NCBI RefSeq assembly: GCF_001282725.1
Contig: NZ_LN876584.1
Location: forward strand, 125,122 to 189,121
Length of the DNA: 64,000 nt
DNA from: Inediibacterium massiliense
Lineage (GTDB): Bacteria > Bacillota > Clostridia > Peptostreptococcales > Thermotaleaceae
Direction: 5' to 3'
In this document: positions 1-64,000 of the stretch, one piece after another
Layout: each line of letters starts with the position of its first letter
How positions within the stretch are numbered: the stretch's first letter is position 1
Made by a program: the position numbers and the translations under genes
The notes under the pieces: generated by a model
Seen by the model: the letters and a program-made list of their open reading frames with translations, nothing else
What the model was told of the DNA's origin: nothing
Databases searched by the model: none

Positions 1-55
1 TTTGCACTTCAATTACACAAAAAATTAAAGCTGATAAAGCAAGGAGGACACACAA

Positions 56-640
56 ATGAAACTAACTGATATCTGGGGATTCATGCTTAATAAAAGAGCA
101 AAATCAGGTTCTCAGCGAGTACTTGAAAGTCTACAAATCAAAGATGGTGACATGATAGCCGACATTGGATCGGGAGGCGGATATTTTACCTTTGAATTTG
201 CAAAAATGGTGGGGAAAAATGGAAAAGTTTTCGCCGTTGACACAAACACTGCCTTATTGAGATATATTAACAATAAGCTCAAAATACAGAAAATCCAAAA
301 TGTCGTAACAATAATAGCAAAGGAGACAGGCTTTGTATTACCAGATGGAACTTGCAATCTCATATTCGTAAGAAATGTATTTCATCACATAAATAATGCC
401 GAAGTTTATTTTAGGAACATTCAAAAGAATCTAAATCCAAATGGAAAAATAGCTATTATTGAATGGCTTCCAAATACAAAGAGGGGCTATCCCATACGCA
501 CTGATCACAGTACATCAGAAATTGAGATACGTAAAGTTATGAAGGTAGCAGGATTTCAGCAAATTAGATCATTCGATTTTTTAGACAATCAATCTTTCAA
601 TATATTTAAATTAAACTCAACATCGTCAAATAGTTTTTAA
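56..640 (+). CDS. class I SAM-dependent methyltransferase
   Basis: A 194-residue Rossmann-fold methyltransferase. Motif I (DIGSGGG) lies at residues 36-42, the acidic end of strand 2 is in VDTNTALL, and the FHHI segment after motif II is typical of UbiE/Methyltransf_11 enzymes. AAGGAGGA at 41-48 fixes the ATG at 56. The substrate cannot be read from the sequence. The gene is at the left edge of the window, so an upstream operon partner may be cut off. It is followed by its own terminator and nearly 800 bp without a convincing gene. Fold assignment is confident; biological role unknown. Confidence 0.85.
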   Translation: MKLTDIWGFMLNKRAKSGSQRVLESLQIKDGDMIADIGSGGGYFTFEFAKMVGKNGKVFAVDTNTALLRYINNKLKIQKIQNVVTIIAKETGFVLPDGTCNLIFVRNVFHHINNAEVYFRNIQKNLNPNGKIAIIEWLPNTKRGYPIRTDHSTSEIEIRKVMKVAGFQQIRSFDFLDNQSFNIFKLNSTSSNSF

Positions 641-720
641 TCTACCTTATGTATTATTACTACAAGGCTATATATTATTACAAGAAACCGTTATTAATTC
701 TTTATTGTTTTCTTGTAATA

Positions 721-757
721 AAAAATAACTTCTTATTAAAAATAGAAGTTATTTTTT
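721..757 (+). terminator. intrinsic terminator after the methyltransferase
   Basis: A 12-bp perfect stem (722-733 with 744-755), 10-nt AT loop and a following T-rich tract. The T/A flanks make it usable from either strand. Confidence 0.75.
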
Positions 758-1286
758 ATTTGAGCTTTTAATTATTTTTATTTGCTTTTTTCATTGTTTA
801 TATAGCTTTATAACTATTCCTAAATTTCAACATTAAAATCTTCGTCTACATAAAACTGTACAGGCTTTAACTTCCACATTCCAACAAACATAATCGCTGA
901 AATCTAAGACTCCATTCCCCAAAGTTCACAGCCTTGCACGTTAAACGGGAATAACAAGTCCCAACCAGCCAAAACGTATATACTTTTGAAATGGAATAAT
1001 AGTCTAAATACGGGTATAGAAAAATCTTCCCTGGTACAGTTACATTAATATCCTTCATAAAATATATACCCATTTCGACTATTGTTCGGACTTTCTAATT
1101 TGAAAAATGAATAATCCTTCTAACTCCATATTACAAAGGACGGTTATTGTTTTTTTACTATTGTTTTTGACCTACAAATGAATTAACCCCTAACCTGAAT
1201 TCAGAAACAATTAAAATTGCTTAACCGTCCCTAATTTCCCTAATTTCCTAATTTCCAATAAAACATTAGATCGTAGTTTGTTCACA
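758..1286. other. gene-poor intergenic stretch
   Basis: No convincing gene between 758 and 1286. A 68-codon minus-strand frame at 867-1073 has no visible ribosome-binding site and no family I recognise. Its unusual composition (several Cys, Trp and Tyr) could be decayed coding DNA, but no homologue could be named. Confidence 0.4.
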
Positions 1287-1295
1287 TGTTATAAT
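1287..1295 (+). promoter_or_regulatory. candidate extended -10 promoter for the chemoreceptor
   Basis: TGTTATAAT at 1287-1295 is an extended -10 element (TGn plus TATAAT). No good -35 box is visible. It would give a leader of roughly 105 nt before the chemoreceptor start at 1410. Confidence 0.4.
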
Positions 1296-1409
1296 ATAAA
1301 TATTTTCTAAATCACTCTCTCATCCATACTCATCTACCGATTACTACATATATAGAAAAGATTTTAACAAAAATAAATAATATAATTATCATTTTAAGGA
1401 GGAAAAAAT

Positions 1410-3074
1410 ATGAAAAGCAAAGGAAGTATCAAGCGGTATTTATTAATGTTTTTAGTAGGTTTTTTGTTGTTATCCTCTGCAGTCAATACTATATGTACTG
1501 CCATTGTAATCAATACCAAAATAAAAAATGTATTAATTACAAAAGCTAAAGAACAAGTATACGAAATAGGAAAACAAGCAGAACAAATACTAGCAAATGA
1601 AGAAGATCCAATCCCTATCCTTCAAAAATTTGTGGAAGAAAAAGAAAAACAAGAAAATGTCACTTATGCTATCGTTATTAATACTAATGTAAAAGCCATT
1701 GCTCATAGCGATCCACAAAAAATAGGAAAAACTTATAAAGATACATATACCATAGAAGGAGCCACCGAGGGCAAGTCTCAATTTACAAGATGGTATGCAG
1801 AAGTACAAAAAATTTGGACATATGATATTATGCAACCTATCTATAAAGATGGGCAACTATATGGTGTAATGGATATAGGAGTCCCTGAAAGTGGAATAAA
1901 GGACATTGTAAAAAGTGTTATTATGTACCAAGTGTTCATTTCACTTATAAGTTTTGTAGTAATTGGAATTCTAATGTGGATGATCATTCGTAAAATAACA
2001 AATGCAATACAATCTCTTTCAAAGATCGTTTCAAAAACAGCAGATTTGGATTTTACTCATGAAGAAGGACGAAAATTGGATAAACGAAATGATGAAATAG
2101 GAAGCATGGCTTTAGCAATTATGGATATGAGAATAAAGTTAAAATCAGTGATTGAAGGAATTATAAACACAAGTCATTCTCTTTCAGATGCATCCACAAC
2201 ACTTTCTCAAATATCAGAAGATAGTGTTCGTTCTACAGATGAAATAACCACAGCTATTGAAGAAATGGCCAAAGCTACAGAAGAACAAGCTTTAGATACA
2301 GAAAAAGGCGCTGAGCAAATCAATCAATTGGCTAAAAATATGGATCAAGTCCTAGAAAGTACAAGACAAATTGTAGAGAAAACAAGTAGCATGGATACTT
2401 TAAGCTCTACAGGTGTACAAACTGTTCTAAGACTAGAAGAATGGTCTATAAAAAATAAAAAATCATCTGAAAATGTAAGTGTCATTGTCCAAGAAGTTGA
2501 AAAAACATCATCTGATATATCTAGTATTGTAAATACAATAACAGAAATTGCAAGTCAGACGAATCTTTTATCATTAAATGCTTCTATAGAATCGGCAAGA
2601 GCAGGAGAAGCAGGCAAGGGATTTGCCGTAGTTGCTGATGAAATTAGAAAACTTTCAGAACAAACCTCTAGAGCTACAGAAGATATAAAGGAAAAAATTC
2701 AAGGGATTCAAGAAATTTCACACAACGCAGTAACTGAAATTATGGATGGTTTAGAAATTGTAGTAAAAAATTCCGAGGTTACCCAAGAAACAAAAACTAT
2801 ATTTGAAAATATAAAATCAGAATTAGATCAAACCATATTAGTAGCAAAAGAAGTAACTCAACTATATGATCAAATGAATGAAAAAAAAGAAGAAATTGTT
2901 GGAGTAATAGAAAATATATCTGCGTCATCAGAAGAAACATCTGCAAGTACTGAGGAGATCTCTGCCTCTGCTCAAGAACAATTATTAGGTATAGAAACAG
3001 TAGCTCAAAATGCAATTGCATTGAAAGAAATATCAGAAGAATTAAGAAAAGAAATGGATAATTTTAAATTGTAA
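1410..3074 (+). CDS. methyl-accepting chemotaxis protein
   Basis: A 554-residue transmembrane chemoreceptor. TM1 is at about residues 9-31, then a roughly 135-residue extracellular Cache-like sensor, TM2 at about 167-190, a HAMP linker, and a long cytoplasmic coiled coil. The coil carries the hairpin tip near residues 377-417 ([25 protein letters not shown]) that binds CheA/CheW. Serine replaces the more usual alanine at several tip positions. AAGGAGG precedes the ATG. No che genes are nearby, so it must feed a chemotaxis system encoded elsewhere. The ligand is unknown. It is monocistronic, with a strong terminator directly after the stop. Confidence 0.95.
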
Positions 3075-3080
3075 AATTAA

Positions 3081-3121
3081 AAATCAAGCTAGGGAATTCA
3101 TCTCCCTAGCTTGATTTTTTT
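3081..3121 (+). terminator. bidirectional intrinsic terminator
   Basis: A 15-bp GC-containing stem (3081-3095 with 3103-3117) followed by a T-run. It separates the chemoreceptor from the convergent anti-sigma gene and probably serves both. Confidence 0.9.
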
Positions 3122-4457
3122 ATTTCATATCAATTGTCCAATCTCCATTCATTACAAAATCAGGATAAGATATTTCAATATTTGTGTTCTCCATATCTTT
3201 ATCAAATTCTAAATTTACAATTCCTTTGTTTCCATTTATTTCAGTAGATATTTTTTTAAAGTCTTTGCTATACAAGTCAAATGATCTTATTGTAATATTT
3301 TTATCTCTATGAGTATTTAATTCAAATTCTATTTGAGCAGATGTTGGTGATACTCTTTTAATACTTTTCATAATCGCCTTTTGAACTTTAAAATCAATTT
3401 CTTTGTTTACATTTGCTTCTCCACTTTCAGGAATATCCAATTTGAAAGAATCCATTGTTTTTTCATAACCTGCAATAATAGCAGGCACTTTTACAGTTAA
3501 ATTTTCTCCCTTTGGTGCATTTGTTTCAAAGGTTGTTACTGGACGGCCTTTTGCATCCTTTGGAATTTCAAGCTTGTATTTATTATTCATTTTATCCCAT
3601 ACATAAAGATCCTCAGTTCTACTGCTTGTTCCAGATCCAAAAATACCATCTTTTTTATTTTCTGTTACTGATACAACTTTTTTATCTATTGGTGTTCCAA
3701 GAGAAGATAATTTTAAGTCTTTATCATTAAAGGATGCAATCAATTGGATATTTAATTTTTCATTGTTATCTATTAATTTAGCTCCCATATTGACACCCTC
3801 TATATTCTTTTGGGAATCATTTGTACATATTTTACTGTTTGCATCTAAGCTTTTCGCTTTTTCTAATGAAACATCATAAGACTTTCCTGCTATCATCAAT
3901 GTAAACTCTTTAAAAGGTTTAATATTATAATTCTTTTCTTTTTCATTTGCAAAGCTAAAAGAATATTTATCTCCTTCTTTAGAATAACCTCCTACCTCAT
4001 AAATAGTATTTAGATCATTTTTAGAGATAATACTAATATTTTCTAATTCTTCTTCACTCAAATCTGAAGAAAGCTCCACTTCTAGATTTCCCTCTGAAAC
4101 CATTACACTTTCTAATTTAATATTCTTATCTAAAGATTTACTTCCTTTTAAGTAGTATGCCTCTCCATCTACTACAGTAGAATAAACCGGTGTTTTATTA
4201 AAAAATGATTGAATTGCCTGGGAAATGTCATCTGCATATACAGCAGTGATACTAAACAAACATACACAAGCAGCTGCCACATATGGTAATTTTTTTCTGC
4301 TTTTTACCTTTTTATTATTATTTCTTAATTTTTCATTAGCTTTTTTATGAATAGAATCCATATCTATTTCAACCCCTTCTAATAATTTATTTATTTCTTT
4401 TTCCACCAAATCATCATCTAGATTTTTTAATAAATCAATCAATTGATCTTCGTTCAT
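3120..4457 (-). CDS. DUF4179-type membrane anti-sigma factor
   Basis: A 445-residue protein. A charged cytoplasmic N-terminus (1-56) would bind the sigma factor. One TM helix (about 57-75, LPYVAAACVCLFSITAVYA) is followed by a large extracellular region of the DUF4179 type. The ATG at 4457 is chosen because AAGGAGG lies 9 nt upstream; a GTG one codon earlier is less well placed. It overlaps the 3' end of the upstream ECF sigma gene by 23 bp, so translation is probably coupled. It is the divergent counterpart of the pair at 5181-6769. The signal sensed is unknown. Confidence 0.85.
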   Translation of the reverse strand: MNEDQLIDLLKNLDDDLVEKEINKLLEGVEIDMDSIHKKANEKLRNNNKKVKSRKKLPYVAAACVCLFSITAVYADDISQAIQSFFNKTPVYSTVVDGEAYYLKGSKSLDKNIKLESVMVSEGNLEVELSSDLSEEELENISIISKNDLNTIYEVGGYSKEGDKYSFSFANEKEKNYNIKPFKEFTLMIAGKSYDVSLEKAKSLDANSKICTNDSQKNIEGVNMGAKLIDNNEKLNIQLIASFNDKDLKLSSLGTPIDKKVVSVTENKKDGIFGSGTSSRTEDLYVWDKMNNKYKLEIPKDAKGRPVTTFETNAPKGENLTVKVPAIIAGYEKTMDSFKLDIPESGEANVNKEIDFKVQKAIMKSIKRVSPTSAQIEFELNTHRDKNITIRSFDLYSKDFKKISTEINGNKGIVNLEFDKDMENTNIEISYPDFVMNGDWTIDMK

Positions 4458-4995
4458 CACAAAATGCCTCCTTTATAATCGTTCTCCCCCTCAAAAGCCT
4501 GTTGTCTATAGCAGATCTAGATAAATGAAAAACTTTTGCCAGATCATTTATTTTTTCTCCGAAGAAATATCTTCTGAAAAATATTTCTTTGTCTATTTTG
4601 TTAAAAGAATCAATAATTTTTATAACCTTTTCTTGATCTTGCCTTAAAAAAAATTGTTTCTCTAGGTTATAAGTATCTTTGACTTCAAATTCCTCAATGT
4701 CTATAACATTAGTTTGTACTTTCTTTCGTTTATATGTTAGTGCTTTATATTTTGTTAAAATTAAAAGCCATGTTCTAAAATTTCCTTTTTCCTTATCAAA
4801 TTCATTAATTTTTATCCATGCATCTAGAAATACATCCGACACACATTCCTCAATATCTTCTTTATTAAGTGATGGAGATAAGATATTATAAGCTAGGCAA
4901 TAAATTACTTTTGTATATTTGCTGATCATATGTTCATAAGCTAGTACGTCTTTTTCTTTAATTCCTTTCACAAGTGCACTTTGTGAGTATTCCAC
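4435..4995 (-). CDS. ECF-type RNA polymerase sigma factor
   Basis: A sigma-70 family protein of the extracytoplasmic-function class, about 186 residues. It has region 2 (YTKVIYCLAYNIL...FLDAWIKINEFDKEKGNFRTWLLILTKYKAL) and region 4 with a helix-turn-helix (INDLAKVFHLSRSAIDNRLLRGR). AAAGGAG sits directly against a TTG at 5004, so the GTG at 4995 with about 9 nt spacing is the better start. It is the first gene of a two-gene operon with the overlapping DUF4179 anti-sigma factor. Such operons usually autoactivate from an upstream sigma-specific promoter, here within 4996-5180. Confidence 0.9.
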   Translation of the reverse strand: MEYSQSALVKGIKEKDVLAYEHMISKYTKVIYCLAYNILSPSLNKEDIEECVSDVFLDAWIKINEFDKEKGNFRTWLLILTKYKALTYKRKKVQTNVIDIEEFEVKDTYNLEKQFFLRQDQEKVIKIIDSFNKIDKEIFFRRYFFGEKINDLAKVFHLSRSAIDNRLLRGRTIIKEAFCDERRSID

Positions 4996-5081
4996 TATAT
5001 TCAACTCCTTTCATATATTACTACGCATTGAATATGGTTTTTCTCTCAAAAGTTTCTATATTATTTTAAAAAATAAAATTT

Positions 5082-5097
5082 TATCCATATATGGATA
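5082..5097. promoter_or_regulatory. 16-bp perfect palindrome between divergent sigma operons
   Basis: TATCCATATATGGATA is a perfect palindrome in the 185-bp gap between two divergently transcribed ECF sigma/anti-sigma operons. It is positioned as a shared operator, but no regulator is identified. Confidence 0.4.
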
Positions 5098-5180
5098 GAT
5101 TATATACAATTCCATACGAAGTATTAAGTGAAAACAAAAATTTAATGAAACAATAAGCTTATTGGAAGGACGTGCATTAC

Positions 5181-5735
5181 ATGAAGATTACAGAAGAAAA
5201 TTTTATTCTTCAATTAAAAAATCAAAATGAGAAGGCTTTAGAATATGTAATAGATCATTATGGAGGATTGATTCAATCTATTGTAAAAAAACATCTATAT
5301 AATTTACAAAGCTATCAAGAAGAATGTGTTAATGATATATTATTAGGAATTTGGAATAACATTTATAGCTTTAATGAAAGTAAGAGTACTTTTAAAAATT
5401 GGGTAGGAGCCATATCCAAATACAAAACCATTGATTTTCGAAGAAAATATTTAAAAGATTTAAAAAATCAAAACATAGATTATGTAGAAATATCTATAGA
5501 AGATTCTACCCTAAAAGCAATTACAAAAGAAGAACTAAACAAGGATTTAGAAGAATTATTAAACTGCTTGAAAGATGAAGATAAAAAATTATTTCTTAAA
5601 TTGTATGTAAAAGAACAAGAAGTAAATGAAATCAGTAAAGAAACAGGACTAAAAAAGGATGTAATCTATAACAGAATCTCTAGAGGGAAAAAAAAATTAA
5701 AGAGAATGTTTCATATTATAGAAAGTAGGCGATAA
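5181..5735 (+). CDS. ECF-type RNA polymerase sigma factor
   Basis: An ECF sigma factor of about 184 residues. Region 2 includes LLGIWNNIYSFNESKSTFKNWVGAISKYKTIDFRRKY; region 4 includes NEISKETGLKKDVIYNRISRGKKKLKR. GGAAGGA at 5164-5170 is 10 nt from the ATG at 5181 but only 1 nt from a GTG at 5172, so the ATG is preferred. It is followed after 2 bp by a DUF4179 anti-sigma gene. It looks paralogous to the sigma factor on the other strand (same NWV/TWL region-2 layout), suggesting duplication of the module. Confidence 0.9.
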   Translation: MKITEENFILQLKNQNEKALEYVIDHYGGLIQSIVKKHLYNLQSYQEECVNDILLGIWNNIYSFNESKSTFKNWVGAISKYKTIDFRRKYLKDLKNQNIDYVEISIEDSTLKAITKEELNKDLEELLNCLKDEDKKLFLKLYVKEQEVNEISKETGLKKDVIYNRISRGKKKLKRMFHIIESRR

Positions 5736-5737
5736 AA

Positions 5738-6769
5738 ATGGGAAAAAATATATATGATCTTTTCAATGATATAAATATTGATTTTAGTGAATATGATGAA
5801 GAAGCACTTACAGATATAGAAAGAAAACATTTGAAAAAAGCTTTTAAAAAATCTATCAAAAATAAAAATCATTCATATAAAAAATATATGGCTACTGCTT
5901 TAATCGGTTTACTCGCTATAGGTTTTTTAGGAAACAATATAGAAGGTACTGTATGGGCAAATATTCATGCCCTTGCCTATGATATAGCAGGTTTTTTGAG
6001 AATAGAAAAAAACTTAGATGAATATAAAACTGTTTTAAATCAATCTATCACAAAAAAAGGTGTAACCATAAAATTAAACGAGGTCATTTTAGATCATAAC
6101 GAGCTAGTAGTTTCAAATACTATATCTACAGATGAACAATTAAAGGATAACTTTGCTCAAGCTGATGGTACTATTTATATAAATGGAAGAATGGCAAGTT
6201 ACGGAGCAGGAGGAGCAGCCCAAAAAATAGACGATCATACCATCCAAGAAGTAATGGCTTATGAATTAACAGATGATGATATAAAGGGTGACTTAAATAT
6301 AAAAATTGTATTTTCAAATGTAACTGTGAATGGAGATACAAAATCAGGAAATTGGGTTTTTGAATTTAAAACAAATGGAGATGAACTGGCATTGGATACT
6401 CAAGAAATTTTACTAAATCATACTTTTACTCTTCCAAATAAAGAAAAAGTTACTCTCGAAAAATATACTAGCAATCATTTAGGGCAAAAAATTTATTATC
6501 ATAAAGATAAGAAAAATTCTAACAGTGCTGATTATGATATGATTCTAAAAGGACATGACGATTTAGGAAGTGAAATTAACTTTTATTTATCTAGTGAAAG
6601 TGATGGCCATGGAATATTTAAACTTACAAATATAGATAGAAATCTTAATGAAAATGCAAAAGTTTTAACTCTTGCCCTTTATGCAGTAAAGTTCCCTGAA
6701 AAAAGCGGTAAATTAAGTAATGATTTTAAAAAAGTAGGAGAAGAATTTACAATTCATTTATCCAAATAA
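5738..6769 (+). CDS. DUF4179-type membrane anti-sigma factor
   Basis: A 343-residue protein with a 50-residue basic/acidic cytoplasmic segment, one TM helix (about 51-66) and a roughly 275-residue extracellular DUF4179-like region. It is co-transcribed with the ECF sigma gene ending 2 bp upstream and is the expected membrane anchor and inhibitor of it. It is shorter than the divergent partner (445 residues), so the two sensor domains probably respond to different cues. A strong terminator begins at its stop codon. Confidence 0.85.
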   Translation: MGKNIYDLFNDINIDFSEYDEEALTDIERKHLKKAFKKSIKNKNHSYKKYMATALIGLLAIGFLGNNIEGTVWANIHALAYDIAGFLRIEKNLDEYKTVLNQSITKKGVTIKLNEVILDHNELVVSNTISTDEQLKDNFAQADGTIYINGRMASYGAGGAAQKIDDHTIQEVMAYELTDDDIKGDLNIKIVFSNVTVNGDTKSGNWVFEFKTNGDELALDTQEILLNHTFTLPNKEKVTLEKYTSNHLGQKIYYHKDKKNSNSADYDMILKGHDDLGSEINFYLSSESDGHGIFKLTNIDRNLNENAKVLTLALYAVKFPEKSGKLSNDFKKVGEEFTIHLSK

Positions 6770-6812
6770 AGATATAAAGAATCCTCTCAAACAGAGGATT
6801 CTTTATATCTTT
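6768..6812. terminator. long bidirectional terminator hairpin
   Basis: A perfect 20-bp stem (6768-6787 with 6793-6812) and a 5-nt loop. It starts inside the stop codon of the anti-sigma gene and lies just 3' of the convergent gene ending at 6836. Confidence 0.85.
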
Positions 6813-6835
6813 GTATAAAGTATACTAAAGAAGTA

Positions 6836-7963
6836 CTAATTCAACTTCTCTACATTACATATTTTTAAAATTTTATTGATATCCTTTGAAATAATCGTAT
6901 TATTGTTTCTTTGGTCAAAAGCATCTTTGCTTTTGATGACACTTTCTTTGAAGTAGTTGATAAGATGATTTGTATCATATCCACCTCTTTTATAAACAGG
7001 AGAAGTCCTAGGGAGTCTCATTTTAAAGCTTTTAATTCCCTCTTGATCCATTTTACTAAATAATATATAAGCGGATAAATCAAAATACATTTTCTCAATA
7101 GTATTATTTTGATCTATATGATTTTTATAATTGTTTTCAAATATTTTGAGAGCTTTAGATGTATTTATATTTGATAAATATAGAATATGATGATAGACCA
7201 TTTCATAATATATGCTTTTTCCATTGATTTTTCTAATGCTTTTTAAATGAAAGTTTTCGGCTAAATTATACTCTTTATTTTCATACAGATATAATAATAT
7301 TTCAGATAAGGACCCATACAAACCAGATGGACACTTTGTTTTTTCATTTAAAATTTCTTGTATAGTTTTTTTGATAGATTCCAAGTCATTTGTATACAAA
7401 TAATAACCAATCTTATGTCTTAAATTACATAATTTACAATCCGATGCTTTATCTGCTGGCGCGATCAAAAATTGTTTATACCATTCATCTATATATTCTT
7501 TAGGATAAGCTCCTGCAATAGCGGCATCTATTTTATTTATATAGTATGGTTTTAAACTCATACCATTCATTTCATAAAAAGATTTCATATTTTCAAATAT
7601 ATAATCTATTTTTTCTAAAGATACATTATGAAACCTATAAATATCCTCTGCAATAAATTTATAATTCCAACTTAAATTGTATACAATGTCTTCAGATAAC
7701 TCTATTTTATTCATATGATTGATACACCATATAAATTCCATAAGCTTAATTTGAACTTTATTTGTAAATCCATATGCATAAATCATTTCTGTTTTAATAA
7801 AATATTCCTTTTGTAAATCATTGTTTTCTTTTGCAATATGACGAGCTTTTTTAAGAAGAACTAAAGCTTTCTCATATTTCAGAGGATCCTCAGAATTCAT
7901 ATCTCCATATAACAAATCACCTGAAGCATATATTAATTCATCTATTTTGTCTATATAATCCAT
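6836..7963 (-). CDS. helical-repeat (TPR-like) protein paired with an Hsp90-like ATPase
   Basis: A 375-residue soluble protein, almost wholly alpha-helical, with repeated pairs of about 35-residue helical segments resembling degenerate TPRs (for example LLYLYENKEYNLAENFHLKSI and KALKIFENNYKN). It has a CKLCNLRH motif near residue 175. No catalytic motif was recognised. It begins 9 bp after the stop of the Hsp90-like gene, with GGAGGG before the ATG, so the two form an operon. Eukaryotic Hsp90 co-chaperones often carry TPRs, making a co-chaperone or client-adaptor role plausible, but this is inference. Confidence 0.6.
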   Translation of the reverse strand: MDYIDKIDELIYASGDLLYGDMNSEDPLKYEKALVLLKKARHIAKENNDLQKEYFIKTEMIYAYGFTNKVQIKLMEFIWCINHMNKIELSEDIVYNLSWNYKFIAEDIYRFHNVSLEKIDYIFENMKSFYEMNGMSLKPYYINKIDAAIAGAYPKEYIDEWYKQFLIAPADKASDCKLCNLRHKIGYYLYTNDLESIKKTIQEILNEKTKCPSGLYGSLSEILLYLYENKEYNLAENFHLKSIRKINGKSIYYEMVYHHILYLSNINTSKALKIFENNYKNHIDQNNTIEKMYFDLSAYILFSKMDQEGIKSFKMRLPRTSPVYKRGGYDTNHLINYFKESVIKSKDAFDQRNNNTIISKDINKILKICNVEKLN

Positions 7964-7972
7964 TTTGCCCTC

Positions 7973-9751
7973 CTATAATACTAAATCCATAATTTTATTT
8001 ATTCCATTTGAAAATAAATTATTTTCTTCTTTTGTTATTTTATGATGCCCTGCCATAAGAGCTTGAACATATAATATCTCTATGACAGACTTTTTTACTT
8101 CTTCATTTTCACAACCAATTAATTTCTTAATAAGAGGATGATCATAATTAAAACATAAATCAGATAATTCTTCTTCAAATAAATCTTCAAAGGAAGAAGC
8201 CAATTCAGCCAAAATAAAATGATCTTCAGAAATAGAATCTTCTTTTGTTTCTTTTATATCCTTTAACATCTTCGTCCCATTGCTCAAATGATACACCACA
8301 GGAATATCTACTGGACTGAATTTTTTGATAGATGCTTTACAACTATGTTTTTTTAATACTTGATCTGCAAAATATAAAAAATCATCACTTTCTTTCATTT
8401 CTTTAAAATTTAATTCATCAAACCACTCGGATATATCTTTTGGAGTAATCATCTCTGTAACGTATTGATCTACTATAAAATTAAACTTTTCTATTAAATC
8501 TACATCGTTGATATACCCACCATTGACAACACATATGTTTTGAGCCTTTGCAGTTTTTTCAATTTGCTTATAATCATCTACTGTGAGCGTATATTTTATA
8601 CTTTTGTATTCATTGAAAATTTCAAATAAAGTCATCTTTCCCATAGTAGTTTCAAACTTAAAATAATGAATCATAATTTTGTAAAGCTCATCTTCCTCTG
8701 CAGACATGATCTTTAAAGACTGATAATGAATATTGATTATTTTTTCTAATTTTTGGGGATCATTTTTATACAAATTGTAAAAGTATTGTTTCATACTTTG
8801 CTCAATTTCATTTCTTATTTTTTCTAATTGAAAATCTTCATAAAAATCTTCTCTAGATGCTGTAAGTCTAATATTTTGAATGTTTAGCAAAGGTTTCGTA
8901 AAAAAAGCCCAGGAAGGTATTAGTTTTTCACATTGGTCTGATACAAACATTCCTTTTACATAAATTTTTCCTTTGATTTTAGATGCCATACTTGCATTTC
9001 TAGGGAGAATATAAGCTACTCCATTGATATTTGCAGTATGAGAATAGATCGGAATACAATCTATAAATTTTTCTTTAAATATTTCCTTGCCTAAAATCAT
9101 CCACTGATAGGTACTCTCTTGATCATCTACCAAAGAATAGATGTCCTTATTTATTTTGACTGCTTCATTTTCGTAATTTAAGAATATGGAATAAGGTAAA
9201 AATCCTCCATAGTGATTAAGCATTCTATAAACATATGAATACGAAAAAAATTCATCATATCCTTCTTTTGCCTTTAAATATACTTTGGTTCCATACTCAA
9301 TATTCATGTCTAATTTCTTTATATGATAAGTTCCATCATTCTTTCCAACCCATTTGTATACTTCATCACTATGAAGTTTTCTTGTAATTACTGTAATTTC
9401 ATCACAAACGATAAAACAAGAAAGAAGTCCGATTCCAAATCTTCCTATAAAATCATTATTCAAAAGATCATTTTGATTTCTTTTAGAGGACTGTCCAATT
9501 ACAGATAAAAAACTTTCTATATCTTCTTTTGAAAGTCCGATCCCATTATCTTCAATGAGTAAAGTATCTTGATATAAATCAAAAGTAATCACTTCACGGA
9601 TTGTATCATCTATTTTTTTTCTAGCTGTGATTGCATCTACTGCATTTTGAAGGACTTCTCTTAAAAATACACTTTGATTGCTATATAAATTTTCTGAAAG
9701 TAAAGCTATGATTCCTTCTAAATTCACTTGAAAATTTTTGTGATCCTGCAT
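7973..9751 (-). CDS. Hsp90-family (HtpG-like) GHKL ATPase
   Basis: A protein of about 592 residues with an N-terminal GHKL ATPase domain: N-box LREVLQNAVDAI, G1 box EDNGIGL, G2 box GRFGIGLLSCF. A middle segment with a catalytic-loop arginine-type sequence (NIRLTASREDFYED) and a divergent C-terminal half follow. This matches the shorter HSP90-family group rather than canonical HtpG. The ATG at 9751 is chosen over an upstream start at 9799 because GGAAGGGG lies at 9759-9766. It leads a two-gene operon with a TPR-like protein. Clients are unknown. Confidence 0.85.
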   Translation of the reverse strand: MQDHKNFQVNLEGIIALLSENLYSNQSVFLREVLQNAVDAITARKKIDDTIREVITFDLYQDTLLIEDNGIGLSKEDIESFLSVIGQSSKRNQNDLLNNDFIGRFGIGLLSCFIVCDEITVITRKLHSDEVYKWVGKNDGTYHIKKLDMNIEYGTKVYLKAKEGYDEFFSYSYVYRMLNHYGGFLPYSIFLNYENEAVKINKDIYSLVDDQESTYQWMILGKEIFKEKFIDCIPIYSHTANINGVAYILPRNASMASKIKGKIYVKGMFVSDQCEKLIPSWAFFTKPLLNIQNIRLTASREDFYEDFQLEKIRNEIEQSMKQYFYNLYKNDPQKLEKIINIHYQSLKIMSAEEDELYKIMIHYFKFETTMGKMTLFEIFNEYKSIKYTLTVDDYKQIEKTAKAQNICVVNGGYINDVDLIEKFNFIVDQYVTEMITPKDISEWFDELNFKEMKESDDFLYFADQVLKKHSCKASIKKFSPVDIPVVYHLSNGTKMLKDIKETKEDSISEDHFILAELASSFEDLFEEELSDLCFNYDHPLIKKLIGCENEEVKKSVIEILYVQALMAGHHKITKEENNLFSNGINKIMDLVL

Positions 9752-9890
9752 CTTATTTCCCCTTCCTGTTTTGGTAGAAACTACTATATTTTTCGGCATA
9801 TTTTTCTATTTTTTTATCATATACTATCATATGGTAAAAATCTTCAATAAATTTAAAATTACCGATTCTTTTATTTAATAATTTTTTATA

Positions 9891-9954
9891 TAGAATAAAA
9901 AAATTCGCATATTCCTATGGTCATTGTTCATTTATATAGTTTCCTAATGAATAA
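9891..9954. repeat. short dispersed repeat R2, copy 1 (internally deleted form)
   Basis: Shares both ends with copies at about 32081-32237 and 37181-37233: a left block ATAAAAAAATTC(T/G)CATATTCCTAT and a right block TTCATTTATATAGTTTCCTA. It lies 3' of the flotillin operon terminator. Confidence 0.6.
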
Positions 9955-9956
9955 AG

Positions 9957-10005
9957 AAACAGCAATCATAAAATTTATATTCTTCTAATTTTATGACTGC
10001 TGTTT
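9957..10005 (-). terminator. terminator of the flotillin operon
   Basis: A 19-bp stem with one mismatch (9957-9975 with 9987-10005), just downstream of the minus-strand flotillin stop, followed on that strand by a T-rich tract. Confidence 0.75.
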
Positions 10006-10015
10006 TCCATTTTAT

Positions 10016-11464
10016 CTATTTGACTTCATTAGACTGCTCTTGCTTTTCATCAATTTCCACATTTTCTTCTTTACTTACTTCATTTGTACTCATAGGTATT
10101 TCTTTCTTTTTTAAAAGATAATTAGGTAAATCTAATCCCGCACTATTAAATACATCCTGTAGAGGTGGTAGAGATTGTAACATTCCTGATAAGAAATTCG
10201 CCGTAGCAGGTTTACCGCCGTTTTTGTCTCCACCCATATTATCCCATACAGTTACTTTATCAATTTGGATTCCTTTGATTGCTTCTACTTGTATTTTCAC
10301 GATTTCTGGAAGTCTATCTGCAATCATCATCATCACAGCTTTTTCTGGAATTCCACCTGCAGCTTCCACAAGTTTTTTAAAACCTTCTGCTTGTTTTTCA
10401 AGCATTTCTTTTGTACCTCTAGCTTGTGCATCCATTTTAGCAAATATGGCATCTGCTTCTCCTCTAGCGATTCTTCTAAATTCCTCTGCTTGTGCTTCTG
10501 CTTCTATTTCTATTTTTTGTTTTTCCACTTCTGCATGAACAAGTACGTCTGCTTCTTTTGTAGCTTTTTCTCTTCTAGCCCTAGATTTTTCTGCTTCCTC
10601 TTCAGCTAAATAAGCTTCCTCTAATGCCTTTGCTGATTGAACCTTTTCAGCTGCGCTTGCTCTTCTTTCTGCCTCAGCCGTTTTTTCTCTTTTTTCAGCT
10701 TCAGAATTGGCTATAATAATTTTAGATCTATTTTCACCCTCTACAGCTATAGCATCTGCTTCAGCTACTTTCACCCTTTGATCTCTTCTAGCTTGTGCCT
10801 GCCCAATAGAACCATCTCTATCTTTTTCAGCAACACTCTTTTTCGCATCATTTACAGCTTTTGCTGCTGCTTCTTTTCCTAATGCCTCTATATATCCTGA
10901 CTCATCGTTTATATCTGTAACATTCACATTGATTAATCTCAAGCCTATCTTTTTAAGCTCTGTTTCTACATTACTAGAAACAGCTTCCAAAAATTTATCT
11001 CTATCCGTATTGATCTCTTCTATCTTCATAGTTGCAATCACTAATCTTAATTGCCCAAAGATAATGTCTTTTGCTAGCTCCTGTATTTCAGGAAGTTCCA
11101 ATCCCAATAATCTTTCAGCTGCATTTTGCATAATCCCAGGCTCAGTAGAAATTCCCACTGTAAATCTAGAAGGAACATCTACTCTAATATTTTGTTTACT
11201 CAAAGCATTTTGAAGATTAACTTCTATTGATAAAGGAGTAAGATCTAAAAATTGATAACTCTGTATGACTGGCCATATAAAAGCAGCTCCCCCATGAATA
11301 CATTTAGAGGATCTATTTTCATCTCCAACTTTTCCTACTTTACCATAAATAACTAGAATCTTGTCTGATGGACACTTTTTATATCTTGTAAAAAGTGTTG
11401 AAATTGTTCCGAATATAATCACTACAATCACTGTTATTAAAATTAATCCATATGCTGAGCCCAT
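10016..11464 (-). CDS. flotillin-family SPFH/band-7 membrane protein
   Basis: A 482-residue flotillin. It has an N-terminal membrane anchor (about 4-27), an SPFH domain (about 30-200), then a long Ala/Glu/Lys-rich coiled coil with the EA-repeat character of flotillins (about 210-370), and a C-terminal tail with low-complexity acidic residues. Flotillins scaffold functional membrane microdomains. It overlaps the upstream NfeD-type gene by 22 bp, the usual flotillin/NfeD pairing, so the two are translationally coupled. It could be called floT-like or YqiK-like; orthology is not settled by sequence reading alone. Confidence 0.9.
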   Translation of the reverse strand: MGSAYGLILITVIVVIIFGTISTLFTRYKKCPSDKILVIYGKVGKVGDENRSSKCIHGGAAFIWPVIQSYQFLDLTPLSIEVNLQNALSKQNIRVDVPSRFTVGISTEPGIMQNAAERLLGLELPEIQELAKDIIFGQLRLVIATMKIEEINTDRDKFLEAVSSNVETELKKIGLRLINVNVTDINDESGYIEALGKEAAAKAVNDAKKSVAEKDRDGSIGQAQARRDQRVKVAEADAIAVEGENRSKIIIANSEAEKREKTAEAERRASAAEKVQSAKALEEAYLAEEEAEKSRARREKATKEADVLVHAEVEKQKIEIEAEAQAEEFRRIARGEADAIFAKMDAQARGTKEMLEKQAEGFKKLVEAAGGIPEKAVMMMIADRLPEIVKIQVEAIKGIQIDKVTVWDNMGGDKNGGKPATANFLSGMLQSLPPLQDVFNSAGLDLPNYLLKKKEIPMSTNEVSKEENVEIDEKQEQSNEVK

Positions 11465-12063
11465 TGCACATCCCCCTTATTAACTTTTTCAACTAATAAA
11501 ATACTATTACCGATGATGTCTTTTACCACAATCATCGTTCCTGTTGGCACTACATCTTCTTCATCTGTCATAGCATCAAGTTCTCTAAAAGCTCCCTCAA
11601 AGGTAACATTTACTTTTCCTACTCCATTTCTTTTGGGTGGAATAGGAATATACACTTCTCCAGTCACCCCTTTCGCTCGTTGCATATTCATAGTTCCATT
11701 ATCCGTTAATTTCGTTGTAAAATAAAAAAGTGATGATACAATGAATAATATGAAAATCCCTAGTATAGTAGATAGAACTATCGTCGTAAATTGCCCTAGA
11801 CCTGCATGGGAGAATGTTAGTCCTGCCCATCCAAATACTGAAAAAAAAGTAATAAAATTTTTTATAGTAAATACTTGAAAACCAGATTCACAATCACCAT
11901 CTTCTCCTATATCTAATCCATCTTCTCCACTATCAAAATCATCTTCGCTCCCAATTCCTGCAAAAGTTCCTATAAGCTGTATGACTAATAATACTGTAAA
12001 AGGTATGGCTAAATACCAATAAATTTTGTCAAATACCAACATTTGTGTAAGCTGATCTATCAA
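11443..12063 (-). CDS. NfeD-like membrane protein (flotillin partner)
   Basis: 206 residues: an N-terminal TM helix (about 13-35), an acidic Asp/Glu/Gly-rich loop, two further TM helices (about 70-120) and a C-terminal OB-fold NfeD-type domain (GVTGEVYIPIPPKRNGVGKVNV...GNSILLVEK). The start is TTG at 12063 with a strong AAGGAGGGG about 7 nt upstream; the ATG inside that region runs straight into a stop. It overlaps the flotillin gene, and NfeD-type proteins are established flotillin partners. The YuaF-like arrangement suggests membrane stress or membrane organisation. Confidence 0.8.
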   Translation of the reverse strand: MIDQLTQMLVFDKIYWYLAIPFTVLLVIQLIGTFAGIGSEDDFDSGEDGLDIGEDGDCESGFQVFTIKNFITFFSVFGWAGLTFSHAGLGQFTTIVLSTILGIFILFIVSSLFYFTTKLTDNGTMNMQRAKGVTGEVYIPIPPKRNGVGKVNVTFEGAFRELDAMTDEEDVVPTGTMIVVKDIIGNSILLVEKVNKGDVQWAQHMD

Positions 12064-12366
12064 ACCATCCCCTCCTTTTTACTATGATTTAAAATCAAGT
12101 ACATATTATCAATTCTTACATTAAATTATTTTATGATTATATTTTACTGTATTTATATATTCTAACATTTATACAATAAATTTCCTATGTATTTTGAAAA
12201 AACAGTATACAAATAAAACATATCTGTTTTCTTTTCATCATAGAATATAAGGATATTATATCTTTTTTGTAACTCATTTCCATATTATGCATGATACATT
12301 TAAAATAGTATGATTACTTAAAATGTACACTTATTCTTTTTACAATTTATAAGGGGAGAAGTATTT

Positions 12367-13161
12367 ATGAAAAAAGTTTTACTTATTTTCATTTTATTAG
12401 GAATATGTATGTTAGGTTTGTATAAGATGAATAGCCATATAAAATATTTTTATAATGATACAAATATTTCAAAATCAAAAGAAAATGATAAAAAAATAGA
12501 ATTCGAAAAAGCCTATTATGACTATGAAGGCACTTTAGGAAAAGATCTTAAAATACAAATAAGTCTTTATCCTTTAGAAAATAAAATTGTAGGGACTTAT
12601 GTGGATGAGAAATCTCATGAAACAATACACTTAAACGGAAAAATAAAAGGTACATATATCACCTTAGATAAGCTTAATAAAAATGAGAAAAATATAGGAG
12701 TATTCAAGGGTAATATGAAAACTATTGATGGTATTGAAGGAACTTATATAGATAATAAAAGTAAAAAATCTATGCCTTTTAAAGTATCTCTATTCAATAT
12801 AATTTATGCCAAATATAATCATCGCTATGAAATAATAGGTGTTTCATCTGATCAAGAGGTAGAGGACTTTGCAAAAACCCTTCAAAATTATATCATCCGT
12901 AATGAAAAAGAAAAGATCGCTTCACTGATTTCTTATCCCATATCTGTTACCCTTCATCAGAAAAAGATTGAAATAAAAAATAAAGAAGATTTTATTAAAA
13001 ATTATGATCAAATCTTTAATCCAACCTTTAAAGATGTAATAAAAAATTCTTTTACTACAAATATGTTTGTAAATGCACAAGGAGTTCTGTTTGGGGAAGG
13101 AAATATGAATATTTGGTTTAATTATAATAAGAATTTTTATATTATAGCAATCAATAATTAA
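12367..13161 (+). CDS. membrane-anchored extracytoplasmic protein of unknown function
   Basis: 264 residues with an N-terminal signal anchor (about 4-20, VLLIFILLGICMLGLY) and no lipobox. The first outer part is beta-rich (YDYEGTLGKDLKIQISLYPL...). The C-terminal part (from about 160) has the helix-then-sheet look of an NTF2-like fold (EVEDFAKTLQNYIIRNEKEKIASLISYPI). I do not recognise a named family with certainty. GGGGAGA precedes the ATG. It stands alone between the flotillin operon and brnQ, with a terminator 40 bp downstream. Confidence 0.7.
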   Translation: MKKVLLIFILLGICMLGLYKMNSHIKYFYNDTNISKSKENDKKIEFEKAYYDYEGTLGKDLKIQISLYPLENKIVGTYVDEKSHETIHLNGKIKGTYITLDKLNKNEKNIGVFKGNMKTIDGIEGTYIDNKSKKSMPFKVSLFNIIYAKYNHRYEIIGVSSDQEVEDFAKTLQNYIIRNEKEKIASLISYPISVTLHQKKIEIKNKEDFIKNYDQIFNPTFKDVIKNSFTTNMFVNAQGVLFGEGNMNIWFNYNKNFYIIAINN

Positions 13162-13204
13162 TGTATCTCATAATAATGGAGGTAACAAATATGTAAAACA
13201 CAAA

Positions 13205-13227
13205 AAGGCGATTGCTAAAATCGCCTT
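13205..13227 (+). terminator. intrinsic terminator
   Basis: AAGGCGAT/ATCGCCTT stem with a 7-nt loop, 3' of the secreted-protein gene. Confidence 0.65.
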
Positions 13228-13318
13228 CTAAAATTATAATTTCAATATTAGAACATTTTTTATTATAAATTTAAAAATATTAAAGCAACCATATAATTCA
13301 TAAACTTTATGATTACCC

Positions 13319-14656
13319 TTAAGCTTTTTCAAAAGCTTTATTATATGATAAATTTCCATTTACAATTTCAATTACTGCTCCTAAAAACATTCCAACTAAT
13401 GCTGGAAGTACCCATCCTAACCCTTCTGCATAAAGAGGTAATTGACTACATAAATTTGTAAAAAATCCTAATTTTATTCCCACTTGACTCAATGCTTCAA
13501 CTACACTTACAATTCCAGTAAATAGTATTGTTGATCTATAAACACCAAATCTTTCTTTAAATATGCAATCTAACATAGAAAGTACGATAAGCATTATTGA
13601 TATTGGATAGATTGCAATTAACACTGGCACTGATACAGCAAGGATTTTTGTAAGTCCCATATTAGCAAGAAGCATACTAGATAAAGATAATATTCTAACC
13701 CAATTTTTATAAGATATTTGATTCGTTAATGTTTCAAAATATTGACTACATGAAGTAATAAGTCCAACGCTAGTTGTTAGGCAAGCTAAAGTAAATACAA
13801 CTGCTAAAAGTACTGCTCCTGGTTTTCCAAATATATAAGTTGTAATATTTGTTAAAGTATGTGCTCCATTTTCAGCAGCCCCAAATCTTCCTCCACTAGC
13901 TGCTCCTAAATGTGCAAGCAATGAATAAATAATTATTAATAAAGTTCCTGCTATTAATCCAGCTTTTATTGATGTTGAAACTACTACTTTTTCATCTTTA
14001 ACTCCTTTAGATTTGATTGCTAAAGCAATAACAATTCCAAAATTTAAAGCCGCTATTGTATCCATTGTCAAATATCCATCTAAAAATCCTTTTACTAATG
14101 GAGAAGTTACATATTCTCCTGTTGCTACACCATAACTACCTAATGGTTTAAATAAAGATCCTACAAATATAACTAAAATTAAAGCTAACAATGTAGGTGT
14201 TAATACCTTGCCCATCCGATCTACTAGTTTAGCTGGTGATAAAGAAAGCCAATAAGCTACTCCAAAGAATACAGATGTAAATAACAATAATGCTAAAGTA
14301 TTGGATACACTCTCTGGTAAATATGGTGCTACTACCATTTCAAAAGGTAAACTACCTGCTCTTGGAATTCCTAAACAAGGTCCTATGGATAAATAGATTA
14401 ATACTGTAAAAATACTTGCAAACACAGGATTCACTCTTTTTGCCAAATTAGTTAATCCATTAGACTTTGCAACTGCAACTACTCCTAAAACAGGAAATCC
14501 AACTGCTGTTATAAAAAACGTAGCCATTGCTACCCAAGTTTTTGAACCTGCTGATTGACCTAAAAATGGTGGAAATATTAAATTACCAGCTCCAAAGAAT
14601 AATGAAAAAAGCATAAGTCCTATAAGTAATAAATCTTTTTTTGATAATTTTTTCAT
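13319..14656 (-). CDS. brnQ: branched-chain amino acid transport system II carrier protein
   Basis: A 445-residue, 12-TM cation symporter of the LIVCS family that imports Leu, Ile and Val. Family signatures include the N-terminal LFSLFFGAGNLIFPPFLGQ and GIPRAGSLPFE. The ATG at 14656 is used because GGGAGG lies 9 nt upstream; an ATG at 14665 directly abuts the Shine-Dalgarno. A T-box leader immediately upstream (14753-15003) with an apparent AUC specifier indicates induction when charged tRNA-Ile is scarce. No other gene is in the transcript. Confidence 0.95.
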   Translation of the reverse strand: MKKLSKKDLLLIGLMLFSLFFGAGNLIFPPFLGQSAGSKTWVAMATFFITAVGFPVLGVVAVAKSNGLTNLAKRVNPVFASIFTVLIYLSIGPCLGIPRAGSLPFEMVVAPYLPESVSNTLALLLFTSVFFGVAYWLSLSPAKLVDRMGKVLTPTLLALILVIFVGSLFKPLGSYGVATGEYVTSPLVKGFLDGYLTMDTIAALNFGIVIALAIKSKGVKDEKVVVSTSIKAGLIAGTLLIIIYSLLAHLGAASGGRFGAAENGAHTLTNITTYIFGKPGAVLLAVVFTLACLTTSVGLITSCSQYFETLTNQISYKNWVRILSLSSMLLANMGLTKILAVSVPVLIAIYPISIMLIVLSMLDCIFKERFGVYRSTILFTGIVSVVEALSQVGIKLGFFTNLCSQLPLYAEGLGWVLPALVGMFLGAVIEIVNGNLSYNKAFEKA

Positions 14657-14752
14657 TGTAAACATCCTCCCTATTGATTTAAATAGCTACGTTTTTTTAT
14701 AGTGAATAATACCATCCTCGCTATCCATAACATCGCCACCTTTCAACAAAAT

Positions 14753-15003
14753 AAAAAAACCCGTCCCTTGAAAAACAAGGGACGGGATTAACCGCGTTAC
14801 CACCCTAATTCTATAAATAATCCTATAAAAATAAGACATTTATAGCTCTTAGTTACGTATCCAACAATACGCTTATCCTTTAACGGAGAAAGACTCCGGC
14901 GCTGCTTACTTAAATATTTCAGCATTGCTTCTCAGAGATGATTTTGGGTCATATCTTGAACATTGGCTTTCAGCAAAATGCCAACTCTCTGCAGAACAAA
15001 ATA
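14753..15003 (-). ncRNA. T-box riboswitch leader (isoleucine-type) of brnQ
   Basis: Read on the minus strand, this has the canonical T-box AGGGTGGTAACGCGG (complement of about 14792-14806). A terminator follows with an 11-bp stem (14760-14770 with 14776-14786) and a U-run at 14753-14759. The 5' part forms a Stem I-like structure (GCAGAGAG pairing to CTCTGAG-type sequence). The triplet AUC just 5' of the conserved ATCTCTGAG (complement of 14940-14942) is the likely specifier, matching isoleucine and the brnQ cargo. Transcription is antiterminated by uncharged tRNA in this class. Confidence 0.93.
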
Positions 15004-15059
15004 TTACTTACTTTTTCTCTTCATAGAATTTATGTTTAAGATTGTTATTGATTGCTTAT

Positions 15060-15088
15060 ATGATATACTCATCTTTCTTTTATGTCAA
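15060..15088 (-). promoter_or_regulatory. sigma-A promoter of the T-box/brnQ transcript
   Basis: On the minus strand TTGACA (15083-15088), 17-bp spacer, TATCAT (15060-15065), about 50 bp upstream of the T-box. Confidence 0.7.
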
Positions 15089-15206
15089 TACCTAATATTA
15101 TAAAACATTTATTTGTTTTTTCACATTTCTGTATTTTTTTACAAAGAGAAGAAGGAAATAATCTTTTAGTATCGAAATAGGTAATCCATAATGAGGAGGG
15201 ATTTAT

Positions 15207-16169
15207 ATGACATGGCTTCCATTTATTTGTCTTGGTATTGGCTCTTTAATTGGTTTTAGCAAATGGGTAGACAAAATTATCAAATTAGTAGATCCAATCA
15301 TTAATGTAGGTTTAGTTGTCTTAATGCTCACTTTAGGTGCTAAAATTGGAAGTAACGATTCTTTGATTCATAGCTTGGGTTTGTTGGGTTTTAGATGTTT
15401 ATTTACTGCAGCCACAGCCATAGCATTTAGTGTTTTATTTACTGTATTATTAGAAAAAACCGTTCTCTCTTTAGGATCTGTTCAAAGTCAACTTGCTTGT
15501 GAAAATATTGCTGTTACCCAAGAAGTAAATATTGAAGAAGAAGAAAAAAAACCTACTTCACCCCTTGTATGGATTATTCCTGTTTGCATCATTTTAGGAA
15601 TTGTTATTGGTTATTTAGTACCTCTTTTTAAAAAATCTTTTATGTTAGATCATACACTTACCATCTCTTTAGTCATCTTATACATAGGAGTAGGAATTAG
15701 TTTTGGAATGCACAAAAATATATTACAATATGTTCGTATTTTAGGGTTTAAGATTATTTTAATTCCTACAACTATTATCATAGGAAGCTTGGTAGGTGGA
15801 TTTGTCTCTGGAATCCTATTAGGTATGCCTACTTACATCACAGTTTCAGCAGCAGGTGGTATGAGCTATTATAGTATTACAGGTGCTTATTTAACTCAAA
15901 AATTTGGTATTGAAGTAGGAGCCTATGGATTTCTTGTAAATGTTTCTAGAGAATTTCTTACAGTTTTGTTTCTTCCCCTTTTGATAAAAGTTAGTAAAGG
16001 TAGTCCTATAGCCAGTGGGGCAGCAGGAAATATGGACACCATGCTTGTTCCAGTCACTAAATTTGTTGGTGTAGAACTAGGGCTTGTGGCGCTGATTACA
16101 GGCACCATATTAACATTTTTAGTTCCTTTCATGCTTCCTCTTCTTGTAAATCTAGGAAACCTTATGTAA
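15207..16169 (+). CDS. lysO: LysO-family (DUF340) lysine exporter
   Basis: A 320-residue polytopic membrane protein with about 8-10 TM helices. It matches the LysO/DUF340 family: conserved AAGGMSYYSITGAYLTQ followed by GAYGFLVNVSREFLTVLFLPLL. LysO of E. coli exports L-lysine and related compounds. A cytoplasmic acidic loop (about residues 105-120, NIEEEEKKPTS) separates the two halves. AGGAGGG precedes the ATG. It is transcribed away from the T-box/brnQ unit. Substrate is inferred from family only. Confidence 0.85.
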   Translation: MTWLPFICLGIGSLIGFSKWVDKIIKLVDPIINVGLVVLMLTLGAKIGSNDSLIHSLGLLGFRCLFTAATAIAFSVLFTVLLEKTVLSLGSVQSQLACENIAVTQEVNIEEEEKKPTSPLVWIIPVCIILGIVIGYLVPLFKKSFMLDHTLTISLVILYIGVGISFGMHKNILQYVRILGFKIILIPTTIIIGSLVGGFVSGILLGMPTYITVSAAGGMSYYSITGAYLTQKFGIEVGAYGFLVNVSREFLTVLFLPLLIKVSKGSPIASGAAGNMDTMLVPVTKFVGVELGLVALITGTILTFLVPFMLPLLVNLGNLM

Positions 16170-16323
16170 ATGTTTATTTTGATAGCTCAATAAAATAATT
16201 TTGATATTTATAGGGTATATACCCTATTTTTTATTTATATTCAATATGGATGGTTGAAACACCCTTCAAAAGTGTATAATAAAAATATTCAATACTTTGA
16301 TACAATGATTGGAGGTTTAATTC

Positions 16324-17424
16324 ATGCAAACATATCTGTTCCCTATTAAAGTAGCATTTATAACATTTCCTCTTTTAGCTTTTTTCTTTACATTTCCATT
16401 TATCATCTACCAGTATAGAAAATACGGATATATCAACAAACTTAGAGTGTTTGTTTTATATTCTTTTTTGCTCTATTTAATGGTGGCTTATTATCTTGTT
16501 ATATTACCTCTTCCTAAAACTTTTGATGTTCGTAGTTTACAAAGAGAAGGAACACAGTATTACCAATTGATTCCTTTTAACTTCATTTTTGACTTTCTAA
16601 AAGAAACAACAGTAGTATTTACAAATCCTTCAACATTTATAAACATACTCAAAGAAAGAGCTTTTTTACAGGCTGCATTTAATGGAATCTTACTTACTCC
16701 TCTTGGAATTTATTTAAGATATTACTTTAGAAAAGATTTGAAAAAAACTATATTCATAACTTTTTTAGTTTCATTATTTTTTGAAATCACTCAACTCACA
16801 GGTTTATATGGTATATACAATGCTCCTTATCGAATTTTTGACGTGGATGACTTACTTCTAAACACTCTTGGAGGATGTATTGGCTATTTTATAGCACCAG
16901 TATTTACATTCTTTCTCCCACAATCTAATGAATTAGATCAAAATATGAATTTACAAGAAATGCGTGTAAGTTATGTTAGAAGATTTTTAGCCTTTTTTAT
17001 AGATTGGTCTATCTTAGGATTTATTCCTCATATAGAAGATAACATATTGATGGAAGGTATAGTCATATTCATATATTTTATTTTAATCGTCTACTTTACG
17101 AACGGAAAAACAATTGGTAAATCCTTATTAAAAATAAAAATCAAAGGACAAGAAGAAAAACTATCTTTTAAAGAAGTATTCACTCGTTATGGGATTTTGT
17201 ATTATGGTGTATTTGGTGTAAATAAACTTCTTTTCAAAACAATTGACATTAATAAAAGTGAATTTGTGCATTATATTCTTATTGTCATGTTGATCGTTGT
17301 TGTAATCAATACAATACTATTTTTACACCTTTTGCTTTGTATCATCAAAAAAGATAGAATGTTATTTTATGAAAAAATAAGCAAAACAAAAAATATTATT
17401 CATGCCAAGATTCCCATAAAATAA
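16324..17424 (+). CDS. VanZ-RDD fusion membrane protein
   Basis: A 366-residue membrane protein with two recognisable modules. Residues about 1-200 are VanZ-like (LVILPLPKTFD, the IPFNFIFDF segment, FEITQL...YRIFDVDDLLLNTLGGCIGY). Residues about 215-360 are an RDD domain (VRRFLAFFIDWSILG... TIGKSLLKIKI). VanZ was first seen in glycopeptide-resistance clusters and affects low-level teicoplanin resistance; RDD domains are uncharacterised. The fusion occurs in Firmicutes. GGAGG before the ATG. Monocistronic. Function here is not known. Confidence 0.85.
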   Translation: MQTYLFPIKVAFITFPLLAFFFTFPFIIYQYRKYGYINKLRVFVLYSFLLYLMVAYYLVILPLPKTFDVRSLQREGTQYYQLIPFNFIFDFLKETTVVFTNPSTFINILKERAFLQAAFNGILLTPLGIYLRYYFRKDLKKTIFITFLVSLFFEITQLTGLYGIYNAPYRIFDVDDLLLNTLGGCIGYFIAPVFTFFLPQSNELDQNMNLQEMRVSYVRRFLAFFIDWSILGFIPHIEDNILMEGIVIFIYFILIVYFTNGKTIGKSLLKIKIKGQEEKLSFKEVFTRYGILYYGVFGVNKLLFKTIDINKSEFVHYILIVMLIVVVINTILFLHLLLCIIKKDRMLFYEKISKTKNIIHAKIPIK

Positions 17425-17450
17425 TTTAACTCATCTTTTTAGTTAAAAAC

Positions 17451-17664
17451 CTACTCTTTTTTTAAAGAATACAGTCTGCTGACAAACTATATTTTAGCAA
17501 AGTCATAAAAATAAGGAACAATTATTGAGAATTTGTGAAAATATAGAATAAGTGAGAAAATCATTAGCATTACACTGTTTGAGCATAGCGAGTTTGTAAG
17601 ACTATTTTCGATCGTTTCTTCATATTTTCCAAATTTGAAAATCAGTGACGTTTTTTATGACTTG
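17451..17664. repeat. dispersed repeat R1, copy 1, with flanking terminator duplicate
   Basis: The core 17499-17664 (AAAGTCATAAAAATAAGG ... GTGACGTTTTTTATGACTTG) is nearly identical to 55121-55287. The ends are inverted (GTCATAAAAA at both termini). Outer arms CAGTCTGCTGACAAACT (17472-17488) and, beyond the intron, GCTGTCTACAAACT (19576-19589) extend the inverted repeat. The element is bracketed by an 18-bp direct repeat, CTACTCTTTTTTTAAAGA, at 17451-17468 and 19590-19607. The second copy forms the BCCT terminator. Non-coding, MITE-like. Confidence 0.75.
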
Positions 17665-19575
17665 TAGAGTAAAATGGTGGATTTGATTTAATCTCTTCCA
17701 CCATCTCCTCATCAAACCGTACGTGAGGTTTTCCCTCATACGGCTTTCCGATGTTCTTCTTCCATCTGCATTACGAGTTTTTAAGCAACATATTTTAGGC
17801 CCATATCATTAAATCGACTTACTATTTCATAAAATTCTTTTCTCTTTCGTGCCTGTCTTTTGTTGTTAAACCAAATGACTAGCCGCTTTCTTATATATTT
17901 ATCAATCTTCACCAGTTTATTGAATGGTGACAATCCATAATAGTTTCGCCATCCTATAATCTTTCGATTTAATGTCTTAACCATTTCTTTACTAGAGACA
18001 TATAGGGTTTTCCTATCTAGAGTCTTCTTAACTTTGTCATATATTTTCTTTATTGATTGATTACTAATCCACTGGATAAGTGTATAGTAGATTCTACCAT
18101 CTATAGTCTTTGTCTTAACCTTACGATTATGAAACCCTAGAAAATCAAAACCTTCTTTTCCTTCCCATAAAGATATAATTTTCGTCTTGCTTTTATTTAG
18201 ATTCAATTCTAATCTTTGCATTATAAGGCTTATAGCTTTATGTGTATGTTTTACATCTTTATAGTTCTTGCAAACAACTACAAAGTCATCACAAAATCTA
18301 ATTAGTTTACCTAAATGCTTGTAATGTTTCTCCCATACCGTATCTAGGTAATCTAAGTAAATATTTGCTAGTAATGGAGATATCACACCTCCTTGAGGAC
18401 TTCCCAGTTCACTTTGAACAACTATCCCATCCTTCATTACTCCTGCTTCTAGCCATTTTCGTATAAGCTTAATTACTCTCCTATCACTTATTCGTCTTTC
18501 AACTAGCAGTAATAATTTCATATGATTTATATTATCAAAGTATCCTGATATATCTGCATCTAACACCCACATTCCTTTGTTATTACAAGCTCGCCTTATT
18601 TTATCAAGTGCTTGATGCTGATTTTTCTTAGGTCTAAATCCATAAGAACATTCCTTGAAATTAGCTTCAAAAACAGGTTCTATCACTATCTTTGTTGCTG
18701 TTTGTATTATTCTATCTTTTACTGTGGGAATTCCTAGAGGTCTTACCTTTCCATTATCCTTCGGAATTTCTTTTCTTAATACTGGTGGTGGATTATATGT
18801 TCCTTTTGATATTTGAATTTGTATTTCCTCTAATATCTTTTCTACCCCAATATCTTCAATGTCTGCTATAGTTTGTTCATCTACTCCTGCACTTCCTTTA
18901 TTAGTTTTGACTTGTTTCCATGCCTTCTCAAGTACATCTTTTCTATATATCTTATCGTATAAAGCATGAAACCTTCTGCTTTTATTACTCTTGGCTGATT
19001 GGTATAGTTTCCTTTGAAGTTGTCGAACTTTATCTATGGTGTCGTTAGTCTTTTGGACATTCACTCACTCTTACCTCCTCAGAAAACGTGAACAAAGTAG
19101 GGAACCTTTCCTAAGAATGGTTTTGTTGTCCATTCCATATTTGGTACTATGTTCCCCTCCGACTCCCTCCCTACTAGAATGTAATTTCACCTATCGGCTT
19201 ATATGCATCTGCTTTACAGCTATCGCTGTGTAAAGTAGGGTCTCCCCAGTTCCATAATTTACTTTCGATACATACCGCTCCCCATACACCAGAGGATTCT
19301 TCTGTGCTGTAATCCAAGTTCTTCACACATTCCATGGACTTCATCTTAAGACAAGAGACTCGTCTTCCTCTTTTCTCCCTAACGGGTTGAGATAACAGTG
19401 CTGCAGGATTCACTTTATGTTACGGTCTGCATCTTTGCTAGCACTACTAGAGCACATTTTCAAGACGCTTCAGTATTACCATCTCTGATAGCACTGGTCT
19501 TATAGCTACTAGGCTTCTTGGCAATTACCTAGACTGAACTTTCATCAGCAAGTAAATTACAGCTTCGCTGGGCAC
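17665..19575 (-). mobile_element. group II intron (about 1.9 kb) inside repeat R1
   Basis: Read on the minus strand, it begins GTGCCCAGCGAAGC at about 19575. It encodes a reverse transcriptase. It ends with a typical domain V (GAAAGCCGTATGAGGG ... CCTCACGTACGG, about 17712-17750) and a domain VI hairpin, finishing near TTTTACTCTA at 17665. The exons on either side are the two halves of an inverted-repeat arm of R1. The short size and the insertion beside terminator-like hairpins fit class IIC introns. Exact ends are uncertain by a few bases. The 500 bp between the RT gene and the 5' end are ribozyme domains I-IV, not coding. Confidence 0.85.
17781..19064 (-). CDS. ltrA: group II intron reverse transcriptase/maturase
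   Basis: A 427-residue intron-encoded protein. RT fingers/palm are at about 60-310, with KGSAGVDEQT, LGIPTVKDRIIQ, GFRPKKNQHQALD, the ELGSPQGGVISPLLANIYL motif, and the active site written FCDDFVVV instead of the common YADD. The maturase/X domain is at about 330-400 (GWRNYYGLS). There is no C-terminal HNH endonuclease. It promotes splicing and retrohoming of the intron that contains it. The start at 19064 is the first Met in frame; the region is inside the ribozyme, so a normal promoter is not expected. Confidence 0.93.
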   Translation of the reverse strand: MNVQKTNDTIDKVRQLQRKLYQSAKSNKSRRFHALYDKIYRKDVLEKAWKQVKTNKGSAGVDEQTIADIEDIGVEKILEEIQIQISKGTYNPPPVLRKEIPKDNGKVRPLGIPTVKDRIIQTATKIVIEPVFEANFKECSYGFRPKKNQHQALDKIRRACNNKGMWVLDADISGYFDNINHMKLLLLVERRISDRRVIKLIRKWLEAGVMKDGIVVQSELGSPQGGVISPLLANIYLDYLDTVWEKHYKHLGKLIRFCDDFVVVCKNYKDVKHTHKAISLIMQRLELNLNKSKTKIISLWEGKEGFDFLGFHNRKVKTKTIDGRIYYTLIQWISNQSIKKIYDKVKKTLDRKTLYVSSKEMVKTLNRKIIGWRNYYGLSPFNKLVKIDKYIRKRLVIWFNNKRQARKRKEFYEIVSRFNDMGLKYVA

Positions 19576-19589
19576 GCTGTCTACAAACT

Positions 19590-19611
19590 CTACTCTTTTT
19601 TTAAAGAGTAG
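19590..19611 (-). terminator. terminator of the BCCT gene, duplicated at 17451
   Basis: CTACTCTTT/AAAGAGTAG stem just 3' of the BCCT stop. Eighteen of its bases recur at 17451-17468 on the far side of repeat R1. Confidence 0.7.
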
Positions 19612-19644
19612 TTTTTTGATTTGGTCATTTATTATTTTAAATAT

Positions 19645-21234
19645 TTACTTACTATACTCAATAACCTCTTTCTTATCTTTTTTACCAATCATAAACTCTT
19701 GGATCAATACTATCGTAACAATACTAATGATCACAGCAAATGGTAATCCTGTGGTGATAACTGCTGCTTGTAATACAGATAATGCTTTATGACCACCAAC
19801 AATCAATAATACTGCAGCAATAACGCCTTCCATAAGTGCCCAAAATATCCTTTGAGGCACTGGAGAATTAATTTTCCCACCACTCGCAAGACTATCTACA
19901 ACTAGGGACCCTGAATCACTAGATGTAACAAAGAATGTTATAATTAAAAATACACCAATACCATTTACTAAAACTTTTACAAAGTCTATTAAGATTGGAG
20001 ATTTCATAAAATCTATCATTTCAAATAATGCAATAGACAGATTCTCAGATACAACTTGACTCAAAGCTCCACATACTCCTGCATCTGTATACAATGCGGT
20101 AGAACCAAAAATACTTAACCATATAATAGATAAAACTGTAGGTATCAATAATACAGCTACAATAAATTCTCTAATTGTCCTGCCCTTAGATACTTTTGCA
20201 ATAAACATCCCTACAAATGGACTCCAAGAAATCCACCAAGCCCAGTAAAATACAGTCCAATTATGAGACCAATCCGTGTTCATCTTATTGACAAACAAGG
20301 ATACTTGAATTAAATCCTTTACATATAGTCCAGATGAAAACACCATACTCTTTAAAATAAATGCTGTAGGACCTATTACTAATATAAGGAGCATCATCAT
20401 AAATGCTACCTTCATATTCATTTCACTTAAAAACTTAACTCCTTTATCTATACCTGATACTACTGATGCAGTTGCAACTAAAGTAATAGACGAAATAAGA
20501 ATTACTTGTACAGTTACAGAATACTCTATTTTAAATAAATGAGTTAGACCACTATTGATTTGCTGAACACCTAATCCAAGGGATGTAGCCAACCCTGCCA
20601 GTGCTGCTAATACTGCTAATGAATCAATAACGTCTCCAAAAAATCCAAAAATTCTTTCTCCAATAATAGGATAGAAAAAAGATCGTGGTGATAAGGGTAG
20701 TTTTTTGTTAAAGGTAAAATATGCTAACGCCAAAGATATGATCCCGTAGATAGCCCATGGATGTAGGCCCCAATGAAAGAAAGTTGTTGCCAATGCAGAG
20801 TAATTCCGATTTGAACTCTCAAAAACAGGAGAAGCTATATGATGATATATTGGTTCTCCTACAGACCAAAACATTAAGCCAATACCCATTCCTGCAGACA
20901 TAAGCATGGAATACCATCCAAAATTCGTAAACTCTGGTTTTGCATCAGACCCGCCTAATCTGATCTTTCCTGCTTTTGAGAATGCAATACTCACTAATGC
21001 TATAACAAAAAAGTTGGCCGCTATAATAAATACATTATCAAAATTACTTATAATAAACCCTTTAAACTGTTCTAAATTCTTTGAAGCCTCTTTTATATTG
21101 AATAGTGAATAAATAATAAATGAAATTAATACTAATGCTGACATAATCGTTACATTTAAATTTAAATCCAATCCAAACCGAGTAAAATTTCGCTCGTGAA
21201 GTTCTTTCTTTAATTTTATAACTTTTTTATTCAT
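19645..21234 (-). CDS. BCCT-family betaine/choline/carnitine transporter
   Basis: A 529-residue, 12-TM secondary transporter. Family signatures include GIGLMFWSVGEP (about residues 105-116), the motif in TM8 FYWAWWISWSPFVGMFIAKVSKGRTIREF, and the glycine-rich MSAGMGIG stretch. Members import betaine, choline or carnitine, for osmoprotection or as substrates for catabolism. AAGGAGGCG precedes the ATG. The roughly 310-nt leader contains a perfect terminator hairpin, so expression is probably controlled by transcription attenuation. Substrate cannot be decided from sequence. Confidence 0.93.
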   Translation of the reverse strand: MNKKVIKLKKELHERNFTRFGLDLNLNVTIMSALVLISFIIYSLFNIKEASKNLEQFKGFIISNFDNVFIIAANFFVIALVSIAFSKAGKIRLGGSDAKPEFTNFGWYSMLMSAGMGIGLMFWSVGEPIYHHIASPVFESSNRNYSALATTFFHWGLHPWAIYGIISLALAYFTFNKKLPLSPRSFFYPIIGERIFGFFGDVIDSLAVLAALAGLATSLGLGVQQINSGLTHLFKIEYSVTVQVILISSITLVATASVVSGIDKGVKFLSEMNMKVAFMMMLLILVIGPTAFILKSMVFSSGLYVKDLIQVSLFVNKMNTDWSHNWTVFYWAWWISWSPFVGMFIAKVSKGRTIREFIVAVLLIPTVLSIIWLSIFGSTALYTDAGVCGALSQVVSENLSIALFEMIDFMKSPILIDFVKVLVNGIGVFLIITFFVTSSDSGSLVVDSLASGGKINSPVPQRIFWALMEGVIAAVLLIVGGHKALSVLQAAVITTGLPFAVIISIVTIVLIQEFMIGKKDKKEVIEYSK

Positions 21235-21239
21235 ATTCG

Positions 21240-21552
21240 CCTCCTTATCCTATCATTATACAAACCAAACTACATCTTTCCACAAAATAATAAAACACTC
21301 TAACTCTATTTAATATTTAAATAGAGTTAGAGTGTTTAAGCTTCGCTAATCAATCATTAACTCACTTCATACCACCAGTTTTGATAGTATGGCAAGACCC
21401 TTTAGAGCCTACGCAAACCCCAGTTCTACAATCTGCTTTTCATATAATTGTCTCTCTTTTTATGATATCTTTACAAACATCTACTGTAAAAAGCATATAT
21501 CAGCTCAGATATCAGATACTGCAATTATTTACTTCGCATGATATAAAATTTT
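21240..21552 (-). promoter_or_regulatory. long attenuator-like leader of the BCCT gene (unassigned)
   Basis: From a promoter at 21559-21587 the transcript would run about 310 nt to the BCCT start. It contains a perfect 20-bp terminator stem (21293-21312 with 21318-21337, 5-nt loop) followed by a U-rich stretch. Upstream are further short self-complementary segments (for example around 21490-21520). No T-box, SAM, lysine, TPP, glycine or purine consensus was found. A riboswitch or other attenuator is plausible but unproven. A short plus-strand frame here (21381-21572) is not credible as a gene. Confidence 0.5.
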
Positions 21553-21558
21553 GTTATT

Positions 21559-21587
21559 ATATTAACATTTAATTCAGTAAATGTCAA
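21559..21587 (-). promoter_or_regulatory. sigma-A promoter of the BCCT transcript
   Basis: On the minus strand TTGACA (21582-21587), 17-bp spacer, TAATAT (21559-21564). Confidence 0.65.
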
Positions 21588-21703
21588 GTTCCTTCTACCT
21601 TTGGGCTTTGAGATGGGTAATGATTTTTATTCATATTGCAATGAAAAAGATCCTTTATCATTAGATATTAGATGAAAAATCACTTAATATGTTAACTTCT
21701 AAT

Positions 21704-22360
21704 TTATGACTTTATTACAAGTCCTAACAATTTTGAAAAATTTACAGCTTGCAAGGGAGAAACTATTGCTCCCCTAATATCTTCCTGCCGTACTCCTAAT
21801 CCGTCTACAATGGAAGTACTCAAATCTATCCCTGATAGGCTAGTTCCAGACATCTGACTTAACTGTAAATTGCAGTTATCAAATTGTATTTTAGATAATT
21901 TACTATTTTGAAAATCACTATTTTCCAACAGACTATCTTGAAATAAAACTTTTTTCATTTGAATAAATCTCATAAATGAAAACTTTCCATTACATTCTTT
22001 TACATAAACATTCTGGAGTGTAGCATTGCTTAGATCTATACCTATAAGCTTGCAATTCACAAACTCCGTTCGATGAATAATTGCTCCCTTAAAATCTACA
22101 TTTGATAGATCGCAATTTTCAAATCTTACGTTTGTCAGCTCTAATGATTCCAATGCTATATCCTGAAAACTTACATTTTTAAAAATCACACCTTCAAAAC
22201 TTACTTGATAAGCCATTTGATTATCTATGCTGCAATCCGATATATAAACATGTTCAAATTTATCTTCATCTTTTATATCATTCATTTGGGTATACATATT
22301 TTCAATCCCATTTATAAATTTGGGTCTTATTAATTTAAACTCATCTTGATTCGTACTCAC
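21704..22360 (-). CDS. pentapeptide-repeat protein
   Basis: 218 residues. From about residue 40 to 190 the sequence is built of A(D/N)LXX-like five-residue repeats (for example VRFENCDLSNVDFKGAII, LIGIDLSNATLQNVYV, LENSDFQNSKLSKIQF), which fold as a right-handed quadrilateral beta-helix. Some family members (Qnr, MfpA, McbG) mimic DNA and protect gyrase, but no feature here proves that role. The start is GTG with a GGGG-rich Shine-Dalgarno. It lies 14 bp after the small membrane protein gene, probably one transcript. Confidence 0.85.
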   Translation of the reverse strand: MSTNQDEFKLIRPKFINGIENMYTQMNDIKDEDKFEHVYISDCSIDNQMAYQVSFEGVIFKNVSFQDIALESLELTNVRFENCDLSNVDFKGAIIHRTEFVNCKLIGIDLSNATLQNVYVKECNGKFSFMRFIQMKKVLFQDSLLENSDFQNSKLSKIQFDNCNLQLSQMSGTSLSGIDLSTSIVDGLGVRQEDIRGAIVSPLQAVNFSKLLGLVIKS

Positions 22361-22374
22361 CCTACCCCTCTTCT

Positions 22375-22707
22375 CTAAATACTTATTTTATATTTTTTCT
22401 CTATATTCATGTAGCGTTTTATTAAAATCCCTAGTCCCAAACTCCCTCCAATTCCCACTAACCATCCAGCTATATTAGATTTACCATAAATGCTCAACAA
22501 AGCTCCTAAAAAATAAATAAGAGAATAGTATATCCACATATTGGCACATTCTTTATTATAGGCTTTAATATCTATTATATCTTCACTTTTTACTACCGTC
22601 CCAGACCAAAAACTAACAGGTTTATTTGATTTTTTTGCATATAACCCTATTCCAAGGAAAGTACATCCACATATTAAACTCACTAAAATTATTATAATAT
22701 TTTCCAT
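22375..22707 (-). CDS. small three-TM membrane protein
   Basis: 110 residues with TM helices at about 3-23, 57-75 and 79-97 and a short conserved-looking loop (SKPVSFWSGTVVKSEDIIDIKAYNKECANMW). The layout resembles the DUF3784-type group of Firmicute membrane proteins; the family name is tentative. GGGAGG precedes the ATG. Probably co-transcribed with the downstream pentapeptide-repeat gene. Confidence 0.6.
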   Translation of the reverse strand: MENIIIILVSLICGCTFLGIGLYAKKSNKPVSFWSGTVVKSEDIIDIKAYNKECANMWIYYSLIYFLGALLSIYGKSNIAGWLVGIGGSLGLGILIKRYMNIEKKYKISI

Positions 22708-22824
22708 TAAATCCTCCCACCATTCTATAAAAAATCATCATAAATTGGTTAACAAATTCTGAGCAAATTCTTTTGCTTTCAATATGATTATACCCTTCAT
22801 CATTTAACACTCCTTTCGATTTTA

Positions 22825-23724
22825 TCAACAGCACGTTAGACCATCTACGTCCAATATCTCTAAAAACTTTTTTGAAGCTTGGGAAAGAGATACACTTTTT
22901 AAAAAACAAATTCCTATACTTCTTTTAGGAATTTCTTCCATTGTTTTGACTTCATATAAAATTCCATTCTTTAAATATGCCTGTGAAAACTCTTTAATTA
23001 CACAAGCTATACCTAAATTGATTCTTGCAAATTCTAATAATAGGTCATGAGATCCCAGCTCAATTTCTGAATTAATTTTAATGCCTTTTGATAAAATATA
23101 ATTTTCCACATATTTTCTTGAATTAGACTTAGTATCAAGTAATATCAGTGGTAATTGTGATAATTCTTCAAAACTTAAAGGCATAGAAAGAGTCTTTTTA
23201 TACTTTTCTCCACATACAAAAATATCTTGCACATCCATACATTTTTTGATTTCTAAAGAAGCATCTTCAATAGGAAAATTACAAATTGCAATATCAATTG
23301 TGCCTGACTTTAACATAGCGCAAAGTTCTAATGTAGTTCTATTTACAATTTTTAGCTTAATATTAGGGTATTCATTATGAAATTTATCTAAATATGGCAG
23401 TAAAAAATATCTTGAAATAGCATCTCCTACTCCTATTTTTAAATCTCCTAACATGATATTTTTAAATTCTAACAGTTTTTCTTCCCCTGCATGAATTAGA
23501 TTGATAGCAGAATTTACATACTCAAATAAGAGTCTCCCTTCGTCTGTAAGAATGACTCCCCTAGATGTTCTTGTAAAGAGACGTATCTCAAGTTCTCCTT
23601 CTAATTGCATAATGGCTTGACTTACGGCTGGTTGTGTCATATACAGTGCTTTCGCTCCCTTAGAAAAGCTTTCGCATTTTGCTACTTGACAAAAAATTTT
23701 ATATAAATCTAATTTACTTATCAT
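22825..23724 (-). CDS. LysR-family transcriptional regulator
   Basis: 299 residues. The N-terminal winged HTH (1-60: FCQVAKCESFSKGAKALYMTQPAVSQAIMQLEGELEIRLFTRTSRGVILTDEG pattern) is followed by a periplasmic-binding-like effector domain (about 90-290). AGGAGAA precedes the ATG. It is divergent from the CofE-like gene at 23852 with a 127-bp shared promoter region, the classical arrangement for LysR control of the neighbour. The effector is unknown. Confidence 0.93.
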   Translation of the reverse strand: MISKLDLYKIFCQVAKCESFSKGAKALYMTQPAVSQAIMQLEGELEIRLFTRTSRGVILTDEGRLLFEYVNSAINLIHAGEEKLLEFKNIMLGDLKIGVGDAISRYFLLPYLDKFHNEYPNIKLKIVNRTTLELCAMLKSGTIDIAICNFPIEDASLEIKKCMDVQDIFVCGEKYKKTLSMPLSFEELSQLPLILLDTKSNSRKYVENYILSKGIKINSEIELGSHDLLLEFARINLGIACVIKEFSQAYLKNGILYEVKTMEEIPKRSIGICFLKSVSLSQASKKFLEILDVDGLTCC

Positions 23725-23851
23725 ATAAGTTCTCCTTATACCTTCTATTATGTATATTTATTTTACTTATACCATAAATATATTATATAGTACAAGTATA
23801 AGAGGTAAATATATACTCATCTAAATTGAAAAAATTAAGGAGATACATAAA

Positions 23852-25042
23852 ATGGAAAGAGTTGTTGGAACTGTAGTGAGAGGTTTACGTGCCCCAATTA
23901 TCAATAAGGGAGACAATATTACACAAATCGTTGTAGACACTGTATTAAAAGCTTCAGAAATAGGAGGATATTCTATTCATGATAAGGATATTGTTACTGT
24001 AACAGAATCAGTAGTCGCTCGTTCTCAAGGAAATTATGCAACCATTGATCACATTGCAAAAGATGTAAGTTCTAAGTTTGGAAATGATACCATAGGAGTA
24101 ATATTCCCTATTTTGAGCCGTAACCGTTTTGCTATTTGCCTTCGTGGTATTGCAAAAGGAGCTAAAAAAATTGTTTTAATGCTTAGCTATCCTTCTGATG
24201 AGGTAGGTAATCATTTAGTAACTATGGATATGATTGATGAAAAAGGAATCAATCCTTGGACAGATGTTTTAACAGAAGAGGAATTCCGTAACCATTTCGG
24301 ATATAAAAAACATGTTTTTACTGGTGTAGATTATATTGATTATTATAAGTCTTTAATTGAAGAATTTGGAACTGAATGTGAAGTAATCTTTTCAAATAAT
24401 CCAAAAACGATTTTAAATTATACAAAAAATGTTCTTACTTGTGATATTCATACTAGATTTAGAACAAAAAAAATATTAAAAGCAAATGGTGGAAATAAAA
24501 TTTATAGCCTTGATAATATTTTATCCACATCTGTTGATGGAAGTGGTTATAATGAAGCTTATGGTCTTTTAGGTTCAAATAAAGCAACAGAAGAAAGCAT
24601 TAAGCTTTTCCCTCGTAATTGTCAACCTGTAGTAGATGGTATACAAGCTATAATTAAAGAAAAGACAGGTAAAACTGTAGAAGTTATGATTTATGGCGAT
24701 GGAGCTTTTAAAGATCCAGTAGGTAAGATTTGGGAACTTGCTGACCCTGTTGTATCACCAGCTTATACATCAGGACTAGAGGGTACCCCTAACGAAGTTA
24801 AATTAAAGTATCTTGCTGATAATAATTTTTCTCATTTAAAAGGAGAAGAACTTAAAAAGGCTATTTCAGAATACATTATCAATAAAGAATCAGATCTTGT
24901 AGGTGCTATGGAATCACAAGGTACTACTCCAAGACAACTTACGGATCTTATAGGATCACTATCTGACTTAACTTCAGGTAGCGGAGATAAAGGTACTCCT
25001 ATTATATACATCCAAGGTTATTTTGATAATTATACAAAATAA
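23852..25042 (+). CDS. coenzyme F420-0:L-glutamate ligase-like (CofE family) protein
   Basis: 396 residues. The N-terminal half has CofE-type motifs (GDNITQIVVDTV, DIVTVTESVVARSQG) and the later part GYNEAYGLLGSNKATEE and VMIYGDGAFKDPVG. CofE adds glutamates to F420-0 in archaea and actinobacteria and is usually about 250 residues. This longer clostridial version occurs in organisms not known to make F420, so the true substrate is unclear. AAGGAGAT precedes the ATG. Divergent from a LysR regulator. Followed by two terminators. Confidence 0.8.
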   Translation: MERVVGTVVRGLRAPIINKGDNITQIVVDTVLKASEIGGYSIHDKDIVTVTESVVARSQGNYATIDHIAKDVSSKFGNDTIGVIFPILSRNRFAICLRGIAKGAKKIVLMLSYPSDEVGNHLVTMDMIDEKGINPWTDVLTEEEFRNHFGYKKHVFTGVDYIDYYKSLIEEFGTECEVIFSNNPKTILNYTKNVLTCDIHTRFRTKKILKANGGNKIYSLDNILSTSVDGSGYNEAYGLLGSNKATEESIKLFPRNCQPVVDGIQAIIKEKTGKTVEVMIYGDGAFKDPVGKIWELADPVVSPAYTSGLEGTPNEVKLKYLADNNFSHLKGEELKKAISEYIINKESDLVGAMESQGTTPRQLTDLIGSLSDLTSGSGDKGTPIIYIQGYFDNYTK

Positions 25043-25063
25043 TAATAATCTTCTGAGTCATTC

Positions 25064-25095
25064 ATCCTCACTTTATTTCAAGTGAGGATTTTTTA
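25064..25095 (+). terminator. terminator of the CofE-like gene
   Basis: 10-bp stem (25064-25073 with 25080-25089) and a T6 run. Confidence 0.9.
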
Positions 25096-25123
25096 ATGAA
25101 CATATACCTGTTTTACAAAAAAT

Positions 25124-25169
25124 AAAAATTACTATCATAAATCATTCATTATCTATGATAGTAATTTTT
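25124..25169. terminator. second, bidirectional hairpin
   Basis: 16-bp AT-rich stem (25124-25139 with 25154-25169) between convergent genes. Confidence 0.6.
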
Positions 25170-25235
25170 AGGAAAGATACGCTTCACAAATCTATGTAAG
25201 TTCTCCAATATAAAAATTTATGATAAGTGAATCCT

Positions 25236-25589
25236 TTACTTATTTTTATATTCTTCCATCTGCTTTAAATAATTGATTTGAGTTTCTGTTTTTTCACCAT
25301 ATTTTATATTATCGCTTACCGGATTTTGATTCATATGATCAGAACTAGAACTTATATCCATTTTCATTTGTTCAAATTCATCCTTTGTAAGCTCTATATA
25401 ACTCCCACATCTCGGACAAGCAATACAGTATTGTTTTCTATAGGGTATGATTGGAATAAAGAATAATGTAAACCATGTTCTTACAATACACAAATTCCAA
25501 ATTTCAGCACTATTACAATAGCTGCATGAACGCTGAAAAACTGCTCCAATAATTTTTCTAGTTACTTTTCCCCATCCCCAGATTATCAT
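25236..25589 (-). CDS. zinc-ribbon membrane protein
   Basis: 117 residues with two CxxC knuckles (CSYCNSAE near residue 22 and CPRCGSYIEL near residue 58) forming a zinc-ribbon, separated by a hydrophobic segment (WFTLFFIPIIPY). It matches the short zinc_ribbon-type proteins common in Firmicutes. The C-terminal 50 residues are polar and probably disordered. GAGGTGATG before the ATG. No operon partner. Function unknown. Confidence 0.75.
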   Translation of the reverse strand: MIIWGWGKVTRKIIGAVFQRSCSYCNSAEIWNLCIVRTWFTLFFIPIIPYRKQYCIACPRCGSYIELTKDEFEQMKMDISSSSDHMNQNPVSDNIKYGEKTETQINYLKQMEEYKNK

Positions 25590-25735
25590 TTCATCACCTC
25601 ATATGAATATTTTTCATAATTATACCACTGAATTGTGATTATTACAATATATGACATAAATCTACATAATTTTCTAAATATAATTCATTTCGTATGATTA
25701 CAAAACAGTTCATCTAATAACTATTATTCATATAT

Positions 25736-26494
25736 TCATTCTTCATTTACAGATCTTAAATATTCCATATTGATTAGATGCTTTTTTAACATCTCTTTGT
25801 TTCCTAAATCTATTTTTTCTTTTCTGATTAACTTATTTATGTAACTTATATTATCTTTTATTAAATCCTTATTTGTAATATGGCCATGGCTTTGTATAAC
25901 AATATCTGCATTGATTTGTAAATACCTTTCTAAAGTCTCTTTATATTTATCTAATTCACTCCAACACATGAAGGATGGTATAGGATCATCAATATTATCT
26001 CCTACAAATAATATTTTATCTTTATAATCATAACAAGATGATGAATCATCTGAATGTCCTGGCGTATAAAAAAACTTTACACCTTCTTCTTTAAATTCTA
26101 TTTCTTCTTTAAAAATAGTATTAGGTAAAACAATTTCTATCTTATCTTTTGCAAATTGTTTTTCATGTTTGATTAAATCTTCTTGTCCATATTTTAATAT
26201 ATATTTTTCACATAATTCATGAGAGATTATTTGAAAATCTTTAAACTCACTATTTCCCCATATGTGGTCCCAATGACTATGAGAATTAAATACTATATAC
26301 TGTTTTTTTCCAAAATTATCTTCAAGATATTTTTTAATTTCTTTTATATAAGATGGTCCTAAATAAGTATCACATATGAAAAAATATCTGTTTCCATTAA
26401 TAACATATATATTGGTTACACAATCATAATCTAGATTTTTAAGCTCAAAAAAAGTAAACAAAATTCCTCTTTGACCTACTCTTTTAATATTCAT
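25736..26494 (-). CDS. metallo-beta-lactamase-fold hydrolase
   Basis: About 252 residues. The MBL metal motif HSHWDHIWG and later His/Asp ligands (TPGHSDDSSS, VGDNIDDP, QSHGHI) are present, the layout of Zn-dependent hydrolases of the glyoxalase II/MBL group. The ATG at 26494 is preferred because AAGGAG lies about 10 nt upstream; the start 24 bp earlier has none. Isolated gene. Substrate unknown. Confidence 0.85.
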   Translation of the reverse strand: MNIKRVGQRGILFTFFELKNLDYDCVTNIYVINGNRYFFICDTYLGPSYIKEIKKYLEDNFGKKQYIVFNSHSHWDHIWGNSEFKDFQIISHELCEKYILKYGQEDLIKHEKQFAKDKIEIVLPNTIFKEEIEFKEEGVKFFYTPGHSDDSSSCYDYKDKILFVGDNIDDPIPSFMCWSELDKYKETLERYLQINADIVIQSHGHITNKDLIKDNISYINKLIRKEKIDLGNKEMLKKHLINMEYLRSVNEE

Positions 26495-26827
26495 ACTATG
26501 TATTCTCCTTGTCCGCATAGGTTTATTGTCACTTTACTTGTATAGAAATATTAGATCCTCATTCCAATCTCAAAGTTTCTATTCACACTACCAAACTACT
26601 ACCATTTTAGCATAAAATGGTAAATATAATTATATCATTTTCGCTTATTTTATTGTTTATATTTTCCATTTTCCTATTTTGCTCTCAATTTCTTGATTTT
26701 TCTTGTACTTCCTTTCATTTTCTTTTATATTTATAAATTTTTTTATATACTTATAAAAAGATTCATGCTATTATAAACAGGTATCTCACTTGTTTGTATA
26801 GTATTTAGACTTATAGGAGGATGAAGA
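26495..26827. other. AT-rich intergenic region
   Basis: No gene seen. A weak extended -10-like TGCTATTAT near 26767 could start the AceTr transcript; no good -35 element was found. Confidence 0.3.
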
Positions 26828-27439
26828 ATGACCAATGAAACAAAAGTTAAAGTCGTAACAGCTGATCCTTCAGCATTAGGACTTTTTGGACTGGCAATCA
26901 TTACATTAGTTGCATCATCTCAAAAACTCGGAATGACTTCAGGAGTATCATTTGTTTTACCATGGGCAATATTTTTAGGAGCTACTGCTCAATTATTTGC
27001 ATGCATCAATGACTTTAAACACAACAATACATTTGGTGCTACTGCTTTTGGTGCTTATGCATTTTTCTGGTATGCAGTTGGATTTACATGGTTCATACAA
27101 AATGGTGTATTTGGTCCTAAATTATCAGCTGCTGCTGATCCTAAGCAATTAGGATTTGCTTTCTTAGGATACTTAATATTTTCATTATTTATGACTATAG
27201 GTTCCATGGAAACTCACAAGGTATTATTTATAATTTTCGTCCTTATAGACTTTTTATTTATAGGTTTAACATTGACTTCATTTGGTATAATGGAGCATAC
27301 TACTCATCAACTTGCAGCATATTCTGAATTATCAATAGCAATCATGTCATTTTATGGCTCAGCTGCTGCTGTATTAAATACTCATTTTGGAAGAGCATTT
27401 TTACCAGTTGGAAATCCTTTTGGTATATTCAAAAAATAA
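26828..27439 (+). CDS. acetate uptake transporter of the AceTr (GPR1/FUN34/SatP) family
   Basis: 203 residues, six TM helices. The N-terminal DPSALGLFGLAIITL corresponds to the NPAPLGLxGFA family signature, and the ANDFKHNNTFGATAFGAYAFFW-type helix 3 segment is conserved. AceTr proteins carry acetate or succinate with protons across the membrane. AGGAGGATG lies just before the ATG. Monocistronic, with a strong terminator. Useful to an acetate-forming or acetate-consuming anaerobe. Confidence 0.9.
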   Translation: MTNETKVKVVTADPSALGLFGLAIITLVASSQKLGMTSGVSFVLPWAIFLGATAQLFACINDFKHNNTFGATAFGAYAFFWYAVGFTWFIQNGVFGPKLSAAADPKQLGFAFLGYLIFSLFMTIGSMETHKVLFIIFVLIDFLFIGLTLTSFGIMEHTTHQLAAYSELSIAIMSFYGSAAAVLNTHFGRAFLPVGNPFGIFKK

Positions 27440-27506
27440 TTATTATACTCTTTCAAAATATTTTAAAGTATATTTATAACCAGTCGTTCATGTGAATATA
27501 TAAAAA

Positions 27507-27540
27507 AATAAAAGACTTCTAAGGAGTCTTTTATTTTTTT
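27507..27540 (+). terminator. terminator of the AceTr gene
   Basis: 12-bp stem (27507-27518 with 27525-27536) and T-run. Confidence 0.85.
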
Positions 27541-27697
27541 CATTCATCCAATCACTTTTCACTATAAATCCTTTTTGCATTTTAACCTGACAAAAATACA
27601 TCTTACAGGTATGAATATTGCTCATCGATATATTCAATACTATACTTATATTAAAGATACGGGTCCTTATTTTTAAATCCATCATAGGAGAATATTT

Positions 27698-28135
27698 ATG
27701 AAAATAACCGTTGAGCATATGGACATTGACGAAAATGAAATCATACTTCGTTGCAAAAGTATAGATGATGAAATGCTTCATATCTTATCATTTTTAAAAT
27801 CTAGATCACAAAAGCTCTGTGCATTTAAAGATAGAAATGAATTAATTTTGTTGTCTCCAGACAATGTTTATTACTGTGAATCTGTTGATGAAAAAGTTTT
27901 TTTATACTGTAAAAATGATGTTTATCAAACAGCTCTGAACTTATCAGAACTAGAAAATAATTATTCATCTGTTGGATTTTTAAGAATCAGCAAGTCCATG
28001 ATCGTAAATCTTTATAAGATTAAAAAATTAAGAAGTTATACTTCAGGAAGAATAGAAGTGGTTATGAAAAATGATGAAAAAATTATTGTATCTAGACATT
28101 ATGCTCCAATATTAAGACAAAAGCTTGAAATATAA
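27698..28135 (+). CDS. LytTR-domain transcriptional regulator
   Basis: 145 residues with a C-terminal LytTR DNA-binding domain (about 45-140: LLSPDNVYYCESVDEKVFLYCKND...FLRISKSMIVNLYKIKKLRSYTSGRIEVVMKN). There is no receiver domain. This stand-alone type is usually paired with a small DUF3021 membrane protein, which follows about 105 bp downstream here. In characterised LytTR regulatory systems the membrane partner inhibits the regulator. AGGAGAA precedes the ATG. Confidence 0.9.
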   Translation: MKITVEHMDIDENEIILRCKSIDDEMLHILSFLKSRSQKLCAFKDRNELILLSPDNVYYCESVDEKVFLYCKNDVYQTALNLSELENNYSSVGFLRISKSMIVNLYKIKKLRSYTSGRIEVVMKNDEKIIVSRHYAPILRQKLEI

Positions 28136-28240
28136 AAAAACTTTTTTGAAATGCCTGACGGAAATTATATATTTATTCACAATTTTATCAAGTATATAAT
28201 TTCCTATGTATTATAAAATAATGAAATGGGGGATTTAGAT

Positions 28241-28693
28241 ATGAATATGTTTAATAGATTTTATAGATTTGGATCTGTAGTAAAACCAAAGGCTTCATTA
28301 TATTGTTTAGGAATCGTATTCTTTATTAGCATAACGAACTTATGCTTTGATATAACTACAATCCATATATTAACGCTTTTGCAGACATTCGTTGTTTCTA
28401 TGGTAATCGCTTTAATAGAATATTTTTCTTTCAATAATTATGATGAACTATCCAAAGAAAAGAAAAAAACAAATACTATTATCTGGGCTATACTCACAAA
28501 TATAATTATTGTTTCATCATCCATTATATTTAAATGGTTTCCAACATTGCCTTTATGGACTATTATTGTTCTTTTCATTATCCTTGAAATCTCAATCATT
28601 TCTATGCGCTATAGTATCTATATAATTAATTTAGCTGATACAAAAGATTTAAATAGTAAACTTCAAAAATATCAACAAGATACTTTGAAATAA
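28241..28693 (+). CDS. DUF3021 family membrane protein
   Basis: About 150 residues with four TM helices (about 18-36, 42-60, 82-100 and 108-126 in this start's numbering), matching the DUF3021 group that accompanies LytTR regulators. The ATG at 28241 is preferred: the G-rich Shine-Dalgarno GGGGG lies 9 nt upstream and includes the earlier ATG at 28226. It likely acts as membrane-bound inhibitor of the preceding LytTR protein. Terminator immediately downstream. Confidence 0.85.
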   Translation: MNMFNRFYRFGSVVKPKASLYCLGIVFFISITNLCFDITTIHILTLLQTFVVSMVIALIEYFSFNNYDELSKEKKKTNTIIWAILTNIIIVSSSIIFKWFPTLPLWTIIVLFIILEISIISMRYSIYIINLADTKDLNSKLQKYQQDTLK

Positions 28694-28726
28694 TAAATTA
28701 TTCCATATAAAAAGACACCTAATCCT

Positions 28727-28770
28727 AAAAGGACAAGAGATTCTATTATTCTCTTGTCCTTTTATTTTTA
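28727..28770 (+). terminator. terminator of the LytTR-DUF3021 operon
   Basis: 14-bp stem (28727-28740 with 28750-28763) followed by a T-rich tract. Confidence 0.85.
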
Positions 28771-28845
28771 TACAATAATAGTAATCCAATCATTCCTATT
28801 GATACGCTACCTTTTTAGCTCATTTATTCTATAACTTATGTTATA

Positions 28846-29556
28846 TTATTTAACACATATATGCTTTTGCAGCCATTTTCTAAAAAATTGTAGCTGTTCT
28901 TTTGTATGGAAATAATGTTCTCCGCCCTCCATTACTTCCAAATCACAATTGAAGAATTTTACAAATGCAGATACTACATCTAACTCACATAAATTATCTT
29001 CTGAACCATAAAGAATTGAAGTTGGATGATTCCAAACAACAATAGGATGCTTTTTCACATAACAGTAATAATCCCAATAAAGTGTTTGCCCGATAGGGGT
29101 TGGGATTTCTTTTTCTACTTTTAATCTGCTCTCACTTACGTTAAACCATATCATCATATTAGTTATAATACGTTCCATATTTACCACTGGTGAGAGAAAC
29201 AAACACTGTTTCAAATGCATATTTTTATATGCTAATAAACTAAAATATGCTCCCATACTACAAGCAAATATACTTATATTATTTGATAATGATTGTGCAT
29301 AACACATAATTTTATCAAGGTCTTGAACACAATTTTGCACTTTACAAGCATAGTTTTCATCTTTTCGTTCCCCATGTTCAGGCAAATCGAAACTAAGTAC
29401 TTGATACCCTCTTTTTATTGCCTCTTGTGCGAATACAATAACCATGTCATCTTCCTTGTTGGACATATTACCATGTACCACTACAAATAGCTTGTCTGAT
29501 TGATTGCCCCATAAAATGGCAGGGATATTTTCTATTTTAAAATTTTGTTTTATCAT
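28846..29556 (-). CDS. alpha/beta-fold hydrolase
   Basis: About 236 residues. It has an oxyanion segment VVHGNMSNKEDD, the nucleophile elbow ACSMGAY (Ser with the preceding residue Cys), an acid in LYGSEDNLCE and the terminal histidine in GGEHYFHT: a complete catalytic triad. Nearest types are small serine hydrolases/esterases. The ATG at 29556 follows TGGAGGAT at a good distance; an in-frame start 30 bp upstream has no site. Substrate unknown. Confidence 0.85.
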   Translation of the reverse strand: MIKQNFKIENIPAILWGNQSDKLFVVVHGNMSNKEDDMVIVFAQEAIKRGYQVLSFDLPEHGERKDENYACKVQNCVQDLDKIMCYAQSLSNNISIFACSMGAYFSLLAYKNMHLKQCLFLSPVVNMERIITNMMIWFNVSESRLKVEKEIPTPIGQTLYWDYYCYVKKHPIVVWNHPTSILYGSEDNLCELDVVSAFVKFFNCDLEVMEGGEHYFHTKEQLQFFRKWLQKHICVK

Positions 29557-29622
29557 TACAACTGATCCTCCATAAAATATAAACAACTTATAGTTTATAT
29601 TGATTACCTTTTGATTATTAGT

Positions 29623-30264
29623 CTAATATCCTAACTGTTCTCCAACAATAATTACCTTTATTCTTCCTTTAATAAATTGTCCTCTAATGATCACAAAATC
29701 ATTGCAAATTCTATTTGTGCTTTTACAATCCACACAGTACCCTAGCTGAGTACATGGAGTTTCTTTATTTAACCTTTTAGCATCTATAGGTGCTGCATAC
29801 CTGCGTACCCTTCTTTCAGCTTCTTCTATATCTCTAACGATTTTATTGATTCCAGTTACTAAAATAACTTGTTTCGGTCCATATATCATCGGAGCCACTC
29901 TGCTTCCATTTCCATCAATATTATATAACTCCCCATCTTCTGTTAATGCATTTGTACTACAAATAAATGTGTCAGCAGAAAAATTTTTAATATAGAGTTC
30001 TCTTTTTTCTTCACTTGTTAATCCATTTTTATATTTATCTAAAAAATTAACTTTTCCACTTCTTAAAAAGTCTATTACTCCTGTTTCAAAAAGAGTCATA
30101 GAATCTCCTACCCCAACAGTAGAACCTTCATCTATAAGCTCTTTTAACTTTTTTAATAACTGCTGCCTGTTATGAATATAATATCCTTCCATGTTACGGC
30201 CATTTAGATTTTTTATAGTTTTCTCAACCTGTTTGTCAATATACCATGTAATATTTTTGTCCAT
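29623..30264 (-). CDS. LUD-domain protein (LutC/YkgG-like)
   Basis: About 213 residues matching the LUD domain: VGVGDSMTLFETGVIDFLR near the N-terminus, then NALTEDGELYNIDGNGSRVAPMIYGPKQVILVTGINKIV. It carries a Cys-rich segment (CTQLGYCVDCKSTNRIC) that could hold a metal or iron-sulfur cluster. LutC is part of the lactate utilisation complex, but lutA and lutB are not nearby, and stand-alone LUD proteins have no settled function. The ATG at 30264 has AGGAGG 9 nt upstream. Confidence 0.85.
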   Translation of the reverse strand: MDKNITWYIDKQVEKTIKNLNGRNMEGYYIHNRQQLLKKLKELIDEGSTVGVGDSMTLFETGVIDFLRSGKVNFLDKYKNGLTSEEKRELYIKNFSADTFICSTNALTEDGELYNIDGNGSRVAPMIYGPKQVILVTGINKIVRDIEEAERRVRRYAAPIDAKRLNKETPCTQLGYCVDCKSTNRICNDFVIIRGQFIKGRIKVIIVGEQLGY

Positions 30265-30328
30265 ATCCATCTTCCTCCTAGATAAAGTGCAAATGAATAA
30301 CCTAAACTTTAGCACGAAACTTTTTAAA

Positions 30329-31369
30329 TTAGTATTTATCTGTAATCACTCCAATGGATGATGCTTTTATGAATGTAAAATTTCTTAGTGACTTAAGACT
30401 TTCTGCATCCCCTGTAACTACAACTCCTTGAATTTTAATATCCTCTTTAGTTAATTTTCCATCTGCTCCTGCTATAATATCATAAATATGTGTTATTTCT
30501 CCTTCTTTTAGTCCTTGAATAAAGTTTTCTTCTGGACTTTCTATCTTTTCTCCATATTCATTTATAGTCTTTATTCCATAAGCATCATTTTCATAACATA
30601 AATCCGGATACTGTTCTACTGGTACTATTTTTCCTCCCACATTCTGTTTATCAGTATATTGTTTTTTTGTTTTTTTGTCATTATCTTTTACTGTATCCAC
30701 CCAATACCATGTTAGATTTAAATTCTTCGGTATCATATTATAAACTTCATCTATACTATATTCTTTGTCAAAAGACAAAGCAATCTCCATATATTTTTTA
30801 TCTCCTATATCCTCTAATAAACTTAAATCGTTTTTATATCTATTGCCATAGTCCACATAAGGATAATAAAATACCATTAGTTCCTGGCCTATATCATTAT
30901 ATCGGGGTAAATAATTTTGCTCTTCCCAATTCATATTTGTATTGCTTATAAAAGATCCGTTTCCTTGAGGGAAGTTTTCTCCAAGCAAGTTATATTGAAT
31001 ACCATAAGTTCCAGTATATACTCTTTTCCCATTGATATATTTAAAAGTTTTATGTTCGATTTCTCCACCAAAATATCCTTTGTAACTATAGAACATACCA
31101 GGAAATTTATTAGGAGCTTGGACTACATATCGATACTTTATTTTTTGTATATATTCATCCCACCTCTGATCACTTATCTCATTACTTATTGAAATAGTAG
31201 CAATGGATACAATAATAACTGTAATAAAACTAATCATTATAATTTTTATAGTAGAAAATCTTTTTGCTTTTTTTACTGCTTTACTTATTTTATTACTTTT
31301 CGCTTCTTCAAATATTTTATCTAATTCCTCTTCACTATGTAGATACTCTCGATTATTTTTATCTCCCAT
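30329..31369 (-). CDS. membrane anti-sigma factor with Sigma_reg_N/C-type domains
   Basis: 346 residues. A cytoplasmic N-terminus (1-45) is followed by a TM helix (about 46-66, TIKIIMISFITVIIVSIATISIS). The extracellular part resembles the sigma factor regulator N- and C-terminal domains (WDEYIQKIKYRYVVQAPNK near the membrane; IALSFDKEYSIDEVYNMIPKNLNLTWYWVDT and VVTGDAESLKSLRNFTFIKASSIGVI at the end). GGGAGGAA precedes the ATG. It overlaps the ECF sigma gene upstream by 11 bp, so the pair forms a third sigma/anti-sigma module of a different anti-sigma type. Confidence 0.85.
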   Translation of the reverse strand: MGDKNNREYLHSEEELDKIFEEAKSNKISKAVKKAKRFSTIKIIMISFITVIIVSIATISISNEISDQRWDEYIQKIKYRYVVQAPNKFPGMFYSYKGYFGGEIEHKTFKYINGKRVYTGTYGIQYNLLGENFPQGNGSFISNTNMNWEEQNYLPRYNDIGQELMVFYYPYVDYGNRYKNDLSLLEDIGDKKYMEIALSFDKEYSIDEVYNMIPKNLNLTWYWVDTVKDNDKKTKKQYTDKQNVGGKIVPVEQYPDLCYENDAYGIKTINEYGEKIESPEENFIQGLKEGEITHIYDIIAGADGKLTKEDIKIQGVVVTGDAESLKSLRNFTFIKASSIGVITDKY

Positions 31370-31874
31370 AATTTAATTCCTCCCAAGCTTCTTTAAATTT
31401 GTTTCTTGCTCTATAGAGATAGGTTTTTACTTTATCTTCATCAAAGTCTAAAAGCTTTGATATCTCTTTATAGGATAAATCCATAAAGTATTTCATGATC
31501 AACAAGTTTCTATATGTTGGTTTTAATGCATATAAAGTTTTATTCACATATTCTTTGTATTCATCATTTAAAATGTACTCTTCAGTTAAAGTATCCGTAG
31601 ACATTTTTCTTAACACATTATCATCTAAATCCCCTACATATTTGTTTAACTTCTTATTTTCCTTGTATATGTTATAATATTTATTTATAGATACCTTAAA
31701 CATCCAAGAAACTATTTTTCTTTCATCTAAAGAGTCAATGTTTATGATCGTCTTGCATAATGTATCTTGTACTATATCCTCTGCATCTTCTTTTGTAGCA
31801 CCTATCTTTATTAGATATTTAAAAATAATCTTTATTTCATTTGTTAATAAACTTTCTAGAGTTTCATCTTTCAT
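31359..31874 (-). CDS. ECF-type RNA polymerase sigma factor
   Basis: 171 residues. Region 2 includes LIKIGATKEDAEDIVQDTLCKTIINIDSLDERKIVSWMFKVSINKYYN; region 4 includes MKYFMDLSYKEISKLLDFDEDKVKTYLYRARNKFKEAW. First gene of the operon with its membrane anti-sigma factor. AGGTGG precedes the ATG. The 390 bp upstream hold the rSAM operon's terminator and repeat R2. Confidence 0.9.
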   Translation of the reverse strand: MKDETLESLLTNEIKIIFKYLIKIGATKEDAEDIVQDTLCKTIINIDSLDERKIVSWMFKVSINKYYNIYKENKKLNKYVGDLDDNVLRKMSTDTLTEEYILNDEYKEYVNKTLYALKPTYRNLLIMKYFMDLSYKEISKLLDFDEDKVKTYLYRARNKFKEAWEELNYGR

Positions 31875-32032
31875 AACTCGCCACCTGCTTTTTTATCTTC
31901 TCAATATATATTCTATTGAATTTCGTGATTCTAATATGAAAGCTTTCATCTATATAACAATTCTATAAGTGAAATGTATACATTTTATTTTTTTTATATA
32001 TACAGTTAAGAATCTCTATTTATATTACAATA

Positions 32033-32065
32033 AAAAAGTCTTTCATCATAAGATAAAAGACTTTT
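32033..32065 (-). terminator. likely terminator of the radical SAM operon
   Basis: 11-bp stem (32033-32043 with 32056-32065, one bulge) with a T-run on the minus strand. Confidence 0.55.
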
Positions 32066-32080
32066 ATGCTTGTCTAATTT

Positions 32081-32237
32081 ATATAAAAAAATTCTCATAT
32101 TCCTATCGGAACTGCTCATGGCGCCAACGAAATTCTTTCATTTCATTCAGAATTTCCGTTGCTTAAAATTTGATGAAAATTTAACTTTCTAAAATTATCC
32201 ACAATCTATTCATTTATATAATTACCTAAAGAGTAAA
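32081..32237. repeat. short dispersed repeat R2, copy 2 (longest form)
   Basis: Has the same left block (ATAAAAAAATTCTCATATTCCTAT) and right block (TTCATTTATATAATTACCTA) as copies 1 and 3, with about 100 bp between them. The other copies look like internally deleted versions. Downstream of the rSAM operon. Confidence 0.55.
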
Positions 32238-32270
32238 AAATAGTACATACCTACTATGCAAAATACAAAC

Positions 32271-33545
32271 TTACTGCAAATCCCTATAGTATTTTGGATA
32301 TTTGTTACTTTTATTTTGACTACAAATACAAATTGCCTTTTCTTTATTAAGGGGAAGCCTACCTTCTGATTTCTTAAATACTTCTTTATTCACTTTCTGA
32401 GCAAAGCATCCTATTTTGGGCTTACCGATAGAGTTGTGCATTTCAACCCAAAGTTTTTTGATAGATTCTTTTTTTACATTACCAAAACTCATAGGTACAA
32501 AATCACAAGGATACAATTCTCCTGTGGCACTTATATAAGAATGTTGATTCCCTGCACCACAACCAAATTTAGCTTCACTTTCTGTATAAGCAAAAGTGCT
32601 TATCTTGGGTAAACTACTTATTTTATTTGCTCTATGCTGTATCTCTATAAGTTTTTGTCTATCCCTCTCACTATAAAATACATTATCTAATTGTTTTTCA
32701 GTTAAAAGACTGCCACTGAGTATAGGTTCTAAGATCTTTACTTCATGTGCCCCATTATCTTTAGCCAATTTGAACAACTTAAATAGTTTTTTCTCTTCTA
32801 GATTTTCCTTTAATATAACCGTTTGAGCCATAGTATATAGTCCTGCCTTATTTGCATTTCTAAGGGCATCAAGTGCATAATCAAAAGCCTTTTCACTATT
32901 TCTATTTTTATTATGTGTATCTTTATCATAAGAATCTAAGCTTATTCCTATACCAAATAAACCGCTATCTTTTAACTTTTTTGCTTTCTCATAGCTCAAA
33001 TTAAAGCCACTCGTAAATAGAATGATTGTACTTCTACTATCTATAGCTTCTATCATATCAAATATATCTTCATGTACTAATGGCTCTCCCCCTGTTATTC
33101 CAATAATAGGAGTTTTCATATCTTGAATCTCCTCTATAACCTTCATCCATTCTTCTTTTGATAATTCTTTTTCTTCTTTCCTATTTTTTGCACTACAATA
33201 AATACAATTATTAGGACATTTATTTGTTATACACAAATACATAGAGATAGGTGCTGTCCTTTGAGCATATATTTGCTTTGTAAATATATTGATCGGCTCA
33301 TCTACTGCTAGGATATTTTGTATAAATGATTGAGATGGGAAAGGTGGCAAGAAGGTACTCAATATATACTGATCTTGATGCTTTACTATCTTTTCTCCCT
33401 TTAACATACTCCTCATCATTTTTATATATTTTAATAGATTAAACTGCTTGTCTTCCTTTAAAATATTGTAAATCTCTATCAAACTTTTTAAAACATTTTT
33501 ATCAAAAGCCATTTTTGTAATGATTTTCAAATTATGAATACTCAT
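32271..33545 (-). CDS. radical SAM/SPASM-type enzyme
   Basis: 424 residues. The CxxxCxxC cluster motif reads CITNKCPNNCIYC near residues 105-117, with the GGEPL motif near 150. The C-terminal part has several Cys in SPASM-like positions (FGCGAGNQHS, LYPCDF, IGCFAQ, ICICSQ), implying auxiliary Fe-S clusters. The first roughly 100 residues are a helical extension. It is the last gene of an operon with two methyltransferases (7 bp gap). SPASM enzymes modify peptides, proteins or tetrapyrroles; no precursor peptide was found nearby, so substrate is unknown. Confidence 0.85.
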   Translation of the reverse strand: MSIHNLKIITKMAFDKNVLKSLIEIYNILKEDKQFNLLKYIKMMRSMLKGEKIVKHQDQYILSTFLPPFPSQSFIQNILAVDEPINIFTKQIYAQRTAPISMYLCITNKCPNNCIYCSAKNRKEEKELSKEEWMKVIEEIQDMKTPIIGITGGEPLVHEDIFDMIEAIDSRSTIILFTSGFNLSYEKAKKLKDSGLFGIGISLDSYDKDTHNKNRNSEKAFDYALDALRNANKAGLYTMAQTVILKENLEEKKLFKLFKLAKDNGAHEVKILEPILSGSLLTEKQLDNVFYSERDRQKLIEIQHRANKISSLPKISTFAYTESEAKFGCGAGNQHSYISATGELYPCDFVPMSFGNVKKESIKKLWVEMHNSIGKPKIGCFAQKVNKEVFKKSEGRLPLNKEKAICICSQNKSNKYPKYYRDLQ

Positions 33546-33551
33546 TCCATC

Positions 33552-34415
33552 CTATTCCTTTCTAAAAATACCGTATGCAAATTTATGATTTATTTCATAA
33601 ACTCCATTTTTATATTTTTCTTTTTTAATTTTTTCAATTATGAAAGGTTTCATTTCATCATAATTTCTAAATATTTTCCGAGTTCCCGCTGCTGCCCCAG
33701 TTATATTTAGCCACTGTAGAAGTTCTTCAGGCTCTTTAAAATTAAAAAAGACCTCCTCTTCCTCTACTTCTAAAACTTTAAATCCATATAAATTGCACCA
33801 TTTGGCTAAACCTTTCTTTCCTTGAGGTAAATTTAATTTTATATCCATAGGTTTTACAACTTCCTTTTGATTCTCATTCATAACATTTAAAAATATTTTT
33901 TCTATTTTATCCAAAGTTCCATCCACATTTGTAATGATAGCGAATATACCTTCTGGTTTTAAAACCCTATTAAAAAGCTTGAATAGCTCATGATGATCAA
34001 AATAAGAAAGAGCCCAGCCAAAAAATATAACATCGAATTTTTCATTAGAAGTTTTTAAAAATTCAATACCATCACTTTGAACAACTACTACTCTATCATC
34101 ACTGATATCCAAAAGCTTCTCAAGCATTTTACTGGACTGATCTACAGAAGTAATTTTACATTTTGTAGATTTAGTTAATAAATTTTTTGTTATATAGCCT
34201 GTTCCACAAGCAAAATCTAATATTTTTAACTCTTTATCTGTCTCTATGTACTTTGAATGAATAATATGATCCGTATATCTCCCCATCTCTTTGAGCCAAT
34301 AATGATAGGTATCTGACACTTTATCATACTCTCCTCTATAATCTTCTCTATTTACAACGTCTTTTTTTATAAGCTTATATCCAAGCCTTAAGTAAAACAA
34401 TATTTTATTGATCAT
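33552..34415 (-). CDS. class I SAM-dependent methyltransferase (operon gene 2)
   Basis: 287 residues. Motif I LDFACGTGYITKNLL is near residue 74, the acidic SVDQSSKMLEKL follows, and FFGWALSYFD near 135. An N-terminal roughly 60-residue helical extension precedes the Rossmann core. Its ATG overlaps the stop of the upstream methyltransferase (ATGA), showing tight coupling. Acceptor unknown; context suggests a shared pathway with the radical SAM enzyme. Confidence 0.85.
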   Translation of the reverse strand: MINKILFYLRLGYKLIKKDVVNREDYRGEYDKVSDTYHYWLKEMGRYTDHIIHSKYIETDKELKILDFACGTGYITKNLLTKSTKCKITSVDQSSKMLEKLLDISDDRVVVVQSDGIEFLKTSNEKFDVIFFGWALSYFDHHELFKLFNRVLKPEGIFAIITNVDGTLDKIEKIFLNVMNENQKEVVKPMDIKLNLPQGKKGLAKWCNLYGFKVLEVEEEEVFFNFKEPEELLQWLNITGAAAGTRKIFRNYDEMKPFIIEKIKKEKYKNGVYEINHKFAYGIFRKE

Positions 34416-34987
34416 CTTTTCTCTCCTACAAATATAAAATAATACCCCTTATCATAAACCTTTTTTATATCAAAATATTCCTCTAATAGACTTCTGACTT
34501 CCTCTTTGGTTTTAAAAAATAATCGTCCAAATAGAATAAATTCAAACACTCTCAGTAATCTAGTTTTTATATGTTTTCTATCAAAATCTAACATCACTAC
34601 CTTTCCACGATCCTTTAATATCCTATCTATTTCAATAACAAGCTCTTTTTGTTCCTTGATATGATGAAAAACGTCACTCAATATGACTGTATCAATGGAA
34701 TTGTTTTTAAAGGGAGCTTTCAAAGCATTTCCCTTTATACTGATCAGATTTTTTCCCTGATTTACCTTTGAAAGCATCTTCTCACTCTCATCAAGTACAT
34801 AAACTGTCTTACAGCTTTCACAAATATACTGAGCCAATCTTCCAGTTCCTCCTCCTATATCTACAACCACTTCATGTCCATCTATATTGGCAGCAGCTTT
34901 TATTTCTTCGAGCTTATATAATTTAAACATATCCATAAATTTATCATAATGCCTATAAACCTTATCAAAATCATTTATTTTTTTCAT
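34412..34987 (-). CDS. class I SAM-dependent methyltransferase (operon gene 1)
   Basis: 191 residues of UbiE/Methyltransf_11 type: VVDIGGGTGRLAQYI near residue 38, VYVLDESEKML, and SDVFHHIKEQ near residue 103. AGGGAGAGG lies before the ATG. First gene of a three-gene operon (methyltransferase, methyltransferase, radical SAM) on the minus strand. It resembles the gene at 56-640 in length and motif style. Acceptor unknown. Confidence 0.85.
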   Translation of the reverse strand: MKKINDFDKVYRHYDKFMDMFKLYKLEEIKAAANIDGHEVVVDIGGGTGRLAQYICESCKTVYVLDESEKMLSKVNQGKNLISIKGNALKAPFKNNSIDTVILSDVFHHIKEQKELVIEIDRILKDRGKVVMLDFDRKHIKTRLLRVFEFILFGRLFFKTKEEVRSLLEEYFDIKKVYDKGYYFIFVGEKR

Positions 34988-35204
34988 AAACAGCCTCTCC
35001 CTAGTAATTATTTTTGTACACCTATAACTTTATATGGGCTATTTACTAACATTTCCTTCCAAACCTCTTTTAACACATTATACCATAGGGACAGTTAATG
35101 ATTTTTATTTATATTTGAATACGAATAGCAATTTTTATTCATTTTAAATGCCTAAATATCTAATGAATCAAAAATATAAATAATAAAAATATTCAGAATA
35201 GATG

Positions 35205-35612
35205 TTGTATGTTGTGATGGAGAGTATGCTATCCTTGCAATGGTAGTTCAGAAAATTTCTAACATGAAGTTTGCAAAAATTTTTGGAGGAAAATATTTTC
35301 AAACCATTAGGAATGGACAATACCGTAGCTTATGAAAAGGGTATCTCTACTATAAAAAATAGAGCTTATGGTGTAGCAAAGAAACATGGAAAGTATGTTG
35401 AATGTGATCAAAGTATTACAAGTGCTATTCTTGGAGATGGAGGCATCTATACATCCTTGATGGATTATTATAAATGGGATCAAGCATTATATACAGATAA
35501 ATTAGTAAGCTATGATACACTCAATGAAATTCTTAACGGAGGTTCAGAAGTTGATAGGAGGGAGGGTATGGGATATGGTTGGTTTCATTATTATAATAAG
35601 AGAAAATGGTAA
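35205..35612 (+). pseudogene. serine beta-lactamase-like hydrolase fragment
   Basis: From 35219 one frame reads GEYAILAMVVQKISNMKFA, then the frame shifts near 35275 to KFLEENIFKPLGMDNTVAYEKG...ITSAILGDGGIYTSLMDYYKWDQALYT...YGWFHYYNKRKW. This is the middle-to-late part of class C beta-lactamase/PBP4*-like serine hydrolases. The N-terminal half with the SxxK catalytic motif is absent, there is at least one frameshift, and the end is cut. Non-functional remnant. Confidence 0.8.
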
Positions 35613-35736
35613 TGGGTTACTTTCATAGATATGTATTCAAAATATATGAAACGTATTGCGCATATATATATATTAAATAAAAAAATTATCATTGAAAATT
35701 ACAATGGGGACAATAGGAACATGCCCCCTAACCTAA

Positions 35737-37080
35737 TTATTTTAGCACCTGCCCTAGTTTATTTTCTACCTTTCTAGATTTTTTTATACAACTATACGAA
35801 ACCACAAAGGTTATAGCCTCTGCTAAGGGAGTTGTGAGCCATATACCTGAATCACCCAAAATGTATGGCAGTGTAAAAATAAATACACTTATCAAAATGA
35901 GACTTCTAAGCATGGATATGATTCCAGATGTTTTGGCATCTCCAATAGAAGTAAAGTAAGTAGACGTGACAACATTGAATCCATTGAATATAAATGTTAT
36001 TGAATAGATTCTCAGCCCAGAATTTGCTATACTCATAAGTTCACTATTGTCACGAGAAAATATTTTTATAATACCCTCTGTTGCTACAAAGGTCATAATA
36101 AATGCAATACTCCCTACTAAAAATACTGCCTTGATACCCATCCCTAGTACTTTAAATATTGTTTCTCTATCTTTGGCTCCAAAGCTATAGCTTATCAGGG
36201 GATGTATACCTTGTGCTATCCCTGTTAAAATCATATACTGGATCAATGATATATATCCAACAATTGTAAAAGCAGCCACGCCATTAATCCCAATTCTCTT
36301 GATAATGATAAAGTTAAAAAGATACATTGTAACTGATATTGCAATCTGTCCTATGAACTCTGATGAACCATTAAAAATTATACTTTTGATTTCTTTTAAA
36401 TCAATTTTGATTTTACTAAACTTAAAAACTGATTTTCCTTTCAAAAAATATGCACTACTTAGTATAAAAGCGAGAATCATCGAAAATCCTGATGCTGATG
36501 CTGCTCCCTTCATACCGTAATCCAACTTTACAATAAACAAGTAATCTAATATGATGTTAACTGTATTAGCTATCAGGATAAATAATAAAGATAATTGTGG
36601 CTTTCCTTCGCCTCTTATAAACATAGCCGCAGTTATATTCATCATCATGAATATATAAAAGAAAATCATGATCCCAAAATAATTCTTAACATAAAAATAG
36701 AGCTCCCCTTTTGCATTTAAAAAATATAGGATTTGATTCATAAATACTACTATAAAAACTATGATCATCACATTCACTACTACATTTAACACTAGTGTAA
36801 GTGTAAATTGCTGATTTGCTTTTAATTGATTTTTTTCACCTAAACTTTGCATAGCAAGAGTCGAACCGCCTACTCCAATCATGATAGTTATACCAAGTAG
36901 TATATATAATACTGGCAAGGTAAGATTGATCGCTGCAAGACCTTTCTCTCCTATCTTCCACCCAATAAACATTCCATCCACTAATGTTATAAAAGAAGTA
37001 AGAAACATACCCATGATGCATGGAATGGAATACTGTAGAAAAGTTCTCATCACACTATTATTTTTTGTATTTTCTTTCAT
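35737..37080 (-). CDS. MATE-family efflux transporter
   Basis: 447 residues, 12 TM helices, MATE type (MFLTSFITLVDGMFIGWKIGEKGLAAINLTLP at the N-terminus, IGVNGVAAFTIVGY-like segment in the second half). These antiporters use Na+ or H+ to export cationic drugs and metabolites. GAGGAG precedes the ATG. The AraC/GyrI-type regulator gene lies just upstream on the same strand, as often seen for drug-responsive regulators. Substrate unknown. Confidence 0.9.
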   Translation of the reverse strand: MKENTKNNSVMRTFLQYSIPCIMGMFLTSFITLVDGMFIGWKIGEKGLAAINLTLPVLYILLGITIMIGVGGSTLAMQSLGEKNQLKANQQFTLTLVLNVVVNVMIIVFIVVFMNQILYFLNAKGELYFYVKNYFGIMIFFYIFMMMNITAAMFIRGEGKPQLSLLFILIANTVNIILDYLFIVKLDYGMKGAASASGFSMILAFILSSAYFLKGKSVFKFSKIKIDLKEIKSIIFNGSSEFIGQIAISVTMYLFNFIIIKRIGINGVAAFTIVGYISLIQYMILTGIAQGIHPLISYSFGAKDRETIFKVLGMGIKAVFLVGSIAFIMTFVATEGIIKIFSRDNSELMSIANSGLRIYSITFIFNGFNVVTSTYFTSIGDAKTSGIISMLRSLILISVFIFTLPYILGDSGIWLTTPLAEAITFVVSYSCIKKSRKVENKLGQVLK

Positions 37081-37180
37081 ATTAAATTCTCCTCTCTTCT
37101 ATAATCCATCCCAATTCTATATCAATTTATTTTATAAAACTTCTGAATTCGTGCTATAAAAATATATGATTTTTTATTCC

Positions 37181-37233
37181 TTCTATAAAAAAATTCTCAA
37201 TTTATTCATTTATATAGTTTCCTAATGAATAAA
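37181..37233. repeat. short dispersed repeat R2, copy 3 (short form)
   Basis: CTATAAAAAAATTCTCA joined almost directly to TTCATTTATATAGTTTCCTA, the same ends as copies 1 and 2, just 3' of the AraC-gene terminator. Confidence 0.6.
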
Positions 37234-37236
37234 AAA

Positions 37237-37260
37237 ACACTGGAATATACTTCCCAGTGC
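37237..37260 (-). terminator. terminator of the AraC-family gene
   Basis: Short CACTGG/CCAGTG stem with an A-run on the plus strand (U-run on the minus strand). Confidence 0.6.
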
Positions 37261-37272
37261 TAAATTCATATT

Positions 37273-38133
37273 TCACTTTATGGCTATACATATATCTACT
37301 TCCATTCTCCTTTCTTCATCTAGTGGAGATTGATATATTTCAAGGGGCGCCCTGTCGCCAATCGTATATTTAGTAAAAGGCATCCATAAAGCAAAAACCT
37401 CATTATATGCTCTTGCTAAGTTTTCTATTTTATCATAAAATTTATAACAGGCATACAGTCCTTCTTCGATTCGAAGAACATTCATCCCCATGATTTTGTC
37501 AACTTTTACACACATATCATATATGCATCTATCTTCATCAACGATTAGAGGATCATCATAGGATATTCCAATAAATATACTATTGTGATCTATCATTTGT
37601 CTTTTCTCAAGTTTCTTACAAAATTTTTCCCAGGCAGCTTCTAAATCGCAATAGTTTCCAATAAATCGTTCATACTCTACATTCATTTTAGGTAGTTTTT
37701 TTATTGTAATCTTTGAATTAACCTGTTGAAAAAAATCTTCCTGCATCTTCATGGTAGAAATATATTCCACAATAGGTCTATAGGAATTTTTAAAAGGTCT
37801 TAGACTATCCTTTCGATAATCTGATGCACTTATTCCAAAGTAATCTTTAAAAGCAGTGGCAAAATTGGATGGGCTATATCCGACTTCAAGTGCTATTTCT
37901 GTTATTGACCTATCTTTGGTTGTCCTTAGTCTGAATGCAGCATGCTCCATCTTTAGTCTTCTTGTAAAAGAATAAATACTCTCATTTACAATAGATTTAA
38001 ATATTCTATTAAAATAAAATTTAGAAAAACAGCAGTGATTTGCTATATCTTCTACAGTAAAATTCTTACCAATGTTATTATGTATATAATTAATGGCTTG
38101 ATTGATTGCCAGTATGTATTCTTTTTGGTTCAT
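37273..38133 (-). CDS. AraC-family regulator with GyrI-like effector domain
   Basis: About 286 residues. Two AraC helix-turn-helices occupy residues about 8-105 (FTVEDIANHCCFSKFYFNRIFKS and SITEIALEVGYSPSNFATAFKDYFGISASDYRK). The C-terminal about 130-286 is a GyrI-like small-molecule-binding domain. The SoxS/Rob/BmrR-like architecture suggests drug sensing; the MATE pump downstream on the same strand is the obvious candidate target. The ATG at 38133 is better spaced from GGGAG than the ATG at 38139. Confidence 0.9.
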   Translation of the reverse strand: MNQKEYILAINQAINYIHNNIGKNFTVEDIANHCCFSKFYFNRIFKSIVNESIYSFTRRLKMEHAAFRLRTTKDRSITEIALEVGYSPSNFATAFKDYFGISASDYRKDSLRPFKNSYRPIVEYISTMKMQEDFFQQVNSKITIKKLPKMNVEYERFIGNYCDLEAAWEKFCKKLEKRQMIDHNSIFIGISYDDPLIVDEDRCIYDMCVKVDKIMGMNVLRIEEGLYACYKFYDKIENLARAYNEVFALWMPFTKYTIGDRAPLEIYQSPLDEERRMEVDICIAIK

Positions 38134-38275
38134 TCTCATACTCCCTTTGAAAAAACAGTTTTACTGAAAAGGATAAACGTACATCATCCTTTTTAAGATT
38201 ATTTTGCCATGGTTTAAAACACAAAATATCCTTAATACAAAGGTAAATTTTTAATACAGTGTAATATAAGTTTTT

Positions 38276-40069
38276 TCACTTAGACGTTGCAAACAAAACA
38301 TAAATGGCATAATCAGTACCTGAATCAGAATCCCTTCCATATGTATAACTTATATTTTGAAAAATAATTTTTAACTTATACTCATTTTTTATGACATCAA
38401 AACTCATCTCTTTTGGCGGTAACACTTCCTTCATTACATTGGTTTTTCCAATGATTCCTTTAGCAAATTCATTCAGACCTGTTCCAACAAGTTCAGTACC
38501 CAATGAATCCAAAATAGAAACACGCACTTCATCATTTGAAATCCTATTCACTTTCAATCGATAATTTTTACCATTTAGTTCAAAGTTAAGGTCTTTTATT
38601 TCTTTTTCATCCATATATCTGCCTACAAAGGTATTGAGTAGAACATCATATCCTGAAACTGGTAAAGGTTGCTGTGTATCTAGTAAAACATTAATATATC
38701 TTTGATCTCCATTCTTATAGATAGAATACGTCGGTTCAAATCCAAAAGTTGCTGTAAAATCATTATAGATTGTAAAATTCTTTGGTAGCCAGTCTATATA
38801 CTCCAACGAGCTACTTCTTTCGAGATAATCCAAAATATTAGTGGTCTCAAGTTTGGTATATTCAGATGCATCCTCTTTCTTGATAATTTTGCCATCTATA
38901 AGCATCCCTTCATTTTCAAGGATGGATTGAATTCTATTAATTTGACTCCTTCGAGAGACAGTAAAAGCATCCACTGGAGGAATAATTGAAATGATCGCAA
39001 ATATAGCAGCAAGTAAAGCAATTCGTCCATTTTTTGAAACCGTGCTAAAACTTAAAAGCACCCCCACTATGATGGAGAATACTCCAAAGATGGCAATATA
39101 GTATCTCGACTCCGTTACACCATATGTATTCAAACGAATGCCAACAGATATTAACTGCATAATAACAATAGGAATAAGGATTTTCGGGAATATCTTACGA
39201 TAGAATAAAACAAATCGATTTTCGAGTAAACTTGATAGTACAAAAATTAAAAGACCAGCTATAGAGTAAATCAATACCATTGGCCCAACCTGCCCAGACG
39301 GCCACGTAAGCGTGGAAAGTATCTTTATAAAATAAGCAATTAATACCAACGTATATACACTAATCAAAGGAATTACAATATTTGATACCAGAATATCCAA
39401 GAATTTTGGATAACTACTGGCGTGTTTGATCATTCTTTGATCTGCTTCAGATTCTGAATTGAATCTCGGCAGAAGCGATAAATAGTAGACGGGCGCAAAT
39501 ACCACCCATATGACTGTCATAGTATACGCATAAGTATCATTATTAACTGTAAAGAGCAAAATGTCAATGGTTCCAACAATAGCTGCAATTCCTGCCGAAA
39601 GAACTGCTGAATAGAGTACAGCAGTAAAAATAGATTTAAAGTGAATCAAAGCAACTAAGTTGAAGTTCACTTCAGACTTATAGGGCGGAATCCATAGTAG
39701 CATACAAACTAGGGCGAAAACGGCCACTAAACTTCTTATTGTGATCTCAGCACTCATTTCAGGTGCAGGCAACAAAATCAGAAAATAACCTACAAGAAGT
39801 AGCAATGCTACTACATATACTAAAACCCTCTTTCCAGAAAGTTTGTGAAATCTTTCAACTGCAAATTGTGCAACCATGCCAAAAACCGCACCTACTACGA
39901 ATGTAAAAATCAACTTTTGAAGCATCACAGATGGTACCTCATCCATAGCAATCAATCTAAAAATGATAGAAGCCGCTGCCAATAAGTTAACTACCGTCAT
40001 TGGAAAACGAGATCCTGCTAAGGAAATCCCTTTGATACTGTTGATCAAAATTTCTTTTAAACGTTTCAT
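38276..40069 (-). CDS. DUF4153 polytopic membrane protein
   Basis: 597 residues. At least 11 TM helices fill the first 370 residues (including LVSNIVIPLISVYTLVLIAYFIKIL and GLLIFVLSSLLENRF). A roughly 200-residue soluble C-terminal domain follows. It matches the DUF4153 group. GAGGTG before the ATG. Some long DUF4153 proteins sit near transporters or envelope stress genes but no role is established. No clear operon partner. Confidence 0.8.
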   Translation of the reverse strand: MKRLKEILINSIKGISLAGSRFPMTVVNLLAAASIIFRLIAMDEVPSVMLQKLIFTFVVGAVFGMVAQFAVERFHKLSGKRVLVYVVALLLLVGYFLILLPAPEMSAEITIRSLVAVFALVCMLLWIPPYKSEVNFNLVALIHFKSIFTAVLYSAVLSAGIAAIVGTIDILLFTVNNDTYAYTMTVIWVVFAPVYYLSLLPRFNSESEADQRMIKHASSYPKFLDILVSNIVIPLISVYTLVLIAYFIKILSTLTWPSGQVGPMVLIYSIAGLLIFVLSSLLENRFVLFYRKIFPKILIPIVIMQLISVGIRLNTYGVTESRYYIAIFGVFSIIVGVLLSFSTVSKNGRIALLAAIFAIISIIPPVDAFTVSRRSQINRIQSILENEGMLIDGKIIKKEDASEYTKLETTNILDYLERSSSLEYIDWLPKNFTIYNDFTATFGFEPTYSIYKNGDQRYINVLLDTQQPLPVSGYDVLLNTFVGRYMDEKEIKDLNFELNGKNYRLKVNRISNDEVRVSILDSLGTELVGTGLNEFAKGIIGKTNVMKEVLPPKEMSFDVIKNEYKLKIIFQNISYTYGRDSDSGTDYAIYVLFATSK

Positions 40070-40307
40070 AACACTTCACCTCACTTGTATAATCGGAAAA
40101 CACGCTACCAAAATTTTTACAACCATTAGTTCTTATATATTCATTTTTTCAAATAAACCTCCTCTTTAAAACTGTGCTCTTATATAGAAGATTCCTAATT
40201 TGAAAAAATTCTAAGTACATATTCAATATTTTTTTGCTACTGCCATACTCAATATTATATATCAAATTCAAGTATTTATATTTTAATATTATGAAACTAT
40301 AAAGATT

Positions 40308-40337
40308 AAAAAATGCGTCCATGCGGACGCATTTTTT
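40308..40337 (-). terminator. terminator of the ABC-F gene
   Basis: 13-bp stem AAAAAATGCGTCC/GGACGCATTTTTT with a 4-nt loop. Confidence 0.9.
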
Positions 40338-40360
40338 ATAAGAATTATTACATCCTTATA

Positions 40361-41914
40361 TTACACACTACACCATCTCCAATCTTTACAATTCCATATA
40401 TCCGTTGCAATATCTTTATAAAACTTTCGCTCATGGCATACTAAAATTATGCTACCATCATACTCTTTTAAAGCACGCTTAAGCTCATTTTTTGCATAAA
40501 TATCTAAGTGGTTTGTAGGTTCATCTAAAACTAATACATTGCTAGGTTTATTGATTAACTTACACAGTCTAACCTTAGCCTGCTCTCCTCCGCTTAATAT
40601 ATTAATAGGACTGTCTATATGCTGCCTTGTTAACCCACATTTAGCAAGACTACTCCTTACTTCTGTTTGAGTTAAATCAGGGAACTCATTCCAAACATCA
40701 TATAAAACTGAACTGGCATTATCTTCTATAATTTCCTGTTCAAAATATCCTATCTTTTTATAATCGCTTAAAATCACCTCACCATTTATAGGTTTTAAAA
40801 GTCCAAGTAAAGTTTTGATTAAAGTAGTTTTACCTACCCCATTAGCACCTGTTATTGCAATTTTTTGTCCTCTTTTCATTTTTAAATTTAGAGGTTTGCT
40901 TAATGGTGTGTTATACCCAATAATTAAATTGCTGGCATTGAAAATTATATTTTCTGGCATTCTCACACTTTTAAAATTAAAATATGGTTTTATAATTTCT
41001 TTTTTGATTTCTATTTTTTCAATTTTATCAAGCTTTTTTTCTCTTGATTTAGCTTGTTTTGCAGTCGAAGCTCTTGCCTTATTTTTTCTTATATACTCTT
41101 CAAGCTTTGCAATCTCGTTTTGCTGCTCTTTATATTCAATGAACCTTTGCTCTTTTCGTACTTCATAAAGTTTAACAAAATAATCATAGTTTCCCGCATA
41201 TCTTGTTAAAGTTTTGTGCTCTAGATGATACACCACATTCACTACACTATTTAAAAAACTATTATCATGTGATATTAATATAAATGCACCTTCATAATTT
41301 ATTAAATAACTTTTAAGCCATTCTATGTGTTCTTCATCTAAATAGTTAGTTGGCTCATCTAGTAGTAAAATATCTGGTTTCTCTAAAAGTAGTTTTGCAA
41401 GTAAAATTTTAGTTCTTTGTCCTCCACTTAAAGCTGAAACATCCCTATCTAAAAGTTCTTTAATCCCAAGTCCAACTACAGTTGCTTGTATTTTAGAGTT
41501 AATACTGTAAAAATCATTCTTATCCAAAATCTCCTGCATAGTTGCAATTTGGTTTAACGTTTTATCCATTCTCGCTTCATCCATATTGCCAAGGTGATTA
41601 TATAAATCATTAATTTTATGCTCTATATCAAATAACTTTATAAATGCCTTTTTTAAAAAATTGAATACAGTAATTCCTTCTTTTAATTCAACCAATTGAT
41701 CCATATATCCAATGCTGAATTTACTATTCCAATCAATAGTTCCTTTATCAGCTAAAATTTCATTTATAATAATTTTCATAAAGGTCGACTTACCTTCACC
41801 ATTAGCTCCAACAAGACCAATATGCTCTCCTTTTAATAGTCTAAAGGATACATTTTTAAATAATATTCTATCTCCAAATGAATGACTCATGTTTTCAACT
41901 GTTAAAATGCTCAA
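40361..41914 (-). CDS. ABC-F family ATPase
   Basis: 517 residues with two ABC ATPase domains in one chain and no TM segments. Walker A is GANGEGKST near residue 36 and GANGVGKTT near residue 350. Signatures LSGGQRTK and LSGGEQAK, Walker B LLLDEPTNYLD and LVLDEPTNHLD. The charged linker (about 230-300, KLEEYIRKNKARASTAKQAKSREKK) is the ribosome-interacting PtIM type. ABC-F proteins act on the ribosome E site; some give antibiotic resistance, others assist translation. The start is TTG with AAGGAGGTG. Which subgroup it belongs to is not decided here. Confidence 0.9.
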   Translation of the reverse strand: MSILTVENMSHSFGDRILFKNVSFRLLKGEHIGLVGANGEGKSTFMKIIINEILADKGTIDWNSKFSIGYMDQLVELKEGITVFNFLKKAFIKLFDIEHKINDLYNHLGNMDEARMDKTLNQIATMQEILDKNDFYSINSKIQATVVGLGIKELLDRDVSALSGGQRTKILLAKLLLEKPDILLLDEPTNYLDEEHIEWLKSYLINYEGAFILISHDNSFLNSVVNVVYHLEHKTLTRYAGNYDYFVKLYEVRKEQRFIEYKEQQNEIAKLEEYIRKNKARASTAKQAKSREKKLDKIEKIEIKKEIIKPYFNFKSVRMPENIIFNASNLIIGYNTPLSKPLNLKMKRGQKIAITGANGVGKTTLIKTLLGLLKPINGEVILSDYKKIGYFEQEIIEDNASSVLYDVWNEFPDLTQTEVRSSLAKCGLTRQHIDSPINILSGGEQAKVRLCKLINKPSNVLVLDEPTNHLDIYAKNELKRALKEYDGSIILVCHERKFYKDIATDIWNCKDWRWCSV

Positions 41915-42075
41915 ACTTTACACCTCCTTGTATCCTCTAATTGAATGATACCACCACAAAGGCTCAAGTCCAAGTTCATAGATAAATCTGTACTGTTTGT
42001 GATCACAGGAGATGTTGTTAAAATAAATAATATCTACAAAATATTAAAATGATCATAAACTTAGGCTAAAAAATT

Positions 42076-42117
42076 AAGGCATGTTTTTCATCGTAATAAA
42101 TGTGAAAAACATGCCTT
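42076..42117 (-). terminator. terminator of the CD3324-type gene
   Basis: 15-bp stem (42076-42090 with 42103-42117) directly 3' of the stop codon. Confidence 0.8.
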
Positions 42118-42122
42118 TTATA

Positions 42123-42398
42123 TTAACCATAACTTTTCTGATTTCTTATTATTCGTCTAATACTACCTTCCGTTAGAAAATACTCTTCAGCTAATATTTT
42201 AACAGAAGCTCCTGAAGAATATTTATTAAATATCTCTTTATCCCTTACTTTAAGATATCTTTTAGTTTCAGTATTTTCTCCCCAAGACTTTTTATTTTCA
42301 TTTTTTTTAGGTATATAAATATATCCACCATCAATATAATTTTGAATCATCTCAATTATACCATCTGGCAATATATTTTGTGCTTTTTCATATTTCAT
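42123..42398 (-). CDS. CD3324-type small DNA-binding protein
   Basis: 91 residues: MKYEKAQNILPDGIIEMIQNYIDGGYIYIPKK at the N-terminus and a helix-turn-helix near the C-terminus (SGASVKILAEEYFLTEGSIRRII). This matches the CD3324/Mor-like group of small Firmicute regulators. The ATG at 42398 is preferred over a TTG at 42413, whose codon overlaps the Shine-Dalgarno GGAG. Just upstream is a long inverted repeat (42442-42527). Target unknown. Confidence 0.75.
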   Translation of the reverse strand: MKYEKAQNILPDGIIEMIQNYIDGGYIYIPKKNENKKSWGENTETKRYLKVRDKEIFNKYSSGASVKILAEEYFLTEGSIRRIIRNQKSYG

Positions 42399-42441
42399 AA
42401 TTCTTCGCTCCAATCTACATTTATCAATTATATAAATGAAG

Positions 42442-42527
42442 ATGCAAAGATTGACTAAAATATGAAAAACTCAATATTCATATATTGGCTCCAAGCAAAA
42501 GTTTTTCATATACTACAATCTTTGCAT
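42442..42527. repeat. 86-bp imperfect inverted repeat
   Basis: Outer arms ATGCAAAGATTG and CAATCTTTGCAT pair over 12 bp, followed inward by AATATGAAAAACT pairing to GTTTTTCATAT. It lies in the upstream region of the CD3324-type gene and could be a structured leader, an operator or a small mobile element. Confidence 0.55.
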
Positions 42528-42694
42528 GGAGCTAACTACTATAGATAATAACATTGCAATCCACCTTCCTTTTTATTCTAAATTATATCACTTTAGTTAC
42601 TTGTGTCAATTTACCCCACTACCCCCATTAATTTTTTACTAATTAATACCATTTATCTTCTAACCATGTATCATATAAATTTAGTGAAAACCAC

Positions 42695-42714
42695 ATCCAC
42701 TTATGGTACGTTTC
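42695..42714 (-). repeat. rlmH-end-like site D (outer island boundary)
   Basis: The minus strand reads GAAACGTACCATAAGTGGAT, 15 of 20 identical to the true rlmH end (54568-54587). It lies just 3' of the DUF1048-like gene and is the last such copy going left, so it is the likely outer edge of the island. Confidence 0.6.
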
Positions 42715-42720
42715 TCCGTA

Positions 42721-43419
42721 TCACTTGCAAGTGCTTCTTTCTACTTTTTGACCACCAAATTTACGTATACCTTTATAAATCCAATATACTCCTATTATTA
42801 CAACTACATAAATTACATTTAACGAAACTATCACTATACCACTTAATACTTTTGACATTAGTATCGTAAATATTATTAGTCCAGCTATGCCTGCACCAAA
42901 AATAAAATTAGTCAACTTTGAGTATTTTCCTTTTCTACTAAGTTCAAAGCTATTTTTACCAATATAGTTTATGAAACAATATGCTAATCCTGCAAATATT
43001 ACTCCTCTAAAAAACATTGATAAATCATAATCATAACTTATACTTATATTGCCTTTTACCACCTTGTGCAAGTATAGGAAAACAAAGTCTATTGTAAGCA
43101 TAATACAGAAACATTCTATTATAATTGCTAAGTTTTCTTTAATTTTTTCAACCATAGTTTTATGTGGATTTACTGCAGCTATAGTATCATCCGCAAACTT
43201 TTTCAAATTTCCACCAACCATATTTTCTATTGACTTTCCTTCTTGTTGCCACTCTAAGAACATTAGTAATACATCACTTATAATCTCTTCCTGTTCTTCT
43301 TCTCTTAAGTCACTCACTCGTAAATAGCAAACAAAATCTGTATAAATTTTAAGGTTTTCTTCAGTTAAATTTTCACTTATCTTATTATTATCTTTTCTTC
43401 TTTGAGTAATGCTACTCAT
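42721..43419 (-). CDS. DUF1048-like membrane protein (PadR partner)
   Basis: About 232 residues. The N-terminal 90 residues are soluble and helical, similar to DUF1048 (LTEENLKIYTDFVCYLRVSDLREEEQEEIISDVLLMFLEWQQEGKSIENMVG). Four to five TM helices follow (from about 100). The ATG at 43419 follows GGAGGAG and overlaps the PadR gene by 8 bp. PadR plus DUF1048/DUF1700-type membrane protein pairs are common in Firmicutes and are usually autoregulated. Function unknown. Its stop codon falls in an rlmH-end-like boundary sequence. Confidence 0.75.
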   Translation of the reverse strand: MSSITQRRKDNNKISENLTEENLKIYTDFVCYLRVSDLREEEQEEIISDVLLMFLEWQQEGKSIENMVGGNLKKFADDTIAAVNPHKTMVEKIKENLAIIIECFCIMLTIDFVFLYLHKVVKGNISISYDYDLSMFFRGVIFAGLAYCFINYIGKNSFELSRKGKYSKLTNFIFGAGIAGLIIFTILMSKVLSGIVIVSLNVIYVVVIIGVYWIYKGIRKFGGQKVERSTCK

Positions 43420-43753
43420 AAATATCTCCTCCATAATTCTCAAATATTCTATCCACACTATTTTTAAGTTCTTGCCAAATTTTAAAAAACTCTGTTAATT
43501 CTTTTTTTCCTAAAATGGTCAATTTGTAATATTTCCTTTTAGGTCCAAATGCTGATTCTTTCTTTTCTGAATTAACTAATCCATTTTTTTCAAGACGTAG
43601 CAACAATGGATAAATAGTACCTTCACTAACTTCATCTAATCCAAACCCTTTCAGCTTTTCAGCAATTTCATATCCATAAACCTCATCGTCCTTAATAATC
43701 TTAAGAATGCAGCCTTCCAATGTTCCCCTGAAAAATTGAGATTTATCCCCCAA
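43412..43753 (-). CDS. PadR-family transcriptional regulator
   Basis: 113 residues, winged helix of PadR type: RGTLEGCILKIIKDDEVYGYEIAEKLKGFGLDEVSEGTIYPLLLRLEKNGLV, then the beta-wing GPKRKYYKLT and a dimerisation helix. The start is TTG with AGGAGG 8 nt upstream. First gene of a two-gene operon with the overlapping DUF1048-like protein. The inverted repeat CTATCTTGT...ACAAGATAG (43770-43816) in the promoter is a candidate operator. Confidence 0.92.
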   Translation of the reverse strand: MGDKSQFFRGTLEGCILKIIKDDEVYGYEIAEKLKGFGLDEVSEGTIYPLLLRLEKNGLVNSEKKESAFGPKRKYYKLTILGKKELTEFFKIWQELKNSVDRIFENYGGDIYE

Positions 43754-43769
43754 AATATGCGCCTCCTAA

Positions 43770-43816
43770 CTATCTTGTTGTGCAAGTTACCTTTACTATA
43801 TTGTACTACAAGATAG
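43770..43816. promoter_or_regulatory. candidate PadR operator half-sites
   Basis: CTATCTTGT (43770-43778) and its exact complement ACAAGATAG (43808-43816), 29 bp apart, flank the expected promoter of the PadR operon. Confidence 0.4.
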
Positions 43817-43932
43817 TGTTGAAGTACAGATTTACTTTTATACTATGCAATCATATTTATATTGCAATATTTAAGCTTAATGTATTACTTCCAGAATTAC
43901 CTCTTGATTACAACATATTCTATAAATAAAAC

Positions 43933-43952
43933 TTCGCTTATGATACAGTTTT
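43933..43952 (-). repeat. rlmH-end-like site C2
   Basis: The minus strand reads AAAACTGTATCATAAGCGAA, a partial copy of the rlmH end next to the terminator that follows site C. Confidence 0.5.
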
Positions 43953-43966
43953 TTCACGAATAAAAA

Positions 43967-44002
43967 TAACCTTAGACAAGTTATATCAATGCCTAAGGTT
44001 AT
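43967..44002 (-). terminator. hairpin following site C
   Basis: 10-bp stem ATAACCTTAG/CTAAGGTTAT. The same hairpin follows site B (48739-48775) with almost identical loop sequence, and a diverged version follows rlmH itself (about 54525-54560). Confidence 0.7.
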
Positions 44003-44009
44003 AAACCAC

Positions 44010-44029
44010 ATCTACTTATGATACAGTTC
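44010..44029 (-). repeat. rlmH-end-like site C
   Basis: The minus strand reads GAACTGTATCATAAGTAGAT immediately 3' of the histidine kinase gene and 5' of the hairpin, the same order as at rlmH and site B. Confidence 0.6.
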
Positions 44030-44039
44030 TTCGTAACAG

Positions 44040-45077
44040 TTACAAATCAGGTTTTATTATAGGAAATAATAAAGATATTTTAAAACCATCTTTATATTCT
44101 TCTGAAACTTCTATCTTAATCTTTAAGCTATCAGACACCTGCTTTGCTAAATAGAGTCCCATTCCAGTAGATTGTTTTCTATGCATACCAGTATCCCCTG
44201 TAAATCCCTTATCAAATAAAAATGGTAAATCATAAGGTTTAACTCCTATGCCATTATCTCTAATTATAAGTATTATATTTCTACTTTTCTTATCAATGTT
44301 AGTAGATAACGTTATAAATGAACTTACTTCTTCTCTAGCTCTATATTTTATACAATTACTCAAAACTTGTCTTAACACAAAAGATAATCCTTTTTTATCT
44401 GAAAATACCTTAATATTTTCTACAACATTTTTAATAGTAATTTTTTGTTCTTCTATTAAGCTTTTATATTCATCAATAACATCTTTACAAATTTCATCAA
44501 GTGATATTTCAGTAAAAATATAATCTAAATGTTCTGATTTTACTCTTGCATAATATAGAACTCTTTCAATATCTTCTTGCATTTTAGTTCTCGCATATTC
44601 TAACCTCTGATAGATTTGAAGTGAAATCTCTTCCTTTCTATTATCAAGAACAAAGGTCATTAATGCTAATGGTGTTTTTATCTCATGTGCCCATATTTCT
44701 ATGTATTCTTCATACTCTTTTAGGTTTAACTCTTGCTTTTTAATTAGTTCCTCCTTTTCACGAAGCTTTGCTCCAATTAAATGGATCATCTCTTTTTCCT
44801 CATCATCAATAATACTAAGGCATACTTCTTCTTTATTTAAGTCTGGATTTTGTATAAAATCTATAATTGCTTCTTTTTTTCTTTGATCTATACCATAAAC
44901 TACAAAACCAAATAAACAATATAATAGAATGGATCCAATCATAAGAGTTGGAAAGATATAAGTGAAACTATTAGAATCCATGAGCCAAAGAAAAACACCA
45001 AACATAACATTAAAAAGCATAATTATAATAATCCATATTTTATATTTTAAAAAGACACTAACTAACTTTCTAATCAT
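44040..45077 (-). CDS. intramembrane-sensing histidine kinase (BceS-like)
   Basis: About 345 residues. Two N-terminal TM helices (about 13-30 and 36-58) are joined by a very short loop, so there is no extracellular sensor. A HisKA-type H-box follows (WAHEIKTPLALMTFV, His near residue 130), then an HATPase domain with N-box, DNGIGV and TGMGLYLAKQ. This is the BceS/YvcQ type that takes its signal from the partner ABC transporter. The ATG at 45077 (GAGG 9 nt upstream) overlaps the response-regulator stop by 8 bp. Last gene of the transporter/two-component cluster. Confidence 0.9.
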   Translation of the reverse strand: MIRKLVSVFLKYKIWIIIIMLFNVMFGVFLWLMDSNSFTYIFPTLMIGSILLYCLFGFVVYGIDQRKKEAIIDFIQNPDLNKEEVCLSIIDDEEKEMIHLIGAKLREKEELIKKQELNLKEYEEYIEIWAHEIKTPLALMTFVLDNRKEEISLQIYQRLEYARTKMQEDIERVLYYARVKSEHLDYIFTEISLDEICKDVIDEYKSLIEEQKITIKNVVENIKVFSDKKGLSFVLRQVLSNCIKYRAREEVSSFITLSTNIDKKSRNIILIIRDNGIGVKPYDLPFLFDKGFTGDTGMHRKQSTGMGLYLAKQVSDSLKIKIEVSEEYKDGFKISLLFPIIKPDL

Positions 45078-45756
45078 TTTCTTTTGCCTCAATTGCTATA
45101 AGCTTGTACCCTTTGCCTCTAACTGTTACAATTTCATACTTCATATTTAAACTTTTAATTGTTTTTTTTAATCTTGTCATATTAACCTGCAATGCATTTT
45201 CATCAATGTATTCTTTAGTACCCCATATTTTCTCAAATAGCATATCTTTTTCAACAATATTGCCTGCATTTAATAAAAGAAGTTCCATTATTTTTCCTTG
45301 ATTTTCAGTGAGTACAATTGATTTCTCATTGGCATACATTGTATAAGTTTGTAAGTCAAGTTTTACTCCTTTTATTTCAACAAAATGATTTCTGTCTTCA
45401 TATCTACGAAGCAAATTAGAAATTCTAGCTATTAATCTATCTTTATTGCATGGCTTTGTAAGGTATTCATCTGCTCCTAAGCCTAAAGCATGTAACTCAT
45501 CTTTTAACTGATCACGACTCGTCAATACCAGTATAGGAGCAGTACTTTTCATCCTAATGGCTTTGCATATTTCAAACCCAGTTATGCCTGGCAAATTTAA
45601 ATCTAACAACACAAGATCAGAGGATTGCTTTAAAATTTCTTTAGCTACATTATTAAAGTTGGTAATACAATAAGTATCATATCCACATTTCTCCAATATA
45701 CATACTAGCTCTTCCCTCATAAATAATTCATCCTCAACTATGACAATCTTTTTTAT
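45070..45756 (-). CDS. OmpR-family response regulator (BceR-like), unusual start
   Basis: About 228 residues: receiver (VIVEDELF acidic pair, phospho-Asp in LVLLDLNLP, Lys in YLTKPCNKD) and a winged-helix DNA-binding domain (ENALQVNMTRLKKTIKSL...TVRGKGYKLI). The first ATG (45720) would delete beta-strand 1 and the acidic pocket. The frame stays open upstream through PIKKIVIVEDELF. Strong GGAGGGGG at 45763-45770 sits 6 nt from an ATA codon (45754-45756), exactly where an ATG would be expected. Either ATA is used or the start was mutated. It overlaps the kinase gene. Confidence 0.85.
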   Translation of the reverse strand: MKKIVIVEDELFMREELVCILEKCGYDTYCITNFNNVAKEILKQSSDLVLLDLNLPGITGFEICKAIRMKSTAPILVLTSRDQLKDELHALGLGADEYLTKPCNKDRLIARISNLLRRYEDRNHFVEIKGVKLDLQTYTMYANEKSIVLTENQGKIMELLLLNAGNIVEKDMLFEKIWGTKEYIDENALQVNMTRLKKTIKSLNMKYEIVTVRGKGYKLIAIEAKEND

Positions 45757-45812
45757 TGGAATCCCCCTCCTTTTATTTTAATTATTGATGCTATTTGGGC
45801 ACCATGTTGATT

Positions 45813-47849
45813 TTAGCTATCTTCTCTTTTCACATCCATTAATCCATGTATTTGTTTGTCACTCATCCTCATTACGGCACTTATATAACAAAATTCTATC
45901 ACACAAAATATTAAAATTACAATTATTGAAAATATCATTAATGTATCAATGTTTGATTGCATATCTGTACTTGCAACTCCTGTAAATAATGCTCTAATCC
46001 CAAATATACTTCCAATTGCTGCAATTACCATCGGTAATAAAAAATACCATCTTATTTGTTTTCTAGCTGACTTACATAAATCTTCATAATCACAACCAAG
46101 ACGAATTATAGTCTTATAATATCTTCGTGTCTTTTGTTGTTGCATTAAGAATTGAACTCCTATAACCGTATTAGAAATAATTAAGAAAATAATTGCAAGA
46201 TAAATTGTTGTATAACTACCTGCCACTGTATAAAATAATTGTCTTCCTATATTTTGTAGATAACTTTCATAACTTAGATCTGTCTTAGTAAGCAATTTGT
46301 TTACATGCATAATTGCTTGAATTAATCCATTCTTTTTCACAAAATCATCTTTTAGCGTTGCATTCCAATAATAATTATCTGATTCTACCTTTGCAATATG
46401 TTGAAACACATCATCTGAAACGATTAATGCATACATAATATTTATTGAACGGTCAGTAACTATGTTATCTTGGCAAAGTTGCTCTACAAGCTCATATTCC
46501 TCATTATCAATTTCTATCTTTACCTTTTCATTAAGTGCACTTCTCAATATCTCCGCTGTATTTCTATATGAAAACTCTAGGCCATTATATAAAGCTACTT
46601 GATCATGATCAAGATGTAGTGTATCCTTACCTTCCAATCTCAGAATATGATTATACCCTGATAAAGAAATTAACATTGGATAATCAAAATACTGTAAATT
46701 ATTTAATAGAATCTCCTTATCATTAGAAGCTTTTTGCTTCTTTACAGCTTCAATTAAATTTTTAGCAGAAAAATTACTTTTTAATCTACCTACCCTAACA
46801 TCAAATATTTCATTCATATAATCTTTCATTTGTATTTTACTCAGTTCTGATTTGATATGTTGTTCTTCACCTTCAAATGTATAATGCAACACATTCTGAC
46901 TTTTGGAATGAGAATTAAAACTTACTGAAACACCATACCCAAAACAACACAGTGCTATCAAAACTAATAGTGATGAAACTGCAAGAGAATTTGATTTTAA
47001 AAATACATTCTCCTGTAATTGTCTAAATGTAAATACTTCTAAACCATTTTTATTCTTCATATTTTTAAGAATAGTTTCAAATAATATTGCAATACTGTTA
47101 AATAAAAGAAATGTACCACAAAGACCTATAACAACTGTAATACTCATAACCTCAATAGAGGTCCATGCCTCTCCCTTAATAGCCAATCCATAAGCAATAG
47201 CCAATAAAATAATACCTAATACTAACTTTATTATTGTAAAAACTCTATTGTGACCCTTATGTTTCTTATCTTGGGATTCTGATAGTAGTGTCATTATCTC
47301 TTTTTTTGAAATATTTACACTTAATATTAATAATGATACTAATCTAATAAGAAAATAGCCAACTATAGTCCATAATACTGCCCAAATAGAAAATGAAGAA
47401 TTATGTCCTATAATACCAAGTCCAACAACTTTGGCTGTAATCATGCTAATCATCTCTGATATAAAAATAGCTATAGGAATTCCAATGATAAGAGATATGA
47501 TAATATTCCATATCTCTTCTACCAAAAGCATAAGAAATAACCTTCTACGACGCATACCAAGCATCAAATACATTCCAAGTTCATGACTTCTTCTCTCAAG
47601 TTGATACTTTCCTGCAAAGTACACCAAAAAGAATAAAATAAACAATGAAACTAAGTATAGTACAGGAGTTAGCAATAACAGACGATTAACTGCATCACTT
47701 TCCATTGTTTTTAAAAATATTATTACATCTTGATTTTCTAATGATAAAATAATATAAAATGCTATTATAGACACAATCAATGATACAAAAAACAGCCCAT
47801 TTTGTTTCCTATTTCTTTTACTGTTTTTCCTAACTAAATTAAAGAACAT
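45813..47849 (-). CDS. BceB-like ABC transporter permease (FtsX superfamily)
   Basis: About 678 residues. FtsX-type topology: TM helices near the N-terminus (about 18-38 and 52-78), groups in the middle, and a large extracellular domain (about 310-520) between TM pairs, as in BceB/VraG peptide detoxification permeases. GGAGG lies 8 nt before the ATG at 47849; a GTG 6 bp upstream is less likely. It overlaps the ATPase gene by 11 bp. With the ATPase, kinase and regulator it forms a complete BceRSAB-like module for sensing and removing cell-wall-active peptides; the ligand is not known. Confidence 0.9.
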   Translation of the reverse strand: MFFNLVRKNSKRNRKQNGLFFVSLIVSIIAFYIILSLENQDVIIFLKTMESDAVNRLLLLTPVLYLVSLFILFFLVYFAGKYQLERRSHELGMYLMLGMRRRRLFLMLLVEEIWNIIISLIIGIPIAIFISEMISMITAKVVGLGIIGHNSSFSIWAVLWTIVGYFLIRLVSLLILSVNISKKEIMTLLSESQDKKHKGHNRVFTIIKLVLGIILLAIAYGLAIKGEAWTSIEVMSITVVIGLCGTFLLFNSIAILFETILKNMKNKNGLEVFTFRQLQENVFLKSNSLAVSSLLVLIALCCFGYGVSVSFNSHSKSQNVLHYTFEGEEQHIKSELSKIQMKDYMNEIFDVRVGRLKSNFSAKNLIEAVKKQKASNDKEILLNNLQYFDYPMLISLSGYNHILRLEGKDTLHLDHDQVALYNGLEFSYRNTAEILRSALNEKVKIEIDNEEYELVEQLCQDNIVTDRSINIMYALIVSDDVFQHIAKVESDNYYWNATLKDDFVKKNGLIQAIMHVNKLLTKTDLSYESYLQNIGRQLFYTVAGSYTTIYLAIIFLIISNTVIGVQFLMQQQKTRRYYKTIIRLGCDYEDLCKSARKQIRWYFLLPMVIAAIGSIFGIRALFTGVASTDMQSNIDTLMIFSIIVILIFCVIEFCYISAVMRMSDKQIHGLMDVKREDS

Positions 47850-48615
47850 TGGCACTGCCTCCTCCCAATTGCGCCATTATTGAAATTATCCTTTCATAAA
47901 AGGCTTGTTGAGATTCCTCTGGAGCTCTTCTTCTAAGTTCATGGAAAACTACTCCATCTTGAATAAATAAAATTCTTGAACAGTAACTTGCTGCATTTGG
48001 ATCATGAGTAACCATTAAAATAGTTGCCTTTTTCTCTTCATTTAATCCTGATAGTTTTTTCATTAATAACTTTGCATTCTTAGAATCTAAAGCCCCAGTT
48101 GGTTCATCTGCAAGAACTATTTCTGGATTTAGAATTAATGCTCTAGCAGCTGCCACACGCTGTTTTTGTCCACCAGACATTTCAGATGGAAACTTTTTCA
48201 TTACCCCTTCAATCTCTAGATATTTTACAAGTTCATCAATTCTTTTTTCATCATCTTTTCCCATCATATTATGAATTGCAATAGGTAACATAATGTTTTC
48301 TCTCGCAGTTAGATTGTCAATAAGCTCAAAATTTTGAAATAAATATCCTATGCGATTTCCTCTATACTCAGCTAGTTTCTTTCCTTTAAACCGCTCTATA
48401 TCTTCACCCTTTAAAAGAATTTTCCCTTCTGTTGGACTAGTTGTTGTTGCAATACAATTTAATAACGTTGTTTTTCCAGAACCACTACTTCCCATGATAC
48501 CAACAAACTCTCCAGCTACAATTTTAAAACTAATACCATCTATGGCCTTCGTAATATTATCCTTTTTTCCATAATATTTACGTAAAGATTCTACCTCTAA
48601 TATCTTATCCACCAT
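47839..48615 (-). CDS. BceA-like ABC transporter ATP-binding protein
   Basis: 258 residues with Walker A GSSGSGKTT near residue 43, Q-loop LFQNFELID, signature MSGGQKQRVAAARAL near residue 146, Walker B VLADEPTGALD and H-loop VTHDPNA. It belongs to the MacB/LolD/BceA group that pairs with FtsX-type permeases. First gene of the module, with the permease gene overlapping its 3' end. The promoter lies in the roughly 150 bp between the module and the hairpin of site B. Confidence 0.92.
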   Translation of the reverse strand: MVDKILEVESLRKYYGKKDNITKAIDGISFKIVAGEFVGIMGSSGSGKTTLLNCIATTTSPTEGKILLKGEDIERFKGKKLAEYRGNRIGYLFQNFELIDNLTARENIMLPIAIHNMMGKDDEKRIDELVKYLEIEGVMKKFPSEMSGGQKQRVAAARALILNPEIVLADEPTGALDSKNAKLLMKKLSGLNEEKKATILMVTHDPNAASYCSRILFIQDGVVFHELRRRAPEESQQAFYERIISIMAQLGGGSANVL

Positions 48616-48738
48616 TCTTTATTTCCACCCTTTCATAATCACTAACGAAAAAATTTATTAATTATTTCTTTGAGTTTATTATATAAAATAATAATCACAC
48701 ATAAAACTTACAGTTAATGAAAGGTTTGTAAATAAAAA

Positions 48739-48775
48739 ATAACCTTAGACAAATTATATCAATGCCTAAGGTTAT
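48739..48775 (-). terminator. hairpin following site B
   Basis: ATAACCTTAG/CTAAGGTTAT stem, loop nearly identical to that after site C. Confidence 0.7.
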
Positions 48776-48782
48776 AAACCTC

Positions 48783-48802
48783 ACTTACTTATGGTACGGT
48801 TC
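48783..48802 (-). repeat. rlmH-end-like site B
   Basis: The minus strand reads GAACCGTACCATAAGTAAGT, matching the real rlmH end (54568-54587) at 19 of 20 positions. No coding rlmH sequence precedes it. It separates the BceRSAB module from the toxin-antitoxin cassette. Confidence 0.7.
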
Positions 48803-48957
48803 AGCATTTCACAGTTTATTACAAAATAATAGTTGCTTTAAAAGCTTAAATCAACTTAATAAAATTTTTAAAAAAAATTTTTTCTTTAGTATCTTTTAAT
48901 GACAAGATACATATACTATTATTAGATAAATAGGTATTTATCTTATCTGAAATCAAT

Positions 48958-48985
48958 TTGACAAAACTTAATAATATGCTATAAT
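48958..48985 (+). promoter_or_regulatory. strong promoter of the type III antitoxin RNA
   Basis: TTGACA (48958-48963), 16-bp spacer, TATAAT (48980-48985) with an extended TGC just before the -10. It reads directly into the 42-bp repeats. Confidence 0.85.
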
Positions 48986-48999
48986 GGAAGTAACAAAAA

Positions 49000-49114
49000 C
49001 GCTTCACAATGTGCGACAAAGAAACATTGTTGATACAAATGCGCTTCACGATGTGCGACAAAGAAACATTGTTGATACAAATACGCTTAACAATGTGCGA
49101 CAAAGAAACATTGT
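49000..49114 (+). repeat. 42-bp direct repeat array (2.7 units)
   Basis: Consensus starts CGCTTCACAATGTGCGACAA. Period is exactly 42 bp, with no variable spacers. Confidence 0.95.
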
Positions 49115-49155
49115 AAGAAAGTCCCAATGATTATCATTAGGACTTTCTTTTTTTC
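49115..49155 (+). terminator. terminator between antitoxin RNA and toxin gene
   Basis: AAGAAAGTCC/GGACTTTCTT stem (49115-49124 with 49140-49149) with an inner AATGA/TCATT pairing and a T-run. It limits read-through into the toxin, as in ToxIN loci. Confidence 0.9.
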
Positions 49156-49170
49156 AGATAAGGTGATGCT

Positions 49171-49674
49171 ATGAAAGAAAATGCTATGTATTTTGGGAAA
49201 AATGATATTTACCAGAAAATTAGAGATGCAGGTGGGAAATGGAATGATTCAAAAGAAAGACCTATTGTTTGTTTAATAGAGTCAACTGAAAAAGCTGGTC
49301 TTTATTGGGCAATTCCAGTGGGTAATTGGAAACATAGAAATCCACGAGGCCAACAAAGAATTAATAAATATATGTCTTATCCCGATGATGATTTAAGATC
49401 ATGTTTTTATCACGTTGGTAAAACTACTATCAAATCAATTTTTTTTATTAGTGATGTTATACCTATAACTGATAGATATATCGAACGGGAATATCAGGGC
49501 TTTGATAATAAACTTTATGTAATTAAAAATAAAAATCTTCTACAAGCTCTTGAAAAAAAATTAAAAAAAATTTTAGCTTTTGAAGCTTCTCAAAACAATT
49601 ATTTTCGCCAACATATAACTGATGTTAAAAAACTATTGATTGAAGAATTAGAACAAGAAAATGATACTAAATAA
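49171..49674 (+). CDS. type III toxin, CptN-like endoribonuclease (ToxN/AbiQ superfamily)
   Basis: 167 residues. RPIVCLIESTEKAGLYWAIPVGNW resembles the strand region of ToxN/AbiQ/CptN toxins. SCFYHVGKTTIKSIFFISDVIPIT and LEKKLKKILAFEASQ follow. The family are RNases that are neutralised by, and process, their own repeat RNA, and several abort phage infection. AAGGTGAT lies just before the ATG, directly after the antitoxin terminator. Assignment to CptIN rather than ToxIN or TenpIN is from remembered motif similarity and repeat length and is less certain than the type III call. Confidence 0.85.
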   Translation: MKENAMYFGKNDIYQKIRDAGGKWNDSKERPIVCLIESTEKAGLYWAIPVGNWKHRNPRGQQRINKYMSYPDDDLRSCFYHVGKTTIKSIFFISDVIPITDRYIEREYQGFDNKLYVIKNKNLLQALEKKLKKILAFEASQNNYFRQHITDVKKLLIEELEQENDTK

Positions 49675-49680
49675 CTTACA

Positions 49681-49711
49681 TAAAAAAGACTACTTTCTAG
49701 TAGCCTTTTTT
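49681..49711 (+). terminator. terminator of the toxin gene
   Basis: CTACT/AGTAG stem with T-run, overlapping the end of the convergent Zot-like frame. Confidence 0.6.
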
Positions 49712-50330
49712 CATTTTATCAAGCAATACATTCCTACTTTTAACTTTTTTCTGAATAGCATTATACTTTTCTTTAATAAATAAGCTAAACAATAACAATC
49801 TATCCTTAATAGTTTTAGGTTTTAAAACTTCTAATTCCTCAAAATCTTCCACATCTTTAATAGGTATATCTTCGGGTATCCAAAAACTATCAAACATATT
49901 ATAATACAAAGGACGATAAAAAAATTTAGGTAATCCATAGAATTTATACTTTTCTATAATGTCGCCCTTTTCGTCATCACACGAAATCTTTTTTACAATC
50001 TCCCTTATCATTGTAAAACCAAATGGAAGTTTATTTAATAAATACATTTTCGAATATAATCTTCTTAATGTAATGTCAATATCTTCCCAACTTTGAGAAA
50101 TTACAATTATATCATTAGAATATTTTTTATCTGACACATAATGACGATGAAGCTTAAAATATTGTATTTCATTATGATGCATCTTCATCATTCGATTATT
50201 ATACTCTATTGAGGCTTCATCTATTATAATTAAACTATCTTTGATGGCTTCTTTTTTTAGCATATGTATATCAGGAATATAACGAACTCCCTTTATTAAA
50301 GCATTAGAACAAACATATTTATTGGATCTA
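49697..50330 (-). pseudogene. 5'-truncated Zot-like phage ATPase
   Basis: The intact part (about 188 residues from the ATG at 50263) begins near Walker B: SLIIIDEASIEYNNR, then HHNEIQYFKLHRHYVSDKKYSNDIIVISQSWEDIDITLRRL, the pattern of Zot domains of filamentous phages. The same frame stays open upstream of the ATG (SNKYVCSNALIKGVRYIPDIHM) until the IS3 end near 50331, so the N-terminal part with Walker A was removed by the insertion. It is not found on the other side of the IS. Remnant of an inovirus-like or related element. Confidence 0.7.
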
Positions 50331-50638
50331 TGTCAATATTTTGGACAACAAAAAGTTAGTTTTTAACATGCAATTTTAGCCTCATCTTCTACTTGTTGAG
50401 GGGTTTTATATTTTAATGATCCATGAATACGCTTTCTATTGTACCAACCTTCAATGTATTCAAATATGGCTAATTTAGCGGTATGAAAATCTATATATTT
50501 CACATGATGAATTTCTTCTTTTTTTAATACGGAGTGGAATGATTCAATAGGAGCATTGTCATAAGGGCATCCTTTACGACTAAAGGAATGCTGTATCCCC
50601 TTAGATTTCAGGTAACTCCCAAATTCCATGCTTGTGTA

Positions 50639-52748
50639 ATCGACTAAAGAAAAGGGATTGCTCCCTTTCCCTCGTCTAAGAACCGTACGTGAGAGTTTCC
50701 AACTCATACGGCTCAAGCATTTCTTCACCTTTTCAGGCAGCAACAGTCATGTGAAGTTTTATCTTTCTTTGATAAAAGTACTTTTTATTTAAGAAAGGAT
50801 TTTTTGAGATTTGTAACTTTGGGTGTCTGACAATGTTTATTCTCCTAAGGTTTATGAGAGTATAGTCATTTGTTGTGAATACCCATGGTTTGCTATCCTT
50901 TTCATGCCAGTATTTGTTCAATCTCCACCATTTGTTCTTGTTTGGGTGGCGATGCTTAGCCCACTGATGTAGTAAGTGATAGAGTGTGTTGTTGATGTAT
51001 GAAAATACTTGACTTGCTACAACGTGTTTGTGGTAGTTAGTCCAACCCCTAATCACTTGATTTAACCTTCGTATCAAATCTGATTGCGTACTTGCTTTTC
51101 CTTCTTTGAGTATGATATTAATCAAGCTTTTGATGGAACTTTTAGAAGGTTTGACAATCAGCTTTCCTTTGAATTTGCGGAATGTCCACCCAAGAAAGTC
51201 GAATCCTTCATCAATATGCGTGATTAAAGTCTTTTCTTCAGATAACATTAATCCACGAGATTTTAGAAAACTGCTGACAATATCTTTGAGTTCTTCTGCT
51301 ATTTCTTTTGAATTGGCTGTGATAATAAAGTCATCAGCATATCGGACTAAATTTACTTTTGTCTTAGCACGATAATGATTTTCTATGTTACCTTTAGAAT
51401 TTCGATGGTATTTATCTTGAATTACTTTTTCAAGTCCATCTAATGTCATGTTTGCATAAAGACTAGAGATGGCTCCGCCTTGTGGTGAACCTGTTTCTGT
51501 TGAGAATAGCTTACCTTCATATTTGAAACCTGATTTTAGGAATTGTTTCATGATTCTTTTGTCCATTGGTATGTTAGTTTGTAGCCATTCGTGATTGATG
51601 TTATCAAAGCAACCTTTAATATCTCCCTCAAGTATCCATGTTGGTGAACACTTTCTGGCAAGTACAGAAAATATTTGTTCACACGCATCTTTTGCGCTTC
51701 TTCCTCGTCGGAAACCAAAAGAAATGGTATCTGCTTTAGTTTCAGCAATGGGTTCAAGTGCCAAAGCATATAGTGTCTGCATGGCTCTGTCATACATGGT
51801 TGGGATTCCTAATGGACGTTTCTTGTTTTTGCCTTTCTTTGCTATATATACACGCTTAAGTGGCTTTGCTCTATAGTGTTTATCAGTAAGTGAAAGTACA
51901 GCTTTCATTTTTGATGCAGATGTTGACCATAGTTTTTTGTCTACACCTGATGTATTTTTTCCTTTATTTGTGGTCACTTTTCTTACAGCATAGGCTTTAG
52001 CAGAAAAAGAGTGAGTTAATAAATATTGTATCCTTTTGGCTTTGTTAACATCACCGTTTGACGTTGCCTTAGCAATTCGGGTTTGTAACCTATTAACACC
52101 TTTTTCAATTGTAACCCAATCAATAGATTCCCACTGATTGGCAAGTGATTTTGTGTCTTTTAGACTCTCGGTTTTATCCGTCGTTGAGTTACTAGAATTC
52201 ATAGGTTTACAATCCTTTCCTGCCAAGAAATACCGTTGGATAAGTCTGCACCCTTTCAGGTTAGGCCAAATTTTGAACCCCTATCCGACTATATTACATG
52301 ATCGGCGTTCGCTTTTTATCCTTTTCTTCTGCCCTCTATATCTTTTCGTCCCCTTGCGGATAAATACCTCTTTTATGAGGAACATATAGGGTTTACCAAG
52401 TTCCACGTAATACATAATTATGAATGCCTTAGGAGTCACCTTTAAACCGGGAGTTCTTTATCCATTCGCATTGGTTTGACAGATCGCCTTTGCTCGACTC
52501 CTTACCTTTTGGTCAAAGCGTTTCAGCCTATTTCGCTTCTTCCTCGTAACGATTCCTACAGTGATTCACTTTATGTTCCCCATAGCATTCTTACTCTAGC
52601 AGTTGTCCCAGTTTTAGGCTACTAGAACTTCCACATTGTCTCGTGAGCTTTCTAACCTAAATATTACTATCCACGCTAGTCACGATAGAGTTACCCCGAA
52701 TGGATAGGGTAGTCTTTCGACAATATATTACGCGACTTCTTGTCGCAC
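50639..52748 (-). mobile_element. group II intron (2.1 kb) within IS3 orfB
   Basis: On the minus strand it begins GTGCGACAAGAAGTCGCG (52748) and ends with domain V (GAGCCGTATGAG ... CTCACGTACGGTTC, about 50679-50714), domain VI and ...TAGTCGAT (50639). Boundaries are fixed by the uninterrupted transposase reading frame. The about 500 bp between 52227 and 52727 are ribozyme domains. Distinct from the intron at 17.7 kb. Confidence 0.93.
50733..52226 (-). CDS. ltrA: group II intron reverse transcriptase/maturase
   Basis: 497 residues. RVT_N-type N-terminus (WESIDWVTIEKGVNRLQTRIAKA, then KNTSGVD), RT core with RPLGIPTMYDRAMQ, SFGFRRGRSAKDA, ETGSPQGGAIS and the active site RYADDFII, then the maturase domain (GWTNYHKHVVASQVF...LLHQWAKHRHPNK). 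The protein stops soon after the maturase domain (KIKLHMTVAA) without the CxxC/HH HNH endonuclease that longer relatives have. Located in intron domain IV. Confidence 0.95.
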   Translation of the reverse strand: MAGKDCKPMNSSNSTTDKTESLKDTKSLANQWESIDWVTIEKGVNRLQTRIAKATSNGDVNKAKRIQYLLTHSFSAKAYAVRKVTTNKGKNTSGVDKKLWSTSASKMKAVLSLTDKHYRAKPLKRVYIAKKGKNKKRPLGIPTMYDRAMQTLYALALEPIAETKADTISFGFRRGRSAKDACEQIFSVLARKCSPTWILEGDIKGCFDNINHEWLQTNIPMDKRIMKQFLKSGFKYEGKLFSTETGSPQGGAISSLYANMTLDGLEKVIQDKYHRNSKGNIENHYRAKTKVNLVRYADDFIITANSKEIAEELKDIVSSFLKSRGLMLSEEKTLITHIDEGFDFLGWTFRKFKGKLIVKPSKSSIKSLINIILKEGKASTQSDLIRRLNQVIRGWTNYHKHVVASQVFSYINNTLYHLLHQWAKHRHPNKNKWWRLNKYWHEKDSKPWVFTTNDYTLINLRRINIVRHPKLQISKNPFLNKKYFYQRKIKLHMTVAA

Positions 52749-53347
52749 TTGCGAGCCTAAATCGGAATGTAATACAAGTGTATCCGTAGGATGCTGAGAA
52801 GCATAAGCATTCTTTACAGCCTGTAAGGCTATATCTACAGTCATAGAAGTATCAAAAGAATACCCTATTATTTTACGAGAATGAAGGTCCATAACAGATG
52901 CAAGGTAGCACCATCCGTCTTTTATCGTATGTATATAGGTAATATCCGTTACCCATTTTTGATTGAGTGCAGTGGTTTTAAAATCACGATTAAGTAGATT
53001 AGGATATTCTATGACTTTCTGTTTGGTTGAATAAGGTCTATACTTTTTGACTGTAATAGCGTGAATACCAAGCTTTTGCATCATTCTCTGTACTCTTTTT
53101 ACGCTAGCTGTGTATCCTTTTTCTAAAAGCATATGATGTATTTTAGGCGCACCATATCTTCTTTTAGATTGAGTATAGATGTTATAAATTTCTTTTTTTA
53201 GTTCTCTATTTTCAATTTCTCGATTAGAAGGAGTATGACAAAGTGCATGATAATAAGAGCTACGAGAAACTTCTAGTATTTTACACATAGCCTGTATAGA
53301 ATGTTCATCTGACTGGTCTGTAATAACTTTAAATAATTGATCGTCAT

Positions 53348-53623
53348 TTATGGTTTGGCGAATATGGTGATAGCCTTTTTTAAGATGGTATTCTCCTCTT
53401 GAAGGCGTGCTATTTGTTTTTTCAATTCTTCCATATCGTCTAATGTGGTAGTTTTTCCATCGGATATTAATATAGGGGAAAATCTTTTGATCCATTTATA
53501 TATAGTGACATCTGAAACACCATATTCGCTGCTTAATTCTTTTACAGAACGACCAGAATGATAAAGATCTACAATTGTTTTTTTAAAATCTTGATTGAAT
53601 TTTTTATTGCTTATTATGGACAC
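53348..53623 (-). CDS. IS3-family transposase OrfA
   Basis: 91 residues: HTH (DLYHSGRSVKELSSEYGVSDVTIYKWIKRF) followed by a leucine-zipper-like helix (EELKKQIARLQEENTILKKA). A slippery AAAAAAG near its end allows -1 frameshifting into orfB. Start is GTG at 53623. Confidence 0.9.
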   Translation of the reverse strand: MSIISNKKFNQDFKKTIVDLYHSGRSVKELSSEYGVSDVTIYKWIKRFSPILISDGKTTTLDDMEELKKQIARLQEENTILKKAITIFAKP

Positions 53624-53712
53624 ATCCTCTCAGTTATTATTTTATAGATTTAATCAATTTGTGTCCATAAAACTATACTAACACCAAACCAACTATAACA
53701 AATTTTTTATAT

Positions 53713-54156
53713 TTATTTTTTATATAACATATCTATATGTGGAATATTATCCTCTAGATATTCTTCCGAAACTGCTTTAAAGCCAAGACTACTATAAAAA
53801 TTAAGTAAATATGCTTGTGCTTGAATTTTAATAGTATCTTCATTTAAATTATTTTCTACAAACTCAATGGCTTTTAACATCATTCCTCTTGAAATTCCTT
53901 TACCACGATAATTTTTCTTAGCGGCTACTCTTCCTATTGATATTTCATCGTAAGAAACCCCCTTTTCCAAAATTCTTAAGTATGCAACTACTTCTCCATT
54001 TTCTTCAGAAAATAAATGATACGAATTTAAATCTTTATTATCACAGTCAAGATATGCACACTCCTGCTCCACAATAAATACTTCATTTCTTAATGCTAAA
54101 ATTTTGTATATTTCTTCGACATTAAGTTCCTTAAATTTTTTAATCTTCCAATTCAT
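53713..54156 (-). CDS. ElaA-like GNAT N-acetyltransferase
   Basis: 147 residues in the ElaA layout: LALRNEVFIVEQECAYLDCDNKD at the N-terminus, then the acetyl-CoA loop motif IGRVAAKKNYRGKGISRGMM and QAQAYLLNFYSSLGF. Short GNAT of unknown acceptor. No strong Shine-Dalgarno partner gene. It lies in the island between the IS3 element and rlmH, so it may be cassette cargo. Confidence 0.88.
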   Translation of the reverse strand: MNWKIKKFKELNVEEIYKILALRNEVFIVEQECAYLDCDNKDLNSYHLFSEENGEVVAYLRILEKGVSYDEISIGRVAAKKNYRGKGISRGMMLKAIEFVENNLNEDTIKIQAQAYLLNFYSSLGFKAVSEEYLEDNIPHIDMLYKK

Positions 54157-54492
54157 TAAATTACCTCCATCTACATTAAATATTATGTCTTAATATAATA
54201 CTTAAACTCCTCTAATAAACATAAAAGCACTGAATCTAATTCCTCCTTAAAAAGGCCCTAATGGAATGAGACTCAGTGCTTTGTAATATTCTTACCCGGG
54301 GATAAGAATAAGCATCGTATTATTTAATTATTAAATATGATAGCATGTATCTAACTTTTACACAATAGTAAATTCAAACCAGTCGGCAAATTACTATTTA
54401 CCTTATACTTAAAAGTTTGATTAACATTTATTTAAGCTCCTTCAATTATAACATATTTTGTAAATATTTACTGCTAAACTTATTATATTTTA
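54157..54492. other. intergenic stretch with one imperfect hairpin
   Basis: No gene seen. An imperfect long hairpin at about 54226-54281 (AAAGCACTGA...TCAGTGCTTT) precedes the ElaA-like gene; it may be a terminator from the rlmH side. Confidence 0.4.
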
Positions 54493-54512
54493 TTACTTGT
54501 GATACGGTATTT
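54493..54512 (-). repeat. rlmH-end-like site A2
   Basis: The minus strand reads AAATACCGTATCACAAGTAA, a diverged second copy about 75 bp beyond the true rlmH end, on the far side of the hairpin-like region, as C2 is to C. Confidence 0.5.
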
Positions 54513-54567
54513 TCACCAGCAAAATAACCCTAACCAAGTAATTTCAATGCTTAAGGCTAAAAATCTC

Positions 54568-54587
54568 ACTTATTTATGGTACGGTTC
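54568..54587 (-). repeat. rlmH 3'-end sequence (site A, candidate attachment site)
   Basis: The minus strand reads GAACCGTACCATAAATAAGT and encodes the last residues Glu-Pro-Tyr-His-Lys-stop of RlmH plus 4 bp beyond. Copies at sites B, C and D and partial copies A2 and C2 define the island. In staphylococci the equivalent sequence is the SCC integration site. Confidence 0.65.
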
Positions 54588-55049
54588 GCCCTTTATAATC
54601 CTAAATCCTCTATATACTTGTTCAAGTAAAATGACTCTCATTAATTGATGAGGAAAAGTCATAGGTGAAAAAGAAAGTCTATAATCTGATCTTTTTAAAA
54701 CTTCTTTGGATAAGCCTAATGATCCTCCTATGATAAATGTAATATGACTATTTCCAGATACCCCTAACCCATTTATTTTTTCTGCCAATTCTTCTGATGA
54801 TAGCATCTTGCCCTTTATATCTAAAGAAATTACATACATACCATCTTTTATATTTTTTAATATCTTCTCTCCCTCTATATCCTTTATATTCTCCATTTCC
54901 TTATCGCTTAAATTCTCTGGAGCCTTTTCATCAGATACTTCTATAATATTTATTTTACAATATCTACTCAGTCTTTTTTTATATTCATCAATAGCTCCTG
55001 TAAAATACTTCTCTTTAACCTTTCCTACTCCAATAATAGTTATATTCAT
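54570..55049 (-). CDS. rlmH: 23S rRNA (pseudouridine1915-N3)-methyltransferase
   Basis: About 159 residues of the SPOUT family: [14 protein letters not shown] at the start, the AdoMet knot [13 protein letters not shown] near residue 105, and the conserved end [15 protein letters not shown]. RlmH methylates pseudouridine 1915 of 23S rRNA in helix 69. The ATG at 55049 follows AAGGAG; the frame's upstream Met lies in that Shine-Dalgarno. Part of the wal block. Its 3' end is the apparent target of the accessory island. Confidence 0.96.
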
Positions 55050-55073
55050 ATATCTACTCCTTTTCATTAAAAT

Positions 55074-55319
55074 AGACGAGGATTACCTCGTCTCAGACTA
55101 CAAACAAATTGCATTTTTACAAAGTCATAAAAATAAGGAACAATTATTGAGAATTTGTGAAAATATAGAATAAGTGAGAAAATCATTAGCATTACACTGT
55201 TTGAGCATAGCGAGTTTGTAATGCTATTTTCGAGTGTTTCTATATATTTTCCAAATTTGAAAATTTAGTGACGTTTTTTATGCCTTTGTTTACAAGAATA
55301 GACGAGGGTTTCCTCGTCT
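55074..55319. repeat. dispersed repeat R1, copy 2, with flanking duplicated hairpins
   Basis: Core 55121-55287 nearly identical to 17499-17664. It is bracketed by two copies of the same hairpin, AGACGAGG...CCTCGTCT, at 55074-55093 and 55300-55319. Lies between rlmH and the CxxH/CxxC gene. No coding potential. Confidence 0.75.
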
Positions 55320-55320
55320 A

Positions 55321-55488
55321 TTATACTACTAAATATTTAGGTACTTCATTACAATAATCACAATTATGTGGACTTGACCAATCTGTAAAAGATATTTTGT
55401 CTAATTCATATATATCTGGGGATTGTTCATAAACTTCCAAAAAATCATCAATTGCTTCTGATAAATGCTCTGGGCATACAACATACAT
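55321..55488 (-). CDS. CxxH/CxxC small protein
   Basis: A 55-residue protein: CPEH near the N-terminus (CxxH) and CDYC near the C-terminus (CxxC), with DKISFTDWSSPHNC between. This matches the CxxH/CxxC protein family found next to rlmH in Firmicutes. GGGAG lies before the ATG at 55488. Likely zinc-binding; function unknown. Confidence 0.8.
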   Translation of the reverse strand: MYVVCPEHLSEAIDDFLEVYEQSPDIYELDKISFTDWSSPHNCDYCNEVPKYLVV

Positions 55489-55509
55489 TTTATCCACTCC
55501 CAGCTTTCT

Positions 55510-56715
55510 TTAGTAAGTTTTTGGTGTTGCTTTAAAAGTCACTTGAAATTCTAAATTCCTTTGATTTCTTAAAACTTCTATTTTCACTGTATCATTTGGT
55601 CTATATTGATAAAGTGATCTCATAAGTTGAGTCATCCCTTCTATCTTTTGACCATTCATAGAAAGAATAATATCTCCTTTTTTGATTCCTGCTACCTCTA
55701 CAGGCGAATTAGGAGATACTTCCATCACGATCACACCTTGATTGACTCCTAAATCATTTTGATAATTTCTAATATAATATCCTACATCAATTCCTTTTAT
55801 GCCAAGATATACTTTGGTGAATTCTCCTCTTTTGATAAATTCATCTACAATAGGCTTTGCAATATTAATAGGGATAGCAAATCCAAGTCCTTCTCCTGTT
55901 TGAATTTTTACTGTATTGATCCCTACTACTCTTCCTTTTTCATCTAAAAGAGGTCCTCCACTATTTCCTGGATTGATAGAAGCATCCGTTTGAATCAATC
56001 CCTCTATACTCTGAAACTCATTAATTTCAATTCTTCTTTCCAATCCACTAATAATCCCTGATGTAACCGTTCTTTCAAAAGCCAGCCCTAATGGATTTCC
56101 AATGGCAATGGCTAATTGCCCTACTTGAATTTCATCAGAGTTTCCTAGCTCTGCAACTGGAAGATTCTTCTCAGATATTTTTACAATAGCTAAGTCCAGA
56201 AGGGGATCATTCCATAAAACCTTGGCCTTTAGATCTTTTCCATTATCTAATAATACCTTTACTTCCTCTGTTTCTCCATCATTGACTACATGAGAATTTG
56301 TCAAGATATATCCTCTAGGATCTACAATAACTCCTGTTCCAACTCCTTGACCTTTTCTTACTCCAAATAAAAAATCTCTTTGTAAGGTTACTGTAGTAAT
56401 TCCTACGACAGAAGGCATAGCTTTTTTAACTACTGTTGGAATCACACTCAATTTTTCATCCTTTGTAACAATTTCTATATTTTGTGGAGTAGTTTTGTTT
56501 TCTGTATTGGGATAGGGTATATATTTACCATATAGATACATAGGTGCCAAATAAGCAGTTAAAATTCCCCCAATGAGTGCAGATACCAAACTTACTAAAA
56601 TGATTTTAAATAATGAAATATTATTCTTTTTTTTATAAGTAGGTTTTGGAGGATCTATATAGTATTTTGAAGAATCATTCTCCTCCTTATGAAAATCATG
56701 TTCATCAAAACTCAT
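55510..56715 (-). CDS. HtrA-like membrane-anchored serine protease
   Basis: 401 residues. A cytoplasmic N-terminus is followed by a TM anchor (about 35-58). The trypsin-like domain has the catalytic triad His142 (TNSHVV), Asp174 (LLDLAIVKI) and Ser252 (NPGNSGGPL). A C-terminal PDZ domain (about 305-395, VIVMEVSPNSPVEVAGIKKGDIILSMNGQKI) completes it. DegP/HtrA proteins degrade misfolded envelope proteins. The position next to yycJ and the wal genes matches the YyxA/HtrC member of Bacillus. GAGGG precedes the ATG. Confidence 0.95.
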   Translation of the reverse strand: MSFDEHDFHKEENDSSKYYIDPPKPTYKKKNNISLFKIILVSLVSALIGGILTAYLAPMYLYGKYIPYPNTENKTTPQNIEIVTKDEKLSVIPTVVKKAMPSVVGITTVTLQRDFLFGVRKGQGVGTGVIVDPRGYILTNSHVVNDGETEEVKVLLDNGKDLKAKVLWNDPLLDLAIVKISEKNLPVAELGNSDEIQVGQLAIAIGNPLGLAFERTVTSGIISGLERRIEINEFQSIEGLIQTDASINPGNSGGPLLDEKGRVVGINTVKIQTGEGLGFAIPINIAKPIVDEFIKRGEFTKVYLGIKGIDVGYYIRNYQNDLGVNQGVIVMEVSPNSPVEVAGIKKGDIILSMNGQKIEGMTQLMRSLYQYRPNDTVKIEVLRNQRNLEFQVTFKATPKTY

Positions 56716-56735
56716 TTTATCCCTCCCTCAAAGGA

Positions 56736-57542
56736 TTATTTACATAAAGAATAAACTTGACTCACTCGATCTCTATAAGTTAAATCCACAGAAACATCTA
56801 AGCCCATTTTAATTTTTTTACTAGTTAATATATTTTTTACTGTTTCAAAAGCCAATTCTGGAAAATTATTTTCTTGGCTTAAATGTCCTAACAATACTTT
56901 TGTAACAGGAATTTTTTGATTGACCATTTCTGCAATAATTTCTCCTGCTGTTTCATTAGAAAGATGTCCATACTCTCCCATAACCCTTTTTTTTAGATAC
57001 CAAGGATACCTTCCCATTTTAAGCATTTCTACATCATGGTTAGATTCTAAAAGTAGAAGATCTGATCCTTTTATTTCTTCTTTTACCCTATCATCTACTA
57101 CTCCTAAATCTGTAGCAATACTAACCTTTACAGCATCATGATAAAAAGAAAATCCAACAGGCTCTTTTGCATCATGAGAAATAGGATATGGCTTTATTTT
57201 GATATCTTCTATATGAAATGTTTCTCCTGTCTGAAAAAATCTTATATTGTCTTCGCCTACTTTTCCTATTTTATCTTTCATTTCTTTCCAAGTATTATTA
57301 TTTGCATATATTGGAATATTAAACCTTCTAGATAAAATTCCTATTCCTTTTATATGATCATTATGCTCATGAGTTACTAAAATCCCACATACTCTTTTCA
57401 TATCTTTTCCAATACTCTCTATTGCTTGGGTAACTTTTTTTCCTGATAACCCTGCATCTACTAGTAAACTTGCTTTTTCACTAGCTATATATTGACAATT
57501 TCCACTACTTCCACTAGCTAGTGAACAAAAAGTAAAAGCCAT
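56736..57542 (-). CDS. yycJ: MBL-fold hydrolase YycJ/WalJ
   Basis: 268 residues with HxHxDH at His58-Glu-His60-Asn-Asp62-His63 (THEHNDHIKG), then PISHDAKEPVG, ATDLGVVDD and LLESNHD, the metallo-beta-lactamase metal ligands. YycJ is the conserved MBL gene of the walRK locus and has 5'-3' exonuclease activity in some Firmicutes. AGGAGGAAG precedes the ATG. It lies 20 bp upstream of htrA. Confidence 0.93.
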   Translation of the reverse strand: MAFTFCSLASGSSGNCQYIASEKASLLVDAGLSGKKVTQAIESIGKDMKRVCGILVTHEHNDHIKGIGILSRRFNIPIYANNNTWKEMKDKIGKVGEDNIRFFQTGETFHIEDIKIKPYPISHDAKEPVGFSFYHDAVKVSIATDLGVVDDRVKEEIKGSDLLLLESNHDVEMLKMGRYPWYLKKRVMGEYGHLSNETAGEIIAEMVNQKIPVTKVLLGHLSQENNFPELAFETVKNILTSKKIKMGLDVSVDLTYRDRVSQVYSLCK

Positions 57543-57624
57543 AATCTTCCTCCTATTTGAGCAACATTTTATTTCATTATATCTTATTTATAGAAAAACG
57601 AAAAGACAGGATTGTCTCCTGCCT

Positions 57625-58881
57625 TTACTCTACTCTTTTGATTTTTGCTCCTAAATAAGATAATTTATTTTCAATCCATTCATATCCTCTATCAATATAA
57701 TGGACACAATCTACTTCCGTAGTACCTTCTGCCATAAGTCCTGCTACAACTAAAGCAGCTCCTGCTCTGAGATCTGTAGCTGCAACCTTCGCTCCAGATA
57801 ATTGTTTAATTCCTTGAATCACAGCTACATTTCCCTCTACTTTAATATCTGCTCCCATTCTTTTTAATTCATCTACATGTTTGAATCTTCCTTCATAAAT
57901 AGTTTCTGTCACAATACTTGTCCCTTGTGCTTGTGTTAAAAGGGCTGACATAGGCTGTTGAAGATCTGTTGGAAATCCTGGGTATACTAATGTTTTAATA
58001 TTGACACTCTTCGTTTTATCTTTTCCTATTACCCTGATAGACTCTCCATATTCTTCTATTTTTACTCCCATTTCTCTTAACTTAGCAGTTATAGGATCTA
58101 AGTGTTTTGGAATAACATTATCAACAATTACATCTCCACCTGTAGCTGCAGCCATAATCATAAAAGTCCCTGCTTCTATTTGATCTGGAATCACACTATA
58201 TGTGCATCCTTTTAGCTTTTTCACTCCATGTATTTTTATTACATCTGTTCCTGCACCTCGTATATCTGCACCCATAGCATTTAAAAAATTTGCTACATCT
58301 ACAATATGAGGTTCTTTGGCTGCATTTTCAATGATGGTTTTGCCCTTTGCCATACAAGCTGCCATCATAATGTTAATGGTAGCCCCTACACTTACCACAT
58401 CTAAATAAATTTCTGTACCCTTTAACTCTTCTGCTTCTACATGAATCATACCATGCTCAATAGTAACTTTAGCCCCTAATGCCTCAAATCCTTTTATATG
58501 TTGATCAATCGGTCTTGATCCAATATTGCATCCTCCTGGAAAAGATACCTTCGCTTTTTTAAATCTTCCCAAAGATGCTCCTAAAAGATAATAAGACGCC
58601 CTTAACTCCTTGGCCATTTCATAAGAAGCAACACATTCTTTGATACTACTAGAATTTACTGTCATTACTTTTTTTTCTTCGTCAAAGGATACTTGTGCAC
58701 CCAATTGTATAAGAATCTTCTCTAGGACATGCACATCCTCTATATTAGGTAAATTCTCTATATTACAAATATCTCCTGCTAAGATAGCAGCAGGAATAAT
58801 CGCTACTGCTGCATTTTTAAATCCACTAATATTTACTTTTCCTTTTAATGGATATCCGCCTTGGATCAAAAGTTTACTCAT
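57625..58881 (-). CDS. murA: UDP-N-acetylglucosamine 1-carboxyvinyltransferase
   Basis: About 418 residues of the EPSP-synthase fold. It starts [14 protein letters not shown] with Lys22-Asn23 (FKNAA) and the active-site Cys118 in [14 protein letters not shown]. It catalyses the first committed step of peptidoglycan synthesis and is the target of fosfomycin. The ATG at 58881 matches the usual family start; an upstream ATG (58905) would add eight residues. Between yycI and yycJ, an arrangement that differs from Bacillus, where murA lies elsewhere. Confidence 0.95.
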
Positions 58882-59055
58882 AAGGTATTTCCAGCCTTTC
58901 AGCATTTTATTCTATCCATCCGTTTTTATACAAAACGTATATTGGTTATTTTTACATTAAAACCTCATTACATTATATCACTAATCATATCATTTGATAA
59001 GTATATGACGAAAGGAAAATAATACAAAAAGTAGAAGTCTATTTTGACTTCTACT

Positions 59056-59877
59056 TTAATAATTTTCATAGGCTGGAATAAAAACAATATTTCCATCTTT
59101 TAACGTAAGTCTCCAAGCTGGAATAGCTGTTCCTGATTTTATATTTCCAGAATTTGTAAGGCTAATATGAGATGGATCAAACCAATATCCTAGATCTATT
59201 TTTTTAATTCGTACTTGTTCATCGTTATTTTGGATTTCTTCCATAGACTTTAGCAGAGCTTTTGTAGCTGGAATAATTTCTTTTTTATTTTCATCAAATT
59301 TTAAAGGCTTAAGCCACAATCTTTCGAATCTTTTTACTCCTGATTCGTTTACAATTATATGCATATAGCTAATTTCTAAAAACTGACCTTTATATTTTTG
59401 CTTAAAACACACATGATATCCCTCAGGTGTTTTTATTGTTTTGTCATAAACTACATCCCCATTCATAAAATCATATTTTTGAATAAATATCTTGGCTTCA
59501 TGAATGGCTTTTTCTTCATCAATATTTTTTATATGAATTTGATCATCTTTATCTTCATAGACAATCGTTTTGTGATTCACTACATTTATAGATCTTGTAT
59601 CTTCATTTTTAATATGAAATTTTTCTTTCACTTCTTTTTCATTATAAGTTTTATATTCTACATTTAACACTGGAAGTTCTAGTACTGTCTTTGGTACTTC
59701 TGTTTCTATTTTTATATTTTTTTCTTTTAATATTTCTATTACATCTGTTATATTTCTATCATATACCATAGATGAAGCACTTTCTTTAAAAATATCTTTT
59801 TCTATATTATAAATAAGAAAAAGATTGGTAACTACTAGTGCAATAATTAATATATTTTTTGCTTTTGACCAATCCAT
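59056..59877 (-). CDS. yycI: WalRK regulatory protein YycI
   Basis: About 273 residues. The N-terminus MDWSKAKNILIIALVVTNLFLIYNI is the conserved YycI anchor, with a periplasmic two-lobe domain after it. YycI with YycH contacts WalK at the membrane and restrains its kinase activity. The ATG at 59877 is preferred because it starts the conserved MDWSKAK; the frame's earlier GTG lacks a better site. It directly follows yycH. Confidence 0.9.
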   Translation of the reverse strand: MDWSKAKNILIIALVVTNLFLIYNIEKDIFKESASSMVYDRNITDVIEILKEKNIKIETEVPKTVLELPVLNVEYKTYNEKEVKEKFHIKNEDTRSINVVNHKTIVYEDKDDQIHIKNIDEEKAIHEAKIFIQKYDFMNGDVVYDKTIKTPEGYHVCFKQKYKGQFLEISYMHIIVNESGVKRFERLWLKPLKFDENKKEIIPATKALLKSMEEIQNNDEQVRIKKIDLGYWFDPSHISLTNSGNIKSGTAIPAWRLTLKDGNIVFIPAYENY

Positions 59878-59892
59878 TTTTTCCACCACCTA

Positions 59893-61353
59893 TTACAGGG
59901 ATGAATGCCACAACAATTTTCCTGTAGCTGCATCAAAATAATAAACGATTTTGTCTATTTTTATAATCCATATCAAACTTAATTCATTAGGCTGTTTATT
60001 TGAATCATCATAATATCCTATTTCAATACTTTTTACTTTTTCTAACACTTGATCTGTAATATTTTTTTGACTTACTTCTTGATTTATTTTTGCATAATCT
60101 TTTTGGATCATTGGAAAATTCATATCTATAATTTGAGGAGAGGATAAAATATGGTTTTGTTCTTTGTCTCCTAAAAACTTCATGGCTACTTTCTCTCTTT
60201 TTATAAATCTTTTGTAAGAAATAACTTGTTCTCCTAATACTTTTACTTCAATAGGTGCATCTATTATTTTTCCCTCATCATGATAATAAACAGGGAGATT
60301 ATTGAGTCCATATCCAAATAAAAAGACATAGCCCTTTTGATTTTTTTCCTCAAATGTCTTTATTTCTTTTAAATATCCATTGATTCCTTCCATATCGCCA
60401 TGTTCTCGAACAAATGAAATAGCAATTTGTGTTGCTTCATCAAGTTTCATACTTTTAGAAGCCTTTCCTTCATCTATTTTTTCTACATATTGAAGTCTTC
60501 CCATATGATCGATCTTTAAAGCCTTTTGTCCATATCCGTACATATAGATTACAGATCCATTTGTTTCTCTAATTTTTCTTACAAAATCAAGGTTTTCTCC
60601 AAAAAAAGTTCCAGCGAATGCTTCTACCTGTTCTTCGCTAAGGGAATCAATTTCTTTCACTACTTCTATATTATGTAGATCCTCGCCACCTTCAATAGGC
60701 ATCAAAGTATTATTGTTTATCCCATAAATATCTGTTAGAGCATAATAGGCTTCATAATTTCCCTGCTCTATGTTTTTAATAACTTTTGAAAAATTTTCCA
60801 CTTTAGGAGTTCCACGAACTACGTAATAAGCATTTCTTTTTTCATCTGCCAAATAAATACAAGATTCATCCATTAATGATATTAAAATCTTATCAAACCC
60901 TTCAATTTTTTCATAAATGCCTAGCTTTTTTTGCTGGGTTATATTACTTAAAAGTTGTGGAGACATGCTATACCCAAACTGCATTTCTATAGAACGAAAT
61001 TTTTGAAGCTCTATCCATTTTTCTTTGTTAATCTTTTCAATAGAACTACTTTCTAAAAAATAGGATTTCTTAAAAATTTTAACAACTTCATTCCACATGT
61101 TATAAGAATCTGAATGGAGAACTGTATGAAGACCACCCCCAAAGTTGATTGTAAAACTTTGGGGGCTTAAAATGTCAGAAATGTTGTCTGAATGATTTAT
61201 ATTGTTCATGTTTACCACCTCTGTATCCTTTACAGAGGGTGTAATTTTATCTAATGAAATTTTTTCCCATAATTGTTGATTTAAAGCAATACTTAATGTA
61301 AAAAGTATAGCTAAAAGAAGAGTTTTAAATTTTTCTATATTAAAGTTTTTCAT
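59893..61353 (-). CDS. yycH: WalRK regulatory protein YycH
   Basis: About 486 residues: one N-terminal TM anchor (about 11-27) and a large extracellular region (INFGGGLHTVLHSDSYNMWNEVVKIFKKS...). The YycH fold is poorly conserved in sequence; assignment rests on position between walK and yycI, topology and length. AGGGTG lies before the ATG at 61353. With YycI it forms the transmembrane regulator of WalK. Confidence 0.85.
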   Translation of the reverse strand: MKNFNIEKFKTLLLAILFTLSIALNQQLWEKISLDKITPSVKDTEVVNMNNINHSDNISDILSPQSFTINFGGGLHTVLHSDSYNMWNEVVKIFKKSYFLESSSIEKINKEKWIELQKFRSIEMQFGYSMSPQLLSNITQQKKLGIYEKIEGFDKILISLMDESCIYLADEKRNAYYVVRGTPKVENFSKVIKNIEQGNYEAYYALTDIYGINNNTLMPIEGGEDLHNIEVVKEIDSLSEEQVEAFAGTFFGENLDFVRKIRETNGSVIYMYGYGQKALKIDHMGRLQYVEKIDEGKASKSMKLDEATQIAISFVREHGDMEGINGYLKEIKTFEEKNQKGYVFLFGYGLNNLPVYYHDEGKIIDAPIEVKVLGEQVISYKRFIKREKVAMKFLGDKEQNHILSSPQIIDMNFPMIQKDYAKINQEVSQKNITDQVLEKVKSIEIGYYDDSNKQPNELSLIWIIKIDKIVYYFDAATGKLLWHSSL

Positions 61354-61371
61354 GAGCACACACCCTAATCA

Positions 61372-61863
61372 TTACTTTTTGTCTAGGATGTCATCTAATA
61401 TGTTTGTAACATTTGTTTTAGGTATACGTTCGAGTGTCTCATTCATTTCTTCTTCTTTATCTTTGACAGTAAAGTATTTTGTAATAGGATCCTTAGATTT
61501 TCCATCTTTATCCTTTATGTCAAAAACCATCTTATATTCTCCTGCAGATAAGTCTTTTAATTGTTTATTATAAAATTTAAGACTTTCTCCTTGATCTACT
61601 TTCTCAGGACCAAAAATGAGTGTATCTTCTTTTTCTTCTTTGTATACACTTAAAGAAACAGATACATTTTGTATAACCTGCACAGAAATAAGGACACTTT
61701 TTTGAACAATAATATCTCCCTTAGGGCTAATGATTTCTATAGGTTCTTTATTTACATTGACATTTACTTTGCTTTGAACCGTCTTGTAAGCAGCATGCCC
61801 AGTAACACTCGATGCTCCTAATATGACTATAATCAAAGCACTCGTAATGATTTTTCTGTTCAT
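61372..61863 (-). CDS. secreted protein of the wal operon, unknown function
   Basis: 163 residues: signal peptide (about 1-24, ending GHA-A), then a beta-rich domain (VQSKVNVNVNKEPIEIISPKGDIIVQKSVLISVQ... MVFDIKDKDGKSKDP) resembling an Ig-like/FN3-like fold. GGGAGGAA before the ATG. Inserted between walK and yycH. I do not recognise a named family; the context suggests a cell-wall-facing role. Confidence 0.75.
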   Translation of the reverse strand: MNRKIITSALIIVILGASSVTGHAAYKTVQSKVNVNVNKEPIEIISPKGDIIVQKSVLISVQVIQNVSVSLSVYKEEKEDTLIFGPEKVDQGESLKFYNKQLKDLSAGEYKMVFDIKDKDGKSKDPITKYFTVKDKEEEMNETLERIPKTNVTNILDDILDKK

Positions 61864-61957
61864 TGTGATTCCTCCCAGTTTACATACGAATCCCTTGTAA
61901 TAACCACATTATAACCTATTATTATTACAAACATATTACACCCGTTTTAAAATACAA

Positions 61958-63754
61958 TTACACCCCTTCATATAGGGGAATAAAAATAGTTACTTCAGTT
62001 CCTTTTCCCTCTTCACTTTTTATCTTTATATCTCCATCATGAGCTCTTATAATTTGTTGAGCAATAGAAAGACCTAGTCCTGTTCCCCCTAATTCTCTAG
62101 ATCTTGCTTTATCTACTCGATAAAATCTTTCAAAGAGTCTTGGAAGATCTTCTGAAGGGATTCCTATTCCATTATCAGAAATTTTTAATATTCCTTGATT
62201 ATTTTCTTGGTCTAAAGAAATGTTTATTTCTCCTTTTTCTGGTGTATATTTAATAGAATTACTTAATATATTTAAAATCACCTGCTCTATTTTGTCTGAA
62301 TCTACAAAAGCTTTCATTTCCTCATTTTGTGGAAAAAAACTTATATTTTGTTTTTTATTTTTTGCATTAATGCTTATTTTTAAAATAGAATTTTCAATAA
62401 TTTTAACCAAGTTGTTTTCCTTTTTATTCCAACTTACTCTTTGATAGTCTAATCTTGAAAGTTGAAGCAAATCTTTCACCAAACGATCCATTCGATCGGC
62501 TTCACTTATGACTACATTTAAAAAATATTCTGCTACATTTTTTTGATCTAATGCTCCATCTAATAAAGTTTCTGTATAGCTTTTAATACTCGTAAGTGGC
62601 GTCTTTAATTCATGAGATACATTGGCAACAAATTCTTTTCTCATATTATCTAGCTTTTGTCTTTCTGTAATATCTTGTATCACCATAACAATGCCTGTAT
62701 TTTCTCCCTTTTCATCTTTAAAGGGAGCATAATTTGCATGAAAAATAGACTCTTTAAAAATGATATTCCTGCTTCCTGTCCAGTCTTTTGAATTTTCTTT
62801 AATAAAAGGGAGTGTTAACTCTTTATTAAATTTTCCTATAATTTCATCATAACTTGTGTTTTGTATATTTTCATCTGATAACTCTAGCATCTTCATAGCA
62901 GTAGGATTTGCATGCATAATTTTTCCTTCTTGGTTGGTAGCAATAAGTCCATCTGCCATATAACTTAAAATAGTCTCTAATTTACTTTTTTCACTTGAAA
63001 TTTCGGAAAGAGTAGCATTTAATTTTTCTCTTGCATAATTAAACATTTCTGCCAATTGACCAATTTCATCGTCTGATTTTACTTCTACGACTTGATTAAA
63101 ATCTCCCTTAGCCATTCTTGCTGCTTTAATAGTTACATCATTAATAGGCTCTGTAATACTTCTAGCAATCCAAAATCCTAATACAACCGTTATAATGAGC
63201 GCTAAGAGAGTAGCTTTTGTTAAAATCATTTTTGATTTATCTAATGTGTTATAAATATCAGAAAGATCTGCCCGAATATATAAAATACCTTTAATTTCAT
63301 GATTCTCATTTTGTATAGGAAACGCCATATTCTTGGTAATAATTTCTTTAGCATGATTATTAATCGTAATATCTTTCTCTCCTACTTTTCCATTCCTAGA
63401 ATCTGTTAAAAGAGTGTAATCTAATACCTCTAAAGCATTATTATTGGTTCCACTATTTTTGCTTCTTGCTACAATTTTAAACTCTCTATCTACAATAAAT
63501 ATCTCTTCCTTTAATCCTGTGGGCCACTGATCAATATTTTTTTGAATTTCTTCTTTATTCTCATCTAAATCTTCAAATTTTCCTATACTTTGAATCAAAA
63601 CTTCTCTTCTTCCTAAATTTGTAAGATTTTCACTTACCATTCCTAAATGGTATTCTTGGAACTCTTTGATAATAAATACACCTACAATCAGCATAGCAAT
63701 ATAAACAGGTAGAAAGTATATGGCAATGAACTTCCACCTTATACTTTTAAACAT
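61958..63754 (-). CDS. walK: sensor histidine kinase WalK
   Basis: 598 residues: TM1 (about 9-30), an extracellular Cache-like domain (31-175), TM2 (about 178-198), HAMP, a PAS domain (about 255-365), HisKA with His at about residue 381 (VSHELKTPLTSIKSYTETLL) and HATPase with SDNGIGIP and GTGLGLSI. WalK is the essential Firmicute kinase for cell-wall homeostasis and phosphorylates WalR. AGGAGGGC precedes the ATG. Translation begins just after walR. Confidence 0.95.
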   Translation of the reverse strand: MFKSIRWKFIAIYFLPVYIAMLIVGVFIIKEFQEYHLGMVSENLTNLGRREVLIQSIGKFEDLDENKEEIQKNIDQWPTGLKEEIFIVDREFKIVARSKNSGTNNNALEVLDYTLLTDSRNGKVGEKDITINNHAKEIITKNMAFPIQNENHEIKGILYIRADLSDIYNTLDKSKMILTKATLLALIITVVLGFWIARSITEPINDVTIKAARMAKGDFNQVVEVKSDDEIGQLAEMFNYAREKLNATLSEISSEKSKLETILSYMADGLIATNQEGKIMHANPTAMKMLELSDENIQNTSYDEIIGKFNKELTLPFIKENSKDWTGSRNIIFKESIFHANYAPFKDEKGENTGIVMVIQDITERQKLDNMRKEFVANVSHELKTPLTSIKSYTETLLDGALDQKNVAEYFLNVVISEADRMDRLVKDLLQLSRLDYQRVSWNKKENNLVKIIENSILKISINAKNKKQNISFFPQNEEMKAFVDSDKIEQVILNILSNSIKYTPEKGEINISLDQENNQGILKISDNGIGIPSEDLPRLFERFYRVDKARSRELGGTGLGLSIAQQIIRAHDGDIKIKSEEGKGTEVTIFIPLYEGV

Positions 63755-63755
63755 A

Positions 63756-64000
63756 CTATGCCCTCCTGAAGTAGTAACCTACTCCTCTTTTAGTCAATAT
63801 ATATTTGGGATTACTTGAATGATCCTCTACCTTTTCTCTTAATCTTCTTATGGTAACATCCACTGTTCGAATATCTCCATAATATTCATAACCCCATACT
63901 TCTTCTAAAAGCTGTTCTCTTGTAAATACCTGATTTTCTTGTGTGGCAAGATATTTCAAAAGTTCAAATTCTCTTAAAGTAAGCTCTATCACTTCTTCTC
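63756..64000 (-). CDS. walR: response regulator WalR, C-terminal part (cut by window end)
   Basis: The visible 81 codons form the OmpR winged-helix domain: [76 protein letters not shown]. The receiver domain lies beyond 64000. WalR is the essential response regulator that controls autolysin and cell-wall genes. Adjacent to walK with 1 bp between stop and start. Confidence 0.95.

Follow-up and report, generated by a model that had tools for sequence, protein, structure and literature searches.

The focal repeat, copy 2 of a dispersed element that we call R1, lies on the forward strand at 55094..55296 of the window, i.e. the whole 64,000-nucleotide stretch of DNA that was analysed. Its left end is CAGACT... 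and its right end ...CTTTGTTTACAAG. On each side it is flanked by a hairpin: the left, gene-distal one, AATAGACGAGGATTACCTCGTCT, occupies 55071..55093, and the right, gene-proximal one, AATAGACGAGGGTTTCCTCGTCT, occupies 55297..55319. The right hairpin abuts the stop codon (55320-55322) of a 55-aa ORF on the minus strand, and the left hairpin together with its U-tract is located just before the ribosome-binding region of rlmH. Read in gene direction (minus strand), the stop codon is thus followed by a hairpin with no U-tract behind it, by R1, and by a hairpin that runs into the U-tract ATTTTAATG. The initial annotation had placed the two hairpins as AGACGAGGATTACCTCGTCT (55074-55093) and AGACGAGGGTTTCCTCGTCT (55300-55319) and had described the core as nearly identical to that of a first copy in the window; both hairpins were found as described, and the identity between the two copies is 91%. 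The matched flanks of copy 2 agree in 21 of 23 positions. Their loops differ (ATTA vs GTTT), and these differences most likely arose after the insertion, in the right copy.

The main part of copy 1 is situated at 17472..17663 (plus strand) and ends at the junction ...TATGACTT with a minus-strand group II intron (17664..~19577). This intron is about 1.9 kb long, carries a reverse transcriptase/maturase and splits the right end of the element. The remainder of this end, TGTCTACAAACT, follows at 19578..19589 on the plus strand. Paired hairpins are present at copy 1 as well, as had been claimed, but the right one, CTACTCTTTTTTTAAAGAGTAG, is found only beyond the intron, at ~19590..19611, and the left one, CTACTCTTTTTTTAAAGAATA (17451..17471), is partly decayed. 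The same right-end position (TATGACTT^TGTCTACAA) carries a group II intron in six copies of the host genome and serves it as a repeated landing site (window 17664-19577; C13:17264; C13:947988; C14:282464; C14:1508083; C14:1585555).

R1 is an element of about 203 bp that occupies, fragments counted, about 100 sites in the host genome (Clostridia, 3.5 Mb, 14 contigs). A sequence search with a 246-bp query gave at least 41 strong matches and a pattern search for the core gave 81 sites. From three whole contigs and copy-centred pieces of two more, 109 copies or fragments were chained, 79 of which possess both ends. The consensus extends from CAGACTGTTGACAAA... on the left to ...CTTTGTCTACAA on the right, and its ends, compared by eye, form short terminal inverted repeats (left tCAGACTGTTGACAAAG vs right, reverse-complemented, TGAGTTTGTAGACAAAG). 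Copy 2 folds as a long imperfect palindrome (z = -7.8) to which no ORF was assigned. The stems are strongly conserved, and a covariation test gave only 3-6 compensatory cells. Some derivatives of about 35-100 bp have lost the interior but keep both extreme ends and duplicated flanks.

The distribution of R1 is narrow. It is also present in Anaerophilus nitritigenes MJB2 (also spelled nitritogenes), the sole other genome of the genus compared, and as a family it is absent from the remaining 14 genomes compared within the taxonomic family, where the best matches were short (E ~1e-4). In a collection of genome contigs the core pattern had zero matches and the end pattern matched only Anaerophilus nitritogenes MJB2. 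Phages, plasmids and IMG/VR contained no relative of R1, apart from one contig that belongs to the congener's own prophage-like region. One R1 copy with a perfect hairpin duplication (L250:4043-4253) lies in a prophage-looking region of tail genes and is common to both Anaerophilus genomes. In Rfam, R1 had no match at the gathering score, and nothing credible fell on the element at a relaxed E-value.

In 51 of the 79 two-ended copies, R1 stands between two versions of the same site-specific, terminator-like hairpin, the sequence of which differs from locus to locus. The threshold for a match was the 99.9th percentile of the scores that left and right flanks of different copies give in all combinations; such mismatched pairs reach it about once in 1000, so the matching is far beyond chance. 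The matching segments are 13-33 bp long (median 23 bp, mean identity 95%) and start and stop at the R1 borders. The initial observation that the flanks agree within a locus and differ between loci hence extends from copy 2 to the family, and copies without matching hairpins are the minority. In six of the copies below the threshold, the right end is interrupted by a group II intron. When the intron was bridged, the duplication was recovered in four of five readable intron-split copies, including copy 1 of the window. By either test, direct or intron-bridged, 24 of the 79 copies have no clear duplication, whether through decay, interruption or another insertion mode. A few of the duplicated R1 sites are weak hairpins. 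In a scan of 0.81 Mb for duplicated hairpins at most 6 kb apart, seven of the 12 pairs belonged to R1; two of the other pairs were checked and are local tandem repeats, and a third lies within a tandem gene duplication.

The comparison with the congener reveals the state of these loci before insertion. Its rlmH site is empty of R1 and possesses a single hairpin (...GAAAATAGACGAGGATTACCTCGTCTATTATACTAC..., L251) that is identical to the left flank of copy 2. The flanks from both sides of R1 align to adjoining sequence there and overlap by exactly 23 bp. The insertion of R1 at this site, with duplication of the hairpin, therefore postdates the separation of the two species. At least five further loci are empty with one hairpin (C10:214119, C10:179186, C10:148555, C10:123586, C14:459289). 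At C11:242890 and C11:229426 R1 is present in both species, which indicates that insertion has been ongoing over time. The empty sites imply that R1 is mobile and non-autonomous and that its target-site duplication is the hairpin itself. They bear out the proposal that R1 targets and duplicates rho-independent terminators. The initial annotation had alternatively suggested gene-end units that bring their own pair of hairpins. As a rival explanation, this would mean that the entire unit is not an insertion but was duplicated, or was selected for a role in termination or mRNA stability. Such a unit would suit the position of R1 just behind stop codons and its fixed orientation, but it is refuted by the one-hairpin empty sites at orthologous loci, the focal one included, and by hairpins that differ in sequence at each locus; we regard it as practically untenable.

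The geometry of the duplication was measured on 43 reconstructed empty sites. The cuts are centred on the hairpin: the centre of the duplication deviates from the hairpin axis by 0.27 +/- 1.6 nt (mean and sd) and by no more than 2.5 nt in 40 of the 43 sites. Moreover, the length of the duplication tracks the span of the stem (r = 0.50, p = 0.001). This pattern would result if both feet of an extruded stem-loop were cut, and it would not result from an enzyme whose stagger is fixed and which prefers a certain sequence. R1 is a real, lineage-specific, MITE-like mobile element with an unusual target duplication that is set by structure.

R1 also has a preferred orientation towards the genes. In tandem gene pairs the two orientations occur 60:4, and a median of 28 bp separates the right end of R1 from the stop codon of whichever gene runs into it. 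The A-rich side, which corresponds to the U-tract, is the left of R1 (66% A). Decay has gone further in the proximal hairpin, which is devoid of the U-tract (21 vs 5, p = 0.0025); this would be expected if the distal copy alone were still functional. With respect to replication, 71 of 79 copies (71:8) are antisense to the leading strand. At convergent genes this bias is weak (9:4, p = 0.27), so that gene direction alone may explain it, and the two are not separable here.

The bias against the leading strand is nevertheless one of the points in favour of an insertion via single-stranded DNA at the replication fork, catalysed by an HUH/Y1 enzyme as in the REP/RAYT and IS200/IS605 systems; template slippage would then have copied the hairpin. 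Six Y1 proteins, each about 300 aa long, are encoded in the host genome, and both the element and its target are palindromic. However, the bias fades at convergent genes, and to our knowledge HUH transposition leaves no target duplication. The Y1 genes, moreover, have ends of the GGGACGGTTAA/TTAACCGTCCC type and no R1 nearby, and for this reason they were rejected as mobilisers of R1. Like REPs and REPINs, R1 is a palindromic intergenic repeat of high copy number, but the RAYT-like genes are not flanked by this same repeat. Overall, we consider this route quite improbable.

Another explanation that has to be weighed is that R1 is a retroposon, i.e. that its RNA, transcribed as part of the 3' UTR of host genes, was integrated into terminator hairpins by a reverse transcriptase, for instance that of a resident group II intron, and that target-primed synthesis produced duplications of variable length. 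The orientation of R1 (60:4) is tied to transcription, the duplications do vary between 13 and 33 bp, and two group II intron reverse transcriptases are encoded within the window. Some group II introns favour terminators, and several resident ones lie inside R1. On the other hand, R1 has terminal inverted repeats, and the hairpin axis marks the centre of its duplication. The internally deleted derivatives retain both ends, unlike the one-sided truncations typical of target-primed retroposition, and this favours transposition as DNA. Retroposition therefore appears unlikely to us. R1 is not itself a group II intron either, since it shows no ribozyme match and no reverse transcriptase; the separate introns merely insert into it. 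Group IIC introns are ribozyme/reverse transcriptase elements whose insertion sites are intrinsic terminators; their orientation there is fixed, and the target is not duplicated. R1 resembles them in target and orientation and differs from them by its target duplication, the absence of an ORF and the lack of an Rfam match.

In our preferred reading, R1 is probably a non-autonomous, MITE-like DNA transposon of the genus Anaerophilus that duplicates the hairpins of intrinsic terminators behind stop codons. Bacterial MITEs such as RUP and bcr1 are short, non-coding, palindromic and intergenic, occur in high copy number and possess inverted ends and a target duplication. R1 shares these traits: it is short and non-coding, with many near-identical dispersed copies in two species, it has terminal inverted repeats, and its target-site duplication is matched by empty sites with one copy of the target. 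What sets it apart is that the duplications of MITEs are usually short and fixed, whereas R1 duplicates hairpins of variable length, about 23 bp. Likewise, most bacterial transposons generate short duplications of a fixed length that is set by the enzyme; in R1, both length and position are set by the folded structure of the target.

As for the mechanism, a transposase acting in trans on the short terminal inverted repeats might join the 3' ends of R1 to the 5' feet of the target hairpin on both strands, while the hairpin is extruded into a cruciform or into single-stranded stem-loops. Gap repair would then leave a complete copy of the hairpin on either side of R1. The gene-distal hairpin would retain the original U-tract and stay a working terminator, and the gene-proximal one would lose its U-tract and drift. 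R1 itself would be transcribed within the host mRNA as a structured 3' UTR. The insertion would for this reason be nearly harmless, which could explain why about 100 copies are tolerated. With a hairpin left on each side, the gene presumably keeps a working stop signal, and R1 would exemplify a parasite that colonises terminators without destroying them and becomes a transcribed 3' UTR. The 60:4 orientation is not predicted by a symmetric DDE reaction by itself.

The closest known systems are IS1272 and TnSha1 of the IS1182 family, which target hairpins or cruciforms without specificity for the primary sequence, often at terminators just behind genes, and which either make a blunt cut within the stem or take the place of the hairpin, without target duplication (PMC4923244, PMC5678879). 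R1 too targets hairpins irrespective of their sequence, at terminators behind genes; IS1272 removes the hairpin, however, and R1 duplicates it (51/79 copies). In addition, R1 encodes nothing, and an IS1182 transposase was found in neither genome: PF05598 had no match in the host genome and NF033551 none in the host or the congener. The product of R1 is the one predicted by pathway b in Fig. 13 of PMC5678879, in which the 3' ends are joined at the 5' feet and the whole stem-loop is duplicated on both sides. This pathway was drawn as a hypothetical alternative, and the IS1272 insertions took the hairpin-removing one (PMC5678879). The initial statement that no named class has this signature holds insofar as IS1272 and the IS1182 family remove their hairpins; it has to be qualified by the duplicating pathway that was proposed on paper for IS1272. 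While there it is an alternative on paper, R1 provides dozens of natural products, and these, together with the orthologous empty sites, allow a direct test of the hairpin-foot model. The chances seem to us evenly balanced that R1 is moved by an enzyme that reads the shape of the DNA instead of its sequence and cuts at the feet of the extruded hairpin, and that with it the duplicating branch of structure-directed transposition is documented in nature on a large scale for the first time, a strategy that would be 'safe' in that the gene's stop signal is copied and insertion costs the host little. The duplicating product was unreported in the literature searched, which missed most subscription papers, so that priority is not certain.

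A transposase with ends like those of R1, which the initial annotation had suggested looking for, was not found. The ends of R1 are absent at both DDE_Tnp_1 loci, and a search of the whole genome for both ends, paired at no more than 3 mismatches, found no longer element that bears them. An IS110-type element at C11:77955 lacks hairpin flanks, and a composite element, considered for an amidase gene between two inverted R1 copies, was rejected. The autonomous partner of R1 may have diverged or been lost.

Several other repeats were observed. Another palindromic repeat, about 60 bp in length (TTCGCAAGCTCATGGCGCCAACGAAATC...CCGTTGCTTA; e.g. C10:123625-123684, C12:91917-91976 and C13:886946-887005), has 27 copies in the host sequence examined, 14 of them in or adjoining R1, apparently inserted at its A-tract. 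At 48993-49118 of the window, three tandem 42-nt units (ACAAATACGCTTCACAATGTGCGACAAAGAAACATTGTTGAT) match the Fusobacteriales-1 RNA of Rfam (RF02920, E = 4.6e-12), here in a genome of the Clostridia. The RAYT-like Y1 proteins (L233-L243; about 300 aa, 5-6 per genome) are bracketed by the GGGACGGTTAA / TTAACCGTCCC repeats. A dispersed repeat of 68 nt (AAAAATAACCTTAGACAAGTTATATCAATGCCTAAGG...) is present in the window at 43962-44029, 48735-48802 and 54520-54587, and in the congener it also lies near a Y1 transposase gene (L241).
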